The notes under the pieces were generated by a model. That model did not search any database. It worked only from the letters and a program-made list of their open reading frames with translations, and was not told where the DNA came from. A DNA stretch of 64,000 bases from Lachnospiraceae bacterium (GTDB taxonomy: Bacteria > Bacillota > Clostridia > Lachnospirales > Lachnospiraceae): contig JAGBMJ010000043.1 in assembly GCA_017634975.1 (NCBI GenBank), forward strand, positions 1 through 64,000, written 5' to 3'. Positions 1 through 64,000 of the stretch are shown in pieces. Position 1 is the first letter of the stretch, and the number at the start of each line of letters is the position of its first letter. The translations under genes and the position numbers were made by a program.

Positions 1-450
1 GGGGTATGGGATACCGGATATGATTCCGCGAAAAAAGGTGCTTATGTATACGACGGAGTGGAGTACTTTGTGGCAGGCGGCGTGGTCAACCAGAACGCAA
101 ACGGCCTGATCTATACGGGAACCGACGGCTTCCGATTCCTTGCAGCCGGCCACGTAGTGACGGGGCACGCAGGTCTGGTAATGTACAACGATGAATGGTT
201 CTGGATCGATGACGAGGGCAGATGCGATGATAACTATGCGGCGCTGGTCCATTGGAACGGTTCGGTCTTCCTGGTACATGGAGGCCGTCTGCGTACGGAC
301 TACACCGGATTCGCCTATGATCCGAAGCATAAAGACAGATGGTATCATATCACCAATGGTCAGGTATGGGGCAGCGGTGAGATCACCGATCAGAGCATCG
401 AAGGCGGCGAGATCACACGCAAAGTAGTCAGCGGTGTGGTAGTCGATTGA
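1..450 (+). CDS. C-terminal part of a secreted repeat protein (5' end outside window)
   Basis: The reading frame is open from base 1 and ends with TGA at 448-450, so this is the last ~149 residues of a longer protein. The sequence is rich in Gly, Tyr, Trp and Asp and reads as short beta-strand modules (GGVVNQNANGLIYTG, then RFLAAGHVVTGHAGLVMYN, then WFWIDDEGRCDDNYAALVHW), like the degenerate repeats at the ends of Firmicute surface proteins. No LPXTG anchor or membrane segment is visible. I do not recognise the family and assign no function. A strong terminator follows at 487-518. Confidence 0.75.
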   Translation, partial: GVWDTGYDSAKKGAYVYDGVEYFVAGGVVNQNANGLIYTGTDGFRFLAAGHVVTGHAGLVMYNDEWFWIDDEGRCDDNYAALVHWNGSVFLVHGGRLRTDYTGFAYDPKHKDRWYHITNGQVWGSGEITDQSIEGGEITRKVVSGVVVD

Positions 451-486
451 TTCGTTGAGCCGGGATAATTGATACAATATGATGAT

Positions 487-518
487 CCGCCCGCTTGAAG
501 CAGCGGGCGGGTTTTGTT
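487..518 (+). terminator. Rho-independent terminator
   Basis: A perfect 8-bp GC stem (CCGCCCGC at 487-494, GCGGGCGG at 503-510) with an 8-base loop is followed by GTTTTGTT. It ends transcription of the repeat protein. The opposite strand has no T-run after the stem, so it should act mainly in the plus direction. Bases 519-614 hold nothing else recognisable. Confidence 0.9.
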
Positions 519-614
519 ATGAGGCTTTGGGTATTGATATTATCGGAATGCAGGATAAAGTCTTTAGTCTGCCAATTGCACCGGGGAACGGTTCCTGTGG
601 CTCATAGGGGCTGT

Positions 615-3329
615 TCAAGGCAAAAGAAAGTCTGCTTTCCGCCAAGAATCGGTATCGAAGATATTCCCGTCTACCGTATACCAGTTGTCATTGGCACAGT
701 CAAAAACACTTTTTCCAATCTGATTGCGGATATTGCTCGTGCCTTCCGTCGAGAAGGTGATGCGTACATTTTCTTTGCCATCCATGGATAAAACATTTCC
801 GGTGTAGGGATTAACGGCCGGCGTGAACAGATCTTTGGTCGCCAGATATGGCGTATCCCCATTGGTCATAAAGTCATCGGATACGGTGAAGCCATGGGCG
901 TCAAAATCCTTGACCATAAACAAGGGATTCACTTTTTCCAAGTCATAGTTATCATCAATCTTCGGATACCCGAAATTATTCTCCAGCCAGCCATGGTCGG
1001 AAACCAGTATGATGCGGGTATTGTCGTAAACGCCGAGGGCGCGCAGTTCATCAAACCATTCTCCCAGACGAAGCAGTGCGGACATATTGACATGATAATG
1101 TTCCATACTTTCCGGATACTCGGTATTTAATTCGTTGCCGTCCCAGGAAAGACGCGGATCGTTATCGGTGGTATCGACGGACAGATCCGTGACCGGGGTG
1201 TAATCCGGGCGGGCAAGCATGATGGGCTCATGCGCGGTATTGTTATCCATCAGGAATAAGGTACCTTTCGGCGCCTCTGTGATCTTTGTCATAGAAGGAA
1301 GCGAGGTGAGCACGCTGTAGGTATCGATAAAGTGCTGTGCACCGGCACTATTGCTGCCAAAGGCCTGGTAATCCCCGCCGTCATACAGCCAGGTCTGCAT
1401 CATCACAGGGGCAGTCTTGAATAAACTGTAGAAATAAAAGGTGCGCTCCATCTGTTCCACATCCAGAACCGATTCAAATTCTCCGGCAAAACGCCCTTCG
1501 AGGTTATACGCATCTACTCCCGGCAGATCATTATAGATACTCATATCCGGTACGGTAGAATAATTGGCATACGGAGAGTCTGCCACGAAGACGGAGTAGC
1601 CGCCCCGTGAAAAGATCGCGGGCAGGACTTTCAGAGCTTCGTTGTTTTTCTCCTGCAGGGATTGACTGCTTCGTTCGTTGATCGCCGTGGGCGTGTATTC
1701 ATAACCACCGTAAAGCGCCGGCGCACCGTATAGGGTACACTGGCCGAACGAGATCGTGTTCGGATAATAGGTAAAGCCGTCGTACATAGCATAGAGTTCG
1801 TTTTTCTCGGCAAAGAGATACGGCACAAAACCGCTGATGGCACGATCCAGCATGATCACGACGACATTTTTTCCGCTTTTGCTGAAGGTGATCTCCGGAT
1901 AGTCGGAAGATGCGGTTTGCCCGGCACTGAGATCCATCGCAGAGATATCCCGGTGGGCAATGAAAAGGTATCTGCCGGAAATGGTCAGCATGGTCAGCAG
2001 AAGGATCACACAGATCTGCATCGTCTGCTTTGCAAAACGGCGGAGGAGAAAGCCGGCAAGAAAAATGATAACTGTCAGGACCAGCAGGTTGAGCAGCTTA
2101 TCGGCCATCGGATAGAGCGGCTTGTCGTGGAACATCAGGATCGAGGATAACTGTCCGAAATCGTGCCCCCAGAAAAAGTAATCCGCCATAAAGCACAGAA
2201 GCAGTGCAGCATAGATGGTTAATCCCATGCGGCGTTTCGAAGCGGGGAGCAGATAGTAGAATACGCTGCCCCAGACCACATAGAGACCGGATGCGATAAA
2301 GGCACCGGTGAGGACATAGTGCAGCGGATTGACATAGTGATAGATATTCACGAAATCCTGCGCCGATGAGGAGATCACGGACAGGGGGATCAGGATGCCC
2401 TGAAACAAAGCGAGCGCGAGCGCAAACGGCCAATGGGGAATGGCGGGGGCAGAGGGAACGGCAGTCTCCGGCTTTGTGGGCTTTGCCATAAGGTGGTGAA
2501 GCAACGGAATCTGGGAGACAACGGGCAACAGGATGCCAAAGGCCAGCCAGCCGTATTCATCCAGCAGATAACTCTGGCGATACTTTCCTTTTAAAAGCGC
2601 GTGCAAGGCAAACAAAACGCCCAACAGGGAAAGAAAAAGATACAGCACCTGTCTGGGGTTACGGCTGTACTTGGTGACAATATTTTTCATTAAGGAAAAC
2701 AGGTTGTTCATGGTCCAGTAGATGACCAGCGCCGCGGGAGATTGATACAAAAAGACCAGGAAGAACGCAGCCAGGATATAGATCTGCAGTTTCTCCCGCA
2801 GGGGGTGTCCCTTGGTATATACGGCGCCGGAGACCAGATTGATGCACGTCATCAGAACGGGCAGGATATTTACGGACAGGCTGCCGAGCTTGAGCAGGGC
2901 ATCCGGACGGCTCAGATTCGCGATACCGAAGGCAGAGGCACCCTGAAAGATCTCCAGATGCGACAGGAAATGGTAAGCACCCAAAAAGAAGGGAATCTGC
3001 AACAGCAGAGAAAGCGTGCCTTTGAGCGCGGAAGCCGGACGATAGTTCTGCTGACGGTAATAGGTATTGGTCATCATCAGCTTTTCGTCGCCGGTGAAGG
3101 TGGAACGGATATGTTTGAGCCATTTTTCCATGGCCTTCTGTTTGTCGTGCTCCTCCTGCTGGATCGCATCGGCACGGATATACAGAGGCAGACAGAGCAG
3201 GGATACGACGATGCTCAAGCCGATCAGGCTCGTTTTGATCGTGAAGAAATGCAATAACAGCCGGAAAACGATCTCCAGCATATATTCGATCGGCGATATG
3301 ATCATTCGATATAATAAATGGACTAACAT
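615..3329 (-). CDS. YidC/Oxa1-like domain fused to LTA-synthase/sulfatase-like domain
   Basis: This 904-residue polytopic membrane protein has two unrelated halves. Residues ~1-225 resemble Gram-positive YidC: an Arg in the first helix (LPLYIRAD), a charged loop, LLLQIPFFLGAYHFL, and the terminal SPAALVIYWTMNNLFSLM helix. Residues ~240-470 hold several further membrane helices. Residues ~485-870 form an alkaline-phosphatase-superfamily domain like those of LTA synthase or phosphoglycerol transferases: VVVIMLDRAISGF with a probable metal-binding D495, a CTLYGAPALYGG stretch, FLMDNNTAHEP, and VSDHGWLENNFG with D778 and H779. The start is supported by CGGAG just upstream on the minus strand. No lipobox or signal cleavage site is seen. 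It may modify an envelope polymer, but the substrate is unknown and insertase activity is not shown. It is transcribed away from the topoisomerase genes. Confidence 0.85.
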   Translation of the reverse strand: MLVHLLYRMIISPIEYMLEIVFRLLLHFFTIKTSLIGLSIVVSLLCLPLYIRADAIQQEEHDKQKAMEKWLKHIRSTFTGDEKLMMTNTYYRQQNYRPASALKGTLSLLLQIPFFLGAYHFLSHLEIFQGASAFGIANLSRPDALLKLGSLSVNILPVLMTCINLVSGAVYTKGHPLREKLQIYILAAFFLVFLYQSPAALVIYWTMNNLFSLMKNIVTKYSRNPRQVLYLFLSLLGVLFALHALLKGKYRQSYLLDEYGWLAFGILLPVVSQIPLLHHLMAKPTKPETAVPSAPAIPHWPFALALALFQGILIPLSVISSSAQDFVNIYHYVNPLHYVLTGAFIASGLYVVWGSVFYYLLPASKRRMGLTIYAALLLCFMADYFFWGHDFGQLSSILMFHDKPLYPMADKLLNLLVLTVIIFLAGFLLRRFAKQTMQICVILLLTMLTISGRYLFIAHRDISAMDLSAGQTASSDYPEITFSKSGKNVVVIMLDRAISGFVPYLFAEKNELYAMYDGFTYYPNTISFGQCTLYGAPALYGGYEYTPTAINERSSQSLQEKNNEALKVLPAIFSRGGYSVFVADSPYANYSTVPDMSIYNDLPGVDAYNLEGRFAGEFESVLDVEQMERTFYFYSLFKTAPVMMQTWLYDGGDYQAFGSNSAGAQHFIDTYSVLTSLPSMTKITEAPKGTLFLMDNNTAHEPIMLARPDYTPVTDLSVDTTDNDPRLSWDGNELNTEYPESMEHYHVNMSALLRLGEWFDELRALGVYDNTRIILVSDHGWLENNFGYPKIDDNYDLEKVNPLFMVKDFDAHGFTVSDDFMTNGDTPYLATKDLFTPAVNPYTGNVLSMDGKENVRITFSTEGTSNIRNQIGKSVFDCANDNWYTVDGNIFDTDSWRKADFLLP

Positions 3330-3366
3330 GTTCTACTCCGGATGCCGGACATAAAAATATTATGGA

Positions 3367-3384
3367 AACCAGATCGGTCTGGTT
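3367..3384. promoter_or_regulatory. Inverted repeat in divergent intergenic region
   Basis: AACCAGA-TCGG-TCTGGTT is a 7-bp perfect inverted repeat between the divergent YidC-like fusion and the topoisomerase promoter. It could be an operator or a small hairpin. No binding protein can be named. Apart from the promoters and SOS box listed separately, the rest of 3330-3729 shows no gene beyond a doubtful 17-codon frame. Confidence 0.25.
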
Positions 3385-3442
3385 CTGTCGGCTTAATCGT
3401 CTGCTATTCTATCATAAGAAAAAGAATTACCGCAAGACCTTA

Positions 3443-3471
3443 TTGACAAAACAGAACGAATGTTCTATACT
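3443..3471 (+). promoter_or_regulatory. Sigma-A promoter P1 of the topoisomerase operon
   Basis: TTGACA (3443-3448), a 17-base spacer and TATACT (3466-3471) form a near-consensus vegetative promoter pointing at the gene starting at 3730, giving a leader of about 250 bases. A LexA-type box fills the spacer and touches the -10. Confidence 0.8.
3453..3466. promoter_or_regulatory. LexA/DinR-type SOS box
   Basis: AGAACGAATGTTCT matches the Gram-positive LexA core GAAC-N4-GTTC on both half sites and extends to a symmetric A/T pair. It lies between the -35 and -10 of P1, where bound LexA would block RNA polymerase. In Bacillus subtilis, from memory, parEC belongs to the SOS regulon, which agrees with a topoisomerase pair downstream. 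Binding is inferred. Confidence 0.6.
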
Positions 3472-3520
3472 TCCTTTTGCGTGCATTGGGGATGCAGGGC
3501 ACCACATTTTGTTTTTGTGG

Positions 3521-3549
3521 TTGCGGATAATGGTTTAAGATGCTATAAT
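3521..3549 (+). promoter_or_regulatory. Second sigma-A promoter P2 upstream of parE-like gene
   Basis: TTGCGG (3521-3526), 17 bases, TATAAT (3544-3549). The -10 is a perfect consensus. It has no SOS box and could give basal transcription when P1 is repressed. Confidence 0.65.
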
Positions 3550-3666
3550 CAGCAAGTGTGCTTTTTGACGTTTTCGGGGCATTTGCGGATAGGATCCGTC
3601 CCGGATCGTTGACATAAGAACGAAATCATACGCCTTGTTTTTTCACGGAGAAAGCGGTCTGTACAG

Positions 3667-3720
3667 ATGACGGATGAGGCGTTTTACGCAGTTATAAAAC
3701 AGGAATATTGCTTGGTTTAG
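3667..3720 (+). CDS. Possible 17-codon leader reading frame
   Basis: ATG at 3667 opens a 17-codon frame (MTDEAFYAVIKQEYCLV) whose TAG stop at 3718-3720 overlaps the AGGAGG of the downstream topoisomerase gene. Such an overlap could couple translation. There is no well-placed ribosome binding site (nearest GGAG about 18 bases upstream), so translation is doubtful. Confidence 0.2.
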   Translation: MTDEAFYAVIKQEYCLV

Positions 3721-3729
3721 GAGGTTGGA

Positions 3730-5661
3730 ATGGCAGAGGAAAAGAACAACGGCAGTTACGGCGCCGAGAATATCGTCGTACTCGAGGGGCTGGAAGCCGT
3801 CCGGGTACGTCCGGGAATGTATATCGGCAGTGTATCCACAAAAGGTCTGAACCATCTGGTGTATGAGATCGTGGACAACTCGGTGGACGAGCATCTGGCC
3901 GGGTACTGCAGCGAGATCAAAGTGACCCTGGAAAAAGACGGTTCCGCTACCGTGGAAGACAACGGTCGCGGTATGCCGGTAGAGATGCATGCCAAAGGGA
4001 TGAGTGCCGAACGTTTGGTATTTACGACCCTGCATGCCGGCGGTAAGTTTGATGATTCTGCTTATAAGACCAGCGGCGGTCTGCATGGTGTAGGCTCCTC
4101 TGTCGTAAACGCACTGTCCAAACATCTGAAGGTTACGATCAAGCGTAACGGACATATCTACGAAGATGAATATGAGCAGGGCAATCCGGTCACGGAACTG
4201 ATCGGCGGTCTGCTTCCGGAGATCGGCAACACCCGCCAGACCGGTACAAAAGTTAATTTTACACCGGACGATACGATCTTTGATAAAACCTGGTTTAAGG
4301 CGGAGGATATCAAATCCCGTCTGCATGAGACGGCCTATCTGAATCCGGAGCTGACGATCCATTTTAAGGATGACCGTCACGAGGAACCGGAGGAAGTGAC
4401 CTTCCACGAGCCGGAGGGCATCCGCGGATTTGTGAAAGCGCTGAATAAGGGCAAGGAAGCGGTACATGACGTGGTCTATTTCACGGGTGAGCAGGAAGGC
4501 GTGGAAGCCGAGATCGCCTTCCAGTATGTGAATGAGTTCCATGAAAACGTACTGGGCTTCTGTAACAATATCTACAATGCCGAGGGTGGTACCCACATTA
4601 CCGGTTTCAAGACCCAGTTTACGGCAGTCATCAATACCTATGCCAGACAGCTGGGGATCCTTAAGGATAAGGATGCGAATTTTACCGGTCCGGATGTACG
4701 AAACGGTATGACGGCAGTCGTATCGATCAAGCACCGGGATCCGCGTTTTGAAGGGCAGACCAAGACAAAGCTCGATAATCAGGATGCGGCGCGTGCGGTC
4801 AGCAAGATCACCGGTGAGGAAACGGTGCATTTCTTTGACCGTAATCTGGAGATCTTAAAGAATGTGATCGGCTGTGCGGAAAAGGCAGCCAAGATCCGCA
4901 AGAGTGAGGAAAAGGCCAAGACCAATCTGCTGACCAAGCAGAAATATTCCTTTGATTCCAACGGCAAGCTGGCCAACTGCGGATCCCGCGACGCTTCCAA
5001 ATGCGAGATCTTTATTGTCGAGGGTGATTCCGCCGGAGGCAGTGCCAAGACGGCAAGAAACCGTGAATATCAGGCAATCCTGCCGATCCGCGGTAAGACG
5101 CTGAACGTAGAGAAAGCCAGTATCGACAAGATCCTGGCGAATGCCGAGATCAAGACCATGATCAATGCCTTCGGCTGCGGTTTTTCGGAAGGCTACGGCA
5201 ATGACTTCGATATCACCAAGCTGCGCTATGACAAGATCATCATCATGGCCGATGCCGATGTCGATGGTGCGCATATCTGCACGCTGCTCCTGACACTGTT
5301 CTACCGCTTTATGCCGGAGCTGATCCAGGAGGGACATGTATATATCGCCATGCCTCCGCTGTATAAGGCCATCCCGTCGAAGGGCAAGGAAGAGTATCTT
5401 TATGACGATGCAGCTCTGGAAAAATACCGCAAGACCCACAAGGGAAGTTTCACCCTGCAGCGCTACAAAGGTCTGGGCGAGATGGATGCGCAGCAGCTGT
5501 GGGAGACCACACTGGATCCCGAGACCCGCTTGCTGAAACGTGTGAACATCGAAGATCCGATCCTGGCATCGGATACCACGGAGCTGCTGATGGGTGCGGA
5601 TGTGGCACCGCGTAAGGCGTTCATTCACGAGAACGCGACCGAGGCGATGCTGGATATTTAA
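3730..5661 (+). CDS. parE: Type IIA DNA topoisomerase ATPase subunit (ParE/GyrB family)
   Basis: The 643-residue protein supplies the ATPase and TOPRIM half of a type II topoisomerase that passes one duplex through another. Visible parts are the GHKL ATPase Glu (EIVDNSVDEHLAGYC, E46), the GGLHGVGSSVVNALS loop, the transducer, the TOPRIM Glu (VEGDSAGGSAKTARN, E431), metal-binding ADADVDGAH (D508/D510/D512), and the C-terminal QRYKGLGEMDAQQLWETT. Length suits both GyrB and ParE. AGGAGG lies 5 bases before ATG. I favour ParE because there is no dnaA-region context, the partner lacks a GyrA box, and an SOS box sits in the promoter. Many annotation systems would call it gyrB; the family is certain, the subtype inferred. 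Confidence 0.93.
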   Translation: MAEEKNNGSYGAENIVVLEGLEAVRVRPGMYIGSVSTKGLNHLVYEIVDNSVDEHLAGYCSEIKVTLEKDGSATVEDNGRGMPVEMHAKGMSAERLVFTTLHAGGKFDDSAYKTSGGLHGVGSSVVNALSKHLKVTIKRNGHIYEDEYEQGNPVTELIGGLLPEIGNTRQTGTKVNFTPDDTIFDKTWFKAEDIKSRLHETAYLNPELTIHFKDDRHEEPEEVTFHEPEGIRGFVKALNKGKEAVHDVVYFTGEQEGVEAEIAFQYVNEFHENVLGFCNNIYNAEGGTHITGFKTQFTAVINTYARQLGILKDKDANFTGPDVRNGMTAVVSIKHRDPRFEGQTKTKLDNQDAARAVSKITGEETVHFFDRNLEILKNVIGCAEKAAKIRKSEEKAKTNLLTKQKYSFDSNGKLANCGSRDASKCEIFIVEGDSAGGSAKTARNREYQAILPIRGKTLNVEKASIDKILANAEIKTMINAFGCGFSEGYGNDFDITKLRYDKIIIMADADVDGAHICTLLLTLFYRFMPELIQEGHVYIAMPPLYKAIPSKGKEEYLYDDAALEKYRKTHKGSFTLQRYKGLGEMDAQQLWETTLDPETRLLKRVNIEDPILASDTTELLMGADVAPRKAFIHENATEAMLDI

Positions 5662-5751
5662 TAAATCCACCCTAGGTGTCGCGAAGCAACGGATGAGGTA
5701 AAAAACGAAAGCAAACGATATTTTAGCTCTTGATAAAAGGAAGATGAACTA

Positions 5752-8013
5752 ATGTCTAAAGAAAGTACTTCAAATCAGGAAGAACGGATCCTGAAAACGG
5801 AATACTCCGATGTGATGCAGAAATCCTACATCGACTATGCGATGAGTGTTATCATCGCACGTGCGCTGCCGGATGTACGGGACGGCCTGAAACCGGTGCA
5901 GCGCCGTGTACTTTACGATATGCATGAGCTGGGCATCCGTTATGACCGGCCGTACCGTAAGAGCGCGCGTATCGTCGGTGATACGATGGGTAAATATCAC
6001 CCGCATGGTGATTCCTCCATATACGATGCCCTCGTCGTGATGACGCAGGATTTCAAGAAGGGGGCGATCCTGATCGACGGACACGGAAACTTCGGCAATA
6101 TCGAAGGGGATGGCGCTGCTGCGATGCGTTATACCGAAGCACGGCTTGCACAGATCTCCCAGGAGGGCCTGCTGTCCGATCTGGATAAAGACGTGGTCGA
6201 TTTTATGCCGAACTTTGACGAGACGGAGAAGGAACCGACGGTACTGCCGGCACGTTTCCCGAATCTGCTGGTCAATGGTACCGAGGGTATCGCGGTCGGT
6301 ATGGCGACAAAGATCCCGCCGCACAATATGGGAGAAGTGATCGATGCGACGATCGCTTATATCCGTGATGAAAATATTACCACCGAAGGTCTGATGAAAT
6401 ATGTCAAAGGCCCGGATTTTCCGACCGGCGGTATCGTGATCAATAAGGATGAACTGACCGAGATCTATGCGACCGGCAGCGGCAAGATTAAGATGCGCGG
6501 TAAAGTGGAGATCGAGCAGGCCAAGGGCGGACATGTACTGCTGGTGGTGACGGAGATCCCGTTTACGATGGTGGGACAGGGCATCTCCAAGTTTCTGCTG
6601 GATGTGGCAGCGCTGGCGGAGACCCGCAAGACCACGGATGTGATCGATATCTCCAACCAGTCTTCCAAGGAAGGCATCCGTATTGTGATCGAGCTGAAGA
6701 AGGATACGGATGTCGAGAATTTCAAAAATATGCTCTACAAGAAGACGCGTCTGGAGGATACCTTCGGCGTGAACATGCTGGCAATCGCGGACGGGCGCCC
6801 GGAAACCATGGGACTGCGCGATATCATCCGGCACAATGTGGCATTCCAGTTTGAGGTGAATCGCCGCAAATATACCAACCTGCTGCAGAAAGAGCGCGAA
6901 AAGAAGGAAGTGCAGGAAGGTCTGATCAAGGCCTGCAATGTGATCGACCTGATCATCGAGATCCTGCGCGGATCGCGTGACCGTGCCATGGCAAAGGCTT
7001 GTCTGGTAGACGGCGTGACGGACGGCATCAACTTTAAGAGCAAGGAATCTAAGATCATGGCCGGGATGCTGCGCTTTACCGAGCGCCAGGCAGATGCGAT
7101 CCTGGAACTGCGCCTGTACCGACTGATCGGTCTGGAGATCGAAGCACTGCAGAGGGATTATGAGCAGACGACGGCGAATATCTATCGCTATGAGGATATC
7201 CTGGATCGCAGAGAGTCTATGGCGGCTGTGATCGTACAGGATCTGGAAGCACTGAAGAAACAGTACGGCAGACCGCGCCGGACCGTGATCGAAAACGGTG
7301 CCGAGGCAGTTTACGAAGAGAACAAAGTCGAAGAGATGGATGTGATCTTCCTGATGGATCGTTTCGGCTACTGTAAGACGGTGGACAAAGCTACGCTGGA
7401 GCGCAACAAAGAAACGATCGAACAGGAAAACCATTATATCGTGGAATGTAAGAATACCGGCAAGCTGGCGGCCTTTACCAACAAAGGCAATCTGTATACC
7501 TTCAAGGTATCCGACCTGCCGCATGGACGTTTCCGTGACAAGGGTGTGCCGGTGGATAATGTCAGCAACTATGATTCCCAGCAGGAGGATATCCTCTTTG
7601 TGGCAAGCCAGTCCGAACTGAATCTGTATCGTATCGCGTTTGTTACCAAACAGGGTATGATCAAGTATGTGGGTGGCGATGAATTTGACGTGGCCAAACG
7701 TACCGTAGCGGCCACCAAGCTGGCAGACGGCGACGAAGTGGTCTCCGTAGCGATCCTTTACGACCAGTCCTATATGGCGATGTGTTCCCACAAGGGCTTC
7801 CTGTTAAAGATCGATGCGGAAGAGATCCCGATGAAGAAGAAGGCGGCGATCGGTGTGCGCGGCATGAAACTGGCAAACGATGATTATATCGAAGCGGTTT
7901 ACTTCGGAAACAGCTATAATGACAAAAACCTCATCGAGTTTCATGACAAGAAGATCGATCTGAACCTGATCAAGGCACAGAAGAGAGATGCCAAGGGGGC
8001 AAAGATCAGGTAA
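5752..8013 (+). CDS. parC: Type IIA DNA topoisomerase cleavage subunit (ParC/GyrA family)
   Basis: This is the DNA-cleaving partner of the upstream subunit. It has the winged-helix domain with catalytic Y127 in [11 protein letters not shown], and the quinolone region [13 protein letters not shown] with the drug-sensitive Ser and Asp intact (S88, D92). A coiled-coil tower and a C-terminal beta-pinwheel follow. At 753 residues it is shorter than usual GyrA (~820). The place where GyrA carries its box (QRRGGxG) reads [19 protein letters not shown], so the DNA-wrapping motif is missing. This points to relaxation or decatenation rather than supercoiling. It is 90 bases after the ATPase subunit, in one operon. 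Confidence 0.92.
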
Positions 8014-8038
8014 AACCACCATAGACGGAGGATAGGAT

Positions 8039-8590
8039 ATGCGTGTGATCGCGGGAACGGCGCGCAGCCTGGTGCTGAAGACACCGGAAGGATTGAATAC
8101 AAGACCGACAACGGACCGGATCAAGGAGACATTGTTTAACGTGCTCCAGACCGAGGTGCCCGGTGCTGTTTTTGTGGATCTGTTTGCCGGAAGCGGCGGG
8201 ATCGGCATAGAGGCCTTGAGCCGCGGCGCCGAGAAAGCCTATTTTGTGGATACGGATAAGACGGCGATCGGCTGTATTGAATACAACTTAAAGCATACGA
8301 AACTGTTCGATAAATCCATGGTACTCAAATCCGATGCGATCTCGGCACTTTCCTACAATATCCGTGAAGCGGCGGATATCATCTTTGCGGATCCGCCCTA
8401 CGGACAGGGCTTTGATGAACAGGTGCTGGCGGCGGCGGCCCGCAGCAAGGCAGTGACGGAAGATACCCTGATCGTGATCGAAGAAGAAAAAGACCACGAT
8501 TTTTCCTATGCGGAAGAGCTGGGGTTTGACATTGTCAAAGAAAAAGTGTATAAGTCGAATAAGCATGTATTTTTGCGAAAAAAGGCATAA
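8039..8590 (+). CDS. rsmD: 16S rRNA (guanine(966)-N2)-methyltransferase RsmD
   Basis: The 183-residue protein matches RsmD along its length: MRVIAGTARSLVLKTPEGL, then RPTTDRIKETLFNVLQ, the AdoMet loop VDLFAGSGGIGIEALSRGA, and the catalytic motif ADPPYGQGFDE. RsmD methylates G966 (E. coli numbering) of 16S rRNA in the small subunit. CGGAGG precedes the start. It sits 25 bases after the topoisomerase operon and directly before coaD, a common Firmicute pairing. A promoter for coaD appears to lie in its 3' end. Confidence 0.95.
   Translation: MRVIAGTARSLVLKTPEGLNTRPTTDRIKETLFNVLQTEVPGAVFVDLFAGSGGIGIEALSRGAEKAYFVDTDKTAIGCIEYNLKHTKLFDKSMVLKSDAISALSYNIREAADIIFADPPYGQGFDEQVLAAAARSKAVTEDTLIVIEEEKDHDFSYAEELGFDIVKEKVYKSNKHVFLRKKA
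8526..8554 (+). promoter_or_regulatory. Internal promoter for coaD
   Basis: TTGACA (8526-8531), 17 bases, TATAAG (8549-8554), inside the 3' end of rsmD and pointing at coaD. It would give coaD transcription independent of the SOS-type upstream promoter. Part of the match may be chance within coding sequence. Confidence 0.5.
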
Positions 8591-8625
8591 ACCGGACAGG
8601 CAGACTTAATAAGGAGGACGAGCGC

Positions 8626-9111
8626 ATGAAAAGAGCGTTGTATCCCGGGAGTTTTGATCCCGTGACCTTCGGACATCTGGATGTGATCGAACGGGCCGCC
8701 CGTATGTTTGATGAACTTACGGTTGCGGTTTTGGATAATAAAGCGAAATCCCCATTGTTTTCTGTGGATGAGCGTGTTAAAATACTAAAGGAAGCGACCG
8801 CACATTTACCCAATGTGATGGTGGATTCCTTCAGCGGACTTACGATCGATTACTGTCAGCAGAAACATATCCATACGATCCTGCGCGGATTGCGTGCGAT
8901 CACGGATTTTGAATATGAGCTGCAGATCGCGCAGACCAACAGTAAACTCTCACACGGAAACGTAGATACCGTATTTCTGACGACCAGTCTGGAGTATGCA
9001 TATCTGAGTTCCTCGGCGGTGAAAGAGATCGCCTATTTCGGTGGTGATTTTTCCCAGTGTGTACCGGAATTCATTATCCCGCTGATCAAGGAAAAGTATA
9101 AAAAAGTATAA
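8626..9111 (+). CDS. coaD: Phosphopantetheine adenylyltransferase CoaD
   Basis: This is the fourth step of coenzyme A synthesis: 4'-phosphopantetheine plus ATP gives dephospho-CoA. The 161-residue length is standard. It has the nucleotidyltransferase signature YPGSFDPVTFGHLDVIERA (TxGH-type as TFGH), LRGLRAITDFEYELQIAQ with the conserved substrate-contact Arg residues, and the ISSSxVKE-type motif as YLSSSAVKEIA. AAGGAGG precedes the ATG. Probably cotranscribed with rsmD, plus its own internal promoter. Confidence 0.96.
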   Translation: MKRALYPGSFDPVTFGHLDVIERAARMFDELTVAVLDNKAKSPLFSVDERVKILKEATAHLPNVMVDSFSGLTIDYCQQKHIHTILRGLRAITDFEYELQIAQTNSKLSHGNVDTVFLTTSLEYAYLSSSAVKEIAYFGGDFSQCVPEFIIPLIKEKYKKV

Positions 9112-9147
9112 AAAACACCGGGAAATTATCCGACAGAGGGGGTAGTT

Positions 9148-9822
9148 ATGGCAAAAGGCAACAGCAAGATTGAAAATGTGATCGAAGAGATCGAGGAGGA
9201 GATCCGGAACAGTAAGAGCGTATTTTTAAGCGCAACACAGATTTCGGTCAACCGTGAAAGCATTGAAGTGCTGTTAAAAGACCTGCGTAACAGTATTCCG
9301 GAAGAATTGGAGCGTTGCCGCAAGATCATCAGTAACCGCGAAGCCATTGAGCGTCAGGCACGTGATGATGCAGAAAAGATCCGCAACGATGTACGTCAGC
9401 AGGCAGAAACGATCCTCGGTGAATCCGAGATCATGGCACAGGCACAGGCACGTGCGGACGAACTGGTGCAGATGGCGGCGGAAGAAGCGGAACGGATCCG
9501 CGAGGAAGCGCTGTATGAGCGCCAGGTATATCTGTCATCCGCACAGAGTTATTTGAATGATATGCTGCTGAACTTAAACGATATGATCGGTGAGTGCATC
9601 GATGCGACTACGCGCAATACTCAGAAGTTTATGGAGTCACTCAACAGCATCGGACAGACAGTTTCAGACGATCTGTATTCTCTGAATCATCCGGAGGAAG
9701 ATCCGGCGCTGGCACAGGCGAATGCTGCACCGCAGCAGATACAGCCTGTCGTACAGGAAGAGCCGAAGAGCATTTTTGATAATGAGGATCCGGTTGATAA
9801 CGGAGAAGAAGAAGCAAACTGA
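9148..9822 (+). CDS. Coiled-coil protein of unknown function
   Basis: This 224-residue soluble protein is mostly alpha-helical, with a long Ala/Glu/Gln/Arg coiled coil over residues ~50-135 (IERQARDDAEKIRNDVRQQ and similar), resembling stalk proteins such as ATP-synthase b or V-ATPase H subunits. There is no membrane segment. The last ~45 residues are an acidic, Pro/Gln-rich disordered tail. It follows coaD by 36 bases and is closed off by a strong terminator. I assign no function; a scaffold or cell-division role would be a guess. Confidence 0.8.
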   Translation: MAKGNSKIENVIEEIEEEIRNSKSVFLSATQISVNRESIEVLLKDLRNSIPEELERCRKIISNREAIERQARDDAEKIRNDVRQQAETILGESEIMAQAQARADELVQMAAEEAERIREEALYERQVYLSSAQSYLNDMLLNLNDMIGECIDATTRNTQKFMESLNSIGQTVSDDLYSLNHPEEDPALAQANAAPQQIQPVVQEEPKSIFDNEDPVDNGEEEAN

Positions 9823-9847
9823 TCCAAAAAAAGAAAAGGATTTTTAT

Positions 9848-9882
9848 ACCGCCTGCGGGAAGGTGCCCTCAGGCGGTTTTTT
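9848..9882 (+). terminator. Rho-independent terminator
   Basis: ACCGCCTG (9848-9855) pairs perfectly with CAGGCGGT (9870-9877), followed by a run of T. It ends the rsmD-coaD-coiled-coil unit. An A-rich stretch upstream could allow some action on the other strand. Confidence 0.9.
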
Positions 9883-9913
9883 AGGAAAGATAACTATTAG
9901 GAAAGATAACTAT
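9882..9913 (+). repeat. Perfect 16-bp tandem duplication at a ribosome binding site
   Basis: TAGGAAAGATAACTAT occurs twice back to back (9882-9897 and 9898-9913), right up to the ATG of the next gene, so the gene has two copies of its AGGAAAG ribosome binding site. The first copy overlaps the end of the terminator's T-run. Confidence 0.9.
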
Positions 9914-10532
9914 GAAGAAAGTTGTTAAGGGACAATACCGATATCTGCCGATGCAGTTTCAAAAGGAGCTGATCAAGACGGTTGCGATGTTTGCGACCTC
10001 GATCGCAATACTCCTGATCGGTATGATCACGACCATGCACCGGTATCCCGGTATCCCCTGGGCTGACAGCAAGAACAATATACTGACCGTAGCAGCAGTG
10101 CTGGGACTTCTTCCGGCATCCCGCTCCCTGATCTCGACGATCATGTTTGCAAGAGGGAAGAAACATACCTGTCCGGAAAAACTGCATGATCGTATCTGCG
10201 AATTGCAAAACGAACAGAAGCTGCCGCTGTTCTGCTATGATCTGTATTTTACTTCCTATGACAAGATCTATCCGGTGTATGCGATGGCGGCAACGGAAAA
10301 CGAACTGCTGGGATTGCTTTCGGAAAAGGCAGATGTGAACAAGGCGCAGGAACATATCAAAGAGGCACTGCAAAAGGACGGTCAGAAGAATGTGACGGTC
10401 AAGCTGTATCAGGAAGAAGATAAGTATCTCGACAGGATACGGGCAGCGGTGTCGGCCAATGCATCGGCTACGGAACAGGAAGCACAGAAAGCGGCTTCAC
10501 ATATGGAAGTGATGCTGCAGATCTCATTGTAA
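9912..10532 (+). CDS. Membrane protein of unknown function, two helices
   Basis: This 206-residue protein has a basic N-terminus and two membrane helices: TVAMFATSIAILLIGMITTM (~residues 24-43) and NILTVAAVLGLLPASRSLIS (~56-75). A cytoplasmic-looking domain of ~120 residues follows, with mixed charge and no motif I recognise. The start lies at the end of a duplicated ribosome binding site. It is followed 25 bases later by a pseudouridine synthase gene. No function is assigned. Confidence 0.8.
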   Translation: MKKVVKGQYRYLPMQFQKELIKTVAMFATSIAILLIGMITTMHRYPGIPWADSKNNILTVAAVLGLLPASRSLISTIMFARGKKHTCPEKLHDRICELQNEQKLPLFCYDLYFTSYDKIYPVYAMAATENELLGLLSEKADVNKAQEHIKEALQKDGQKNVTVKLYQEEDKYLDRIRAAVSANASATEQEAQKAASHMEVMLQISL

Positions 10533-10557
10533 GAATGAATTTTTTTGAAATCAAAAA

Positions 10558-11562
10558 ATGAAGGAAATTTCGATCGGTACAAAGGACGCCGGACAGCGTC
10601 TGGATAAATATCTGCGTAAGTATCTGCCGGAAGCCGGAAGCGGTTTTCTGTATAAGATGCTGCGAAAGAAAAATATCACATTGAACGGAAAAAAAGCCGA
10701 AGGAAATGAACTGCTTCAGGATCACGATGTGATACGGATCTTCTTTTCGGACGAGACCTTTGCAAAAATGCGTGGGAAAAACACGGTAACGGCAGCTGAT
10801 ACCGGGAATACGGAAAGTAAAGTACCCGGTGTATCCGATGAGAGATATTGTAAAGCGGAGCAGGCCTATCAGAAGATCAAAGGGATCGAAATCGTTTACG
10901 AAGACGAACACCTGCTGTTTGTAAATAAACCGGTCGGAATCTTAAGCCAGGGAGATGACAGCGGACGGCTTTCACTCAATGACTGGATTCTGGGATATTG
11001 TCTGCAAAAGAACGATGATGAGGAGCAGTCCTTACAGGCGGCGGTATGCAACCGGCTGGACCGGAATACATCGGGCCTTGTATTGTGCGGAAAAACGTAT
11101 GCCGGCAGCCGGTTTCTGTCGGATCAGATCCGGAGCCACGGATTTCGCAAGATCTACCGTGCCGTACTGGAAGGACATTTATCCGGGGAGGGATTGCTGA
11201 AAGGCTACTGGTCCAAAGACGAGAAAGCAAACCTTGTCCGTATCACCGCTAGTCAGATGTGTGCAAAGGATCCCGAAGTGCAAACGGCTTACCGTGTTTT
11301 GAGTTATAATGGAGAAGAAGATCTGACGCTGGCAGAAGTGGAGCTGATCACGGGAAAATCCCATCAGATCCGGGCGCATATGGCTTCCATCGGTCATCCT
11401 CTGGCGGGAGATGTGAAATACGGAGGACATACGAGGAAAGGGATACGATCCCAGCTTCTGCATGCGTATGCCGTGCGTTTTCCGAAGCTGGAAGGGACAT
11501 TTGCGGCATTGTCCGAAAAAGAGTTTTGCTGCGAAGCGGCCTGGCTTAAGGAGTGGGGTTAA
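10558..11562 (+). CDS. RluD/RluC-family rRNA pseudouridine synthase
   Basis: The 334-residue protein isomerises uridine to pseudouridine in RNA, probably 23S rRNA. An S4 RNA-binding domain spans ~1-75 (AGQRLDKYLRKYLPEA), followed by the catalytic domain: IVYEDEHLLFVNKPVGILSQ, the catalytic Asp in CNRLDRNTSGLVLCGKT (D168), and the closing LITGKSHQIRAHMASIGHPL. The exact target (RluC-, RluD- or YlyB-type) cannot be told. No ribosome binding site precedes the ATG; the 20 bases upstream are A/T-rich, so translation may rely on low structure. Its stop directly abuts the next ATG. Confidence 0.92.
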   Translation: MKEISIGTKDAGQRLDKYLRKYLPEAGSGFLYKMLRKKNITLNGKKAEGNELLQDHDVIRIFFSDETFAKMRGKNTVTAADTGNTESKVPGVSDERYCKAEQAYQKIKGIEIVYEDEHLLFVNKPVGILSQGDDSGRLSLNDWILGYCLQKNDDEEQSLQAAVCNRLDRNTSGLVLCGKTYAGSRFLSDQIRSHGFRKIYRAVLEGHLSGEGLLKGYWSKDEKANLVRITASQMCAKDPEVQTAYRVLSYNGEEDLTLAEVELITGKSHQIRAHMASIGHPLAGDVKYGGHTRKGIRSQLLHAYAVRFPKLEGTFAALSEKEFCCEAAWLKEWG

Positions 11563-12285
11563 ATGGATAATGATCTGAAATATTTAATGGACGAGATCAA
11601 AGCGGATCAGAAGCCCGTAAAACCGAAGCGCCGGAAGAGGCGGCGCAGGAGCGGGGCTTTGCTGATCCTGTTTTTGTTTGTGTTCATCCTCGTGCTGGTG
11701 GCAGGCGGGATACTGTTCTGGTGGAAGAGCCGGCCGGAGCGAAAGCTGTCGGGCGGGTGGCACCGGACGATCGATCTTGCAGCCGAAGCCGGGGCAGCGG
11801 CAAAAGAATGGCTGATGGATGCCGAAGGCGGGCGTGCGATCGACATGAAAGCCTATATGGGCAGTATTACAGTGGGGGTAGATCTGACCCTGGCAGCGGA
11901 CGGCAGCTGGATATGTATGGTGGATGAGAACAGTTATCGGGCGGCAGAACAGCAGGCATATACCGCGCTGGAGCAGGCGTTGGAAGATCTTCTGCTTGCG
12001 CGTGCGCAGGAGGCGGGGCAGGAGATGACCGGCCGGGAGGAAGCCGCACAGAGTATCGAAGATACCATAGGTATGAGCTGCCAGGAATATCTGAGGACCT
12101 ATGGGCCTGTACTGTTACCTGCGCTGGAAGAACTCCGGGCGGAATACGAAGGCAGCGGTGACTGGAAAGCGGAATCCGGCGTGCTTTTGCGCAACGGCAG
12201 CGGTGAGGCGTTTCTGATCAATACGGATCTTCTGGTATTGACCGGGAGTGAAGGAACGGAGGTGTATTATCGTAATGCGGATTAA
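11563..12285 (+). CDS. Single-pass membrane protein of unknown function
   Basis: The 240-residue protein begins with a very basic cytoplasmic stretch (KPKRRKRRRR), then one membrane helix (ALLILFLFVFILVLVAGGIL, ~34-53), then an extracytoplasmic domain rich in Ala and Glu. This resembles type II membrane proteins of Firmicute envelopes, but I recognise no family. It abuts the pseudouridine synthase and overlaps the next gene by 11 bases, so all three are probably translated from one message. Its position just before a D,D-carboxypeptidase suggests, by context only, an envelope role. Confidence 0.8.
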   Translation: MDNDLKYLMDEIKADQKPVKPKRRKRRRRSGALLILFLFVFILVLVAGGILFWWKSRPERKLSGGWHRTIDLAAEAGAAAKEWLMDAEGGRAIDMKAYMGSITVGVDLTLAADGSWICMVDENSYRAAEQQAYTALEQALEDLLLARAQEAGQEMTGREEAAQSIEDTIGMSCQEYLRTYGPVLLPALEELRAEYEGSGDWKAESGVLLRNGSGEAFLINTDLLVLTGSEGTEVYYRNAD

Positions 12286-13732
12286 GAGACTGTTACTGGC
12301 CCTGCTGCTTTTGTTCGTCTGGCTGGCACCGGCGGGCGACGTGCAGGCGGCAGATGAAAAACACAGCATATATGAGGATCTGCGCTTCAGTGTAAACGGC
12401 GGAGCAACCCGTGTGGTCAAAACGATCCACTATAAGTATGAAAACAACCGCTATGTGTCGATGCGCGATCTGGCGGCGGCCTTGTCCGGCACGGAAAAGA
12501 CCTTTGAGCTGTCGGTTGCGGAGACGTCTGTGACGATCACGACCGGGATACCGTATCAGGCGGCCGGCGGCGAAAATGAGCCTTTTTTGATCCCGGAGGA
12601 TGTGACGGATTATGCGGTGACGACCAGGGCGCTGCGGCTGAATACGATCACGATCGATGAGCGGAATGTGCGGTATCATACCCTGATCGGGAAGAACGAT
12701 GCGGATGTGTTTGACTGCTATATGAGTCTGACGGACGTGGCGATGCTGCTGGATCTGGACCTCGCCCTGGATAGTGAGGGACTGCATCTGAATACAGCAG
12801 GACATTTTCACATGGATATGAATGCATTGAAGGCACAGGGATTTTTTTATGAGGTACACAGCGCCCTGGTGGGAAACGCAACGACCGGAGAGATCTATGC
12901 TTCCTATGAGGAAGATCTGAGCGTGCCGATCGCCAGTACGACCAAGCTGATGACCTACCTGTGCGTGATGGATGCCGTATCGAATGGGGAACTGACGTTG
13001 AATGATACCGTGCGGATCTCGCGGAATGCAGAGAGGCTGTCCAGGAGCGCGGACGGTACGATCCCGATGAAAGAAGGACAGGAAGCTACGGTACGGGATC
13101 TTCTGTACGGGCTGCTCCTGCCATCCAGCAATGAATGTGCGCTGGCGCTGGCGGAGCATATCTGCGGCAGTGAGGCGGCGTTCGTGGAACGCATGAATGC
13201 AAAGGCGCTTGCGATCGGCCTTTCGGCGGATGCTGTATTTTATAATTCCAACGGTCTGCCGGTTTTTACGGATACGGTAGCGGCAAGCAAGATCCAGAAC
13301 CATATGTCGGCAAAGGATATGTTCCTGCTGGTGTCTCATATCCTGAAGGAATATCCCGAGGTCATGGAGATTACGGACAGCGTAAAAGCAGAGCTTCCGA
13401 GTTTTCAGACGAGTGTAAACAATACCAATCCGATGATCTATAACCTGCCGGAAGCCGTGGGGATGAAGACCGGAACGACTACGATGTCGGGTGCCTGTCT
13501 GGTATCGGCGCTGGAAGCAACGGCGCCGGATGGCGGCAAAAACTATATCGTGGCGATCGAATTTGGGGCAGAGGACGGTACGGTGCGTTGCACTTTATCC
13601 GAAGAACTGTTATTATACGGGAAGCAGTATCTTTCCGAAGGGAATAGCGGTACCCCGGTCACGCCGCCTGAAGAAGGCGGGATCCCGCAGAATGCGGAGG
13701 AGCTGATCCGGGCCGTACTGCGAAAACGCTGA
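12275..13732 (+). CDS. D-alanyl-D-alanine carboxypeptidase (PBP5/DacA family)
   Basis: An exported serine peptidase that trims the terminal D-Ala from peptidoglycan peptides. A signal peptide is evident (RLLLALLLLFVWLAPAG then VQAADEK). Residues ~30-180 look like a copper-amine-oxidase-N-type stalk domain (FSVNGG, YVSMRDLAAAL, MSLTDVAMLLDL), an unusual N-terminal addition. The penicillin-binding motifs follow: SxxK in IASTTKLMT (S221/K224), SxN in PSSNECALALAEH (~284-286) and KTG in GMKTGTTTMSGA (K398). A GTG 27 bases upstream is in frame, but GGAGG at 12258-12262 serves the ATG at 12275. About 485 residues. Confidence 0.9.
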   Translation: MRIKRLLLALLLLFVWLAPAGDVQAADEKHSIYEDLRFSVNGGATRVVKTIHYKYENNRYVSMRDLAAALSGTEKTFELSVAETSVTITTGIPYQAAGGENEPFLIPEDVTDYAVTTRALRLNTITIDERNVRYHTLIGKNDADVFDCYMSLTDVAMLLDLDLALDSEGLHLNTAGHFHMDMNALKAQGFFYEVHSALVGNATTGEIYASYEEDLSVPIASTTKLMTYLCVMDAVSNGELTLNDTVRISRNAERLSRSADGTIPMKEGQEATVRDLLYGLLLPSSNECALALAEHICGSEAAFVERMNAKALAIGLSADAVFYNSNGLPVFTDTVAASKIQNHMSAKDMFLLVSHILKEYPEVMEITDSVKAELPSFQTSVNNTNPMIYNLPEAVGMKTGTTTMSGACLVSALEATAPDGGKNYIVAIEFGAEDGTVRCTLSEELLLYGKQYLSEGNSGTPVTPPEEGGIPQNAEELIRAVLRKR

Positions 13733-13768
13733 CGTTTTTTCATATATACGAGAAAGGGGGCAGAGAAC

Positions 13769-14116
13769 ATGGCAGATTTCAGATCTTTAAACATTGAAGA
13801 TGTACAGATGATGGTGGAGGATTCCATCAATCCCGAACTGATCGGTTTTGTAAATGACAAGATCGTGGAAGCGGCGAGAAACGGCTATACGACAGTGGAA
13901 GGGCGGATCCGCCTGCTGGATTTTAATTTCAATGTGATCGATAATGAAGAAGAAAAGCCGGATCGCAAGGAGATCACGAAACAGGCCAAAGCACTGAAAC
14001 TGTATTATGAGAGGCGTGGTTTTCAGGTAAGTATTTTTAAGGACGGAACCGGAGAGTATACGGAGATCGATATCTTCTGGGATTTTCAGGAAGAACAGAA
14101 AAAGAGGTTGTCATAA
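13769..14116 (+). CDS. Small conserved-looking protein of unknown function
   Basis: A 115-residue soluble, acidic protein (MADFRSLNIEDVQMMVEDS start) with mixed alpha/beta character and no membrane segment. GAAAGGGGG upstream of the ATG is a good ribosome binding site. It lies between the carboxypeptidase gene and the promoter of rplS. I do not recognise the family. Confidence 0.75.
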   Translation: MADFRSLNIEDVQMMVEDSINPELIGFVNDKIVEAARNGYTTVEGRIRLLDFNFNVIDNEEEKPDRKEITKQAKALKLYYERRGFQVSIFKDGTGEYTEIDIFWDFQEEQKKRLS

Positions 14117-14125
14117 AAAAACAGC

Positions 14126-14154
14126 TTGCATTGTAAAATACATTGTGATAAAAT
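14126..14154 (+). promoter_or_regulatory. Promoter of rplS
   Basis: TTGCAT (14126-14131), 17 bases, TAAAAT (14149-14154). The leader to the rplS ATG is about 80 bases. An L19 autoregulatory leader is known in some Firmicutes; I could not confirm its fold here. Confidence 0.7.
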
Positions 14155-14241
14155 AGCAACGTTGCAAAAGTAAAGAGATATTCCGCTGATACGATAAGAG
14201 TATGTAAGAATGTCCGATGAAATGACAGGAGGATTTATAAA

Positions 14242-14592
14242 ATGAACGTAGAGATCATCAAAGAGCTCGAAAAAGAACAGATCAAAGAAGATGTGCTGAC
14301 CTTCAACGTAGGTGATACCGTAAAGGTTCACGGTAAGATCAAGGAAGGCGAGAAGGAAAGAATCCAGGTATTTGAAGGCGTAGTTACCAAGATCCAGAAT
14401 GGTGGCGCCCGTACCACATTTACCGTTCGCAAGACTTCCAATGGTGTAGGCGTTGATAAGACATGGCCTCTGTACAGCCCGAACGTAGAGAAGGTTGAAG
14501 TAGTACGCCGCGGTAAGGTTCGCCGTGCTAGACTGAACTACCTGAAAGGCCGCGTAGGTAAGCGTGCGAAGGTTAAGGAAGTACTTAGATAA
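14242..14592 (+). CDS. rplS: 50S ribosomal protein L19
   Basis: The 116-residue protein matches L19: [41 protein letters not shown]-equivalent [20 protein letters not shown], and [20 protein letters not shown] at the end. L19 sits at the 30S-50S interface of the ribosome. AGGAGG precedes the ATG. Codon choice is strongly biased (CTG, GTA, AAG, CGT), as expected for a highly expressed gene. It has its own promoter and terminator and so is likely monocistronic. Next to it, in conserved order, are lepB, rbgA and rnhB. Confidence 0.97.
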
Positions 14593-14685
14593 AACGATTC
14601 GGATCACCGCGAGGATGAGCTTGCAAATCCCGAGTTTAATACGTACTTTTTAGATAATTTAGATCTGATGAAATGACATTGGAGA

Positions 14686-14716
14686 GGGGTTCCGCAAGCG
14701 GAACCCCTTGTTCATC
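14686..14716 (+). terminator. Terminator after rplS
   Basis: GGGGTTCCG (14686-14694) and CGGAACCCC (14699-14707) form a perfect 9-bp stem with a CAAG loop, followed by TTGTT. The T-run is short, so some readthrough into lepB is possible. Bases 14593-14685 hold no other feature. Confidence 0.8.
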
Positions 14717-14737
14717 ATTATAGGCCGTTTTTATAAT
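14708..14737 (+). promoter_or_regulatory. Promoter of first lepB, giving an ultra-short leader
   Basis: TTGTTC (14708-14713), an 18-base spacer and a perfect TATAAT (14732-14737). Transcription should start near 14744, about six bases before the ATG at 14750, giving an almost leaderless message. Confidence 0.55.
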
Positions 14738-14749
14738 CTGCAGAGGTAT

Positions 14750-15337
14750 ATGGCAAAAAGAAAAAGGGGCTTGACCTTTTACAGGAAAGAGAAGAAAATA
14801 AATCGTAGGCTGCTTCTGGAGATCATGCATTGGGTATTCTCCGGATTGGTCATGGTTTTGCTTGCATTTATGATGGTGTATCTTTTCGGACTGCGCACCA
14901 GTGTGATCGGAATCTCTATGGAGCCGACACTGGCGAACGGCCAGGAGATCCTGATCGACCGTTTTATTTTCCTGCTGAAATCGCCGAAACGCGGTGATGT
15001 AGTGGTATTTCGGCCAAACGGAAACGAGAATGCCCATTACTATGTGAAGCGTGTCGTCGGAGAACCGGGAGATACGGTGCTCATCAAGGATGGCTTGTTG
15101 TTTATCAGCGGGGATATCTATGATGACAAGGGTATGTTTGACCGGATCGAAAACGGAGGGATCGCAGAAAGCGGGATCTCTCTCGGAGAGGATGAATATT
15201 TTGTGCTGGGGGACAATCGGAACGACAGTGAAGATTCCAGATCCAGCAATATCGGTATTGTAAAGAAGGACTATATCATCGGACGCGCCTGGTTTCGCCT
15301 GCGGGCGGGCGGCGTGGAGACCGGTTTTATTCAATAA
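14750..15337 (+). CDS. lepB: Type I signal peptidase (first copy)
   Basis: A membrane serine protease that cleaves signal peptides from exported proteins. One N-terminal helix (~residues 29-48, VFSGLVMVLLAFMMVYLFGL) anchors it. The catalytic Ser is in GISMEPTLANGQ (S56) and the Lys in YYVKRVVGEPGDT (K100). The closing GDNRNDSEDSR box is present. I chose ATG 14750 (MAKRKRGLTF, 195 residues). A TTG at 14708 is in frame but overlaps the terminator stem. AGAGG lies only three bases before the ATG, too close for a normal ribosome binding site. A second signal peptidase gene is 1.5 kb downstream. Confidence 0.93.
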   Translation: MAKRKRGLTFYRKEKKINRRLLLEIMHWVFSGLVMVLLAFMMVYLFGLRTSVIGISMEPTLANGQEILIDRFIFLLKSPKRGDVVVFRPNGNENAHYYVKRVVGEPGDTVLIKDGLLFISGDIYDDKGMFDRIENGGIAESGISLGEDEYFVLGDNRNDSEDSRSSNIGIVKKDYIIGRAWFRLRAGGVETGFIQ

Positions 15338-15355
15338 GAGATCAAGAGGTGTGGG

Positions 15356-16201
15356 ATGGAGATCCAATGGTATCCCGGACATATGACAAAAGCCATGCGG
15401 CAGATGTCGGAAGACATGAAGCTGATCGATCTGGTGATCGAGCTGGTGGATGCAAGAGTGCCGGTATCCGGCAGAAATCCGGATCTGGAGAAACTTGGAA
15501 AAGGCAAGGCACGGCTGCTTTTGCTGAATAAGAGTGATCTTTCCGATGCGCGGGAAAACGAGCGCTGGAAAAAGTACTTTCAGGAGCAGGGACTGCAGAC
15601 GGTCCTTCTGGATGCACAGAAAAACCATGGAATGGCGGAGATCAAAGCGGCGATCCAGATCGCGTGCGCCGAAAAGATTGAGCGTGACCGCAGGAGAGGC
15701 ATCAAAAACCGTCCGGTACGTGCGATGGTTGTGGGGATCCCGAATGTCGGGAAATCTACGTTTATCAACAGTTTTGCAAAGAAAGCGGTTACAAAGACCG
15801 GCAATAAGCCCGGGGTGACCAAAGGAAAGCAGTGGATCCGCCTGAATCCGACGCTGGAGCTTCTGGATACGCCGGGGGTGCTGTGGCCGAAGTTTGAGGA
15901 TAAGACCGTCGGTCTGCATCTGGCTATGATCGGCACGATCAACGATGAGATCCTGCAGACGGAAGAACTGGCGATGGAATGCATCGCGTTCCTGAAACAG
16001 GAATATGCCGGGAAGCTCAAAGAGCGCTATGAGGTGGCGGAAGACCAAGAAAATCATGTCGTGCTGCTGGGGATCGCAGAACGTCTCGGCTGTCTGAAAA
16101 AGGGCGGCGAAGCGGATCTGACGCGAGCGGCAAAACTTCTGATCGAGGATCTGCGTTCGGGCAGACTGGGCAGGATTTCGATTGAAAAGGTTCCGAATTA
16201 A
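15356..16201 (+). CDS. rbgA: Ribosome biogenesis GTPase YlqF/RbgA
   Basis: A circularly permuted GTPase needed for late assembly of the 50S subunit. The sequence starts MEIQWYPGHMTKAMRQM, typical of YlqF. The motifs come in permuted order: G4 (LLLNKSDLSD) first, then G1 (GIPNVGKSTFINSF), then G3 (LELLDTPGVLWP), with a C-terminal helical ANTAR-like domain. Length of 281 is normal. The position between rplS/lepB and rnhB matches the ylqF neighbourhood of Bacillus. Confidence 0.96.
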   Translation: MEIQWYPGHMTKAMRQMSEDMKLIDLVIELVDARVPVSGRNPDLEKLGKGKARLLLLNKSDLSDARENERWKKYFQEQGLQTVLLDAQKNHGMAEIKAAIQIACAEKIERDRRRGIKNRPVRAMVVGIPNVGKSTFINSFAKKAVTKTGNKPGVTKGKQWIRLNPTLELLDTPGVLWPKFEDKTVGLHLAMIGTINDEILQTEELAMECIAFLKQEYAGKLKERYEVAEDQENHVVLLGIAERLGCLKKGGEADLTRAAKLLIEDLRSGRLGRISIEKVPN

Positions 16202-16306
16202 AAAGCTTTTTATTAAAAAAGATTCTGAATTGAAAAGGATTCTGATTTGAAAGCGTGTGAGAATGCGGATGCAAAAACAGATCCGGATATGGAGGCAGAT
16301 AAAGCA

Positions 16307-16933
16307 ATGGAAGATCTGATGGAAGAAAACGTAAGCGGGGGCCCGACTGAAAAAACGGAAAGCCCGGAGGAAGCCAAAAAGAAAAAGATGAAAGCGATCG
16401 CAAGGGAGATCCTGAGCAATTCGCTGTTTCTTCTGGTCGTACTGGTATTGACCTTATTGATCGTAAAATACGTAGGACAGCGTACCGTAGTTGTCGGGGA
16501 CAGTATGGAAACAACACTTCAGAACGGGGATAACCTGATCGTAGACAAGATTGGTTACCGTTTCCACGATCCGGAACGCTTCGATGTGATCGTATTTCCT
16601 TTCGAGTATAAGGATGAGACTTATTATATTAAACGTATCATCGGTCTGCCCGGAGAAACCGTGCGTATCGATGATGACGGAAATATCTATATCAACGATG
16701 TGATCCTGGAGGAGCATTTCGGCGCGGAAACGATGATCGATCCGGGGCTTGCATACGGAGGTATCACACTGGGAGAAAATCAGTATTTCGTCCTTGGCGA
16801 TAATCGTAACCATTCCTCAGATTCCCGGGTGCCTTCCGTAGGATTGATCGAAAAAGAGGATATCATCGGACGGGCATGGATCCGACTGTTTCCTTTGAGT
16901 AAATTCGGAAAGATCCCGCATACCGTGGAGTAA
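16307..16933 (+). CDS. lepB: Type I signal peptidase (second copy)
   Basis: A second signal peptidase I: a charged N-terminus, an anchor helix (NSLFLLVVLVLTLLIVKYVG), catalytic Ser in VGDSMETTLQNGD (S66), Lys in YYIKRIIGLPGE (K109), and GDNRNHSSDSR near the end. I chose ATG 16307 because GGAGG lies 11 bases upstream; in-frame alternatives are ATG 16289 and TTG 16247, which would add up to 20 residues. The N-terminus is longer and more acidic than in the first copy. The two proteins differ clearly in sequence, so this is an old duplication. It is followed 8 bases later by rnhB. Confidence 0.93.
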   Translation: MEDLMEENVSGGPTEKTESPEEAKKKKMKAIAREILSNSLFLLVVLVLTLLIVKYVGQRTVVVGDSMETTLQNGDNLIVDKIGYRFHDPERFDVIVFPFEYKDETYYIKRIIGLPGETVRIDDDGNIYINDVILEEHFGAETMIDPGLAYGGITLGENQYFVLGDNRNHSSDSRVPSVGLIEKEDIIGRAWIRLFPLSKFGKIPHTVE

Positions 16934-16941
16934 ACAGCAGA

Positions 16942-17697
16942 ATGGAAAGCGCAGCACAGATCAGTGAAAAATTCAAAGCACTCCCGGAAGGCGAATTGCC
17001 GGCTTTTGTTGAGGAATACCGGGCGGATACGCGCAAGGCGGTCGTTACGATCGTAGAACGGGCACAGAAGAAGATCGCGGCGTTGGAAGCGGAAAAACAG
17101 CGGATGTATCAGATGTTTTCCTTTGAACGTCAGTATTCCGATTACGTCTATATCTGCGGGATCGACGAAGTGGGCCGGGGACCGCTGGCCGGACCGGTCG
17201 TGGCGGGAGCGGTGATCCTTCCGAAAGATTGTTCTCTTCTCTGGCTAAATGATTCCAAACAATTATCCGAAAAAAAGAGAGAGGAGCTTTATGACTGCAT
17301 CATGGCGGAAGCGGTATCCACGGGGCTGGGATATGTCGCTCCGGAACGGATCGATGAGATCAACATACTGCAGGCAACCTATGAGGCGATGCGGGAGGCT
17401 GTCTCCAAGCTGCATCCGCAGCCGGATCTGCTATTGAATGATGCGGTAACGATCCCGAAGGTAGAGATAAAGCAGGTGCCGATCATCAAGGGAGATGCCA
17501 AATCGGCATCGATCGCGGCGGCAAGCATCATTGCCAAGGTAACCAGAGACCGGCTGATGGTACAGTACGATGAGATCTACCCGGAATACGGGTTCGCGGC
17601 AAACAAAGGGTATGGGGCGCAGGCGCATATCGAAGCGCTGCAGAAGTACGGGCCGACACCGATCCATCGTCGCAGCTTTATCAAAAATTTTATTTGA
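16942..17697 (+). CDS. rnhB: Ribonuclease HII
   Basis: It removes RNA or single ribonucleotides from RNA-DNA hybrids in the cytoplasm. The catalytic region starts YICGIDEVGRGPLAGPVVAG with D75 and E76. VEIKQVPIIKGDAKSASIAA and GFAANKGYGAQAHIEALQKYG follow, ending with HRRSF. The 251-residue length includes an extra helical N-terminal ~65 residues (VTIVERAQKKIAALEAEKQR), common in Firmicute RNase HII. The gene lies in the expected position after rbgA. Confidence 0.96.
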   Translation: MESAAQISEKFKALPEGELPAFVEEYRADTRKAVVTIVERAQKKIAALEAEKQRMYQMFSFERQYSDYVYICGIDEVGRGPLAGPVVAGAVILPKDCSLLWLNDSKQLSEKKREELYDCIMAEAVSTGLGYVAPERIDEINILQATYEAMREAVSKLHPQPDLLLNDAVTIPKVEIKQVPIIKGDAKSASIAAASIIAKVTRDRLMVQYDEIYPEYGFAANKGYGAQAHIEALQKYGPTPIHRRSFIKNFI

Positions 17698-17717
17698 CGT
17701 AAAGGGGGAAACGGCGT

Positions 17718-19493
17718 ATGAGCATGCTAACGCAGATCTTTGGTGTGGGTCAGTCCACTTCGGTTACGCAGCAGCAGACCGCTTCTTCCCAGCAACAGAC
17801 GCAGGCGGATAACCGCGGCAGCGAATATCTTTCCAAATTTTCCGGCGGACAGACCGTAGAAGGCAAGATCACAGGTATCAAGGGCAACGAAGTGCAGATC
17901 GAACTGCCAAACGGCGGTCAGGTCAATGCGAGGCTTGACAATGCGATGGCGTTGCAGCCCGGACAGACGCTTACCTTTGAGGTACGTTCCAATTCGGCAA
18001 ATCAGATTTCTTTAACTCCGCTTTATACCAACCTGACAATGGATCCGACCGCAGCCAAGGCACTGGCGGCGGCAGGCATGGCCGTGAATGCAGACACGCT
18101 GGCCATGACGAGTGCAATGATGGATGCCGGTATGAATATCGATAAGGCATCACTCGGAGATATGTATCATCTGCTGTCCTCTTTTCCGGGACAGGATATC
18201 AACCATATGGTGGAAATGCAGAAGCTGGGACTCCCGGTGAACGAGGAAACGATCGAACAGTATTCTGCGTTTAAAAACTATGAAAACCAGATCTCGGAAA
18301 GTATGCATGAGATCTCGGAACAGGCGTTGTCCTTATATGAGGAGCTCGCGGGCGGAGAAGGCAGTCCGGAAGCAACGCACTTTATGCGGCAGCTGACGGA
18401 TCTTTTTGCCAAGGATCTGCCGGGAGAGACGGCGGCGGACCTGCCGGCGGATCCGGTACAGACGGATCCGGAGACCGGAAAAGTGATCTTGCAGTCCCGG
18501 GGCGCGCAGCTGGAACAGGGGCTCTTGACGGAACTGACGGAGTGGATGGAAAAAACAGCGGCAAGTCCGGAAAAGGAGGCCGTGGTGCAGCCCGAAGTCA
18601 AAGAAGTGATCGAGCAGCTAAAGCTCTCACAGACAGAAAGCGGCATCGACAAGACGGCTGCGGAACAGGTGAAGCAGTCGATCGAAAAGATCCTCAAAAA
18701 ACTGGCCCCGGACGCACCGCTGGCGGCGGAAGTCGGTAAACTGGCGGCAACGGATGCGCAGATGCTCAAGCTTTCCAATGTACTGCTCAAAACGCTGGAT
18801 GCAAGCGGCGGAGAGATCGCGAATAAAGCGCTGGAGGGACAGCTCAAAGAACTGTTTCAGTCGCCGGACTTTAAGGAAGTGGTAAAAAATGCGATGAAGG
18901 ACGCCTGGACACTGCGTCCGGAGCAGGTCGGCGACAAGGCGAATGTTGAGAATCTGTATCAGAAACTGACGACGCAGTCCAAAGAACTGACCGAGATGCT
19001 GCAGCAGATCGCCAGGCCGGAATCAGGTCTTGCACAGAGTCTGGGCAATATGAACAATAATCTGGATTTTATGAACCAGATGAATCAGGCGATGCAGTAT
19101 GTACAGCTTCCGCTGAAGATGAACGGCAGTGAAGCGACCGGCGATCTTTATGTTTATTCCGACAAAAAGAGCCTGGCAAACAATGACGGTAATGTCAGCG
19201 CCATGCTGCATCTGGATATGCAGTACCTGGGAACGGTGGATGTGTATGCCGCTATTTCTCCGGGCAATCAGGTGAGTACGAAATTTTACCTTGAGAGTGA
19301 TGAAGTGATGGATCTGATCGAGGCGCACATCGATGAACTTAACGACCGCCTGGCAAACCGCGGCTACAGCGTGCGCTCAGAGGTGAAGAAACACAGCGAT
19401 ACAGACGAGACGTCCGGAAAGATAAGAAGTCTGACAGCGCCGACCGCCACGGCCCGGCCGGTCATGAAGCAGAGCTTTGATGTAAGGGCATAG
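17718..19493 (+). CDS. FliK-like (hook-length control domain) protein
   Basis: A 591-residue soluble protein. The first ~35 residues are Gln/Ser/Thr-rich. Residues ~45-100 form a small beta-rich domain (VEGKITGIKGNEVQIELPNG). A long helical middle contains acidic, Ala-rich segments. The C-terminal ~100 residues (QLPLKMNGSEATGDLYVY, LHLDMQYLGTVDVYAAI, RLANRGYSVRSEV) resemble the Flg_hook domain of FliK. Together with the FlhB-C-like gene downstream it parallels ylqG-ylqH next to rnhB in Bacillus. No flagellar structural or export gene is in the window, so a flagellar role is not shown. GGGGGAAAC precedes the ATG. Confidence 0.8.
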   Translation: MSMLTQIFGVGQSTSVTQQQTASSQQQTQADNRGSEYLSKFSGGQTVEGKITGIKGNEVQIELPNGGQVNARLDNAMALQPGQTLTFEVRSNSANQISLTPLYTNLTMDPTAAKALAAAGMAVNADTLAMTSAMMDAGMNIDKASLGDMYHLLSSFPGQDINHMVEMQKLGLPVNEETIEQYSAFKNYENQISESMHEISEQALSLYEELAGGEGSPEATHFMRQLTDLFAKDLPGETAADLPADPVQTDPETGKVILQSRGAQLEQGLLTELTEWMEKTAASPEKEAVVQPEVKEVIEQLKLSQTESGIDKTAAEQVKQSIEKILKKLAPDAPLAAEVGKLAATDAQMLKLSNVLLKTLDASGGEIANKALEGQLKELFQSPDFKEVVKNAMKDAWTLRPEQVGDKANVENLYQKLTTQSKELTEMLQQIARPESGLAQSLGNMNNNLDFMNQMNQAMQYVQLPLKMNGSEATGDLYVYSDKKSLANNDGNVSAMLHLDMQYLGTVDVYAAISPGNQVSTKFYLESDEVMDLIEAHIDELNDRLANRGYSVRSEVKKHSDTDETSGKIRSLTAPTATARPVMKQSFDVRA

Positions 19494-19597
19494 TGATTTG
19501 TAACGATAACAGTCCCGGGGGCTGGACACAGTAATGTTTGTTTACCCGGCTTTCCGCTGAAGAAACTGTCAGCGCAGCTGAGGAATGAGGGGGAATT

Positions 19598-19900
19598 ATG
19601 GCAGATGCCAGACCGAAAAAAAGAACCGCCATCGCGCTGGAATATGACCCGAATGATGCTGCACCGAAGGTGATCGCCTCCGGCAGCGGAGCGATCGCGG
19701 ACAAGATCATCGAAAAGGCAAAAGAAAACAAAGTGCCGGTGCACAAGGATGACAAACTGGCTAATACGCTCTCGCGCCTGCAGATCGGTGAGATGATCCC
19801 TCCGGAACTCTATGAGGTGGTTGCCGAAGTGCTCATGTTTGTCGACGCGATGGACAAGATCAAAGAAAAGATGCAACGCAAAGATAAGGGCGGAAAGTAA
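19598..19900 (+). CDS. FlhB C-terminal-domain-like protein (YlqH/FhlB type)
   Basis: A 100-residue protein that corresponds only to the cytoplasmic C-terminal domain of the export switch protein FlhB: TAIALEYDPNDAAPKVIASG, GAIADKIIEKAKENKVPVHK, LSRLQIGEMIPPELYEVVAE. The transmembrane part and the NPTH autocleavage motif are absent. Paired here with a FliK-like protein, the partner that FlhB senses in flagellar export. GGGGGAAT precedes the ATG. The 104 bases before it show no promoter. Confidence 0.88.
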   Translation: MADARPKKRTAIALEYDPNDAAPKVIASGSGAIADKIIEKAKENKVPVHKDDKLANTLSRLQIGEMIPPELYEVVAEVLMFVDAMDKIKEKMQRKDKGGK

Positions 19901-19915
19901 AAAACAGGTGGAAAA

Positions 19916-20293
19916 ATGGAACAGGGAACACGCAACCGGCGCCGGGCCGGTATGGAGCAGGAATCGCTGGCTTCGGCTTATCTTAAACGGGCCGGAGTCC
20001 AAATCCTGGAACGGAATTATCGTACACAAAAAGGAGAAGTCGATATCATCGGAGAAGACGGGGAATATCTCGTCTTTTTTGAGGTGAAGTGGAGATCGCA
20101 GAACGGAAGCGGTTATGCTTCGGAGGCCGTGGACCGCAGAAAGCAGCGGCAGATCTGTGGCGTGGCGGATTATTATCTCTACGAAAACGCTATCCCGCAG
20201 GATCAGGGGATCCGTTTTGATGTGATCGCAGTGGACGGGGAAAAGATCGAGTGGATCAAGGATGCCTTCTCCTATACCGGGCGGAATTTTTAG
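19916..20293 (+). CDS. YraN family (UPF0102) protein
   Basis: A 125-residue protein with the restriction-endonuclease-like fold expected of UPF0102: a helix with ESLASAYLKRAGVQILERNY, then the nuclease-type core RTQKGEVDIIGEDGEYLVFFEVKWRS as E-VDII...F-EVK (written here in pieces: GEVDIIGEDGEYLVFFEVKW), then AVDRRKQRQICGVADYYL. The acidic/Lys residues resemble a PD-(D/E)XK site. Cellular function is unsettled in the family. It follows the FlhB-like gene by 15 bases, a normal Firmicute arrangement. Confidence 0.92.
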   Translation: MEQGTRNRRRAGMEQESLASAYLKRAGVQILERNYRTQKGEVDIIGEDGEYLVFFEVKWRSQNGSGYASEAVDRRKQRQICGVADYYLYENAIPQDQGIRFDVIAVDGEKIEWIKDAFSYTGRNF

Positions 20294-20352
20294 CGCAGAG
20301 AGAATAGATATTGTTGTTTTTGCATAAAATGACCGTGGTTTTTTCGTAGATG

Positions 20353-20381
20353 TTGATTTGTTCCACGGGGTATGTTATACT
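20353..20381 (+). promoter_or_regulatory. Promoter of the SGNH hydrolase gene
   Basis: TTGATT (20353-20358), 17 bases, TATACT (20376-20381). It starts a new transcription unit, probably running through tyrS. Confidence 0.65.
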
Positions 20382-20451
20382 AGCGAAAGTTTATATATAG
20401 AATTATGTTACCTATATATAGCAATATCCGGAAGTGTTAAAAAGGAGAATT

Positions 20452-21546
20452 ATGGAAAGGGAAGAAAGAAGAAGGCCGGCGCGGAGAAAACGCCGTAACG
20501 GTGTGATGCTCGCCGTGATCGTCGTTTTGCTGGTCTTTGGGATCGGAGAACTCGTTGTTTTGGTAAAGCAGAGAAAGGAGATCCGTGAACTGACCGGCAC
20601 ACCGGGAGAGGTACAGGCGCAGCTGGCGGCAGCGCAGGAAGAAGCCGCTGCTCTGCGTGCACAGGTGGAAAGCACTCAGGCAGAACGGGATGCATATCTG
20701 GTACAGATCGAGCAACTGACGGCCGGAGCAGTACCGGCGGATCCGGCAGTGACTGTGGATGTGCCGGTGGAAGAACCGACAGCAGGAAGCCCGGTGGAGA
20801 CCGTGGAACCGGACGGTTCGGAGGCAGGCGGGGATCCCGGAACGGAGGATACGCAGGCCGGATATACGATCGAAGAAAATGTAAAACGTATTTACGAAGA
20901 TATCCGTTATCAGCAGTTTGCAAAAGAAAACGATCCTTACGATACCAAGCAGTATACTTTTGCGACGATGTATTCCTATCCTACGGATGTCGTATTTCTG
21001 GGCGACAGCCTTACGGAACGCTGCAGCTGGAACGAACTGTTTCCGGATCTGAATGTCAAAAACCGCGGGATCGGCGGCGATACCGTAAACGGTGTGCTGG
21101 TGCGTCTGGATACCGTGATGAAGACACAGCCGAAAAAGATCTTTCTGATGGTTGGCGTAAACAATCTGATGAATAACAATTCCGTGGATCAGATCGTAGA
21201 AGATTATGGAGTATTACTGGATAAACTGGTAAAGATCCGGGACGAGGACGGCGTAAAGATCTATGTGGAGTCGATCCTTCCGGCCGGACCGGAACTCAAA
21301 GATGCTTCCCGTATCATCCTGGATGGCCGTGAAGTGAACAAAGCCGTAAAAAGCATGTGTGAGGAGCGGGGCATCACCTATATCGATCTGACCGATGCAT
21401 TTTCAAATGCCGACCTGGCCCTGAACAGTGAATACGATTATGACGGCGTGCATATCAACGCCAAAGGCTATCGCGCTTTGCGCGATATATTGGATGATTA
21501 TGTATATGAAGGTTTTGACGAAGAGAATAACGAAGTAAGCGAATAA
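20452..21546 (+). CDS. Membrane-anchored SGNH/GDSL hydrolase
   Basis: About 364 residues. A basic cytoplasmic N-terminus is followed by one membrane helix (GVMLAVIVVLLVFGIGELVV), a coiled coil (AQLAAAQEEAAALRAQVES) and an acidic Pro/Glu/Thr-rich linker. The catalytic domain (~from 175) faces outside. SGNH blocks: VVFLGDSLTERCSW (Ser), GIGGDTVNGVLVRL (Gly), MVGVNNLMNNNS (Asn) and DGVHINAKGYRAL (Asp/His). Such enzymes are esterases or acetylhydrolases; the substrate may be a cell-wall polymer, by location only. AAGGAG precedes ATG 20452, preferred over GTG 20434. Confidence 0.88.
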   Translation: MEREERRRPARRKRRNGVMLAVIVVLLVFGIGELVVLVKQRKEIRELTGTPGEVQAQLAAAQEEAAALRAQVESTQAERDAYLVQIEQLTAGAVPADPAVTVDVPVEEPTAGSPVETVEPDGSEAGGDPGTEDTQAGYTIEENVKRIYEDIRYQQFAKENDPYDTKQYTFATMYSYPTDVVFLGDSLTERCSWNELFPDLNVKNRGIGGDTVNGVLVRLDTVMKTQPKKIFLMVGVNNLMNNNSVDQIVEDYGVLLDKLVKIRDEDGVKIYVESILPAGPELKDASRIILDGREVNKAVKSMCEERGITYIDLTDAFSNADLALNSEYDYDGVHINAKGYRALRDILDDYVYEGFDEENNEVSE

Positions 21547-21563
21547 ACGGAGGAAAGAAGACA

Positions 21564-22787
21564 ATGACGATTTTTGAAGAATTACAGGCAAGAGGATTGC
21601 TGGCACAGATGACGGATGAGAAGGAGATCCGTGAACTGATCGATAATGGCAAGGCTACGTTTTACATCGGTTTTGACCCGACGGCGGATTCACTGCATGT
21701 CGGACATTTCATGGCACTGTGCCTGATGAAACGTCTGCAGATGGCGGGAAACAAGCCGATCGCACTGTTGGGCGGCGGTACCGCCATGATCGGTGATCCT
21801 TCCGGCAAGACGGATATGCGTAAGATGCTGACCAAAGAAACGATCGATCACAATATCGAATGTTTTAAGAAACAGATGAGCCGTTTCATCGAATTCGGTG
21901 ATGACAAGGCGATCATGGTAAACAATGCAGACTGGCTGCTGGATCTGAATTATGTGGAAATGCTGCGTGATGTCGGCGCTCATTTCTCTGTAAACAATAT
22001 GCTGCGTGCGGAGTGCTACAAGCAGCGTATGGAGAAAGGTCTGACCTTCCTGGAGTTCAACTACATGATCATGCAGGCGTTTGATTTCTACACCTTGTAC
22101 CAGAAGTACGGCTGCAATCTGGAGTTTGGCGGTGATGACCAGTGGTCCAACATGCTGGCCGGTACCGAGCTGATCCGTCGTAAGCTGGGAAAGGATGCTT
22201 ACGCTATGACACAGGTGCTGCTGCTCAATTCCGAAGGCAAGAAGATGGGCAAGACCGAGAAGGGCGCGGTATGGCTGGATGCGGAGAAAACCAGCCCGTT
22301 CGAGTTCTTCCAGTACTGGAGAAATATCCCGGATGCCGATGTGCTCAAGTGCATCCGTATGCTGACCTTCCTGCCGATCGAAGAGATCCGGGCGATGGAC
22401 AACTGGGAAGGCAGTCAGCTCAACGAGGCAAAAGAGATCCTGGCATGGGAACTGACCAACCTGGTACACGGCAAGGAAGAAGCCGACAGGGCAAAAGAGG
22501 CTTCCCATGCACTGTTTGCCGGCGGTGGAAATTCCGAGAATATGCCGACCACGATCCTGAATGCGGAAGACTTTACCGACGGAGCCGTAGATATACTGAC
22601 ACTGCTCGTAAAGGCGTCTCTGGCATCTTCCCGCGGCGATGCACGGCGCAATGTAGAGCAGGGCGGCGTATCCGTAAACGGCGAGAAGATCACGGATATC
22701 AAGCATACATTTACAAAGGATGATTTTGATGGCGATTTTGTTCTGAAGAAGGGCAAGAAGAGCTTTATGAAGTATACGGTAGGCTAA
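21564..22787 (+). CDS. tyrS: Tyrosyl-tRNA synthetase
   Basis: It charges tRNA(Tyr) with tyrosine. The 407-residue length is standard for the bacterial type. The HIGH-type motif is HVGHF in SLHVGHFMALCLMKR, the tyrosine pocket includes FLEFNYMIMQAFDF and GGDDQWSNMLAGTELIRR, and the KMSKS-type loop reads KKMGKTEKGAVWL. A C-terminal S4 domain (GGVSVNGEKITD) binds tRNA. GGAGGAAAG precedes the ATG. No T-box leader is visible; it seems to be read from the promoter of the gene before it. Confidence 0.97.
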   Translation: MTIFEELQARGLLAQMTDEKEIRELIDNGKATFYIGFDPTADSLHVGHFMALCLMKRLQMAGNKPIALLGGGTAMIGDPSGKTDMRKMLTKETIDHNIECFKKQMSRFIEFGDDKAIMVNNADWLLDLNYVEMLRDVGAHFSVNNMLRAECYKQRMEKGLTFLEFNYMIMQAFDFYTLYQKYGCNLEFGGDDQWSNMLAGTELIRRKLGKDAYAMTQVLLLNSEGKKMGKTEKGAVWLDAEKTSPFEFFQYWRNIPDADVLKCIRMLTFLPIEEIRAMDNWEGSQLNEAKEILAWELTNLVHGKEEADRAKEASHALFAGGGNSENMPTTILNAEDFTDGAVDILTLLVKASLASSRGDARRNVEQGGVSVNGEKITDIKHTFTKDDFDGDFVLKKGKKSFMKYTVG

Positions 22788-22788
22788 A

Positions 22789-24144
22789 TTGCGTGAACAT
22801 ACGATCATAAAAGTAGAACCCGGGAGCATAGCGGAAGAGCTGGAGATCGAAGCCGGGGATGTGCTGATCTCGGTGAATGATCAGGAGATCAAGGATGTAT
22901 TTGATTACCAGTATGCCTGTGAGGCGGAATATCTGGAAGTCCTGATCCGTAAGGCGAACGGGGAAGAGTGGCTTCTTGAGGTAGACAAGGAAGAAGACGA
23001 GGAACTGGGGCTTTCTTTTGATGAAAGTCTGATGGATCAATGCCATTCGTGCCGCAACAAATGCATCTTCTGTTTTATTGACCAGAACCCAAAAGGGATG
23101 CGGCCCACGATCTACTTTAAGGATGATGATACCAGACTGTCTTTTCTGCAGGGTAATTATGTGACACTGACCAACCTGAAAGATGCCGATGTGGAACGTA
23201 TCATCAAATATCGTATGGAACCGATCAACATTTCCGTACAGACCATGAATCCGGAACTGCGGGTAAAAATGCTCAAAAATCCGCATTCCGGTGAAGTGCT
23301 GAAATATCTTAGGAATTTTTATGAAGCCGGCATACAGATGAACGGGCAGATCGTGCTCTGCAAGGGTGTGAATGACGGCGATGAACTGCGTTTTACGATC
23401 GAACAGCTGAAACAGTACGCACCGGTGATGCAGAGCGTATCGGTCGTACCGGTCGGACTATCCAAGTATCGTGACGGGTTGTATCCGCTGGAGCCTTTTG
23501 AAAAAGAGGATGCGGAAGAGGTGATCGATATCATCGAATCCTATCAGCAGGAGATCTACGAAAAACACGGCGTGCATTTTATCCATGCGTCGGATGAATG
23601 GTATATCAATGCGGGGCGGGATTTTCCGGAAGAGGAGCGTTACGACGGGTATCTGCAGATCGAAAACGGTGTCGGCATGATGCGTTCGCTGATCACGGAA
23701 GTCGATGATGTACTGAAAGTGGAAGAAATGCAGGAAGTACCGAAACGCAAAGTGACGATCGCTACCGGCAAGAGTGCCTATGCGGCGATCAAAGAGATGG
23801 CAGAGAAAACGGCAGCACATTTTCCGGGGATCGATGTGCAGGTGTTATGGATACGAAATGATTTCTTCGGACCGCGTATTACAGTAGCAGGCCTGATCAC
23901 CGGACAGGATCTGATCGCGCAGATGAAGCCGGTGGAGATCGGTGAGGAGCTGCTGATCCCGCGCTGCATGCTGCGTTTTGGCACCGAGACGTTTCTGGAT
24001 GACGAGACGGTCAGCGGGGTGGAAGAAGCGTTGCACACAAAAGTCGGCATCGTAGAGAGTGACGGCAGAGACTTCGTTGATGCGATCCTCGGGCGTGAGA
24101 GAAAGGGGCAGGGAACGGTAAATCCCTACGAATTGGAAGAATAA
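22789..24144 (+). CDS. DUF512 protein with PDZ-like and radical-SAM-like parts
   Basis: A 451-residue protein. Residues ~5-60 resemble a PDZ domain (VEPGSIAEELEIEAGDVLIS). A cysteine cluster C85, C88, C92, C95 (CHSCRNKCIFCFIDQNPKG) contains the radical-SAM spacing Cx3Cx2C, followed by LTNLKDADVERIIKYR and ISVQTMNPELR. The C-terminal half is the DUF512 region (VTIATGKSAYAAI, VAGLITGQDLIAQM). The start is TTG, one base after the tyrS stop, with no clear ribosome binding site of its own, so translation is probably coupled. The family is conserved directly upstream of der in many Clostridia, but its reaction is not known. Confidence 0.88.
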   Translation: MREHTIIKVEPGSIAEELEIEAGDVLISVNDQEIKDVFDYQYACEAEYLEVLIRKANGEEWLLEVDKEEDEELGLSFDESLMDQCHSCRNKCIFCFIDQNPKGMRPTIYFKDDDTRLSFLQGNYVTLTNLKDADVERIIKYRMEPINISVQTMNPELRVKMLKNPHSGEVLKYLRNFYEAGIQMNGQIVLCKGVNDGDELRFTIEQLKQYAPVMQSVSVVPVGLSKYRDGLYPLEPFEKEDAEEVIDIIESYQQEIYEKHGVHFIHASDEWYINAGRDFPEEERYDGYLQIENGVGMMRSLITEVDDVLKVEEMQEVPKRKVTIATGKSAYAAIKEMAEKTAAHFPGIDVQVLWIRNDFFGPRITVAGLITGQDLIAQMKPVEIGEELLIPRCMLRFGTETFLDDETVSGVEEALHTKVGIVESDGRDFVDAILGRERKGQGTVNPYELEE

Positions 24145-24154
24145 AGGTACAGAT

Positions 24155-25495
24155 ATGGCAAAGAACAGAAAACCGGTGGTCGCAGTCGTCGGCCGTCCGA
24201 ACGTAGGAAAATCAACATTGTTTAACGCACTGGCCGGCGAGCGTCTGTCGATCGTAAAGGATACGCCGGGCATCACCAGAGACCGGCTGTATACCGATGT
24301 GGAATGGCTGGATAAGAGCTTTACACTGATCGATACCGGCGGTATCGAACCGGACAGCAAGGATATCATCTTATCCCAGATGCGTGAGCAGGCACAGATC
24401 GCGATCGATACGGCCGATGTGATCATGTTTATGACCGATGTGCGGCAGGGACTCGTGGATGCGGACAGCAAGGTTGCCGATATGCTGCGCCGCTCCGGCA
24501 AACCCATTGTACTGGTTGTCAATAAAGTGGACAGCTACGAAAAGATGATGCCGGATGTCTATGAGTTTTATAACCTCGGGCTGGATGAACCGTACCCGAT
24601 CTCGGCATCGGAGCGGCAGGGACTGGGCGATCTTCTCGATAAGGTGATCTCCTATTTCCCGGAAGGAATGGCGGAAACGGAAGAGGATGATACGCCAAAG
24701 GTAGCGATCATCGGAAAGCCGAATGTGGGAAAATCTTCGATCATCAACCGCCTGATCGGGGAAAAGCGTCTGATCGTATCGGATATCGCCGGCACCACCA
24801 GAGATGCCGTGGATACACGACTGAAGCGCAACAATAAAGAATATATCTTTATCGATACGGCAGGACTGCGCCGCAAGAATAAGATCAAAGAAGAACTGGA
24901 AAAATATATGATCGTCCGTACCGTAAGCGCTGTGGAGCGCTGTGATGTGGCGGTACTCGTGATCGATGCGACGGAAGGCGTGACTGAGCAGGATGCCAAG
25001 ATCGCCGGCATCGCGCATGAACGCGGCAAGGGTATGATCGTCGTGGTCAACAAGTGGGATCTGGTCGAGAAGGACAACAAGACCTTAAATGAGTTCACTA
25101 AGAAGATCCGCGATACCTTATCCTTTATGCCCTATGCGGAGCTGCTCTTTGTCTCGGCAGAGACCGGACAACGATTGCCGAAGCTGTATGAGATGATCGA
25201 CGTGGTGATCGAAAACCATGCCATGCGTGTTCAGACCGGTGTGCTCAATGAGATCATGGCCGAAGCTGTGGCCCTGCAGCAGCCCCCGACCGATAAGGGC
25301 AAGCGTCTGAGACTGTTCTATATCACACAGGCGTCCGTAAAGCCCCCGACCTTTGTTATTTTTGTCAATGACAAAGAGCTGATGCATTTTTCCTATACGA
25401 GATATATTGAGAATAAGATCCGTGAAGCCTTTGGATTCCAGGGTACACCGTTAAAATTCATTATCCGTGAACGGAAGGAGAACGACGCAAAATGA
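24155..25495 (+). CDS. der: Ribosome-associated GTPase Der (EngA)
   Basis: An essential GTPase with two consecutive G domains that acts in 50S assembly. First G1 is VGRPNVGKSTLFNALAGE, second is IGKPNVGKSSIINRLIGEK. G3 motifs are LIDTGGIEP and FIDTAGLRRK, G4 are NKVD and NKWD. A C-terminal KH-like domain (~355-446) ends with TPLKFIIRERKE. Length of 446 is normal. It overlaps plsY by four bases (ATGA). Confidence 0.97.
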   Translation: MAKNRKPVVAVVGRPNVGKSTLFNALAGERLSIVKDTPGITRDRLYTDVEWLDKSFTLIDTGGIEPDSKDIILSQMREQAQIAIDTADVIMFMTDVRQGLVDADSKVADMLRRSGKPIVLVVNKVDSYEKMMPDVYEFYNLGLDEPYPISASERQGLGDLLDKVISYFPEGMAETEEDDTPKVAIIGKPNVGKSSIINRLIGEKRLIVSDIAGTTRDAVDTRLKRNNKEYIFIDTAGLRRKNKIKEELEKYMIVRTVSAVERCDVAVLVIDATEGVTEQDAKIAGIAHERGKGMIVVVNKWDLVEKDNKTLNEFTKKIRDTLSFMPYAELLFVSAETGQRLPKLYEMIDVVIENHAMRVQTGVLNEIMAEAVALQQPPTDKGKRLRLFYITQASVKPPTFVIFVNDKELMHFSYTRYIENKIREAFGFQGTPLKFIIRERKENDAK

Positions 25496-26211
25496 ATACC
25501 GAAATAACACTGCAGACGATCGGCGTCCGTGTGATCTGTTTACTGATCGGATATGCGTTCGGGCTGTTTCAGACGGCCTACATCATCGGTAAGGCAAACG
25601 GCATCGATATCCGGGACAAAGGAAGCGGAAATGCCGGCACGACGAATACACTTCGGGTACTCGGCAAAAAAGCCGGTCTGATCGTGATGCTGGCGGATAT
25701 CTTCAAAGCCATCCTTGCAGTGAATCTGGTATACTTTATTTTCCGGGAACAATACCCGAATCTGATCTATTTATTAAAACTCTATGCCGGGCTTGGAGCA
25801 ATCCTGGGACATAACTATCCGTTTTATCTGAAGTTTAAGGGCGGAAAAGGGATCGCAGCTATGGGCGGTATGATCCTGGCATTTCACTGGACGTATATTC
25901 CCATCGATCTGCTGCTGTTTTTCGGAACGGTTGCGGTGACACATTATGTATCCGTTGCATCCCTTCTGCTGTCTGTGAGTTTTCTGGTGCAGACGGTTTT
26001 GATGGGCGAGCTGGGCATCTTCCGGCCGTATGCAGAATCGGCACAGGCTGTGCTTGGACTGGCGATCCCAAACTCCATCCGTTATGAAATGTATGTTTTG
26101 GCCGTGATCATCACAGCCATGGCGTTCTTCCGCCATCACACCAATATCAGGAAACTCATAAAAGGCGAGGAGCGTAAGACTTATGTCTTTAAAAAGAACA
26201 AGCCGGAATAA
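25492..26211 (+). CDS. plsY: Acyl-phosphate:glycerol-3-phosphate acyltransferase PlsY
   Basis: A membrane enzyme that makes lysophosphatidic acid from acyl phosphate and glycerol-3-phosphate. It has several membrane helices and the three PlsY signature motifs: GSGNAGTTNTLRVLGKKAG, KFKGGKGIAAMGGMI, and FFRHHTNIRKLIKGEE. At 239 residues it is slightly longer than usual. It starts in the der stop (ATGA), and gpsA, which makes its substrate glycerol-3-phosphate, is 2.3 kb downstream. Confidence 0.95.
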   Translation: MNTEITLQTIGVRVICLLIGYAFGLFQTAYIIGKANGIDIRDKGSGNAGTTNTLRVLGKKAGLIVMLADIFKAILAVNLVYFIFREQYPNLIYLLKLYAGLGAILGHNYPFYLKFKGGKGIAAMGGMILAFHWTYIPIDLLLFFGTVAVTHYVSVASLLLSVSFLVQTVLMGELGIFRPYAESAQAVLGLAIPNSIRYEMYVLAVIITAMAFFRHHTNIRKLIKGEERKTYVFKKNKPE

Positions 26212-27805
26212 GCTGAATACAAGTTATCTGCTGGCAGCTTTGTCTTCCATGGTTTTCTATTTTCTGGTAAACGGTTACCGTTTATTTAATTCCCTTTTTT
26301 CCGGGGACGCACTCCTTATGATCTATCAAAACGATGCGGCCTGGCAGATCGCGCTGGGACGGGTCGGTCAGCCGTTTCTGGTGTTTTTGCGCGGCGGGAT
26401 CACCGCACCGTTTCTGATCTCGGCGCTTGCGGCAGGCTGGATCGCAGCGTCGGTAGTATTTACGGTAAATCTGCTGCGGCTGAAAAATTACGTAAGTATT
26501 GTGTTGACCGCAGCAGTCATGTCCTGCCATATCAGCCTGATCGCGGCAAATGCAAATTTTCTTCCGTGGGTGGATTTTTATGCATTTGCCCTGTTTCTTG
26601 CGGTCTTCGGTGTCTGGCTGATCCGTCGGCAGAAACGATCCGCCTGCATTGCCGGAGCAGTGGCGCTTGCTTTTTGCCTGTCGGTGTATCAGGCATATAT
26701 CTGTGTTGCGATCGGGCTGTTTATGATCCGGCTGCTGCTGGATCTTTTGGAGGAGATCAGCTTAAGATCATTTTTCAAAAAAAGCATTATGGCAATCGGG
26801 GCATTATTGGCCGGAGCGATCCTTTATGTCGTATTCTGGAAGGTGATCCAGAAAAGCCTGCATATCTGGACGGCAGACAGTTATAACGGTCTGGCCTCCG
26901 TGGGAGACTATTCGAAGCTGTCCATCGGAACGGTACTCAGACTCACTTACGGAAATGTGGCAGGTTATTTCTGGAATCCGCTGCAGTTTATCACGATGAC
27001 CTTCCGGGAAAAGAACTTAAGCCTGCTGTGGACCTGGGGATTACGGATCGGAAATCTGCTCCTGATCGCCGCTTTGATCGTATTGCTCCTTCGACTGAAC
27101 CGAAAGAAACAGACAGCCGCCTGGCAGAAGGCGATGCAGTGCCTGTTACTGATGTTATTCCCTCTTGGCATTAATTTTGTCTGCTTTCTGTCACAGGGAA
27201 TGGAACATTCTCTGATGACCTATGCTTTCTGTCTGGTGCCGGTACTTGCGGTCGCCCTGACGGACCGGCAGATCCCGGATCCGGAATCCCATATTGAAAT
27301 GCCGCCGGAAAAAGAAGCAGCGTTATCGATTTCGGAGAGAGTGGCGGATCATCTCAAAAGATGTACGCCGGCGCTGCTGTTGATGATAGTGCTCCTCGGT
27401 CTTCAGACCTGGACACATATGGTGTATGCCAATCAGGTGTATTTACAGAAAGAAGCGCAGGAAAGGGCGGCTCAGTCTCTTATGAGCCGCATCGAAACGG
27501 ATATTGAGCATACACAGGGGTATATCCCGGGAGAAACGCCGGTAGCGTTTACCGGTTCGTTTGAAACGTCTCCGTATATCAAAGCGCCGGATGCGTTTGC
27601 AGAACTGCAGACCTGGGGAACTGCACAGACTGCATTGTCTTATATTGGGACGGATTATGCGTATCTGGGTTATTTTGAAAATATGAAGATGAATCGGACA
27701 CGTGTAGATGCACAGGATGAGCGTATACAGGATATGCCATGTTATCCGGTAGAAGGCTCGGTTGCCTATATAGACGGAATACTGGTAGTGAAGATCTCGG
27801 AATAG
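26183..27805 (+). CDS. GtrII-like polytopic glycosyltransferase
   Basis: A 540-residue protein with about 10-11 membrane helices in the first ~400 residues and an extracytoplasmic C-terminal domain of ~130 residues. Short charged motifs in the N-terminal loops (LFSGDALLMIYQNDAAWQ, ALGRVGQPFLVFLRGG) and an aromatic loop after the fifth helix resemble the glucosyltransferase GtrII family, which glucosylates envelope polymers using lipid-linked sugar. The reaction here is inferred. The ATG at 26183 overlaps plsY by 29 bases and has GAGGAG upstream, so the two are coupled. Confidence 0.75.
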   Translation: MSLKRTSRNKLNTSYLLAALSSMVFYFLVNGYRLFNSLFSGDALLMIYQNDAAWQIALGRVGQPFLVFLRGGITAPFLISALAAGWIAASVVFTVNLLRLKNYVSIVLTAAVMSCHISLIAANANFLPWVDFYAFALFLAVFGVWLIRRQKRSACIAGAVALAFCLSVYQAYICVAIGLFMIRLLLDLLEEISLRSFFKKSIMAIGALLAGAILYVVFWKVIQKSLHIWTADSYNGLASVGDYSKLSIGTVLRLTYGNVAGYFWNPLQFITMTFREKNLSLLWTWGLRIGNLLLIAALIVLLLRLNRKKQTAAWQKAMQCLLLMLFPLGINFVCFLSQGMEHSLMTYAFCLVPVLAVALTDRQIPDPESHIEMPPEKEAALSISERVADHLKRCTPALLLMIVLLGLQTWTHMVYANQVYLQKEAQERAAQSLMSRIETDIEHTQGYIPGETPVAFTGSFETSPYIKAPDAFAELQTWGTAQTALSYIGTDYAYLGYFENMKMNRTRVDAQDERIQDMPCYPVEGSVAYIDGILVVKISE

Positions 27806-27831
27806 GACGTTTCGGCTCCTGCGTTCCTCAT

Positions 27832-27860
27832 TTGCGGACTGTGTTTACCTGTGGTATACT
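27832..27860 (+). promoter_or_regulatory. Promoter upstream of 27917 gene
   Basis: TTGCGG (27832-27837), 17 bases, TATACT (27855-27860). A leader of about 50 bases leads to the ATG at 27917. Confidence 0.65.
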
Positions 27861-27916
27861 GTAATCGTATCGGATGTTCAAAGCAGAGACCCGAAAGGGA
27901 CAAGATTGGAGGGGGT

Positions 27917-28450
27917 ATGGAGTACAATCGCTTTAACAGAGATGATCTGTCGAATCGGATCGATCCGGAAAAGTTACAGACGGCCCGCGTAGCAGCCGAG
28001 ACCGGAAAAGCCCTGGCGGGAGTGATCCTGTTAGTATATTTCTTAACGAGATTCGACTTGTTCCGGGTTTTTGAAAACAGCGGTGATGAGTTCCTGCACT
28101 TTATGGGAAGCGGACTGCGCGTGCTTGTGATCATTTTTCTGGTTCTGGCAGTTATTTCTTTTCTCGAAAATCTGCTCACCCTGATCTTCTTATTTCGTGG
28201 CAATACGGATGCCCCGCTTGTGCAAATGCTTTTGAAGATCTCGGGAGTGATGCGCAGCGGCACCGGATATTTCTTTATGCTGATATTTGGAATTCTGTTT
28301 GGCGGATTTGGAGCCTTTGCAACCTTCTCGACCAATGTGACAAAGGCAGAAGGTACGGAAATCTTCGGAGCAGTATTTATGCTGATCGGCATCGGGATCT
28401 GTATTGCCGCGATCGTGTCTTTTATAAAAATGCTGATCAAAGAATTATGA
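27917..28450 (+). CDS. Membrane protein of unknown function, three helices
   Basis: A 177-residue protein with three or four hydrophobic segments (AGVILLVYFLTRF, VLVIIFLVLAVISFLENLLT, TGYFFMLIFGILFGGFGAFAT, and a final one near FMLIGIGICIAAIVSFI). GGAGGGGG lies just before ATG 27917; an upstream in-frame ATG at 27851 overlaps the promoter and is not used here. No catalytic motif is visible. It precedes gpsA by 57 bases. Confidence 0.78.
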   Translation: MEYNRFNRDDLSNRIDPEKLQTARVAAETGKALAGVILLVYFLTRFDLFRVFENSGDEFLHFMGSGLRVLVIIFLVLAVISFLENLLTLIFLFRGNTDAPLVQMLLKISGVMRSGTGYFFMLIFGILFGGFGAFATFSTNVTKAEGTEIFGAVFMLIGIGICIAAIVSFIKMLIKEL

Positions 28451-28507
28451 TTTATAATATCGATGACTAAAAACAGGCGGACGGATCCGCCGGATAGGAG
28501 AACAAAA

Positions 28508-29521
28508 ATGGCAAAAATCGGTATGATCGGTGCAGGCAGCTGGGGAACAGCGCTGGCATGGCTTCTGACAAACAACGGACACGAGGTAACGATGTGGTCT
28601 GCTCTGGGAGACGAGATCGATATGCTCGAAAACAGCAGGGAGCACAAGGATAAGCTGCCGGGGGTAAAGCTGCAGCCGGAGATGAAGTTTACGAAGGATC
28701 TGGCAAGTGCGGTCAAAGGCATGGATCTGTGCGTACTGGCAGTGCCCTCGATCTTTACCAGAAAGACGGCAAGACAGATGAAAGAACTGGTGGCAGACGG
28801 TCAGATCCTGGTCAACGTGGCGAAAGGCATTGAGGAAGACACTCTTCTGACCCTGGATCAGCAGATCGCCCAGGAGGTTCCGCAGGCGGAGGTTGCGGTG
28901 CTTTCCGGTCCGACCCATGCGGAAGAAGTGGGGCGCGGTCTGCCGACTACGATCGTAGCGGCATCCAAGAAGAAAGCAACGGCGGTCTATGTACAGGAGA
29001 TCTTTTCCTCCAATGTGTTCCGTGTCTATACATCCCCGGATGTGCTGGGCGTGGAACTGGGCGGCGCATTAAAGAATGTGGTGGCTCTGGCGGCCGGTAT
29101 GGCCGATGGTCTGGGCTATGGCGATAATACGAAAGCGGCGTTGATCACCAGAGGTCTGGCGGAAATGTCGCGTCTGGGGATCCTGATGGGAGGAAAGGCA
29201 GAGACGTTTGCCGGACTGACCGGTATGGGTGACCTGATCGTGACCTGTGCGTCTGTACATTCCAGAAACCGCAAGGCCGGATATCTGATGGGGCAGGGCA
29301 AGACCTATAAGGAAGCGATGGATGAGGTAAAGATGGTGGTGGAAGGCGTGTATTCCGCCAAAGCGGCCATTGCACTGGCAAGGAAATATAACGTGGAAAT
29401 GCCGATCGTTGAACAGGTCAACAAGATCCTCTTTGAGGATAGGCCGGTCAAGGATGCAGTCAACGAACTGATGATGCGCGGCAGAAAATCGGAACATGAC
29501 GAACTGCCGTGGGAGGCGTGA
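28508..29521 (+). CDS. gpsA: Glycerol-3-phosphate dehydrogenase [NAD(P)+]
   Basis: It reduces dihydroxyacetone phosphate to glycerol-3-phosphate for phospholipid synthesis. The Rossmann motif is MIGAGSWGTALAWLLTNNG. Then come VNVAKGIEED, VLSGPTHAEEVGRGLPTT, the catalytic Lys region GGALKNVVALAAGMADGLGY, and TFAGLTGMGDLIVTC. 337 residues, normal for GpsA. TAGGAG precedes ATG 28508; an in-frame ATG at 28463 lacks a ribosome binding site. Confidence 0.97.
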   Translation: MAKIGMIGAGSWGTALAWLLTNNGHEVTMWSALGDEIDMLENSREHKDKLPGVKLQPEMKFTKDLASAVKGMDLCVLAVPSIFTRKTARQMKELVADGQILVNVAKGIEEDTLLTLDQQIAQEVPQAEVAVLSGPTHAEEVGRGLPTTIVAASKKKATAVYVQEIFSSNVFRVYTSPDVLGVELGGALKNVVALAAGMADGLGYGDNTKAALITRGLAEMSRLGILMGGKAETFAGLTGMGDLIVTCASVHSRNRKAGYLMGQGKTYKEAMDEVKMVVEGVYSAKAAIALARKYNVEMPIVEQVNKILFEDRPVKDAVNELMMRGRKSEHDELPWEA

Positions 29522-29551
29522 AAGGGGGAACAATGGAAGGGGGAACAATGG
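29522..29551 (+). repeat. Perfect 15-bp tandem duplication containing RBS and ATG
   Basis: AAGGGGGAACAATGG occurs twice in a row (29522-29536, 29537-29551). Each copy carries a ribosome binding site and an ATG (29533 and 29548) in the same frame, so the MoxR gene has two equivalent starts five codons apart. A third AAGG follows. Confidence 0.92.
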
Positions 29552-30354
29552 AAGGATTTAAGAGTACCGGAGAATATGTAGCAAGTGAGGCATTGATGGG
29601 AAGCGTGAATGTAGCCATTGCGTTACAGAAGCCGCTCCTGATCAAGGGAGAGCCGGGCACCGGTAAAACGATGCTCGCCGAAGCTGTGGCCAAGTCACTT
29701 GGAAAGAGACTGATCATCTGGAATATCAAGTCAACGACCAAGGCGCAGGATGGTCTATATATGTACGATACGATACAGCGTCTGTATGACGGGCAGTTTG
29801 GAGTGGAGGGCGTGGATGATATCGCCAGATATATCAAGCTCGGAAAACTCGGCGAAGCCTTTGAAAGTGACGAGCAGGTGGTCCTTCTGATCGATGAGAT
29901 CGACAAGGCGGATCTGGAATTTCCGAACGATCTGCTTTGGGAACTCGATCAGATGGAATTTTATATTCATGAAACCAAACGCACGGTAAAAGCGAAGAAC
30001 CGACCGATCGTGATCATCACCTCCAATGCGGAAAAGGAACTGCCGGATGCCTTTCTGCGGCGCTGTATTTTCCACTACATTGAGTTCCCGAATGCGGAAC
30101 TGATGGAGGAAATCGTAAAGGTGCATTATCCGGATATTGAGGAAAATCTGCTGAAGAATGCTATGGATGTGTTCTACTGGATCCGCGGCATCCGGGATGT
30201 GCGCAAGAAACCCAGCACGTCCGAATTGATCGACTGGGTCAATGCTTTGCAGATCGGTGGTATTGCGACCGATAAGCTGCGGGAGGAGCTGCCGTTCCTT
30301 GGAGTGATCGTCAAAAAGGACGAAGATCTGGAAACGGTTAGGCATTATACATAA
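29548..30354 (+). CDS. MoxR-family AAA+ ATPase
   Basis: A 268-residue AAA+ ATPase: Walker A in LIKGEPGTGKTMLAEAVAKS, Walker B in VVLLIDEIDKADLEFPNDLL, sensor I in PIVIITSNAEKELPDAFLRR with the Arg finger region, and a helical lid. MoxR ATPases usually act with a VWA-domain partner to remodel or insert metal into other proteins. That partner is the next gene, 13 bases on. I chose ATG 29548 (MEGFKSTGEYVAS), which fits the family start; ATG 29533 is equally well equipped because the start region is duplicated. Confidence 0.93.
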   Translation: MEGFKSTGEYVASEALMGSVNVAIALQKPLLIKGEPGTGKTMLAEAVAKSLGKRLIIWNIKSTTKAQDGLYMYDTIQRLYDGQFGVEGVDDIARYIKLGKLGEAFESDEQVVLLIDEIDKADLEFPNDLLWELDQMEFYIHETKRTVKAKNRPIVIITSNAEKELPDAFLRRCIFHYIEFPNAELMEEIVKVHYPDIEENLLKNAMDVFYWIRGIRDVRKKPSTSELIDWVNALQIGGIATDKLREELPFLGVIVKKDEDLETVRHYT

Positions 30355-30367
30355 CCGGGGGCTATCT

Positions 30368-31570
30368 ATGTTCTACAAGTTTTTTAACAGCCTGAAAAAA
30401 TACGGACTCGAGATTACCTTAAGTGAGTGGCTGACCCTGCAGCAGGCATTGGATGCCGGGCTGTGTGAGTCGTCGCTCACAAAGTTTTATTATGTGTCCA
30501 GATCGATCCTGGTCAAATCTGAAACGGAGTTTGACAAATTTGATCTGGCTTTTGAAGAGTGCTTCAAATCGGCACAGATGGAGACCGAGATCGGCAGGCA
30601 GATGCTGCGCTGGCTGGATAAACCGGAGATGAATGAGCTGCTGCATGAGACAGATAAGGAATATCTGAATCGTGTGGAGAGTTTCGAGCTCGACAAAGAT
30701 GACGTGGAGAAAAAGTATAAGCAGCGTCTGAAGGATCAGGACAGTGAGCACAATGGCGGTTCCTACTGGATCGGTACGATGGGCAAGACCAGTTTCGGTA
30801 ATACCGGCGGTAACATCGGCGGTATCCGTGTGGGAGGCGCTACGGGTTATCAATCGGCTTTTCAGGTGGTCGGAGCCAGAAAATACCGTGACTTCCGTGA
30901 CGACCGTGTGCTGACCGGACGACAGTTTATGACGGCGCTGCGCAAGCTGCGTCAGTTTTCTTCCCGACTGGATATCCCCAAGACGGAACTGGATATCGAC
31001 AGTACGATCGACGAAACCTGTAATAATGGCGGCGTGCTGCAGATCGTGATGGACAAACCGAGGAAGAATTCGGTAAAACTGCTGCTTTTAATGGACAGCG
31101 GCGGTACCATGATCCCATACTGTGATCTGCTGAACGAACTGTTTCAGTCGGTACACAAATCGAATCACTACAAAGAGGTGAAAACCTATTATTTCCATAA
31201 TTGCATCTATTCACACGTCTATAATACGCCGGGATGTGAAAACGGGGACTGGATTGAGACGGAGTGGATGTTCCGCAATCTGGACAAGGATTTTAAGGTG
31301 ATCATCGTGGGGGATGCCGCCATGGCACCGGAGGAGCTGTATGCTAAAGACGGAAACTATCGCGGACCGAACGGTGGCTATTCCGGTCAGGAGTGGCTCC
31401 TTCGTCTGCGCAGAAAATACAAGCGTGTGATCTGGATGAACCCCAAGATGTCACTGGTACCGGCACCCTGGCGTGAAGCAGAGACCGCGATCAAGGAGAT
31501 CTTCCCGATGCTTCCGCTCACAGTAGACGGGCTGGATCGTGGAATGGAGATCCTGATGAAACGAAACTGA
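30368..31570 (+). CDS. VWA-domain protein, partner of MoxR ATPase
   Basis: A 400-residue soluble protein. The N-terminal ~150 residues are helical and charged, ending in a Gly-rich stretch (TGGNIGGIRVGGATGYQS). The C-terminal half is VWA/CoxE-like, with the metal-site loop LLLMDSGGTMIPY (D243), which differs from canonical DxSxS, then TYYFHNCIYSHVYNTPG, FKVIIVGDAAMAPEEL and RVIWMNPK. With the MoxR ATPase it should form a chaperone-like pair. The downstream lipoprotein and CapA-type genes are candidate clients by position only. Confidence 0.88.
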   Translation: MFYKFFNSLKKYGLEITLSEWLTLQQALDAGLCESSLTKFYYVSRSILVKSETEFDKFDLAFEECFKSAQMETEIGRQMLRWLDKPEMNELLHETDKEYLNRVESFELDKDDVEKKYKQRLKDQDSEHNGGSYWIGTMGKTSFGNTGGNIGGIRVGGATGYQSAFQVVGARKYRDFRDDRVLTGRQFMTALRKLRQFSSRLDIPKTELDIDSTIDETCNNGGVLQIVMDKPRKNSVKLLLLMDSGGTMIPYCDLLNELFQSVHKSNHYKEVKTYYFHNCIYSHVYNTPGCENGDWIETEWMFRNLDKDFKVIIVGDAAMAPEELYAKDGNYRGPNGGYSGQEWLLRLRRKYKRVIWMNPKMSLVPAPWREAETAIKEIFPMLPLTVDGLDRGMEILMKRN

Positions 31571-31590
31571 TGCGGATGGAGGATTAAACT

Positions 31591-33858
31591 ATGAAAAGAA
31601 GATCGGTGATCGGAATACTCTTAACGATGACGCTGCTGGCATCCTGCGGCAGTACCGGAAGTGATCGCGGCAGTATTGCGGATGCGGAACCTACGTCTGC
31701 CCCCACGGGGGAGGTATTACCCGAGACAACGTCCACTCCCGATGCGGAACCGACGGCGGCGGATCCTGCCGGGAACGGAACCCAGACGGTGACCAAGGCG
31801 CGTCCGAGACTTCTGGGAGAGGATTTTACTGCGTATTATGACAGCACACTGGTGCCTTCCGTTCCGGAATACTATGTGGAAGAGGATTTTTCCAATGTTG
31901 TATATGAAGATGACTTTAAACGTTTGTTTTACGATGACGAAGACCGGCTCAATGAAGTTGCACAAGGTCTGATCCGGGATAGTTTTGTGATCGATGCAAA
32001 CGGCGGTTACAGTGAGTTCTTTGATGTGTATGAAAATAACCGTTATGTGCGTTTTCCGAATTTTATCACCGTAGATTCCCTGATGCATACCTATCATCTG
32101 TATTATGCCAGCCTGATGCGGCATACAGAGAAAGACGATCTGGCGCCTGCATTAAGTAATATGAGTCTTGTACAGCTCACGAATGCGGCGGAGCAGTATG
32201 TGATGGCAAAAGGAACCGATTGGGAAACGGCTGCTGCAAAAAATCTGGAGCTTTTCTATGTCGGTGCGAAGCTGCAAAATCCCGGGACGGTATTTCCTGT
32301 AGATGCGCAGGAGATCGAAGCGGATGCAGAGACGGAGCTTCGCCGGATCATGGCGGCAGAGGGGATCGACACTTCTACGATCAACGGAGAATTTGAGGAT
32401 TATACACAGTATATCGTTCGCGGGTATTATGCGGGAGATGAGCAGCTGGAGCAGTATTTCCGGGCTATGATGTGGTATGGACGCACGGCGTTTACCGTAG
32501 AAGAGGAAGATCTTGCAAAGAGCGCCATACTGCAGACGATCTCTCTTTCCGAAGGCGGGGATAAGGATTGGCGCAGTATTTATGATATTACCTCCTTTTT
32601 TGCCGGGGCATCGGATGATCCGGGGTACTATGAACTGTCTCAGATGATGCTGGATGCTTATGGCACCATGCCGGATACGGAAGCGGCGATCGCGGATCGT
32701 GAAGGATTTGTGAAAACCTGGGATGCGTTAAAAGCCTATCAGCTGCCGGGGATCAATTCTATTCCGGTCTATGATGGGGAGGATCCGGTGATCTTGAGTT
32801 ATCGGTTTATGGGACAGCGTTTTACGATCGATGCGGCGATCATGCAAAAGCTGGTCTACAGTGCGGTAGAAGAAAACGACAGAGGGGAGTGCCGTATGCT
32901 CCCGAATGCGTTGGATACGGCGGCGGTGTTGGGTTCGGGGGAAGCCTATGAGATCCTGGAAGGCAGTGAAGACCTTTCCTATAAGAATTTTGCCGAGAAT
33001 TTTAATGATCTTAAGCTCCACTTTGACAATGAGGATCCGGCTCTGTGGAACGCGAGTCTCTATGCCGGGTGGCTGAATACCCTTCGGCCGCTGCTTACGG
33101 AAAAAGGGGAAGGTTATCCGTCTTATATGCGTTCGAAAAACTGGGCAAGAAAAGATCTGGAAACGTTTGCAGGCTCTTATACGGAATTAAAACATGATAC
33201 GGTATTGTATGCTAAGCAGGTGATCGCAGAGATGGGTGGCCCGGATGAACCGAATTATGATGACCGCGGATATGTGGATCCGGAGATCGAAGTATACAAT
33301 CGTTTTGTGAATCTGGCAGTAAAAACCGAGGACGGGCTGAAAGGCTACGGTATGCTCAGTGATTCTGCAGCAGAAGATCTGGAACGCCTGAAAGAGATCG
33401 CACAGAAGCTGGTTACCATTTCGGAAAAGGAACTGAAAAATGAAACCCTGAGCGAGGAAGAATATGACTTTATCCGGGAGTATGGCGGCAATCTGGAGCA
33501 TTTCTGGAAAGAGGCTAATCAGGATACCGTGGATTATTCACTGAATCACAGTTATCAATCCCCGTGCCCTGTAGTCACGGACATTGCAACAGATCCGAAC
33601 GGTCAGGTGCTGGAGATCGGCAGCGGGCAGGCACAGAAGATCTATGTGGTATTTCCAATCGACGGAGAGCTGCATGTGGGCAGTGGGTCGGCTTACAGTT
33701 TTTACCAGTTTACGCAGCCGATGTCGCAGCGGCTGACGGATCAGGAGTGGCGCGGAATGCTGGAGGGCGGTTATCTGGATGATGACTGGAACTGGATCAA
33801 GGTGGAATCGGATGTGGAACAACCGGCATGGACAAGCACATATCGCACGGTAAAATAA
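31591..33858 (+). CDS. DUF3160 lipoprotein
   Basis: A 755-residue exported lipoprotein. The signal peptide ends in a lipobox (LTMTLLASC, Cys19), followed by a Ser/Thr/Pro/Glu-rich spacer to ~residue 70. The rest matches the DUF3160 family as I know it: VRFPNFITVDSLMHTYHLYY, AAAKNLELFYVGAKLQNPG, and near the end a beta-rich domain with FPIDGELHVGSGSAYSFYQF. DUF3160 proteins have no established activity. GGAGG precedes the ATG. It follows the MoxR/VWA pair by 20 bases and overlaps the CapA-type gene by 31. Confidence 0.85.
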   Translation: MKRRSVIGILLTMTLLASCGSTGSDRGSIADAEPTSAPTGEVLPETTSTPDAEPTAADPAGNGTQTVTKARPRLLGEDFTAYYDSTLVPSVPEYYVEEDFSNVVYEDDFKRLFYDDEDRLNEVAQGLIRDSFVIDANGGYSEFFDVYENNRYVRFPNFITVDSLMHTYHLYYASLMRHTEKDDLAPALSNMSLVQLTNAAEQYVMAKGTDWETAAAKNLELFYVGAKLQNPGTVFPVDAQEIEADAETELRRIMAAEGIDTSTINGEFEDYTQYIVRGYYAGDEQLEQYFRAMMWYGRTAFTVEEEDLAKSAILQTISLSEGGDKDWRSIYDITSFFAGASDDPGYYELSQMMLDAYGTMPDTEAAIADREGFVKTWDALKAYQLPGINSIPVYDGEDPVILSYRFMGQRFTIDAAIMQKLVYSAVEENDRGECRMLPNALDTAAVLGSGEAYEILEGSEDLSYKNFAENFNDLKLHFDNEDPALWNASLYAGWLNTLRPLLTEKGEGYPSYMRSKNWARKDLETFAGSYTELKHDTVLYAKQVIAEMGGPDEPNYDDRGYVDPEIEVYNRFVNLAVKTEDGLKGYGMLSDSAAEDLERLKEIAQKLVTISEKELKNETLSEEEYDFIREYGGNLEHFWKEANQDTVDYSLNHSYQSPCPVVTDIATDPNGQVLEIGSGQAQKIYVVFPIDGELHVGSGSAYSFYQFTQPMSQRLTDQEWRGMLEGGYLDDDWNWIKVESDVEQPAWTSTYRTVK

Positions 33859-35249
33859 TACGTTTCACGGTTTGTCTGATCACGGCAATGGTCTTTATGG
33901 CTGTTGCCGTTTTTGTGATGGATCGCAGCGGGGGATTCCTTCCTGAATGGATCACGTGGGAAGAGCGTGAGATCGATGCCGGAGACGGGATCACAGTCAT
34001 CCTGCATAAGCGGGAAGTACGGATCAGTAAGAATGATGTGCCGGTCCATAAGATAAATAAGACCGTGAAAGTACAGGATATGCTGATCACGGATCTGGAC
34101 CGGGATGACGATCCGGAACTGGTGCTACTCTGCTGGAGGCGAGGAAAATACGGTCCGGCACAGCCGTTTTGGGAAAACGAGAATCCGCAGGACTGGTCAC
34201 AGCATATCTTTATCTATGATCTGCATACCGACGGCAGTGTGAGCGAAAAATGGTTTTCTTCGGACAATGGTGTGGACTTTGTACGCTTTAAACGGATGGA
34301 AAAGAATCCGCAGATCCTGCTCATGGAAGATGTGGAAGGCAGATGCACCCTGTGGCGCTGGGATTCGTGGGGGCTTAAAAATATGCCGAATGAGGTGCGT
34401 TTTGTTGCCTTTGGGGACAATCTGATCCATGACACGATCTACGAATATGCGGATCGGGAGCAGGGTGGAAACTACGATTTCTTATACAAAGATATAACTC
34501 AGGAGGTACAGGAAGCGGATCTGGCGGCACTGCAGCTGGAGAGCATCCTGGTCGATGATCCGCAGATGATCAGCTCGTATCCGTATTTCGGTACGCCGCT
34601 TGCCGTGGGAGAGGCGATCGCAGAAGCCGGATTTGATATTGTCTCTTGCGCGGGAAACCATGCGGCAGACAAAGGGATCTCCGGCATCGATACAACGACA
34701 GATTACTTTGCGGAACAAGGCGTGCTCTGCCCCGGGATTCAGAACTCGGCGGATACCGGATACCGGCCGTATGAAACGATCAGCAGAAACGGGATCCGCT
34801 TTGCACTGTTTGATTATACCTACGGAACTACGCTGGATATGAGGGAAAAGTATCCCTATGCCGTGCATTATCTGGAGGAAGAACAGGTACGAGAGGATAT
34901 CACTGCCTGTGATGCGGATTTTAAAGTGGTGTTTGTTCATTGGGGAACGGAGTATGCCGATGCACCGGACGATATGCAACAGCATTATGCGGAATTGCTT
35001 ACCTGGCTTGGTGCGGATGTCGTGATCGGTACCCACCCCCATGTGATCCAGCCGGCTGAGACCATGACCGGTCCCGACGGACATACCACTCTGGTCGCTT
35101 TTTCGCTGGGCAATTTCCGCGCTGCGCAGGCCTTTGAGGATCGCACCAGGCACGGGGGTGAGCTGGTATTCACCGTGGAACACTGCTGGGATGGTGTGCG
35201 GCTGCGTGACTGGGCACTCCGGGAATTCACGATTCCGGTATACCGCTAA
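33828..35249 (+). CDS. Membrane-anchored CapA/PGA_cap-type metallophosphoesterase-like protein
   Basis: A 473-residue protein. One membrane helix at ~9-30 anchors it. Residues ~35-180 form an extra beta-rich domain with a repeat-like DLDRDDDPELVLLCWRRG. The CapA domain follows: FVAFGDNLIHDTIYEYA, SCAGNHAADKGISGI, VVFVHWGTEYADAPDD and VIGTHPHVIQPAETM, keeping the metal-binding Asp, Asn and His residues. CapA relatives serve poly-gamma-glutamate capsule assembly, but no pgsBC-type genes are near, so substrate is unknown. The start lies 31 bases inside the preceding gene, with a weak ribosome binding site, implying coupled translation. Confidence 0.87.
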   Translation: MDKHISHGKIIRFTVCLITAMVFMAVAVFVMDRSGGFLPEWITWEEREIDAGDGITVILHKREVRISKNDVPVHKINKTVKVQDMLITDLDRDDDPELVLLCWRRGKYGPAQPFWENENPQDWSQHIFIYDLHTDGSVSEKWFSSDNGVDFVRFKRMEKNPQILLMEDVEGRCTLWRWDSWGLKNMPNEVRFVAFGDNLIHDTIYEYADREQGGNYDFLYKDITQEVQEADLAALQLESILVDDPQMISSYPYFGTPLAVGEAIAEAGFDIVSCAGNHAADKGISGIDTTTDYFAEQGVLCPGIQNSADTGYRPYETISRNGIRFALFDYTYGTTLDMREKYPYAVHYLEEEQVREDITACDADFKVVFVHWGTEYADAPDDMQQHYAELLTWLGADVVIGTHPHVIQPAETMTGPDGHTTLVAFSLGNFRAAQAFEDRTRHGGELVFTVEHCWDGVRLRDWALREFTIPVYR

Positions 35250-35270
35250 ATTCCGATAAACATGAATTTG

Positions 35271-35299
35271 TTTACAGCTTGTATACTTTTGTGTAAACT
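35271..35299 (+). promoter_or_regulatory. Promoter of mini-lipoprotein/PrsW unit
   Basis: TTTACA (35271-35276), 17 bases, TAAACT (35294-35299). It starts a unit running into the small lipoprotein and PrsW genes. Confidence 0.5.
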
Positions 35300-35320
35300 A
35301 TAGACGTCAGTTATAAATAT

Positions 35321-35437
35321 ATGAGAGAGGGAAGAAACATTAAAAAGAACGTATGGAAACTGTTCGTGCTCCTGATGGCGCTGCTGGTCGTTGGCTGCGG
35401 AAAGAAAGATGAGGCAGTTACGAATGAGGGAATCTGA
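35321..35437 (+). CDS. 38-residue mini-lipoprotein
   Basis: ATG 35321 opens a 38-codon frame ending TGA at 35435-35437. It holds a full lipoprotein signal (KKNVWKLFVLLMALLVVGC) with lipobox VVGC, then only 12 residues (GKKDEAVTNEGI). The purine-rich GAGAGGGAAG lies inside the frame and is placed as if for a start at ATT 35339, which would give an ordinary IKKNVWK... start; the original ATG there may have mutated. It is either a tiny lipoprotein or the stump of a longer one. It precedes the PrsW-like gene by 29 bases. Confidence 0.5.
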   Translation: MREGRNIKKNVWKLFVLLMALLVVGCGKKDEAVTNEGI

Positions 35438-35466
35438 TGGAAAACAGGAAGTGAAAGGAGTTAAAT

Positions 35467-36378
35467 ATGCATCTGTTATATCTGGCACTGATCCCGGTCA
35501 TAGCACTTTTGATATTTATCTATGTGAGGGATAAGAAAGAAAAGGAACCGGTCGGTTTTCTCGTACTTCTGTTTATTGCGGGAATGAGTACCGTGATCCC
35601 GGCGATCATTGCAGAGGCGATCGGGGAATTGATCCTGGGAGCCATTTTCCCGGAGGAATCTGTGATCAAGGCGTATATTGTTGCCATCGCACTGGTAGCA
35701 CCGGTGGAAGAAATGGGAAAATATGTGATCCTGCGGGCAATCACATGGAAAAACAAAAATTTTGATTATAGCTATGACGCGATCGTATATTCGGTATTTG
35801 TGTCCCTGGGATTTGCTGCTGTGGAGAATATCGGCTATGTGTTCAATAATGGACTCAGCACTGCCATTTTGCGAATGTTTACGGCCGTTCCGGGACACGC
35901 CTGCTTTGCGGTATTTATGGGATTTTTCTACAGCAAGGCTAAATACGCAAGCGTAACCAACGATCGGTCCTTGCATGCTAAGTTTACGGCACTTTCGATG
36001 ATCGTTCCGATCATACTTCATGGCATTTATGATGCGATCGTTATGGGCGCGGTGTCTTCGGGGGCAGTGATCTTTGCCGGATTAAGTATACTGGCATGGC
36101 TTGGATTTGTGGCGATGTTGTTTGCCGGTGCGGTTGTCGTGGTCATTACGGCGTCGAAGAATGATTTCTGCATCGTTACCATGCCGGATGCGACGCAGAC
36201 GTATTATCGTCCGGCCGTGGTCGGTACGTGGAACTGCAGCTGCGGTGCCGTCAGCTCTCACAATTTCTGCTATAAATGCGGCAGCCCCAGACCTATGATC
36301 AATGCCTGGCAGTGTCCGCAGTGCGGTACGATATCGGCACTGAATTTCTGCGGTAACTGCGGATACCGGAGAGGATAA
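35467..36378 (+). CDS. PrsW-like intramembrane protease with two C-terminal zinc ribbons
   Basis: A 303-residue protein with about seven or eight membrane helices, then two zinc ribbons. PrsW motifs: EExxK as VAPVEEMGKY (E81/E82), FxxxE as GFAAVENIGY (E120), and HxxxD as LHGIYDAI (H185/D189). PrsW cleaves anti-sigma factors in Bacillus. From ~235 the protein adds TWNCSCGAVSSHNFCYKCG and WQCPQCGTISALNFCGNCG, each with four Cys. The family rarely carries such ribbons in my experience. GAAAGGAG precedes the ATG. No sigma/anti-sigma pair is in the window. Confidence 0.88.
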   Translation: MHLLYLALIPVIALLIFIYVRDKKEKEPVGFLVLLFIAGMSTVIPAIIAEAIGELILGAIFPEESVIKAYIVAIALVAPVEEMGKYVILRAITWKNKNFDYSYDAIVYSVFVSLGFAAVENIGYVFNNGLSTAILRMFTAVPGHACFAVFMGFFYSKAKYASVTNDRSLHAKFTALSMIVPIILHGIYDAIVMGAVSSGAVIFAGLSILAWLGFVAMLFAGAVVVVITASKNDFCIVTMPDATQTYYRPAVVGTWNCSCGAVSSHNFCYKCGSPRPMINAWQCPQCGTISALNFCGNCGYRRG

Positions 36379-36409
36379 CTGCGCATCACAGGGAAGGATC
36401 ACTGATCGT

Positions 36410-37276
36410 ATGAGATTGAGTTTAAGATCACAACTATATAACGTAAGGACACGTATTCGCCTGCTGGACGGTATGTTGTTTTATATACTGGTTATTCCTC
36501 TTAATAGCCTGCTCGGTATCCTTTTCTCGATCGCAGCTGACAATCCTGATGGTTTACATATTTTTATAGTCCTGTTTCTGTTGAGTTGGATTCCGATTCC
36601 TTTACGGTATTGTTTGAGAAGCCGTACGAGGATAAATCATGGACAGCGATCATCGCTGATCATAGAACGTGAGAAAGAAAGCGGCAAATGGGAATTTCAA
36701 CCGGAACAGATTCCTAAAACGATCACATGGGATCGTGAAAACGGAATGACTTATTCGGAAAAGGATGGCTGGCAGCCGTATTATGGCAGTTATAATGTGA
36801 TCCTGATCCGGGATAAAAAAGGATGGGCACGGATCTACGGTGATACGGAAGCGTTCATTATAGAGATCGGTTTGAGAAAAAGGAAAGGTTTTCAGACCTT
36901 CCATATGATTGCTGCGGTGAACACGGATACCGTGATCCCGGTTACAGACGAAAATGACGAAAAAGTGCTGATCCTGACCAATACGTTTTCGGAACGGTTT
37001 GCCGTAAGAAAAAAATGGATGGTCAGTGAATCGCAGACCCGGGATTTTCTGTGCAGATTGTATGAAAGCCAGGATCCGGAAGAGGCAATGAAGGGCTTTG
37101 TTTTTGAGGATACCAGCGGATTGGTCCGCAGACTGCTCAAAAAGAAATGCTATATTGTACCGGATGAGTATATGCTTGACTTTGAGGCTGTGACAGAAGA
37201 TCAGGAGTGGAAAGAAAAAGCAGAAAGCCGCCTGGCAGATGCATTGACCGAAATGCAGGCAGAAGCTGAAAGGTAA
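36410..37276 (+). CDS. Membrane protein of unknown function (YcxB-like layout)
   Basis: A 288-residue protein with two N-terminal membrane helices (MLFYILVIPLNSLLGILF and GLHIFIVLFLLSWIPIPL), then a cytoplasmic domain: TITWDRENGMTYSEKDGWQP, YNVILIRDKKGWARIY, FLCRLYESQDPEEA. The layout recalls YcxB-like proteins, but similarity is weak and I assign no function. It follows the PrsW-like gene by 31 bases and is probably in the same unit. Confidence 0.75.
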   Translation: MRLSLRSQLYNVRTRIRLLDGMLFYILVIPLNSLLGILFSIAADNPDGLHIFIVLFLLSWIPIPLRYCLRSRTRINHGQRSSLIIEREKESGKWEFQPEQIPKTITWDRENGMTYSEKDGWQPYYGSYNVILIRDKKGWARIYGDTEAFIIEIGLRKRKGFQTFHMIAAVNTDTVIPVTDENDEKVLILTNTFSERFAVRKKWMVSESQTRDFLCRLYESQDPEEAMKGFVFEDTSGLVRRLLKKKCYIVPDEYMLDFEAVTEDQEWKEKAESRLADALTEMQAEAER

Positions 37277-37284
37277 ATTTACAT

Positions 37285-37313
37285 TTGACATACACGATAT
37301 TGTGTGCTAAAAA
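37285..37313 (+). promoter_or_regulatory. Promoter of argH
   Basis: TTGACA (37285-37290), 17 bases, TAAAAA (37308-37313). The -35 is perfect, the -10 weaker. The predicted start is next to a hairpin at 37320. Confidence 0.55.
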
Positions 37314-37319
37314 TGTATA

Positions 37320-37346
37320 AACACCAGGTTTCGCCTGATGTGTTTT
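37320..37346 (+). terminator. Hairpin with T-run between promoter and argH
   Basis: AACACCAGG and CCTGATGTGTT pair with a two-base bulge around a TTTCG loop, followed by TTTATATTATATTG. It may end the PrsW unit, or, since it lies downstream of the argH promoter, act as an attenuator. Confidence 0.5.
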
Positions 37347-37379
37347 ATATTATATTGTTTCATTAAAGGAAGAAGATTT

Positions 37380-38756
37380 ATGGCACAGCTTTGGGGAGGA
37401 AGATTTACAAAAGAAACGGATCGGGATGTGTATCTGTTCAATGCATCCATTGATTTTGACAAGCGTCTGTATGCACAGGATATCGAAGGCAGTATCGCGC
37501 ATGCCATCATGCTGGAGAAGCAGGGGATCCTTACCTTAGAGGAAAAAGATGCGATCGTAAAAGGCCTGACCACCATCCGGGAAAAACTGGAGGACGGCAG
37601 TCTTGTGATCACCGATAAATATGAAGATATTCACAGCTTTGTGGAAGCCAATCTGACGGATATGATCGGGGACGCCGGAAAGAAACTGCATACCGGGCGC
37701 AGCCGTAACGATCAGGTGGCACTGGATATGAAACTTTATGTTCGCAGCCAGGTATCGGAGATCGAAGAAGAACTGAAGAAGTTCCAGACGATCCTGTTAC
37801 GTATTATGGAAGAAAACCTGGAGACCTATATGCCGGGCTTCACGCATCTGCAGAAAGCGCAGCCGGTGACACTGGCACATCATTTTGGCGCGTATTTCGA
37901 GATGTTCCGCAGAGACCGGTCCAGACTCTCGGATATCTATGAGAGAATGAACACCTGTCCGCTGGGAGCCGGGGCACTGGCAGGCACCACGTATCCGCTG
38001 GACCGTGCGTATACCGCGAGCATGCTTGGCTTTGAAGGACCGACCTTAAACTCTATGGATTCCGTATCCGACCGTGATTATGTCATCGAATTTTTATCGG
38101 CATTATCCACGATCATGATGCACTTATCCCGGTTCGCCGAGGAAGTGATCATCTGGAATTCGAATGAATATGGTTTTGTGGAGATCGACGATGCCTTTTC
38201 AACCGGATCTTCCATTATGCCGCAGAAGAAGAACCCGGATATTGCCGAGCTGGTAAGAGGTAAGACAGGACGCGTATACGGCCATCTGGTAGCGATGCTG
38301 ACCACAATGAAGGGTCTGCCGCTGGCCTATAACAAGGATATGCAGGAGGATAAGGAAGGCACTTTTGATGCTATCGATACCGTAAAGGAATGCATCTCCA
38401 TGTTTATGCAGATGGTGGATACCATGAAGTTCCGCAAGGATGTGATGGCAAGAAGCGCAATGATGGGCTTCACCAATGCGACCGATGCAGCGGACTACCT
38501 CGTAAAGCACGGCGTACCGTTCCGTGACGCGCATGGCATCATCGGACATCTGGTTCTGACCTGCATCGAGAAGGGCAAATCCATCGAGGAGATGAGCCTG
38601 GAAGAACTCAAGGAGATATCCGATGTGTTCGATGCGGATATATATGATGCGGTATCCTTAAAGACCTGCGTAGAGCGCAGACTGACCACCGGAGCACCGG
38701 GCATCGCGGCCATGAAGGAAGTTATAGCGGAATATCGGAAGTATTTAGCTAACTAA
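37380..38756 (+). CDS. argH: Argininosuccinate lyase
   Basis: The last step of arginine synthesis: argininosuccinate to arginine and fumarate. The N-terminus MAQLWGGRFTKETDRDVYLF is diagnostic. HTGRSRNDQVALDMKLYVR, TPGFTHLQ-type as MPGFTHLQKAQPVTLAHH, and the fumarase-superfamily signature GSSIMPQKKNPDIAELVRGK with the catalytic Ser are present. 458 residues. AAAGGAAG precedes ATG 37380; the in-frame ATG at 37338 falls inside the leader hairpin and is rejected. asd follows 32 bases on. No argG is nearby. Confidence 0.97.
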   Translation: MAQLWGGRFTKETDRDVYLFNASIDFDKRLYAQDIEGSIAHAIMLEKQGILTLEEKDAIVKGLTTIREKLEDGSLVITDKYEDIHSFVEANLTDMIGDAGKKLHTGRSRNDQVALDMKLYVRSQVSEIEEELKKFQTILLRIMEENLETYMPGFTHLQKAQPVTLAHHFGAYFEMFRRDRSRLSDIYERMNTCPLGAGALAGTTYPLDRAYTASMLGFEGPTLNSMDSVSDRDYVIEFLSALSTIMMHLSRFAEEVIIWNSNEYGFVEIDDAFSTGSSIMPQKKNPDIAELVRGKTGRVYGHLVAMLTTMKGLPLAYNKDMQEDKEGTFDAIDTVKECISMFMQMVDTMKFRKDVMARSAMMGFTNATDAADYLVKHGVPFRDAHGIIGHLVLTCIEKGKSIEEMSLEELKEISDVFDADIYDAVSLKTCVERRLTTGAPGIAAMKEVIAEYRKYLAN

Positions 38757-38788
38757 TAATTTTATATATAGTTTGGGAGGAAAAAACT

Positions 38789-39871
38789 ATGAGCAAGTTG
38801 AAAGTCGGTATTTTAGGAGCAACCGGTATGGTAGGACAGAGATTTATCTCGATCCTGGAGAATCATCCCTGGTTTGAAGTGGTAACCGTGGCAGCAAGCC
38901 CGCGTTCCGCAGGCAAGACCTACGAAGAAGCAGTAGGCGATCGCTGGAAGATGGATACTCCGATGCCGGAAGCCGTTAAGAAACTGATCGTAGCAAATGT
39001 AAATGAAGTAGAGAAGGTTGCGGCATCCGTAGATTTCGTATTCTCTGCAGTCGATATGACCAAGGATGAGATCCGTGCGATCGAGGAAGCTTATGCAAAG
39101 ACAGAGACTCCGGTCGTTTCCAACAACAGCGCACATCGCTGGACACCGGACGTACCGATGGTAGTACCTGAGATCAACCCGGAGCATATGCATGTGATCG
39201 AGTTCCAGAAGAAGAGATTGGGAACAAGCCGCGGTTTCATCGCCGTTAAGCCGAACTGCTCTATCCAGAGCTACGCACCGGTTCTGACCGCATGGAAAGA
39301 GTATGAACCGTATGAAGTGGTAGCAACAACTTATCAGGCAATCTCCGGTGCCGGCAAGACCTTTAAGGATTGGCCGGAAATGGTAGGCAATATCATCCCG
39401 TACATCGGCGGTGAGGAAGAAAAGTCCGAAAAAGAGCCGCTGCGTATCTGGGGTAAGATTGAAAACGGAGTGATCGTTCCTGCAGAAAGCCCGATCATCA
39501 CCTGCCAGTGCATCCGTGTACCGGTACTGAATGGTCATACCGCTGCAGTATTCGTAAAGTTCCGCCAGAAGCCGACTAAAGAGCAGCTGATCGAGAAGCT
39601 GGTTACCTTCTCCGGTGAGCCGCAGAAGCTTGGTCTTCCGAGCGCTCCGAAGCAGTTCATCCAGTACCTGGAAGAGGACAATCGTCCGCAGGTTGCTCTG
39701 GATGTAAACTACGAGAACGGTATGGGCATATCCGTAGGCCGTCTGCGCGAGGATACGGTTTATGACTGGAAGTTTGTAGGCCTGTCCCACAACACCCTGC
39801 GTGGCGCTGCCGGCGGTGCGGTAGAATGTGCCGAGCTGCTGAAGGCAATGGAGTATATCAAGGAAAAATAA
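38789..39871 (+). CDS. asd: Aspartate-semialdehyde dehydrogenase
   Basis: It reduces aspartyl phosphate to aspartate semialdehyde, the branch point to lysine, threonine and methionine (and to diaminopimelate for the wall). The NADP motif is GILGATGMVGQRFISILENH. The catalytic Cys is in VKPNCSIQSYAPVL. TYQAISGAGKTFKDWPEM and NGHTAAVFVKFR follow. At 360 residues it is the archaeal/fungal-like type rather than the E. coli type, common in Clostridia. GGGAGG precedes the ATG. Codon bias is strong, suggesting high expression. Confidence 0.96.
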   Translation: MSKLKVGILGATGMVGQRFISILENHPWFEVVTVAASPRSAGKTYEEAVGDRWKMDTPMPEAVKKLIVANVNEVEKVAASVDFVFSAVDMTKDEIRAIEEAYAKTETPVVSNNSAHRWTPDVPMVVPEINPEHMHVIEFQKKRLGTSRGFIAVKPNCSIQSYAPVLTAWKEYEPYEVVATTYQAISGAGKTFKDWPEMVGNIIPYIGGEEEKSEKEPLRIWGKIENGVIVPAESPIITCQCIRVPVLNGHTAAVFVKFRQKPTKEQLIEKLVTFSGEPQKLGLPSAPKQFIQYLEEDNRPQVALDVNYENGMGISVGRLREDTVYDWKFVGLSHNTLRGAAGGAVECAELLKAMEYIKEK

Positions 39872-39921
39872 TCTGCAGCCCCAAGGGGAAGGGAATTATA
39901 GATCAGTGAGAAGTAAATCTC

Positions 39922-41310
39922 ATGTTTGTAGGTAGAAAAAAAGAACTGAATTATTTGTCTGACTGCTTTCGAAAAGAAGGCAGTCAGATTTTGGTGGTTT
40001 ACGGACACAAAGGCGTGGGCAAAACCAGCCTTTTATTTCGATTCGCAGAAAACGTACAACCGTTGGCTGACGGATCGTTTTTTCATTATTACGCAGCCAG
40101 GCCGTGTTCGGAAAAGGAACAGCTGATCCTCTGGAATTGCGAACTCGGAGAGGAAGGTAAGGAAAATGAACGAAACGGTCAGGAAGGCTTTACGGATATT
40201 TTCGGAAAGATACAGAAAACTGCTTCCGGAAAGAAGCAGCTGATCGTTGTTGATGAGTTCCAGAATATCGTAAAGTACTCGCAAGGCTTTATGGAAGCAG
40301 CAATCCGATTTGTAAAAACGACGGAAACACCATGTATGCTGGTGCTTTTATCCTCGGCGATCAGTTTTGTGGAAACGGATCTGGTGCCCAGGATCGGGAA
40401 TCTGGCACTTGGGATCGGCGGATTTTTGAAAGTGCCCGAAATGGGCTTTATGGATTGCGTTAATTATTTTAAAAACTGCAATACGAGACAGTGCATGGAG
40501 ATCTTCAGCATTTTAGGCGGGATCCCTGCGTATTGGGAACGCTTTGATGCAGAAGTGTCCGTTGAGGAAAATATCAAACACGCGATCCTGCGAAAGGATG
40601 CACCCCTTCGAAATGAAGGAGAGTCGATCGTATCGGCAGATCTGCGGGAGCTGAATGTATACAGCACGATCCTGCATTGCCTGGCGAACGGTTTGAACAA
40701 ATTAAATGATCTGCATATTCATACGGGATTTTCCAGAGCCAAGATCAGTGTATATATCAAGAATCTGATGGAACGTGAACTCGTGGAAAAGGTGTTTCCG
40801 TTTGAAAATGCTTCGGGTATAAATGCGAAAAAAGGTATCTATCGCATTACACTGCGCTATCTGGAGTTTTATTACCGTTTTTTGTTCGGGGGACTCAGTT
40901 CCCTGGAGCGGCTGAGCACGGAGGATTATTACGAACAAAAGATCGCAGGCATGCTTAAGAGTTTCCACCAGACCAATTTCCGCAAGGTATGCGGGGAATA
41001 TCTGGAACTGCTGAATGTGCGGAATATGCTGCCGGTCAAAGCGGAGCTCCGCGGCGAGTGGGTTGGCAAGAACGGCACGATCGATCTGGTACTGCAGGAT
41101 GCGGAAGAAAACAATCTGCTGGCGTTCTGCGATTGGGAAAAGGAACAGATCGGTAAGGAGGATCTGCAGCATGATCTGAAGACAGTGGAAGAAGCGGGTT
41201 TATCTCCGGATCATGTCTATCTGTTTTCCGCGGGACATTTTTCGGATGAGGTCAAAGCGGCTGCTGCGGAGATGGGATTTGTGGAACTGGTCGATATCGA
41301 TACTTTGTAA
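39922..41310 (+). CDS. Archaeal-type AAA ATPase with DUF234-like C-terminus
   Basis: A 462-residue ATPase of the STAND-like archaeal ATPase family: MFVGRKKELNYLSDCFRK, Walker A in VVYGHKGVGKTSLLFRF, Walker B in LIVVDEFQNIVKYS, then a winged helix (~235-300, HIHTGFSRAKISVYIKNLME) and a C-terminal DUF234-like nuclease-fold region (AELRGEWVGKNGTIDLVLQD). Genes of this family are often single, mobile-looking additions of unknown role. The ribosome binding site is weak (GTGAGAAG). It lies between asd and topB with no conserved partner. Confidence 0.87.
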   Translation: MFVGRKKELNYLSDCFRKEGSQILVVYGHKGVGKTSLLFRFAENVQPLADGSFFHYYAARPCSEKEQLILWNCELGEEGKENERNGQEGFTDIFGKIQKTASGKKQLIVVDEFQNIVKYSQGFMEAAIRFVKTTETPCMLVLLSSAISFVETDLVPRIGNLALGIGGFLKVPEMGFMDCVNYFKNCNTRQCMEIFSILGGIPAYWERFDAEVSVEENIKHAILRKDAPLRNEGESIVSADLRELNVYSTILHCLANGLNKLNDLHIHTGFSRAKISVYIKNLMERELVEKVFPFENASGINAKKGIYRITLRYLEFYYRFLFGGLSSLERLSTEDYYEQKIAGMLKSFHQTNFRKVCGEYLELLNVRNMLPVKAELRGEWVGKNGTIDLVLQDAEENNLLAFCDWEKEQIGKEDLQHDLKTVEEAGLSPDHVYLFSAGHFSDEVKAAAAEMGFVELVDIDTL

Positions 41311-41337
41311 ATACAGAAATATTTAATCATAGTTATT

Positions 41338-43452
41338 ATGTCAGAGAATACTGCGAAGAAGGCACTTTTTATCGCGGAGAAGCCCTCCGTCGCAAGAGAA
41401 TTTGCCAAGGCTTTAAAATATAATATGCGAAACTGTGACGGCTATATGGAGTCGAACGAAGCTGTCATTACCTGGTGCGTGGGACATCTGGTGACCATGA
41501 GTTATCCGGAAGTATACCGTGAAGAACTGAAACGCTGGAGTTTTCAAACGCTGCCGTTCATTCCGGAGGAATATCTCTATGAAGTGATCCCGGCATCGGC
41601 CAAGCAGTTTCAGATCGTCAGCGGTCTGCTGAACCGCAGCGATATCGATACGATCTATGTCTGCACCGACTCCGGACGCGAAGGGGAATACATCTATCGT
41701 CTGGTGGAAAAGCAGGCAAACGTGACCGGCAAGAACCGGAAGCGTGTATGGATCGATTCCCAGACCGAAGAAGAGATACAGCGCGGGATCCGGGAAGCAA
41801 AAGATCTTTCTGCTTACGATGATCTGAGTAATGCGGCGTATCTGCGCGCTCAGGAAGATTACCTGATGGGGATCAATTTTTCCAGAGTGCTCACCTTAAA
41901 ATACGGTCAGACACTGCAGAATTATCTGAAGGCCGAGAAACGTACGGTGATCGCGGTCGGCCGGGTGATGACCTGTGTACTTGGCATGGTTGTTCTCCGG
42001 GAACGTGAGATCCGGAATTTTACCAAGACTCCTTTTTACAGGGTAGTCGGAGATTTTGAGATCGGCGGCCGGCCGGTGAGCGGCGAATGGAAAGCAGTGG
42101 AAGGTTCAAAGTATTTTGAGTCACCGCTCTTGTATAAAGAAAACGGTTTTAAAGAGCGCAAAGACGCGGTTGCGCTGATCGAATATCTGGGTGGTGCGCC
42201 GGAAGGGGAGGTCTTTCGGACACCCGGGGAAGGCGAACTGCTCAAGGCGGAGAAAAAAACGGAAAAAAAGAATGCGCCGCTGCTCTATAATCTGGCGGAA
42301 TTGCAGAATATCTGCTCAAAGCTTTTCAAGATCAGTCCGGATGAGACCTTAAAGATCGCGCAGGAACTGTACGAAAAGAAGCTGACGACCTATCCGAGAA
42401 CCGATGCCCGTGTGCTTTCCACGGCAGTGGCCAAGGTGATCCATCAGAATATACGGGGGCTTTGCAATTATGCGACATGCGCGTCTTTTGCGCAGGAAGT
42501 CCTGCAGAACAATATGTTCAAAGGTCTGGAAAAGACACGCTATGTGAATGACAAGCAGATCACGGATCACTATGCGATCATTCCGACCGGACAGGGATTT
42601 GGCAACCTCGGCAGCCTGTCACATACATCGGCAAAAGTATATGAACTGATCGTGCGCAGATTTCTGGCGATCTTTTATCCGCCGCAGGTATTCCAGAAGA
42701 TGAGCCTGACGATCGGGATGGATACGGAGAAATTCTTTACCGGCTTTAAAGTGCAGCAGGAGGAAGGCTGGCAGAAGGTGATGAAGTATTCCTTCTTTAA
42801 GGATAAGGCGGATAAGAAAACCGGGGACAAAGCCGATAGCGCCGATAAAGAGGAAAAGGAAGAAAAAGAAGAAAAAGAAGGCGAGGAACAGGAGTTGGCC
42901 TGTGATCCGGAATTCCTGCAAAAGCTTGCCGCATTGAAGAAGGGAACGAAGCTTCCCTGTGTTCAGATGGCGATCAAAGAGGGTGAGACCAAACCGCCGA
43001 CCAGATACAATTCCGGCAGCCTGATCCTGGCAATGGAAAATGCGGGACAGCTGATCGAAGACGAAGAGATGCGTGCGATGATCAAAGGAAGCGGGATCGG
43101 AACGTCTGCAACCAGAGCGGGGATCCTGGAAAAACTGGTGCGCAACCAGTATCTGGCGCTGAATAAAAAGACACAGATCTTTACACCGACGCAGATCGGG
43201 GAAATGATCTTTGATGTGGTACGGTATTCCATCGGATCGATGCTCAATCCGAAACTGACTGCCAGCTGGGAGATGGGACTTTCCGGAGTGGCGGACGGAA
43301 CGATCTCCAAGGAGGAATATACACAGAAACTGAACCGTTTTGTGACCAAACATACAGAAGATGTGAAAGAGCGGAACTATACCGGGGAACTGCGGCGCTG
43401 CTTTGATTATGCGGCTGCATATTATAAGCCCGGGAAAGGAAAGGCATCCTGA
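41338..43452 (+). CDS. topB: DNA topoisomerase III (type IA)
   Basis: A 704-residue type IA topoisomerase. The TOPRIM domain starts KALFIAEKPSVAREFAKAL and contains VCTDSGREGEYIYRLVEK. The catalytic Tyr is Y352 in LTTYPRTDARVLS. LARAQVDR-type contact reads YLRAQEDYLMGINFSRVLT. Around residues 486-520 there is a Lys/Glu-rich low-complexity insert encoded by a purine tract near 42850-42895. The protein ends shortly after the core, without C-terminal zinc ribbons. No good ribosome binding site is visible in the 27 bases before the ATG. It may decatenate replication or recombination intermediates. Confidence 0.94.
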   Translation: MSENTAKKALFIAEKPSVAREFAKALKYNMRNCDGYMESNEAVITWCVGHLVTMSYPEVYREELKRWSFQTLPFIPEEYLYEVIPASAKQFQIVSGLLNRSDIDTIYVCTDSGREGEYIYRLVEKQANVTGKNRKRVWIDSQTEEEIQRGIREAKDLSAYDDLSNAAYLRAQEDYLMGINFSRVLTLKYGQTLQNYLKAEKRTVIAVGRVMTCVLGMVVLREREIRNFTKTPFYRVVGDFEIGGRPVSGEWKAVEGSKYFESPLLYKENGFKERKDAVALIEYLGGAPEGEVFRTPGEGELLKAEKKTEKKNAPLLYNLAELQNICSKLFKISPDETLKIAQELYEKKLTTYPRTDARVLSTAVAKVIHQNIRGLCNYATCASFAQEVLQNNMFKGLEKTRYVNDKQITDHYAIIPTGQGFGNLGSLSHTSAKVYELIVRRFLAIFYPPQVFQKMSLTIGMDTEKFFTGFKVQQEEGWQKVMKYSFFKDKADKKTGDKADSADKEEKEEKEEKEGEEQELACDPEFLQKLAALKKGTKLPCVQMAIKEGETKPPTRYNSGSLILAMENAGQLIEDEEMRAMIKGSGIGTSATRAGILEKLVRNQYLALNKKTQIFTPTQIGEMIFDVVRYSIGSMLNPKLTASWEMGLSGVADGTISKEEYTQKLNRFVTKHTEDVKERNYTGELRRCFDYAAAYYKPGKGKAS

Positions 43453-43970
43453 TGCAGGAGCTGACGGAAAAGATCAAAGCGGCCGGGAAGGCAGGAAGTG
43501 CGTTCATGCAGCTGATGCTGAAGCTGGAGACCGATGGACATATGCGTGCTGCCGGGACGGAGAGACCGGTGGTCGTGCTGCTGCCGGAGATGATCGCGTA
43601 TGTTACCGCGCGGTTTGAGCCGGAAGGCCCGGAAGAAGAGTTCCTGATCAGAGGACTTGTAAAAATCCTGCCTCCGGAAGAAGAACGAACGCTGAATGGG
43701 ATCTGCGCCGGCATCCGAAGAAGCGCAGAAGATTTTTGCAGAAAACCGGAAGAGATGCCGGGAACGTATCTGGCACTTTGCCGTTTTGATGCGATGGCAC
43801 AGGAATATGATGGTGCCTTTTATAGCCGGATGAACGTAGAGAATCCCGGAAGACTGGCGGAGTATTATCTTAATCTGCTGGATGCGGTATATGAGATCGC
43901 GACGGAACTGGCAGGGGCGGAAGCTTCGGAGTGGGAGACTTGCAGGAGGCGATTCGTCGAATCATATTAA
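43452..43970 (+). CDS. Protein of unknown function, coupled to topB
   Basis: A 172-residue soluble helical protein whose ATG overlaps the last base of the topB TGA, so translation is almost surely coupled. Readable stretches are RPVVVLLPEMIAYVTARFEP and AEYYLNLLDAVYEIATELAG. No motif is recognised. Its tight link to topB hints at an accessory role, by context only. Confidence 0.75.
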   Translation: MQELTEKIKAAGKAGSAFMQLMLKLETDGHMRAAGTERPVVVLLPEMIAYVTARFEPEGPEEEFLIRGLVKILPPEEERTLNGICAGIRRSAEDFCRKPEEMPGTYLALCRFDAMAQEYDGAFYSRMNVENPGRLAEYYLNLLDAVYEIATELAGAEASEWETCRRRFVESY

Positions 43971-44030
43971 ATGGGCGTGACTAAAAAAAAAATCCTCTTG
44001 GTTTACCCTTGAGCGTAAGATAAGAAATAC

Positions 44031-44058
44031 TTGCAGATTTTTAAAATTTTGCTATAGT
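44031..44058 (+). promoter_or_regulatory. Promoter of HD-domain gene
   Basis: TTGCAG (44031-44036), 16 bases, TATAGT (44053-44058). It starts a unit with the HD-domain and CmpB-like genes. Confidence 0.6.
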
Positions 44059-44119
44059 ATATATGTTAAGAGATTTACATAACATGTCGATATTTAAGAT
44101 AGAGGGGAGTAGGAAGAGA

Positions 44120-44797
44120 ATGGGTAAGGTCAACTGGCAGATGAGGGAACTGCCGCAGGAAAAACGTGATCTGATGAAACGGATGATCCGGGAAGTGTCG
44201 GAGCACGAGAATTCGCAGTTTGACAAGATGGAGCAGTTTATGCAGCACGGTACTACTACGGTACGCAAGCATTGCATCAATGTAGCTCATGTAGCCTTGT
44301 TTCTTACCACCAAGTTCGGGATCGAAGTGGATGAAGAAGCGATGATCCGCGGGTGTCTGCTGCACGATTATTTCCTGTATGACTGGCATGATTTCAAGAT
44401 CGAGTATCTGATCCATGGCTGGACACATCCGGGTTTGTCGATGCGCAATGCGATCCGTGATTTTGATATCGGAGAAACGGAGCAGGATGTCATCAGGCAT
44501 CACATGTTTCCGATGACACCGTTTTTACCAAAGACCAGAGAAGGTTGGGCGATCGTTTTTGCCGACAAGCTGTGTGCCGGGGGAGAGACGGTTGGTGATC
44601 GTGTCAATGCAAGAAGAGAAGTGAAGATGGAGGCGATGAAGTATACGCGTCCGCATCTTTTGAAGAGAGGCAAGGCAACGATTGACGGGCAAATGACAAA
44701 GGAGGAGGGAAAGAATGCCGATCGTATTCGCAGGCATGGATTGGGCATCACTCACACTGGCCATGGCGTTTTACGGCGTCATAGGGTGGCTGTTTGA
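44120..44797 (+). CDS. HD-domain phosphohydrolase-like protein
   Basis: About 225 residues. The HD pattern is clear: an early His in TTVRKHCINVAHVALFL, the His-Asp pair in IRGCLLHDYFLYDWH, and later His/Asp in DVIRHHMFPMTP and VFADKLCAGGETVGDR. Such enzymes cleave phosphate esters or nucleotides; the substrate is not evident. GGAAGAG precedes ATG 44120, preferred over ATG 44063 in the -10 region. The last ~27 codons overlap the next gene in another frame and look like random coding, so the ancestral stop was probably near 44697. Confidence 0.85.
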   Translation: MGKVNWQMRELPQEKRDLMKRMIREVSEHENSQFDKMEQFMQHGTTTVRKHCINVAHVALFLTTKFGIEVDEEAMIRGCLLHDYFLYDWHDFKIEYLIHGWTHPGLSMRNAIRDFDIGETEQDVIRHHMFPMTPFLPKTREGWAIVFADKLCAGGETVGDRVNARREVKMEAMKYTRPHLLKRGKATIDGQMTKEEGKNADRIRRHGLGITHTGHGVLRRHRVAV

Positions 44798-45518
44798 GTC
44801 GACTATTTTTTCGCTGTGTGAACAGGGAAAATTTATGGACCGCGGAATGTTTATCTGTCCGTGGTGTCCGATCTATTCCGTTGTAATGGTTGTTTGCACG
44901 GAACTGTTTTGGGGTATTGAGCGCTGGTGGGTCGTGATCCTGCTGGCCGGTACGGTGACGTCATTATTTGAGCTGATCGCCAGCATCTTAATGGAGCTGG
45001 TTTTCGGAAAGCGTTTCTGGGATTACAGTTATTATCCGCTGAACCTGGATGGACGAATCAGTGTGGTGGCGGGATGTTTCTTCGGCATTGCCATCTGGAT
45101 GGCGACACGTTTCCTGCAGCCGATGGTGGCGCATCTGCTCCTGATGATCCCGGATCAGAAGAGAGTGATCGCGGCGATCATCGCATGGGTGGTCTTCTGG
45201 CTGGATATCGGCTGGGTTGCTGTGTACCGTTTCAAGCTGAACAAAACGCTCTGCAAGGCATATGAGGATGTGATCGCCTGGAAGATGAGTATCTTTGACT
45301 GGTGTAACGTAAAGAAAGATATCTTTTCCAACCTGCTGGTGGTAAGGGCGGCAAAGAAAGGACTGGAAGCAGGCAGCAAGATCAACCACGGATTGGTAAG
45401 TGCGCAGGAGCACACCAATGAATTTGTGAAAGAGCGTGCGGAGCATGTCAAAGAACGTACGGAGTATGTCAAAGAACAGACGAGTGAGTTTGTGAAAGAT
45501 CATATACGGAAAGAGTAA
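44715..45518 (+). CDS. CmpB-like putative ABC-transporter type IV membrane protein
   Basis: A 267-residue protein with about six membrane helices in the first ~175 residues: FYGVIGWLFESTIFSLCEQG, RGMFICPWCPIYSVVMVVC, FELIASILMELVFGKRFWDY. This matches the family annotated as putative ABC-transporter type IV (CmpB-like). The last ~70 residues are a charged helix with heptad-like repeats of VKERxExVKE. AAAGGAGGAGGG lies before the ATG, a very strong ribosome binding site. The start lies 83 bases inside the HD gene. No ATPase partner is adjacent. Confidence 0.85.
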   Translation: MPIVFAGMDWASLTLAMAFYGVIGWLFESTIFSLCEQGKFMDRGMFICPWCPIYSVVMVVCTELFWGIERWWVVILLAGTVTSLFELIASILMELVFGKRFWDYSYYPLNLDGRISVVAGCFFGIAIWMATRFLQPMVAHLLLMIPDQKRVIAAIIAWVVFWLDIGWVAVYRFKLNKTLCKAYEDVIAWKMSIFDWCNVKKDIFSNLLVVRAAKKGLEAGSKINHGLVSAQEHTNEFVKERAEHVKERTEYVKEQTSEFVKDHIRKE

Positions 45519-45559
45519 GGAAACTGCAATAAGGAACTGTTACAAGCAGAGAAAAGAAG

Positions 45560-45587
45560 CAGGCACCCGGTTGGGTGCCTGAATTTT
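45560..45587. terminator. Terminator between convergent genes
   Basis: CAGGCACCC (45560-45568), GGTT loop, GGGTGCCTG (45573-45581), then AATTTT. On the other strand the stem is followed by CTTCTTTTC, so it may serve both the plus-strand gene and the minus-strand lipoprotein gene. Confidence 0.85.
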
Positions 45588-45619
45588 GCATTCAGAGTAG
45601 TTGTTGTAAAGATTTATAC

Positions 45620-46096
45620 TCAATGCTCTTTAAAATACTGACCGATGGAAGTTAAGCGCTGCATAGCGTTTTGGTACTGCGTCAAAGCCTGCGTTGCATA
45701 TTCGTCATGATATCCGTTTTCGCTGTAGGCATCGTGATAAAGGGATGCGGCATCATTCATATAAGCTGAGGCTTCGTAGACTAAGGTTGCCACATCGGAA
45801 TACTCGTCCGGGATCGTGAGAGCTGCCATATTACGGAAGGCGGTGTTCATCTGATCCAGATCATTTAACAGTTCGGCACTTGCCGTGGGGCTGTTTGGAT
45901 CGATGGCGTTGATCGCCTGTCCGAGAGATGAGACGGTACTGCTGAAGCTGCTCATATCGGAGCGGTATTTCTCCAGAGCCGGATCCGTTTTGGTATTGCC
46001 GCAGGCCGAAAGCAGGCCGCAAAGTATAATAAATACCGAAACTTTCGGAATATTTGATTTGACAAAACGTTGTAATTTACATATTATTTTCTTCAT
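45620..46096 (-). CDS. Lipoprotein of unknown function
   Basis: A 158-residue exported lipoprotein: a basic start, hydrophobic VSVFIILCGLLSACG with the lipobox LSAC (Cys32), then a helical domain rich in Ser, Ala, Asp and Tyr (YEASAYMNDAASLYHDAYSE). No family is recognised. There is no ribosome binding site before the ATG; the predicted promoter (46108-46136, minus) would start the message only about five bases before it, so translation is probably leaderless. A strong plus-strand promoter for ilvB lies inside its first codons. Confidence 0.8.
   Translation of the reverse strand: MKKIICKLQRFVKSNIPKVSVFIILCGLLSACGNTKTDPALEKYRSDMSSFSSTVSSLGQAINAIDPNSPTASAELLNDLDQMNTAFRNMAALTIPDEYSDVATLVYEASAYMNDAASLYHDAYSENGYHDEYATQALTQYQNAMQRLTSIGQYFKEH
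46059..46087 (+). promoter_or_regulatory. Promoter of the ilv operon
   Basis: TTGACA (46059-46064), 17 bases, TATTAT (46082-46087). It lies inside the 5' coding part of the divergent lipoprotein gene. The leader to ilvB is about 65 bases, too short for a T-box. Confidence 0.75.
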
Positions 46097-46107
46097 AACA
46101 ATAAATT

Positions 46108-46136
46108 TTTATATCACAGAACCTAAAATATTGCAA
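46108..46136 (-). promoter_or_regulatory. Divergent promoter of lipoprotein gene
   Basis: Read on the minus strand: TTGCAA (46136-46131), 17 bases, TATAAA (46113-46108). The start site would be near 46101, about five bases before the ATG at 46096. The two divergent transcripts overlap. Confidence 0.6.
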
Positions 46137-46159
46137 GTAAAGAGAGGTAGAGTGTAAGA

Positions 46160-47773
46160 ATGACCGGTGCAGATGCAATGGTAAAATGTTTGGAACAGGA
46201 GTCCGTCGGATATGTGTTTGGATATCCCGGTGTGGCGATCTGTCCTTTTTATAATTCCATATTGGATTCGAAGATTCAGACGATACTGATCCGCACGGAA
46301 CAGAATGCGGCACATTCCGCCAGCGGCATGGCCAGACTGACCGGAAAGCCGGGGGTGTGTGCGGTTACTTCCGGTCCGGGCGCCACCAATCTGATCACCG
46401 GTATCGCTACGGCGTTTGCTGATTCCATTCCGCTGGTATGCATCACCGGTCAGGTCAATTCCGAACTGATCGGTTCGGACGTGTTCCAGGAGGCGGATAT
46501 TACCGGTGCCGTGGAATCTTTCGTTAAATATTCCTATCTGGTAAAAGATGCCAGAGAGATCCCGCGGATCTTTAAAGAGGCATTCTACATTGCCAATTCG
46601 GGACGTAAGGGACCGGTGTTGATCGATGTGCCCATCGACATCCAGCAGCAGGAGATCGGGGAATTTCATTATCCGGAAGAAATCCATCTGCGCACCTACA
46701 AACCGACGGTAAAAGGAAATACCCTGCAGATCAAAAAGATCGTTGCAGAATTGAATAAAGCAAAACGACCTCTCATCTGTGCCGGCGGCGGTGTGCGTCT
46801 CAGTGATGCCAAGGAAGAGCTGCGCCAGCTGGTAGAGGAATACCGGATCCCGGTGGTATCCACCATGATGGGGATCGGTGTGATGGCAACCGAGCATCCG
46901 CTGTATTACGGCATGGTCGGCAATAACGGTTTCCCCTGGGCAAACCGTGCGATGAAGGAAGCGGATCTGATCATGATGATCGGCGCCCGTGTGGCAGACC
47001 GTGCAGTCAACCAGCCGGAACGCGTGATGAAAGATACCGTGCTCATCCATATTGACGTAGACCCGGCAGAGATCGGCAAGAATGCCGGCGCGACCATTCC
47101 GATCGTCGGCGATGCAAAACATATCCTGGCGGAATTGTCGGAATACAAGATCGAAGGCGATTACAGTGCCTGGATCAATTCGCTGGAACAGTACCGTGCC
47201 GAGATGCCGGTGGTACGCAAGCCGGTGGAAGGCTTTGTGGATCCGGCAGAGCTGATCCGCAGGATGTCTTATCGGATGGAAGACAATGCCATCTATGTAG
47301 CCGATGTCGGCCAGAACCAGATCTGGTCCTGCAAATACCATGTGGTACGCAATGGACGATTCCTTACGACCGGTGGTATGGGGACGATGGGCTATTCCAT
47401 TCCCGCAGCAGTCGGCGCCAAACTGGCCTGCCCGGACCGGCAGGTGGTAGCGGTCTGCGGAGACGGATCATTCCAGATGTCGATGATGGAACTGGCGACC
47501 ATGCGGCAGTATGAGGTACCGGTCAAGATCGTGGTACTGAAGAATAATTACCTCGGAATGGTGCGGCAGTACCAGCATTTCACCTACGAAGATCATTATT
47601 CGGTGGTGGATCTTTCCGGCAGCCCGGATCTGGAGCATATTGCGGCAGCTTACGGAATGAAGTTTCTGCGCATTACGGATATGGAAAATATCGATGCAAA
47701 GATCGATGAATTACTTTCCGGTAATACATCATGCCTGTGCGAATGCATCATCGATCCGATGGATTTGGTATGA
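46160..47773 (+). CDS. ilvB: Acetolactate synthase large subunit
   Basis: A thiamine-diphosphate enzyme that joins two pyruvates (or pyruvate and 2-oxobutyrate) at the start of valine, leucine and isoleucine synthesis. 537 residues. The cofactor Glu is in LIRTEQNAAHSASGMARL (E47). SGPGATNLITGIATAFADS and PVLIDVPIDIQQQEI follow, and the TPP site is VCGDGSFQMSMMELATMRQY ending in LKNN. The FAD-type middle domain supports the anabolic enzyme. Two small-subunit genes lie downstream. Confidence 0.95.
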   Translation: MTGADAMVKCLEQESVGYVFGYPGVAICPFYNSILDSKIQTILIRTEQNAAHSASGMARLTGKPGVCAVTSGPGATNLITGIATAFADSIPLVCITGQVNSELIGSDVFQEADITGAVESFVKYSYLVKDAREIPRIFKEAFYIANSGRKGPVLIDVPIDIQQQEIGEFHYPEEIHLRTYKPTVKGNTLQIKKIVAELNKAKRPLICAGGGVRLSDAKEELRQLVEEYRIPVVSTMMGIGVMATEHPLYYGMVGNNGFPWANRAMKEADLIMMIGARVADRAVNQPERVMKDTVLIHIDVDPAEIGKNAGATIPIVGDAKHILAELSEYKIEGDYSAWINSLEQYRAEMPVVRKPVEGFVDPAELIRRMSYRMEDNAIYVADVGQNQIWSCKYHVVRNGRFLTTGGMGTMGYSIPAAVGAKLACPDRQVVAVCGDGSFQMSMMELATMRQYEVPVKIVVLKNNYLGMVRQYQHFTYEDHYSVVDLSGSPDLEHIAAAYGMKFLRITDMENIDAKIDELLSGNTSCLCECIIDPMDLV

Positions 47774-47810
47774 GCCGGAGGATTATGATAGAGTGAAGGA
47801 GAGTTTATAG

Positions 47811-48293
47811 ATGAGACGAATCTTTTCTGTTTTAGTAGAGAACCGTTCCGGTGTGCTTTGCAAGGTGGCCGGTCTGTTTTCGCGAAGAAGCTTTAATATC
47901 GATTCCCTGGCGGTAGGCGAAACGGACGATCATGCAGTTTCCCTGATGACGATCTTAAGTTCCGGGACCGAACAGACTCTTGAGCAGATTGAAAAACAGC
48001 TGAACAAGAAACTGGACGTGATCAAGGTAAAGACCTTTGAGGAAAGCAAAGCGATCACCAGAGAGCTGATGCTGATCAAGGTAAAGTATAACAAAGGCAA
48101 CCGGCGCGAGATCATGGAGACCTGCGAAGTGATGAAAGCGGAGATCGTTGATATGTCCGAGAGCCAGATGATCCTGCAGATCTGTGATACCCCGGAAAAG
48201 ATCAAACTGCTGATCAGTCTCTTATCCCAGGTATCCATCGTGGAAGTGGCCCGTACCGGGACGCTTGCACTGCAGAAGTGCATGGAGGATTAA
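47811..48293 (+). CDS. ilvN: Acetolactate synthase small subunit, copy 1
   Basis: A 160-residue regulatory subunit: an N-terminal ACT domain (FSVLVENRSGVLCKVAGLFS, RRSFNIDSLAVGETDD) and a second ACT-like C-terminal domain (IVEVARTGTLALQ at the end). It binds valine and controls the large subunit. The sequence differs widely from the second copy at 49485. A GGAGAG precedes the ATG. The stop is directly followed by the ATG of an acyltransferase. Confidence 0.93.
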   Translation: MRRIFSVLVENRSGVLCKVAGLFSRRSFNIDSLAVGETDDHAVSLMTILSSGTEQTLEQIEKQLNKKLDVIKVKTFEESKAITRELMLIKVKYNKGNRREIMETCEVMKAEIVDMSESQMILQICDTPEKIKLLISLLSQVSIVEVARTGTLALQKCMED

Positions 48294-49418
48294 ATGCCGA
48301 ATACCGACGGCAAAACGAATCAAAAAAGCAGAAACGGAGCAGTTGAACTGCTCCGTATTCTTGCAATTACACTGATACTGTTTCACCATTATCAGCAGCT
48401 CACGGGAGTATACTATACGGGCGGGATCAATTTTTATAACGGACGATTCCCGTTTCAATACCTGGTAGAGCTGTTTTTTCTTTTGTCCGGTTATCTGGCA
48501 TGGCGGTATCATAAAAGGATCCTGGAAGGTCAATCGTTTGGCAGCTATCTGAAAGGACGTGTGTGGCGTCTTTTCCCCGGGATGGTCATGACAGATCTGG
48601 TCTGTTATGTGTTTCTTTATCTCTATTACCGCTATTGCGGCAGTTACTGGATGGAGGTTCCGATCAATAAAAGCCGTCTGCTGATCACACTGCTCGGCAT
48701 GGGCAGCGGCTGGTTTGTGCCGGGGACCCGGATCAACAGCCCGACCTGGTATGTGAGCGTACTGTTTCTGTGCCTGCTCCTTCTGTATTTTCTAACGAAA
48801 CTATCACAGAAAAGCAAAAAGCCGATGTGGATCTTTTCCGTAATGATGATCCTGATCGGGCTGCTCCGATGGGGACTGGAGCAGTACACGGACATCGGTT
48901 TTGTTCCCTTTTGGGACAGTTATTCGTGCCGCGGCTATTACGCATTCTTCATGGGGGTGCTGCTGGCGGAGCGGAAGGAGGGCAAGGGATTTACCGCCGG
49001 AACCGTCCGCGTATGGACGGGGATCAGCATCGGAGTGCTGTTGCTTTATCTGCTGGCGCCGGGGCCGTTTTTGCATTGGATCAATGTGCTGCTGGCCATT
49101 GTGATCTATCCGCCGATACTGCTTTTGGTAATGTCGGAAAAAACGAAAGAAAGAACCGGCGGATGGAAAGGGATCATGTTCTTCGGGAAGATGAGCTACA
49201 GCGTCTATCTTTGGCACGTTCCGTTTCTGATCGGGATGTGGCTGCTTCTGCTGTACAAAAACAGCTATATCGATCTGACAAAACCGCTTTGCCTGCCGGC
49301 GTATGCGCTGCTGGCATGGGGCGTGGGGGTATTGTGTTATTATGTACTGGAAGTACCGTTACGACTTATGCTGCAGGGGCTTTTTCGGATCTTTGCCGCA
49401 AAGAAAAACGATAATTGA
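48294..49418 (+). CDS. Acyltransferase 3 family membrane protein
   Basis: A 374-residue polytopic protein (about 10 helices) of the OafA/WecH-type acyltransferase family: GAVELLRILAITLILFHHYQ with the conserved His, YLVELFFLLSGYLAWRYHKR, then NSPTWYVSVLFLCLLLLYFL, and near the end GKMSYSVYLWHVPFLIGMWL. Such enzymes O-acylate envelope sugars. It abuts ilvN with no gap and sits between the two ilvN-type genes, though it has no link with amino acid synthesis. No ribosome binding site of its own is clear, so it seems coupled to ilvN. Confidence 0.9.
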   Translation: MPNTDGKTNQKSRNGAVELLRILAITLILFHHYQQLTGVYYTGGINFYNGRFPFQYLVELFFLLSGYLAWRYHKRILEGQSFGSYLKGRVWRLFPGMVMTDLVCYVFLYLYYRYCGSYWMEVPINKSRLLITLLGMGSGWFVPGTRINSPTWYVSVLFLCLLLLYFLTKLSQKSKKPMWIFSVMMILIGLLRWGLEQYTDIGFVPFWDSYSCRGYYAFFMGVLLAERKEGKGFTAGTVRVWTGISIGVLLLYLLAPGPFLHWINVLLAIVIYPPILLLVMSEKTKERTGGWKGIMFFGKMSYSVYLWHVPFLIGMWLLLLYKNSYIDLTKPLCLPAYALLAWGVGVLCYYVLEVPLRLMLQGLFRIFAAKKNDN

Positions 49419-49443
49419 CAATTATCGGGAATATTGCTAATAT
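49415..49443 (+). promoter_or_regulatory. Promoter of second ilvN/ilvC
   Basis: TTGACA (49415-49420), 17 bases, TAATAT (49438-49443), overlapping the stop of the acyltransferase gene. It gives the second ilvN and ilvC their own start. Confidence 0.75.
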
Positions 49444-49484
49444 TTAGGGTATGTTTTTGGTTCCTATAACAAGGAGGGTTTTTC

Positions 49485-49988
49485 GTGAACAGAAAAGTAT
49501 TTCAGCTTTTGGTAGAAAATTCTTCCGGTGTACTCAGCCGTATTTCCGGACTGTTTTCCAGACGTGGTTATAATATTGAGAGCATTACGGCGGGCGTAAC
49601 GGCCAATCCGCGTTATTCCCGTATCACGATCATCGCATCCGGAGATGATGATATCCTTGAGCAGATCGAACGCCAGGTGGAGAAGCTGGTGGATGTGCGA
49701 AGCATCAAGGTGCTCGAGCCCAAGGATTCCGTATACCGTGAATTGTGCCTGATCAAGGTAGAGGTAACGGATCAGACCAGAGAAGGGCTGATCTCGATCT
49801 CCAATATTTTCCGTGCAAACATCATCGATGTGAGTGAGAACAGCATGATCGTGGAACTGACCGGTAACCAGTCCAAGATCGAAGCATTTCTGGGACTGCT
49901 GTCCGGCTATACCATCATGGAACTGGCACGCACCGGTATCACCGGACTTTCCCGCGGCAGCTCCGATGTGGTTTGGTTAGAGGATTAA
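49485..49988 (+). CDS. ilvN: Acetolactate synthase small subunit, copy 2
   Basis: A 167-residue ACT-domain protein with the same layout as copy 1 (FQLLVENSSGVLSRISGLFS, RRGYNIESITAGVT, and a C-terminal IMELARTGITGLSRG). This copy looks closer to typical clostridial IlvN/IlvH. The start is GTG with AAGGAGGG upstream. It is 57 bases before ilvC and under its own promoter. Only one large-subunit gene is in the window, so the two small subunits may compete for it or one may serve a second large subunit elsewhere. Confidence 0.93.
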   Translation: MNRKVFQLLVENSSGVLSRISGLFSRRGYNIESITAGVTANPRYSRITIIASGDDDILEQIERQVEKLVDVRSIKVLEPKDSVYRELCLIKVEVTDQTREGLISISNIFRANIIDVSENSMIVELTGNQSKIEAFLGLLSGYTIMELARTGITGLSRGSSDVVWLED

Positions 49989-50024
49989 AATTCGTGTCAT
50001 TTCGGGGGAGACCCTGTTTATTAA

Positions 50025-51062
<1,038 letters not shown>

Positions 51063-51091
51063 GTAACAATCTGAAATCCAATGTAAGATGC

Positions 51092-51131
51092 ACAGGCGGC
51101 GTAACGGGACAATCGAACGCCGCCTGTTTTG
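51092..51131 (+). terminator. Terminator after ilvC
   Basis: ACAGGCGGCGT (51092-51102) pairs with ACGCCGCCTGT (51117-51127) over 11 bp, followed by TTTG. The T-run is short, but the stem is very stable. Confidence 0.8.
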
Positions 51132-51141
51132 TAAAAAAAAG

Positions 51142-51177
51142 GTTTCTATCACCGCACGAAGGGCTGCGGATAGTAAC
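51142..51177. repeat. Palindromic element, left member of a pair
   Basis: GTTTCTATC...GATAGTAAC forms an imperfect hairpin with an inner CGCA/TGCG arm. It shares outer arms GTTNCTAT/ATAGTAAC and near-equal length (36 versus 37) with the palindrome at 52376-52412, so the two bracket the gene between them. Confidence 0.6.
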
Positions 51178-51193
51178 AAAAATCGCAGACAAG

Positions 51194-52408
51194 ATGAATA
51201 AGAATAAACGAGAGTCATTAGCAAAAGAGATCGATCATGTTGTAGTGCTGTGTTTCGGCATTGCGTTTTTCCTGATCTATACCGCAAGCGCGATCCTGCT
51301 CTTCATTACCGAAGAGGATACATCGCGGTATTACGGAAAAGCGATCGGTATGTTTGTGGCCTATCTGGCTTTATACATCATAGCATCGTTCCTGGTGACA
51401 CGCAGGATCGGGGAATTGTTCGTGCCGCTGGACCGGGTGGCCAGCAAACTGATCCGTGAAGATAAATTTGCGGATTCCGGCGAAAACGGGATCCAGAATC
51501 TGGCCAATTCCATGCGTGCCCAATCGGAACAGGTGGATGCCTTGTCCCGGGAGCTGGAAACGACGCAAAGCGATCTTGACGATGTCTTTTCGGAATCCAG
51601 ACAGAACCGTCATCAGCAGACAGAGCTGGCAAAGCGCCTGCTGCGGGATCTGGAAACACTGCAGGAGAGGGAAGCAGACCTGATCCGTTCCGGCGACCGG
51701 CTGTTGGAGGTGCTCTCAGAAGCCATGCCACTTGAGAGCGGGATCCGGGAACAGAAGGATGCACTTTATGACCAGATGCAGCAGATCGACGCAGGGCTTC
51801 GGGAGAGTGAGCGGCAGTATGAGGATACGGCGGCAGATTTTGCGGAGCTGGGAGGCACCTTTCAGCTGCTCGGAAATATGCAGACAGATGCCGGAGAGCT
51901 GCTGGAAAACATCTACAATGAAATGACCGCGTTGCAGTCTTTGTCCACACAGACCAATCTGTATGCGATGAATACCGCTCTGGATACCGCACGGTCGGGC
52001 AGCATTACCGTATCGACCATCGGCGCATTGGACGAGATCAAGGAGCTGACAGGGAAGATCAACGAAAAGACAGATGATGTGCTTCTGCTCCTGATCCGTA
52101 CGAGAAATGCGCTGAAACTGGCGATGGACCAGTCCGGAGAGTGTCGGGAAAAAGGCGAGGAATGCGGCCGTGCCTTTGATGCGAGCAAAAATGCACTGCA
52201 GGACCGGCGGGAAGAGATCGAAAAGATGCTTTCGTCCGGAGAAGCGCTGACCGATGATGTCGCCAGAATGGAGAAAGCGCTGCTTAAGACGCAGGATGCG
52301 GTGCAAAAGCGCAGGGACGAACAGGCAAAATGCAAAGCAGAGCTCGAAAAGATGAGTGAAGAATTGAAGAATATTGTTACTATACACGGTACTTCGAGCC
52401 GTGTATAG
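51194..52408 (+). CDS. Degenerate chemoreceptor-like membrane coiled-coil protein
   Basis: A 404-residue protein. Two membrane helices (VVVLCFGIAFFLIYTASAIL, ~16-36, and IGMFVAYLALYIIASFLVTR, ~51-70) are joined by a very short loop, so there is no outside sensor domain. The rest is coiled coil. Residues ~245-285 (LSTQTNLYAMNTALDTARSG) resemble the methyl-accepting chemoreceptor tip (QTNLLALNAAIEAARAGE), but the conserved signalling residues after it are lost. There is no ribosome binding site of note. The last ~11 residues are encoded by a palindrome. No che genes are in the window. Function unknown. Confidence 0.75.
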   Translation: MNKNKRESLAKEIDHVVVLCFGIAFFLIYTASAILLFITEEDTSRYYGKAIGMFVAYLALYIIASFLVTRRIGELFVPLDRVASKLIREDKFADSGENGIQNLANSMRAQSEQVDALSRELETTQSDLDDVFSESRQNRHQQTELAKRLLRDLETLQEREADLIRSGDRLLEVLSEAMPLESGIREQKDALYDQMQQIDAGLRESERQYEDTAADFAELGGTFQLLGNMQTDAGELLENIYNEMTALQSLSTQTNLYAMNTALDTARSGSITVSTIGALDEIKELTGKINEKTDDVLLLLIRTRNALKLAMDQSGECREKGEECGRAFDASKNALQDRREEIEKMLSSGEALTDDVARMEKALLKTQDAVQKRRDEQAKCKAELEKMSEELKNIVTIHGTSSRV

Positions 52409-52413
52409 TAACA
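52375..52413. repeat. Perfect 15-bp palindrome, right member of a pair
   Basis: TGTTACTATACACGG (52375-52389) and CCGTGTATAGTAACA (52399-52413) are perfect inverted copies around a 9-base loop. It spans the stop codon of the chemoreceptor-like gene. There is no clear T-run after it, so it is not a classic terminator. Confidence 0.85.
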
Positions 52414-52418
52414 GTATA

Positions 52419-52447
52419 TTTACTTTTAAAGCGGTTTATGTTAGGAT
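52419..52447 (+). promoter_or_regulatory. Weak candidate promoter of leuCD
   Basis: TTTACT (52419-52424), 17 bases, TAGGAT (52442-52447). The -10 is poor. It is the best candidate I find before leuC. Confidence 0.3.
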
Positions 52448-52462
52448 ATTTTTTGCTTTTAT

Positions 52463-52474
52463 CTGTATATACAG
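52463..52474. promoter_or_regulatory. 12-bp perfect palindrome upstream of leuC
   Basis: CTGTATATACAG is a perfect palindrome 56 bases before the leuC start and could bind a dimeric regulator. No regulator can be named, and A/T-rich palindromes arise by chance. Confidence 0.3.
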
Positions 52475-52529
52475 GTAAGGCATTTTGGTTGTTTATGAAA
52501 CATATTAACGGAAGGAAGGAAAGAATAAG

Positions 52530-53789
52530 ATGGGAATGACAATGACACAGAAGATCCTTGCGCGTGCCGCAGGATTGGACAAAGTCGTAGCCGGACAGCT
52601 GATCATGGCCAAACTGGATCTGGTTTTGGGCAATGATATCACCAGTCCGGTAGCGATCAAGGAAATGGATAAGATGAAGACAGAGGGCGTGTTTAATAAA
52701 GACAAGATCGCCCTGGTGCCGGATCATTTTGTTCCCAATAAGGATATCAAATCTGCAGAGCATTGCCGCTGCGTACGTAATTTTGCAAAGAAGAACGAGA
52801 TCACAAACTATTTTGAAGTGGGTGAGATGGGCATTGAGCATGCATTGCTTCCGGAAAAAGGTCTGACGGTTCCCGGGGATGTGATCATCGGCGCGGACTC
52901 TCATACCTGTACTTACGGTGCGGTAGGCGCATTTTCCACCGGTGTGGGATCTACGGATATGGCAGCCGGTATGGCTACCGGTGAAGCGTGGTTTAAGGTA
53001 CCGTCTGCCATTAAATTCAATCTGACCGGCAAGCCGGCCAAGTGGATCAGCGGTAAAGATATCATTCTTCATATCATCGGTATGATCGGTGTGGACGGCG
53101 CTCTGTATCGTTCCATGGAATTTGTCGGTGACGGCATTCAGTATCTGTCCATGGATGATCGTTTTACTATCTCCAATATGGCGATCGAAGCCGGCGGCAA
53201 GAACGGTATCTTCCCGGTCGATGATAAGACGATCGAATATTTAAAGGAGCATACGAAACGAGAATATACGGTATTTGAAGCGGATGCCGATGCAGAATAC
53301 GATGAAGAATATACCATCGAGCTGGACAAACTGCAGCCGACCGTTTCCTATCCGCACCTTCCGGAGAATACGCACGTGGTATCCGAGGCAGCGGACATCA
53401 AAGTGGATCAGGTCGTGATTGGTTCCTGCACCAACGGACGTATAGAAGATATGCGTATCGCGGCGGAGATCCTGGAGGGCAGACACATTGCAAAAGGCAT
53501 GCGCTGCATCATCATTCCGGCAACACAGTCCATTTATCTCGAGTGTATGGAGAAGGGGTATCTCAAGACCTTTATTCAGTCCGGCTGTGTGGTATCCACA
53601 CCGACATGCGGTCCCTGCCTGGGCGGTTATATGGGTATCCTGGGAGACGGTGAGAAGTGCCTGTCTACGACCAACCGTAACTTTGTAGGCCGTATGGGAC
53701 ACATCAATTCCGAGATTTATCTGGCATCCCCGGCTGTGGCTGCAGCAACGGCCATCAAGGGTAATATCGTATCTCCGGATGCGCTTTAA
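52530..53789 (+). CDS. leuC: 3-isopropylmalate dehydratase large subunit
   Basis: With LeuD it isomerises 2-isopropylmalate to 3-isopropylmalate in leucine synthesis. At 419 residues it is the short, HacA/archaeal-like form (E. coli LeuC has ~466). The Fe-S cysteines are in [14 protein letters not shown] and [35 protein letters not shown] is the aconitase signature. Repeated GGAAGGAAGG precedes the ATG. leuD follows 18 bases on. leuA and leuB are not in the window. Confidence 0.95.
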
Positions 53790-53807
53790 GAAGGAGGGTA
53801 TACAAGA

Positions 53808-54299
53808 ATGAAAGCACAGGGTAGTGTATTTAAGTATGGCGATAACGTGGATACCGACGTGATCATCCCCGCACGGTATCTGAACTCTTCCGATCCGAAG
53901 GAACTGGCACAGCACTGTATGGAAGATATTGATAAAGATTTCGTGAACAATGTAAAGCAGGGAGATATCATCGTAGCAGATAAGAACTTTGGCTGTGGAT
54001 CTTCCCGTGAGCACGCACCGATCGCGATCAAGGCAGCCGGTGTGAGCTGTGTCATCGCAGAAACCTTTGCACGTATCTTTTATCGCAACTCCATCAACAT
54101 CGGCCTGCCGATCCTGGAGTGCCCGGAGGCGGCAAAAGCGATCAAGGCCGGCGATGAAGTGGAAGTCGATTTTGACAACGGTGTGATCACCGACAAGACT
54201 ACGGGCGCTTCCTTCCAGGCACAGCCGTTCCCGCCGTTTATGCAGGAGATCATCAAAGCGGAAGGGCTGATCAACTATATCAATCAGAAAAAGGCCTGA
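53808..54299 (+). CDS. leuD: 3-isopropylmalate dehydratase small subunit
   Basis: The 163-residue swivel-domain subunit that pairs with Leu[58 protein letters not shown]. The short length fits the archaeal-type pair. GAAGGAGG precedes the ATG. A strong terminator ends the unit nine bases after the stop. Confidence 0.96.
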
Positions 54300-54307
54300 A
54301 TCTGATC

Positions 54308-54338
54308 AAAAGGGTTTCGCTTGCGAAACCCTTTTTTT
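54308..54338 (+). terminator. Terminator after leuD
   Basis: AAAAGGGTTTCG (54308-54319) pairs with CGAAACCCTTTT (54324-54335) over 12 bp with a CTTG loop; T-run to 54338. The A-run on the left would allow action on the other strand too. Confidence 0.92.
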
Positions 54339-54405
54339 ATGATCGAACCATAAAATATAGTGTTTTCTTTCGTTTCTTTGATAGGAACAGAAAAATACAA
54401 TAGAT

Positions 54406-54507
54406 ATGATCATCACGGCGATCGTTGCGGTTGTTTTGCTGATGAAAAAAAAGAAAGAAGAGAAACTGTCTGCGGATGCAGACGGGGGACAAAAGAATTG
54501 GCGGTAG
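54406..54507 (+). CDS. Possible 33-residue membrane peptide
   Basis: ATG 54406 opens a 33-codon frame: MIITAIVAVVLLM (one short hydrophobic segment) and a charged tail KKKKEEKLSADADGG. The layout is plausible for a small membrane peptide. The nearest AGGAA is too far upstream for a good ribosome binding site, so expression is uncertain. Remaining bases of 54339-54541 show nothing else. Confidence 0.3.
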   Translation: MIITAIVAVVLLMKKKKEEKLSADADGGQKNWR

Positions 54508-54541
54508 GGAGGATGTGTGGATGAAGTAGGAGGGGAATAAC

Positions 54542-55030
54542 ATGAAAAAAGCAGTCGTTGTTTTCGTGATTGTTTTGATGATGACCATGTTAACGGCATG
54601 CCAAAAAGGAAATAGCGCAGGAAACCGGACGGGCAACCACAATGCGGCCAATGCGAATGTTTGTGCAGCAACGACATCTACGGATGTTTCTGTTGTGCAG
54701 GAATTCTTTCCGGGGCTGGAAGGCATTGAATCTACGGAGTTTGAAGTGATTCAACATGGCGGTGATGATCCGCGCAGCATACCCGGACCTACGGATTATA
54801 TTTATCAGGGGTATATTGTTCTGACCGAGGATACAGCGAATACGATCGCGGAAAAATACGAATGGCAGGATTTTGAAACGGATGTAACCTTTGAATCGAT
54901 CACGGAGCGCGATGGTGATTACAAATTGGATGGCCACTTCACGAAAGAGATTTTGAAAGGAACGCTTTCCGGCAGAGTGTGGTTTAACGAGGCGGACAGG
55001 ACGATCCTGTTTAACGTACAGACTTTGTAA
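54542..55030 (+). CDS. Lipoprotein of unknown function
   Basis: A 162-residue exported lipoprotein: MKKAVVVFVIVLMMTMLTAC with a lipobox LTAC (Cys20), an Asn/Gly/Ala-rich spacer, and a folded domain (~45-162) with YIYQGYIVLTEDTANTIAEK and LSGRVWFNEADRTILFNVQT. AGGAGGGGAAT precedes the ATG. No family is recognised. Confidence 0.8.
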   Translation: MKKAVVVFVIVLMMTMLTACQKGNSAGNRTGNHNAANANVCAATTSTDVSVVQEFFPGLEGIESTEFEVIQHGGDDPRSIPGPTDYIYQGYIVLTEDTANTIAEKYEWQDFETDVTFESITERDGDYKLDGHFTKEILKGTLSGRVWFNEADRTILFNVQTL

Positions 55031-55081
55031 GAAAGTGCGGAAGAAAGGGTAGGCACTTACGGCGAGTTCGAATGAACGCGT

Positions 55082-55110
55082 TTGACCGCATAACAAATCT
55101 ATGCTATTAT
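55082..55110 (+). promoter_or_regulatory. Promoter of ruvAB
   Basis: TTGACC (55082-55087), 17 bases, TATTAT (55105-55110). The start site falls near 55117, inside a hairpin carrying an SOS-like sequence. Confidence 0.7.
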
Positions 55111-55112
55111 GT

Positions 55113-55154
55113 AAACGTTGTCGGGAATAGATGTTCGATAACGTTTATTTTTTT
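55113..55154 (+). promoter_or_regulatory. Leader hairpin with T-run and imperfect SOS box before ruvA
   Basis: AAACGTTGTCG (55113-55123) and CGATAACGTTT (55136-55146) form an 11-bp stem with one G-T pair, followed by ATTTTTTTG. Within it, GAATAGATGTTC (55125-55136) matches the LexA core GAAC-N4-GTTC with one mismatch. It may be an SOS operator, an attenuator, or the terminator of the upstream gene. Confidence 0.5.
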
Positions 55155-55173
55155 GTTTATGGAGTGAAGTGTT

Positions 55174-55773
55174 ATGTATGCATATATTAAAGGCCAGCTG
55201 GCAGCCAAAAAAACAGACCGTATCGTGATCGAGACCGGTGGGATCGGTTACAATGTATTCTATCCGGTGGGACGGATATCAATGCTGCCATCCATCGGCA
55301 GCGAGGTGAAGATCTATACCTATACCAGCGTGCGGGAAGATGCGCTGCAGTTATACGGTTTCGGAAGCGAGGAAGAATTGGAGCTCTATAAGCAGCTGCT
55401 GGCGGTCAGCGGCATCGGACCAAAGGTTGCATTATCCCTTTTATCGACACTCACACCGGGTGAGATCCGAGTGGCGATCCTCTCCGCGGATACCAAGACG
55501 CTATGCAAAGCACCGGGATTTGGCAAAAAAAATGCGGAGCGTCTGATCGTTGAGCTGAAGAGCAAAGTGAGTGCAGATGATATGATCGGCTTCCTGCCGC
55601 AGGCGGAAGAAGATACGGCGATGGAAGACGGTGTGATGGCCGAGACCGTGCAGGCTCTCACCGCCCTGGGCTATCCGGTGAAGGATGCCAGAGCCGCAGT
55701 CATGAAGGCATCCAAGGATGGTGTTTCCGATACGGAAGGTATGTTAAAAGCGGCGCTGCGATACATGGTTTAA
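55174..55773 (+). CDS. ruvA: Holliday junction branch-migration protein RuvA
   Basis: The 199-residue protein binds four-way junctions as a tetramer and loads RuvB. It has the N-terminal OB-fold (MYAYIKGQLAAKKTDRIVIE), the helix-hairpin-helix pair (LLAVSGIGPKVALSLLSTL and KAPGFGKKNAERLIVELKSK), an acidic flexible linker and the C-terminal RuvB-contact domain (ETVQALTALGYPVKDARAAV). ruvC is absent from the window, as is usual in Firmicutes, which use RecU. Confidence 0.96.
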   Translation: MYAYIKGQLAAKKTDRIVIETGGIGYNVFYPVGRISMLPSIGSEVKIYTYTSVREDALQLYGFGSEEELELYKQLLAVSGIGPKVALSLLSTLTPGEIRVAILSADTKTLCKAPGFGKKNAERLIVELKSKVSADDMIGFLPQAEEDTAMEDGVMAETVQALTALGYPVKDARAAVMKASKDGVSDTEGMLKAALRYMV

Positions 55774-55797
55774 ACATAATTTACCCGGGAGACGAAT

Positions 55798-56793
55798 ATG
55801 CCAAAAAGAATGATAGAAACCACCTATACGGAAGAAGATGTACAGATCGAAACCACACTGCGCCCGCAGTTTCTGAAGGATTATGTGGGGCAGGAAAAGA
55901 TCAAGGCGAATCTGCAGGTCTATATCGATGCGGCGAAGGAACGGGGGGATTCCCTGGATCACGCATTGTTTTACGGACCGCCGGGGCTCGGCAAGACCAC
56001 GCTGGCGGGGATCATTGCCAATGAGATGGGCGTGCATGTCAAGATCACCAGCGGACCTGCGATCGAGAAACCCGGAGATCTGGCGGCGATCCTGAACGGA
56101 TTGCAGGAAGGAGATGTACTCTTTATCGATGAGATCCATCGGCTGCCCAGACAGGTGGAAGAGGTACTGTATCCGGCGATGGAGGATTATGCCATTGATA
56201 TCCTGATCGGCAAAGGCAGCGGCGCCAAGTCGATTCGTCTGGAGCTGCCAAAGTTTACCCTGATCGGGGCAACGACCAGAGCCGGACTTTTGACGGCTCC
56301 GCTGCGTGACCGCTTCGGAATGATCCACCGGCTTGAGTTTTATACTACGGAGGAGCTGACAAAGATCATTACGGCCTCGGCGAAGAAACTGTCAGTACCG
56401 ATCGAAGCAGAAGGTGCCAAAGAACTGGCGCGAAGGAGCCGGGGAACGCCAAGACTGGCCAACCGAATGCTTAAGCGTGTGCGAGATTTTGCACAGATCA
56501 AATTTGACGGTGTGATCACAAAGGAAGCAGCGAATTATGCGCTCGATCTGATGGAGGTGGATAAATACGGCCTGGATGCATCGGACCGCCGGATATTGCT
56601 GACGATCATTGAACAGTTCGGCGGCGGACCGGTCGGTCTGGAACACCTGGCAGCATCCCTGGGAGAAGATACCGGTACGATCGAAGATGTATATGAGCCT
56701 TACCTGCTGCAGAACAATTTCCTGCAGCGTACACCGAAGGGGCGGGTAGCCACCGACAACGCCTATCTGCATTTTGGAATCGACAGAACCTGA
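55798..56793 (+). CDS. ruvB: Holliday junction DNA helicase RuvB
   Basis: The AAA+ motor of branch migration. 331 residues. [20 protein letters not shown], Walker [21 protein letters not shown], Walker [21 protein letters not shown], sensor [20 protein letters not shown] with the Arg finger, and the winged-helix end [19 protein letters not shown]. It follows ruvA by 24 bases in the same operon. Confidence 0.97.
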
Positions 56794-56874
56794 GACCGGG
56801 GATAATTCACGACACAATGAGCCGGGATTATTAAGAAAATGTGAAATTTGTGTGACAAATTCTTAATTTCCTAC

Positions 56875-56903
56875 TTGCATTATAGTTCTTTTGTCGTTAT
56901 AAT
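56875..56903 (+). promoter_or_regulatory. Promoter of zapA
   Basis: TTGCAT (56875-56880), 17 bases, TATAAT (56898-56903). The leader to zapA is about 85 bases. It probably drives zapA, the U32 gene and the SEDS-PBP fusion. Confidence 0.75.
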
Positions 56904-56993
56904 AATTTAAGTTGGTTTACATAAACATTATATTGTAATCCATTCAAAAATCAAATATAGCGGAAAGTCCGGTGTGTCGTCGGAGGGGAGAAC

Positions 56994-57572
56994 ATGGCAG
57001 AGAAGAAAGTTATCAAAGTGCTCATTGGCGGTAAAGTAATGACCATGAGCGGCTACGAAAGCGAAGAATATATGCAGCGCGTAGCTTCGTATATCAATTC
57101 CAAGATTGAGGAGTACGAAAAAACAGATGCTTTCCGAAAAGCCTCCAGCGATATCAAGCATCGTATGCTGGAACTGAACTTTGCCGATAACTATTTCAAA
57201 GAGAAAATGCATGTGGAAGAGCTGGAACAGAATCTGAAGGAGAAGCTGGACCAGCTGGATAATTCCAAGCATGAATGTGCGATCCGCGGCGTGATGATCG
57301 ATGATCTGAAAAATGACATCGAGAAACTGAAAAAAGAACAGCACGAAAATGAAAAGACCATCCTGAAACTGCAGATGGAGCTCAAGGACCGGGATCGTCA
57401 GCTGGAAGAAAACAAAAAGGCGGGCGACAGTAAAGAAAAAACTGTGGAACCGAAAGCTGCCCCCGAAGAAAAGGAACCGAAGGATTCCAGGGAAGCGGCC
57501 GGCAGTATAAATGAGATCCGCGATTTCAAGGATCACAGAGATCAGAAACAAAATGAAAAAAACAGACGATAA
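56994..57572 (+). CDS. zapA: Cell division protein ZapA
   Basis: ZapA binds FtsZ and stabilises the division ring. The N-terminal ~95 residues are the ZapA domain (KVLIGGKVMTMSGYESEEYM, QRVASYINSKIEEYEKT). A long coiled coil (~70-150, KKEQHENEKTILKLQMELKD) and a Lys/Glu/Pro-rich tail make it 192 residues, about twice the usual ~90. CGGAGGGGAG precedes the ATG. It is encoded together with a SEDS-PBP fusion, in keeping with a division or wall-growth role. Confidence 0.9.
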   Translation: MAEKKVIKVLIGGKVMTMSGYESEEYMQRVASYINSKIEEYEKTDAFRKASSDIKHRMLELNFADNYFKEKMHVEELEQNLKEKLDQLDNSKHECAIRGVMIDDLKNDIEKLKKEQHENEKTILKLQMELKDRDRQLEENKKAGDSKEKTVEPKAAPEEKEPKDSREAAGSINEIRDFKDHRDQKQNEKNRR

Positions 57573-59757
57573 AAACACAAGGCAGCCTGGTCCAACGGCT
57601 GCCTTATCCATAACAGGGAAACATCCGGAATTGCTGGCACCGGCAGGAGAACTGACCGGCGTGATCGGTGCGATCAATGCGGGGGCGGACGCCGTATACC
57701 TCGGGGCAGAGGCTTTTTCGGCGCGCGCCTATGCCAAAAACCTGAATCCCGAAGAACTGCTGCAGGCTTTGGACTATGCGCATGCCTTTAACCGCAGGAT
57801 CTATCTGGCATGCAATATCCTGCTGCGTGATGCGGAGCTGGAAAGGATCCCGGAAATCATAGATCCGCTTTATGAGCATGGCCTGGACGGGATCATCGTA
57901 CAGGATCTCGGGCTGCTTTCTTTTTTGCATCGGCGCTATCCGTCATTGGCTTTGCATGCCAGCACGCAGATGTCCATCCTGACCGCGGATGGTGCCAAAT
58001 GGCTGGAAAAAATGCATGTGAGCCGTGTGGTCCCGGGACGGGAGCTTTCGCTTAACGAACTGAAAGCCTTTAAAGAACGCGGGATTGAAGTGGAATGCTT
58101 TATCCACGGTGCTATGTGTTATTCCTATTCCGGGCGCTGCCTGCTCAGTTCTTTTGCGGGAGGGCGCAGCGGAAACCGCGGACGCTGCGCGGGACCCTGC
58201 CGGCAGCCGTACCGGTATGCAAGCGGCAAGTCGTGCTATCCGTTAAGTCTGAAAGATATGTGGAGTCTGCACAGGATCGGAGAGCTGATCGATGCGGGGA
58301 TCGATTCTTTTAAGATCGAAGGACGTATGAAAGCGCCGGAGTATACCGCCGGTGTGACAGCGGTTTATCGTAAGTACATCGATGAATATCTGCAAAACGG
58401 GAAGATCAGCGTATCTCCCAAAGATGAAAAAAGACTGGAAGATCTGTATCTGCGCAGCGGAAAACAGGAGGGATATCTCCATCAGCACAACGGTAAGGAT
58501 ATGGTATCTTTATCTTCTCCGGCTTATGGCAAAGTATCCGAAGAGGAAAAGAAACGTGTATCCGAAAAATATCTGGCCGTAAAACATACGATCCCGGTAA
58601 AGATGCAGGCAAGGATCTTTGTAGGGGAACCGCTGCAGCTGACGGTAGAGGCCAAAGATCAGAAGATCATACAAAAAGGAGCGCCTGCGGAAGCAGCCAG
58701 TAAACATACCATGAGCAGTGAACAGTTTGCCGAAAAGCTTTCCAAAACCGGTGGTACTCTGTTTGCGGTTTCCGAATGTCCGGTAGATACGGATGATCTT
58801 TCTTTCGTGCCGGTCAGCACGCTCAACGATCTGCGCCGGAATGCACTGGAACGCCTGCTGAAAATACTCCTGCCGTATCGAAAGGATCTACAGGCAGAGC
58901 AGCTGCCAATCGCTGAAATATCGGCTGGAAGCAATGATATTGCACCCGTATTGCGGATCGGACTGCGACAGACCACGGCTCTGCCGGAGGTGCTGTCGTG
59001 TGAAGAAACGGAAGGCGTGATCCTGAATATGGATGTGTTTGCAAAACAGGCGGCAGCGCTGCAGGAGCTGATACATAATGCCGGTAAAAAACTCTATCTG
59101 CGTCTGCCGGAGATCGTTCGGGAAAAAGATGTACAGATGCTGAAGGAGCAGCTGGCGGAGTTGTCAAGGTTTGAGATTGACGGTATCTATGTGAACGGTG
59201 TGGATACACTGGCGATCGCAGAGGATGTCCTGCCGGAAGTATCCCGGATCGGGGATGCCGGATTTTATGTATTCAATCAACAGGCCGAACAGATGGTGCT
59301 GAAGCATCTGTGCGGCTATACCATATCTCTCGAAAAAGCCGGAAAAGAATACAGCAGTCTGACAGCACCGGAAAAAGCGGAATGTGTTGTTTACGGCTAT
59401 CTTCCGGTAATGTACAGTGCAAACTGTGTTTTAAAAACACTCAAAGGCTGTGACCGTAAAGCCGGCGTATATGAGATTGCAGATGAGAAAGGACATGTGT
59501 TTCCGATCCTGCCGGATCACCGTTATTGTTACAATACAATGTATAACTGTGTGCCCTTGTCACTGCATGCGGAACTGCCCGCACTGCGGGAGCGCAAGCA
59601 GGCAGGCGTTTTCCGGCTGGAATTTACGATCGAAGATAAGGCGCAGATCGTGAGTACCCTGCAGGCATTCGGCAGGCTCTGGTCTTTTGGAACATGGGAT
59701 CCTCCTTTTGCCGCAGGGCAGACAACACGAGGTCATTTCCTGAGGGGGGCCGAATGA
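57553..59757 (+). CDS. Peptidase U32 family protein (RlhA/TrhP-like)
   Basis: A 734-residue protein with the U32 core: ELLAPAGELTGVIGAINAGA, ALHASTQMSILTADGAKW, and the family signature ECFIHGAMCYSYSGRCLLSS followed by SGNRGRCAGPCRQPYR, whose four Cys resemble the Fe-S cluster of U32 RNA-hydroxylating enzymes. A DUF3656-like C-terminal region makes the length closer to RlhA (23S rRNA hydroxylation) than to short YhbU proteins. Despite the name, such proteins are probably RNA modifiers; the target here is not determined. The start ATG 57553 overlaps zapA by 20 bases, and a 9-bp hairpin lies in the first codons. Confidence 0.88.
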   Translation: MKKTDDKNTRQPGPTAALSITGKHPELLAPAGELTGVIGAINAGADAVYLGAEAFSARAYAKNLNPEELLQALDYAHAFNRRIYLACNILLRDAELERIPEIIDPLYEHGLDGIIVQDLGLLSFLHRRYPSLALHASTQMSILTADGAKWLEKMHVSRVVPGRELSLNELKAFKERGIEVECFIHGAMCYSYSGRCLLSSFAGGRSGNRGRCAGPCRQPYRYASGKSCYPLSLKDMWSLHRIGELIDAGIDSFKIEGRMKAPEYTAGVTAVYRKYIDEYLQNGKISVSPKDEKRLEDLYLRSGKQEGYLHQHNGKDMVSLSSPAYGKVSEEEKKRVSEKYLAVKHTIPVKMQARIFVGEPLQLTVEAKDQKIIQKGAPAEAASKHTMSSEQFAEKLSKTGGTLFAVSECPVDTDDLSFVPVSTLNDLRRNALERLLKILLPYRKDLQAEQLPIAEISAGSNDIAPVLRIGLRQTTALPEVLSCEETEGVILNMDVFAKQAAALQELIHNAGKKLYLRLPEIVREKDVQMLKEQLAELSRFEIDGIYVNGVDTLAIAEDVLPEVSRIGDAGFYVFNQQAEQMVLKHLCGYTISLEKAGKEYSSLTAPEKAECVVYGYLPVMYSANCVLKTLKGCDRKAGVYEIADEKGHVFPILPDHRYCYNTMYNCVPLSLHAELPALRERKQAGVFRLEFTIEDKAQIVSTLQAFGRLWSFGTWDPPFAAGQTTRGHFLRGAE
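57579..57605. other. Hairpin within the first codons of the U32 gene
   Basis: AAGGCAGCC (57579-57587) and GGCTGCCTT (57597-57605) form a perfect 9-bp stem, seven bases after the zapA stop. It looks like a terminator that lacks a T-run on the plus strand; on the minus strand it is followed by GTGTTTTTA. Confidence 0.6.
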
Positions 59758-62651
59758 CATTACTGATACTGGATATTTCGAAATATATCATAGTAATGCT
59801 GATGGCGTTATATGTGGCATCGGCGTTTATGGCATTGAAGCGCAAAGATGATGATTTCCGCCGCGGGATCTATGTATGGATGGAACTGCTGGCGCTGGGC
59901 TTCTATCTGCTTTGTATGGGAAATGTAGTACTGCAGATGCATGCGACTGGAAATACGGAAATGCTAAAAAAACTGTCGCTTCTGTCCGTGTTCGAATTTA
60001 TCGTGCTTCTTTTCTTTCCGATCCTGCAGAGAGCTTTTTACAGAGATGTCTATCGTCTGCTGACCTGTCAGATGCAGATGCTGCTCGGGATCGGTTTTGT
60101 GATCCTGGCACGCTTAAATCCGGATCATGCAAGGCGTCAGTTTATCATCATCTGTGTTTCTCTGGTACTGTTTCTGATCGTGCCGTTCATCATACAGAAA
60201 TGGAGTTTTCTGAAGAAGATTCCTTTTGTCTATGGCGGAGCGGGAATCGGTGGTCTCATGCTGGTATTGATCCGCGGACGTCTGATCAACGGTTCCAAAC
60301 TCAATTATAATTTCTTCGGGCTGATCTTTCAGCCATCCGAAGTGATCAAGGTCGTATTCGCCTTTTTCATTGCGAGTTTTTTATATCGGAAGATCGATCG
60401 CAAAAGACTGCTGGTCTCGGCGGTTTTGGCGGCAGTCCATGTATTAACGCTGGTCGCATCCAGAGATCTGGGTTCGGCATTGATCTATTTTGTTATGTAT
60501 GTGGCAATGCTATACGTAGCTTCCGGAAAGGTGCATTACCTGATCGCCGGGATCGGCAGCGGATTGCTTGCGGCGTTTGCAGCGTATTTTCTGTTTTCTC
60601 ACGTGCGTTCGCGTGTACAGGTCTGGCTGGATCCCTGGGCGGATATTGATAATAAAGGCTATCAGGTGACGCAGTCACTGTTTGGAATCGCAACCGGCAG
60701 CTGGTTTGGAATGGGATTAGGACATGGATCACCAAAGACTATTCCTTATGTGGAGGAGGATTTTGTTTTTTCCGCAGTAGCGGAAGAGCTTGGTGTATTC
60801 TTTGCGATCCTGCTGATCCTGCTGTGTCTCTCTGTGGTACTTTCTGCTCTGGTACTTGCCAGCCGGCTGAAAGATCCGTTTTATCGTCTGGTCGCGGTAG
60901 GCCTTGGGATCTGTTATGGCATACAGGTCGTGTTGACCATCGGCGGCGGTACCGGCTTTATCCCGCTGACCGGTGTCACGCTGCCGCTCATCTCCAACGG
61001 AGGCACTTCGGTACTGGTATCCATCGTACTCTTTGGTGTATTGCAGGGCATCTATCTGCTGCGGATGGAAGAATACGATGCCGAAGAGGAAGTAAACGAG
61101 AAACTGGAAGCAGAGTGGGAGGAGTATCTGGATAGCGAGGAAGCGGCGGAGCTGGACGAAGAGGCGCTGGCGGAAAAAGAAGAAGCTTTTTTTGCGGATG
61201 GTCTGGCAGATGAGGAAGAGGAAGAAACGACGGAACAAAGAATCCGCCAGGATCGGGGCATCGCGGTCCACGCTGTGATGTATGCGCTGATCTATCTGCT
61301 GATGCTTGGGAATATTGTGCGTTTTCTGATACTGCAGGGCGGCGAGGCAATGACCAATTCCTATAACGGAAAGCTCCTTGCCATATTGGAGCAGGATAAC
61401 CGAAGGGGAACGATCTATGCGGCAGACGGCACCGTACTTGCGGAAAGTGTTGATAAAAACGGTATGGAAGTACGGGAGTATCCGTTTGCGGAGCAGTTTG
61501 CACAGGTCGTAGGATACGCAGCGAAGGGTGGAGCCGGGATCGAGCGCAGGATGCAGCGCTATCTGATCACTTCGGATGTGACGCTGGCCGAAAAACTGCG
61601 AAATGATATGCAGAACGTGAAAGATCCGGGAAATAACATTCATACAACGCTGCTGCCGGATCTGCAGAAGACGGCTTATGAAGCACTTGGGAACTACCGC
61701 GGAGCCGTGGTAGCCACAGACATAAAGACCGGGCGTATTCTGGCGATGGTTTCCAAACCGGCTTATGATCCCAACGAGATCGAGGAGATCTGGGATACCC
61801 TTCTTGCCGATGAAGAAAGCGGTCTGCTTCTGGATCGTGCGGCACAGGGGCTTTATCCTCCCGGATCGACCTTTAAGATCTTTACGGCGCTCGAATACAT
61901 CCGTGAAAATCCGGACTATGCGAGTTATCATTTTGATTGCAGCGGTACGTTTACAAAAGAGGATGCGTCGATCCAGTGTTTCCATGGCATGGTTCATGGA
62001 GAGGAAGATCTGACGGAATCTTTTGCAAACTCCTGCAATTCTTCGTTTGCGAATATCGGTGTGTCGCTGGACAAAGAACGTTTCGCACAGACGCTTGCGA
62101 CCATGCGTTTTAATGAAACTCTGAAATTTGATCTGGAAACCAACCCGAGCCAGATCCGCATGGGGAAAGAGCTGAATACCAACGATATGATGCAGATCTG
62201 CATCGGCCAGGATAAAACACAGGTGAGTCCGCTGCAGATCAATCTGGCTACGGCGGCCATCGCCAACGGCGGTGTGATGATGCAGCCCTATGTGATCGAA
62301 CGCGTGGTAACGGCGGACGGCAGAGTGATCAAACGATATGAGCCGAAGGAATACGGTACGGTCATGAGCAGCGAGGAAGCACAGATCATGACGGAGCTGA
62401 TGATGGCGGTGGTCGACCACGGCACCGGCAAGCGTATCAATGATCTCCCGTTTACGGTCGCCGGAAAAACCGGATCTGCGGAATTTTCTTCGATCAAAGC
62501 ACAGTCCCATGCATGGTTTACCGGTTTCGCTCCCGCGGAGGATCCGCAGATCGCCGTGACCGTGGTCATGGAAAATGCCGGCAGCGGCGGTGAGATGGCG
62601 GCTCCGGTGGCCGGAAAAGTGATGCAGGAATATTTGGAAGAAAAACAATAA
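59754..62651 (+). CDS. SEDS (FtsW/RodA) glycosyltransferase fused to class B penicillin-binding protein
   Basis: A 965-residue single chain holding both halves of a peptidoglycan synthase. Residues ~1-445 are the SEDS polymerase with about ten helices: FQPSEVIKVVFAFFIASFLY, RVQVWLDPWADIDNKGYQVT, the catalytic-type Asp in YVEEDFVFSAVAEELG (D336), and PLTGVTLPLISNGGTSVLV. Residues ~450-510 are an acidic linker. After one more helix (~515-535), residues ~540-965 are a transpeptidase: NRRGTIYAADGTVLAES, SxxK in YPPGSTFKIFTALEY (S705/K708), SCN (S760), and KTG in VAGKTGSAEFSS (K905). ATG 59754 overlaps the U32 stop (ATGA) and has GAGGGGGG before it. Normally the two are separate proteins. Confidence 0.93.
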   Translation: MTLLILDISKYIIVMLMALYVASAFMALKRKDDDFRRGIYVWMELLALGFYLLCMGNVVLQMHATGNTEMLKKLSLLSVFEFIVLLFFPILQRAFYRDVYRLLTCQMQMLLGIGFVILARLNPDHARRQFIIICVSLVLFLIVPFIIQKWSFLKKIPFVYGGAGIGGLMLVLIRGRLINGSKLNYNFFGLIFQPSEVIKVVFAFFIASFLYRKIDRKRLLVSAVLAAVHVLTLVASRDLGSALIYFVMYVAMLYVASGKVHYLIAGIGSGLLAAFAAYFLFSHVRSRVQVWLDPWADIDNKGYQVTQSLFGIATGSWFGMGLGHGSPKTIPYVEEDFVFSAVAEELGVFFAILLILLCLSVVLSALVLASRLKDPFYRLVAVGLGICYGIQVVLTIGGGTGFIPLTGVTLPLISNGGTSVLVSIVLFGVLQGIYLLRMEEYDAEEEVNEKLEAEWEEYLDSEEAAELDEEALAEKEEAFFADGLADEEEEETTEQRIRQDRGIAVHAVMYALIYLLMLGNIVRFLILQGGEAMTNSYNGKLLAILEQDNRRGTIYAADGTVLAESVDKNGMEVREYPFAEQFAQVVGYAAKGGAGIERRMQRYLITSDVTLAEKLRNDMQNVKDPGNNIHTTLLPDLQKTAYEALGNYRGAVVATDIKTGRILAMVSKPAYDPNEIEEIWDTLLADEESGLLLDRAAQGLYPPGSTFKIFTALEYIRENPDYASYHFDCSGTFTKEDASIQCFHGMVHGEEDLTESFANSCNSSFANIGVSLDKERFAQTLATMRFNETLKFDLETNPSQIRMGKELNTNDMMQICIGQDKTQVSPLQINLATAAIANGGVMMQPYVIERVVTADGRVIKRYEPKEYGTVMSSEEAQIMTELMMAVVDHGTGKRINDLPFTVAGKTGSAEFSSIKAQSHAWFTGFAPAEDPQIAVTVVMENAGSGGEMAAPVAGKVMQEYLEEKQ

Positions 62652-62694
62652 CATCCGTTTAACATTCGTTAACATTCATTGACATTCGTTTAGA
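62648..62694 (+). promoter_or_regulatory. Phased TTAACA-type direct repeats (Pho-box-like)
   Basis: ATAACA 62648, TTAACA 62659, TTAACA 62669, TTGACA 62679 and TTTAGA 62689 recur at 10-11-base steps just upstream of the next promoter. PhoP boxes of Firmicutes are TT(A/C/T)A(C/T)A repeats at about one helical turn. A winged-helix response regulator site is inferred. Confidence 0.5.
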
Positions 62695-62704
62695 AATACT
62701 ATTC

Positions 62705-62733
62705 TTTACTTTTATTTATCAATATGATATAAT
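62705..62733 (+). promoter_or_regulatory. Promoter of the CBM2-like surface protein gene
   Basis: TTTACT (62705-62710), 17 bases, TATAAT (62728-62733), with an extended TG at 62725-62726. The repeats at 62648-62694 end 11 bases before the -35. Confidence 0.75.
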
Positions 62734-62782
62734 CTCGCTCTGTAAGCGCTTTCAAAACGCATATATGAAGGGGAGATAATCT

Positions 62783-64000
62783 ATGAAATTTAAAAGAACA
62801 AAAACAACACGGAAGATTACAAAGCTGTTGGCTATGACTATGCTCTCAGAGCAGATTATGATGGCAGCGCCGGTGATTAATGCGCATGCCGCAGAAGAAA
62901 CACCGGCAGAGTATTCGATTGAATATAATGTGACATCTCCATGGGGAAGTGGCTGCGTTGCAGAACTTACCCTGAATAATCTGGCGGACGCTGATACGGA
63001 GAATTGGACTGTATCCTTTTGTACGAAGGACGAAATCACTAATCTGTGGGGCGGCAGGATTACAGAGCGTAAGGAGCTTCTTGTATCGGATGCTTCCGTA
63101 GAAGTTTATGCTACGGTAGAAACTGATGTCGAGGAAGAGGCAGAAGAAAGAATAGCAAATGAAGATATGACAGAGGAAGAACCGACATCTGAAAAGGCTG
63201 CAATGGAAGAGAAATCTGTAGAAGAGGCAGTTGAAGCAGATACAGAAAAAGAAATAACAGAGGGAGGAAAAGATACGTCAGATTCTGTAGAAACAACAGA
63301 GAGAAAAACGGAAGATGTTTCGGAAACAGAATTATCGGAAGAAGAGCTTACAGATCTTTTGGAAGAAGAATACAAAGAAGTATTAGAAGAGGATCTATTT
63401 GAAGAAGATTTTCCGGATGAAGAAACAGAAGAAGAAACAGAAGAAGAGAAAAATACGTATTTCCGTTATACGGTGGAGGCGCTGGATTATAATGCAGTTA
63501 TTCCGGCCGGTGGTTCCGTTACGATCGGATATAATGCGATCGGAGACGATCAGGCGATCTGGGATGAAAAGGCAGAGATTATATTAAAGGAAACAGCAGA
63601 GGAAGAAGATACTATTCCAACAGGCGGAATCTATGAAGATGACGGTTACACGGTTGAAGTGGTCATTCCGGCACACTGGGATGGTACATACAATGTGCAG
63701 TTGCGGATTACCAATACAAGTGAGAAAACGCTGCATAACTGGGCATTTGTAATGGGAACAAAAGATTCTATTTCCGGTCTGTACAACGCGATGGAATTGT
63801 CGGATAATAATGGTGTGCATCTGATCAAAAATGTCGGGTATTATCAGGATATTCTGGCAGGCGGTACGGTGGAAGTGGGATACACCGCATCCTATGATGG
63901 AAGACCAGATGTACCTGCGGAGTTTGCTTTGTCACAGATGGAGAAGGAAGTAACCACTGCGGAATGTGAGGTGAGCCTCTTTATTACGGAAGAGTGGGAA
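62783..64000 (+). CDS. Secreted protein with CBM2-like modules and acidic insert (3' end outside window)
   Basis: ATG 62783 with AAGGGGAG upstream opens a frame of 406 codons that is still open at the window end. A long signal peptide ends near INAHAAEE. Two beta-rich modules resemble cellulose-binding (CBM2-like) domains: module 1 (EYNVTSPWGSGCVAELTLNN, WTVSFCTKDEITNLWGG ... YNAVIPAGGSVTIGYNAIG) and module 2 (WDGTYNVQLRITNTSEKTLH, NWAFVMGTKDSISGLYNAME ... QDILAGGTVEVGYTASYDG). Module 1 is interrupted after ~115 residues by ~115 residues rich in Glu, Thr, Ser and Asp. Carbohydrate binding is inferred from weak similarity. A long surface protein is likely. Confidence 0.75.
   Translation, partial: MKFKRTKTTRKITKLLAMTMLSEQIMMAAPVINAHAAEETPAEYSIEYNVTSPWGSGCVAELTLNNLADADTENWTVSFCTKDEITNLWGGRITERKELLVSDASVEVYATVETDVEEEAEERIANEDMTEEEPTSEKAAMEEKSVEEAVEADTEKEITEGGKDTSDSVETTERKTEDVSETELSEEELTDLLEEEYKEVLEEDLFEEDFPDEETEEETEEEKNTYFRYTVEALDYNAVIPAGGSVTIGYNAIGDDQAIWDEKAEIILKETAEEEDTIPTGGIYEDDGYTVEVVIPAHWDGTYNVQLRITNTSEKTLHNWAFVMGTKDSISGLYNAMELSDNNGVHLIKNVGYYQDILAGGTVEVGYTASYDGRPDVPAEFALSQMEKEVTTAECEVSLFITEEWE

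Follow-up and report, generated by a model that had tools for sequence, protein, structure and literature searches.

The right part of the 64,000-nucleotide stretch analysed here (the window; contig JAGBMJ010000043.1 of a Lachnospiraceae bacterium) raises the question of whether a peptidoglycan polymerase and its crosslinking partner are made, and operate, as one protein. To our knowledge it is not settled whether SEDS-PBP pairs stay together or swap partners during synthesis, and a pair whose members form one protein in certain species but two in near relatives is a natural test of permanent coupling. A sequence-only reading of the window had described a SEDS polymerase, an acidic linker and a class B PBP in one unbroken frame, and the ORF and translation check of the window bears this out: positions 59754–62651 of the forward strand form a single 965-codon frame with no internal stops, and both domains score above their Pfam cut-offs. 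The features of the gene are as follows.

59754..62651, + strand: fused SEDS polymerase and class B PBP, 965 amino acids (frame and Pfam)
59754..60041, + strand: N-terminal extension, residues 1–96, with about three hydrophobic segments (hydropathy)
60129..61052, + strand: SEDS domain PF01098 (FTSW_RODA_SPOVE), residues 126–433 (Pfam)
60759..60761, + strand: Asp336 (aligned with Thermus RodA Asp255)
61074..61262, + strand: acidic linker, expected to be cytoplasmic, residues 441–503, about 64 residues (composition, alignment)
61263..61343, + strand: PBP membrane anchor helix, about residues 504–530 (hydropathy)
61404..61640, + strand: PBP_dimer_2 pedestal PF21922 (PbpA-type), residues 551–629 (Pfam, above cut-off)
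61701..62627, + strand: transpeptidase PF00905, residues 650–958 (Pfam, above cut-off)
61866..61868, + strand: Ser705 of STFK (motif position, alignment)
62031..62039, + strand: SCN motif, residues 760–762 (motif position, alignment)
62466..62474, + strand: KTG motif, residues 905–907 (motif position, alignment)

The start ATG of the fusion shares bases with the stop codon of the preceding U32-family gene (ATGA), and a GAGG match lies 8 bases to its 5′ side. The alignment with RodA begins near residue 109, after the N-terminal extension, which is common to many split orthologues and alignable from residue 1. PF01098 scores 199 bits (cut-off 26.4), and Asp336 pairs with a residue that, counted by hand in the alignment, is Asp255 of Thermus RodA (6bar), which we take to be the catalytic aspartate of SEDS proteins. 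All features of a class B PBP are present, namely the anchor helix, the pedestal, and a transpeptidase with SxxK, SxN and KTG motifs, and Asp336, SxxK 705, SCN 760 and KTG 905 occur at exactly the residues first read from the letters. Pfam finds no GT51 domain (PF00912) in the fusion, which rules out a class A PBP.

The fusion is shared with other members of the genus. A complete fused frame is found in 21 of the 35 genomes of the genus, which are distributed among four states.

Complete fusion: G000, G151, G152, G153, G158, G159, G160, G161, G162, G163, G165, G167, G170, G171, G173, G176, G177, G178, G180, G181, G182
Junction in frame, gene incomplete or interrupted elsewhere (three): G156, G157, G164
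Split (eight): G004, G150, G154, G168, G172, G174, G175, G179
No assignable state (three): G155 and G166 (contig ends), G169 (gave no orthologue)

In the window's clade, 13 other species likewise have an open frame that runs through the linker and joins both domains; among the matches listed, they are 52–87% identical to the window's fusion. Complete fusions are known from forestomach samples of sheep, goat and water buffalo, and from further sources. The sequence-only reading had named interruption of the linker by a stop or frameshift as the refutation of the fusion, and neither is present in these 13 species. Some fused frames are broken within either the SEDS or the PBP part (L056/L084 of G164, L101 of G156 and L126 of G185); these may represent true decay or sequence error.

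The linker itself is informative. Its acidic character, noted at the outset, is confirmed by 26 D/E against 5 K/R in residues 445–512. The C-terminus of FtsW and RodA and the N-terminus of class B PBPs are cytoplasmic, so that by homology the linker is expected to lie inside the cell. In the seven pairs computed within the 14-member clade, linker pN is 0.19–0.26 and pS 0.63–0.92; pN is thus well below pS in all seven, which argues that the linker is translated in the frame of the fusion, and it is above the pN of both domains in every pair, so that the linker evolves faster than they do. Whole-codon gaps in the linker carry no independent weight here, because the codon alignment was built on the protein alignment. 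These findings bear on whether an assembly chimera or a sequencing error has erased the stop codon separating two genes. With 147 contigs and 7.46% contamination the genome is a draft assembly, as are those of other clade members; however, the same frame recurs in the assemblies of the 13 other species, the linker is constrained at the protein level, and a fused gene of another family (G310) lies on a single 3.8-Mb contig. Clade-wide conservation and linker constraint lead us to reject such an error, which we regard as scarcely conceivable.

An uninterrupted frame could nevertheless yield two working proteins, if the chain were cut in the linker or if the PBP were also started internally. The linker is likely to be unstructured and accessible, and cleavage of a minor fraction is described for an engineered RodA-PBP2 fusion (PMC6207328). 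As to an internal start, codon 438 (61065–61067), which borders the linker on its upstream side, is ATG in 12 of the 14 clade members, five (L055, L059, L063, L064 and L067) share a GTG at column 505, at the beginning of the membrane helix, and nine of the 14 contain one or more of the codons ATG, GTG and TTG in columns 439–505. Against this, the other five have none in those columns, and codons 439–507 of the window's linker contain no in-frame ATG, GTG or TTG, although CTG codons are present. Matches to a ribosome-binding site reach at most three bases before ATG438 in any of the 12 members and five bases before GTG505 in one of the five (L063); in L059 a five-base match precedes a TTG at 492. 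For comparison, four to six such bases lie upstream of the codon at SEDS residue 1 in 13 of the 14 frames. An internal start of a separate PBP is therefore unlikely, and we give the two-protein reading as a whole, cleavage included, a small share of the probability. We infer that the chain is uncut and that both activities work in it. The fixed partner and 1:1 ratio proposed in the sequence-only reading would follow only if the chain is uncut and no separate PBP is produced alongside it.

The catalytic residues speak for activity. Position 336 is Asp in all 35 fused and all 26 split sequences examined, and the catalytic residues are identical throughout the 35 fused sequences, with position 761, the middle of SCN, being S in two; fused and split sequences have the same catalytic residues. 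In both the SEDS and the PBP domain pN is far below pS. It might be supposed that the fusion is a decayed or inactive pair retained as a scaffold, given that two other SEDS and three other transpeptidase genes could do the essential work and that three related frames (in G156, G164 and G185) are interrupted, but the constancy of the catalytic residues and the low pN of both domains make this highly improbable.

Which SEDS-PBP pair, then, has been fused? A profile search of the genome gives three SEDS and four transpeptidase matches, the fusion included. One separate SEDS gene sits after a murD-type gene and before ftsZ (the latter read by eye), another adjoins a PBP with a PF03717 pedestal, and one of the PBPs, on contig C93, is of class A, with GT51. 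The search for separate ftsW, rodA and PBP2 genes suggested earlier thus finds ftsW- and rodA-type genes and other PBPs, and because the genome keeps these, the fusion is an additional pair. An identity with FtsW-FtsI or RodA-PBP2, as the first description implied, does not hold, since gene position and pedestal type point elsewhere; by these two criteria, the fusion is a third, PbpA-type SEDS-PBP pair in addition to the ftsW- and rodA-type genes. The NCBIfam equivalogs score the fusion at 209.4 bits for ftsW (cut-off 337.5), 168.2 for rodA (336.7) and 285.4 for pbp2 (455), and these scores do not separate the pair types, since the genome's own ftsW-, rodA- and pbp2-type genes likewise fall below the cut-offs (291.3, 303.5 and 361.3 bits). 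All 15 fusion-bearing genomes tested have at least three SEDS matches.

Two genes lie directly upstream of the fusion.

56994..57572, + strand: zapA, 192 amino acids, PF05164 at residues 7–90, extended C-terminus (Pfam)
57511..59757, + strand: U32-family gene (PF01136 and DUF3656), its stop overlapping the start of the fusion (Pfam)

The first listed ATG of the U32 frame falls within zapA, and its true start is probably further downstream. The zapA gene was rightly described as extended: its product has 192 residues here and 189–230 in five clade loci (L083–L087), versus 133–136 in nine loci outside the clade. The trio ruvB, zapA and U32 is found upstream in 14 of 16 named loci, ten with a fusion (one of them interrupted) and four with split genes; the two without zapA are L092, on a short contig, and L094, in which ruvB adjoins the SEDS gene. 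The presence of zapA nearby suggests a role for the fusion in division, and is the one feature that does so. To the right of the fusion, at 62783–64000, the next gene, which runs off the window, encodes a protein that has cellulose-binding domains (CBM_2) as well as acidic stretches.

The search of related genomes for the same architecture, also proposed earlier, shows that fusions extend well beyond the genus, into the family, the order sample and other families of the phylum. In the family, order and class samples genomes with short frames were called split by frame length, such that genes cut at contig ends would look split, and the fused counts given here are to be read with this in mind. 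In the family sample 137 of 150 genomes have a match to the PBP part at E 1e-60 or better, and seven of these are fused (G042, G045, G068, G073, G094, G127 and the window's own genome, G000). The remaining family genomes have frames of at most 751 amino acids, and those fetched are mostly neighbouring separate genes; in G041, G120 and G135 there are two frames in register, with a stop codon or just a few codons between them. The order sample has matches in 112 of 146 genomes and five fusions, those of the window, G230, G251, G295 and G310, together with one fused yet interrupted gene (G185). Of 148 genomes in the class sample 60 have a match, none with a long frame except the window (the others reach at most 522 amino acids). 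In the phylum sample at least 123 of 199 genomes have a match, paralogues included, and four are fused among the matches listed, all in one family (G385, G424, G458 and G487). In f82, a distant family of this phylum, all four genomes fetched are fused (L124, L125, L140 and L141), and their linkers are very short. Frames of more than 1000 amino acids in G326 and G477 had suggested further fusions; the loci, when fetched, are split pairs. The sequence-only reading had allowed that the fusion may not be the first of its kind, which is right, and the architecture is not confined to this lineage but is present in several families of the phylum.

Relationships among the fused and split forms were examined on two trees. 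The first, with a simpler model, left out 18 duplicate loci and three partial copies (L076, L078 and L079), and G004 was added to it as L054 with L039. The second has 91 rows (38 fused, 53 split) and a mixture model, with the fused L138–L141 added and L092, L119, L021 and L106 dropped. Incomplete or interrupted loci were excluded, e.g. L056/L084, L101, L115, L116, L126 and those of G155 and G166; one alignment comprises P0001 and 86 of the 142 stretches listed. The 91-row tree requires at least 12 changes between fused and split, nine of them forced by starred branches, and the earlier tree 12, eight of them forced, a count that does not separate gain from loss of the fusion. The AU test rejects the grouping of all fused forms in one clade (p-AU 5.6e-45); in this test the group was defined by the trait already seen and the tree was a quick one with long branches (L135, L014). 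The linkers of the 38 fused proteins range from about 7 to 106 residues by one length rule, which assigns 0 to L139 where about 20 residues are visible in the alignment, and their charge also varies widely, so that no feature of the linker marks a common mechanism.

This recurrence raises the possibility that the fusion is a near-neutral accident of adjacent genes, bringing no functional gain, with fused and split forms behaving alike. The open frames of the split pairs overlap in 41 of 52 cases (start codons not being fixed) and six of the 52 are in the same reading frame, four of these with 0–6 bases between the frames; moreover, fused and split states alternate on the tree with the same catalytic residues in both. 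However, the fused frame has been kept across a divergent clade of 14 species, although a single stop or frameshift in the rapidly evolving linker is all it would take to split it, and we therefore find the accident a serious possibility that we nonetheless doubt. One split pair, L104 (G168), has about 3 kb between its SEDS and PBP frames, unlike the other 51 measured.

The origin of the window's fusion is illuminated by the sister group of its clade, which consists of seven split species (L054 of G004, L099, L102, L103, L104, L112 and L113). In the six measured, the SEDS protein has a C-terminal tail of 135–278 residues that is 43–50% acidic; in the seventh, G004, the tail is long, acidic and repetitive and falls where two contig ends overlap. 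The acidic SEDS tail of this split clade is the likely source of the linker; either the linker would derive from such a tail, or the tail would be the remnant of a linker. In the former case, an acidic C-terminal SEDS tail was probably joined in frame to the gene that follows.

Overall, we think it very probable that the fusion is a natural single-chain peptidoglycan synthase composed of a SEDS polymerase, a cytoplasmic linker and a class B PBP that most relatives encode as a gene of its own, in a genome that also has ftsW- and rodA-type genes. As predicted from its residues and domains, the SEDS part would polymerise lipid II via Asp336, the chain would re-cross the membrane once after the linker, carrying the PBP outward, and the PBP part, on its short PbpA-type pedestal, would crosslink the new strand through Ser705. 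In the simplest model polymerase and crosslinker would be permanently tethered. We speculate further, and tentatively enough that we would not be surprised to be wrong, that the dozen or so switches between states and the long-kept fusions reflect a recurrent natural synthase whose two enzymes stay joined throughout, and that in the window's clade the acidic SEDS tail has become a conserved cytoplasmic tether, and perhaps a docking point within a division complex linked to zapA. The fused state marks the third SEDS-PBP pair as a dedicated partnership, and the fusions are ready-made single-chain proteins for structural and activity work.

Several known systems resemble the fusion in part. Class A PBPs likewise combine a polymerase and a transpeptidase in one chain, but their polymerase is GT51 (PF00912). 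The split Lachnospiraceae pairs (e.g. L095–L098) have homologous domains and the same ruvB-zapA-U32 neighbourhood, but consist of two open frames that overlap in different reading frames. In Actinobacteria rodA lies beside pbpA. The SEDS part of the fusion matches solved FtsW and RodA about equally, and the closest solved relatives of its PBP part are of the PbpA type (3lo7 and 3un7, Penicillin-binding protein A; 4n1x, 4ra7, 4jbf and 4mnr); these share the PF21922 dimerisation domain with the fusion, although the solved structures are of PBP parts alone. Engineered fusions have the same order of SEDS, linker and class B PBP. PMC6207328 reports an E. coli RodA-PBP2 fusion that polymerised in vitro and brought back rod shape to a large extent, and the E. 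coli RodA-PBP2 structure was solved using a functional fusion (PMC10449877). That such engineered chains work makes a single-chain tether plausible, although they are laboratory-made, join the elongation pair, and have linkers of three GGGS repeats (PMC6207328) or TSGSGSGS. As to natural cases, a search for passages in PMC8262863 and PMC10257715 gave nothing on SEDS-PBP fusions, and our searches of openly licensed literature showed no survey of their recurrence. In these searches PMC10449877 alone states that single open reading frames encoding a SEDS-PBP fusion exist in nature, citing the Rhodococcus RHA1 genome paper, which agrees with the suggestion in the sequence-only reading that this may not be the first natural fusion. 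Those cases likewise have a SEDS polymerase and a PBP in one frame, and the present one differs in belonging to the Lachnospiraceae, in its acidic linker and in the zapA gene upstream. The fusion thus joins the natural SEDS-PBP fusions already known, and its recurrence is the more interesting part.
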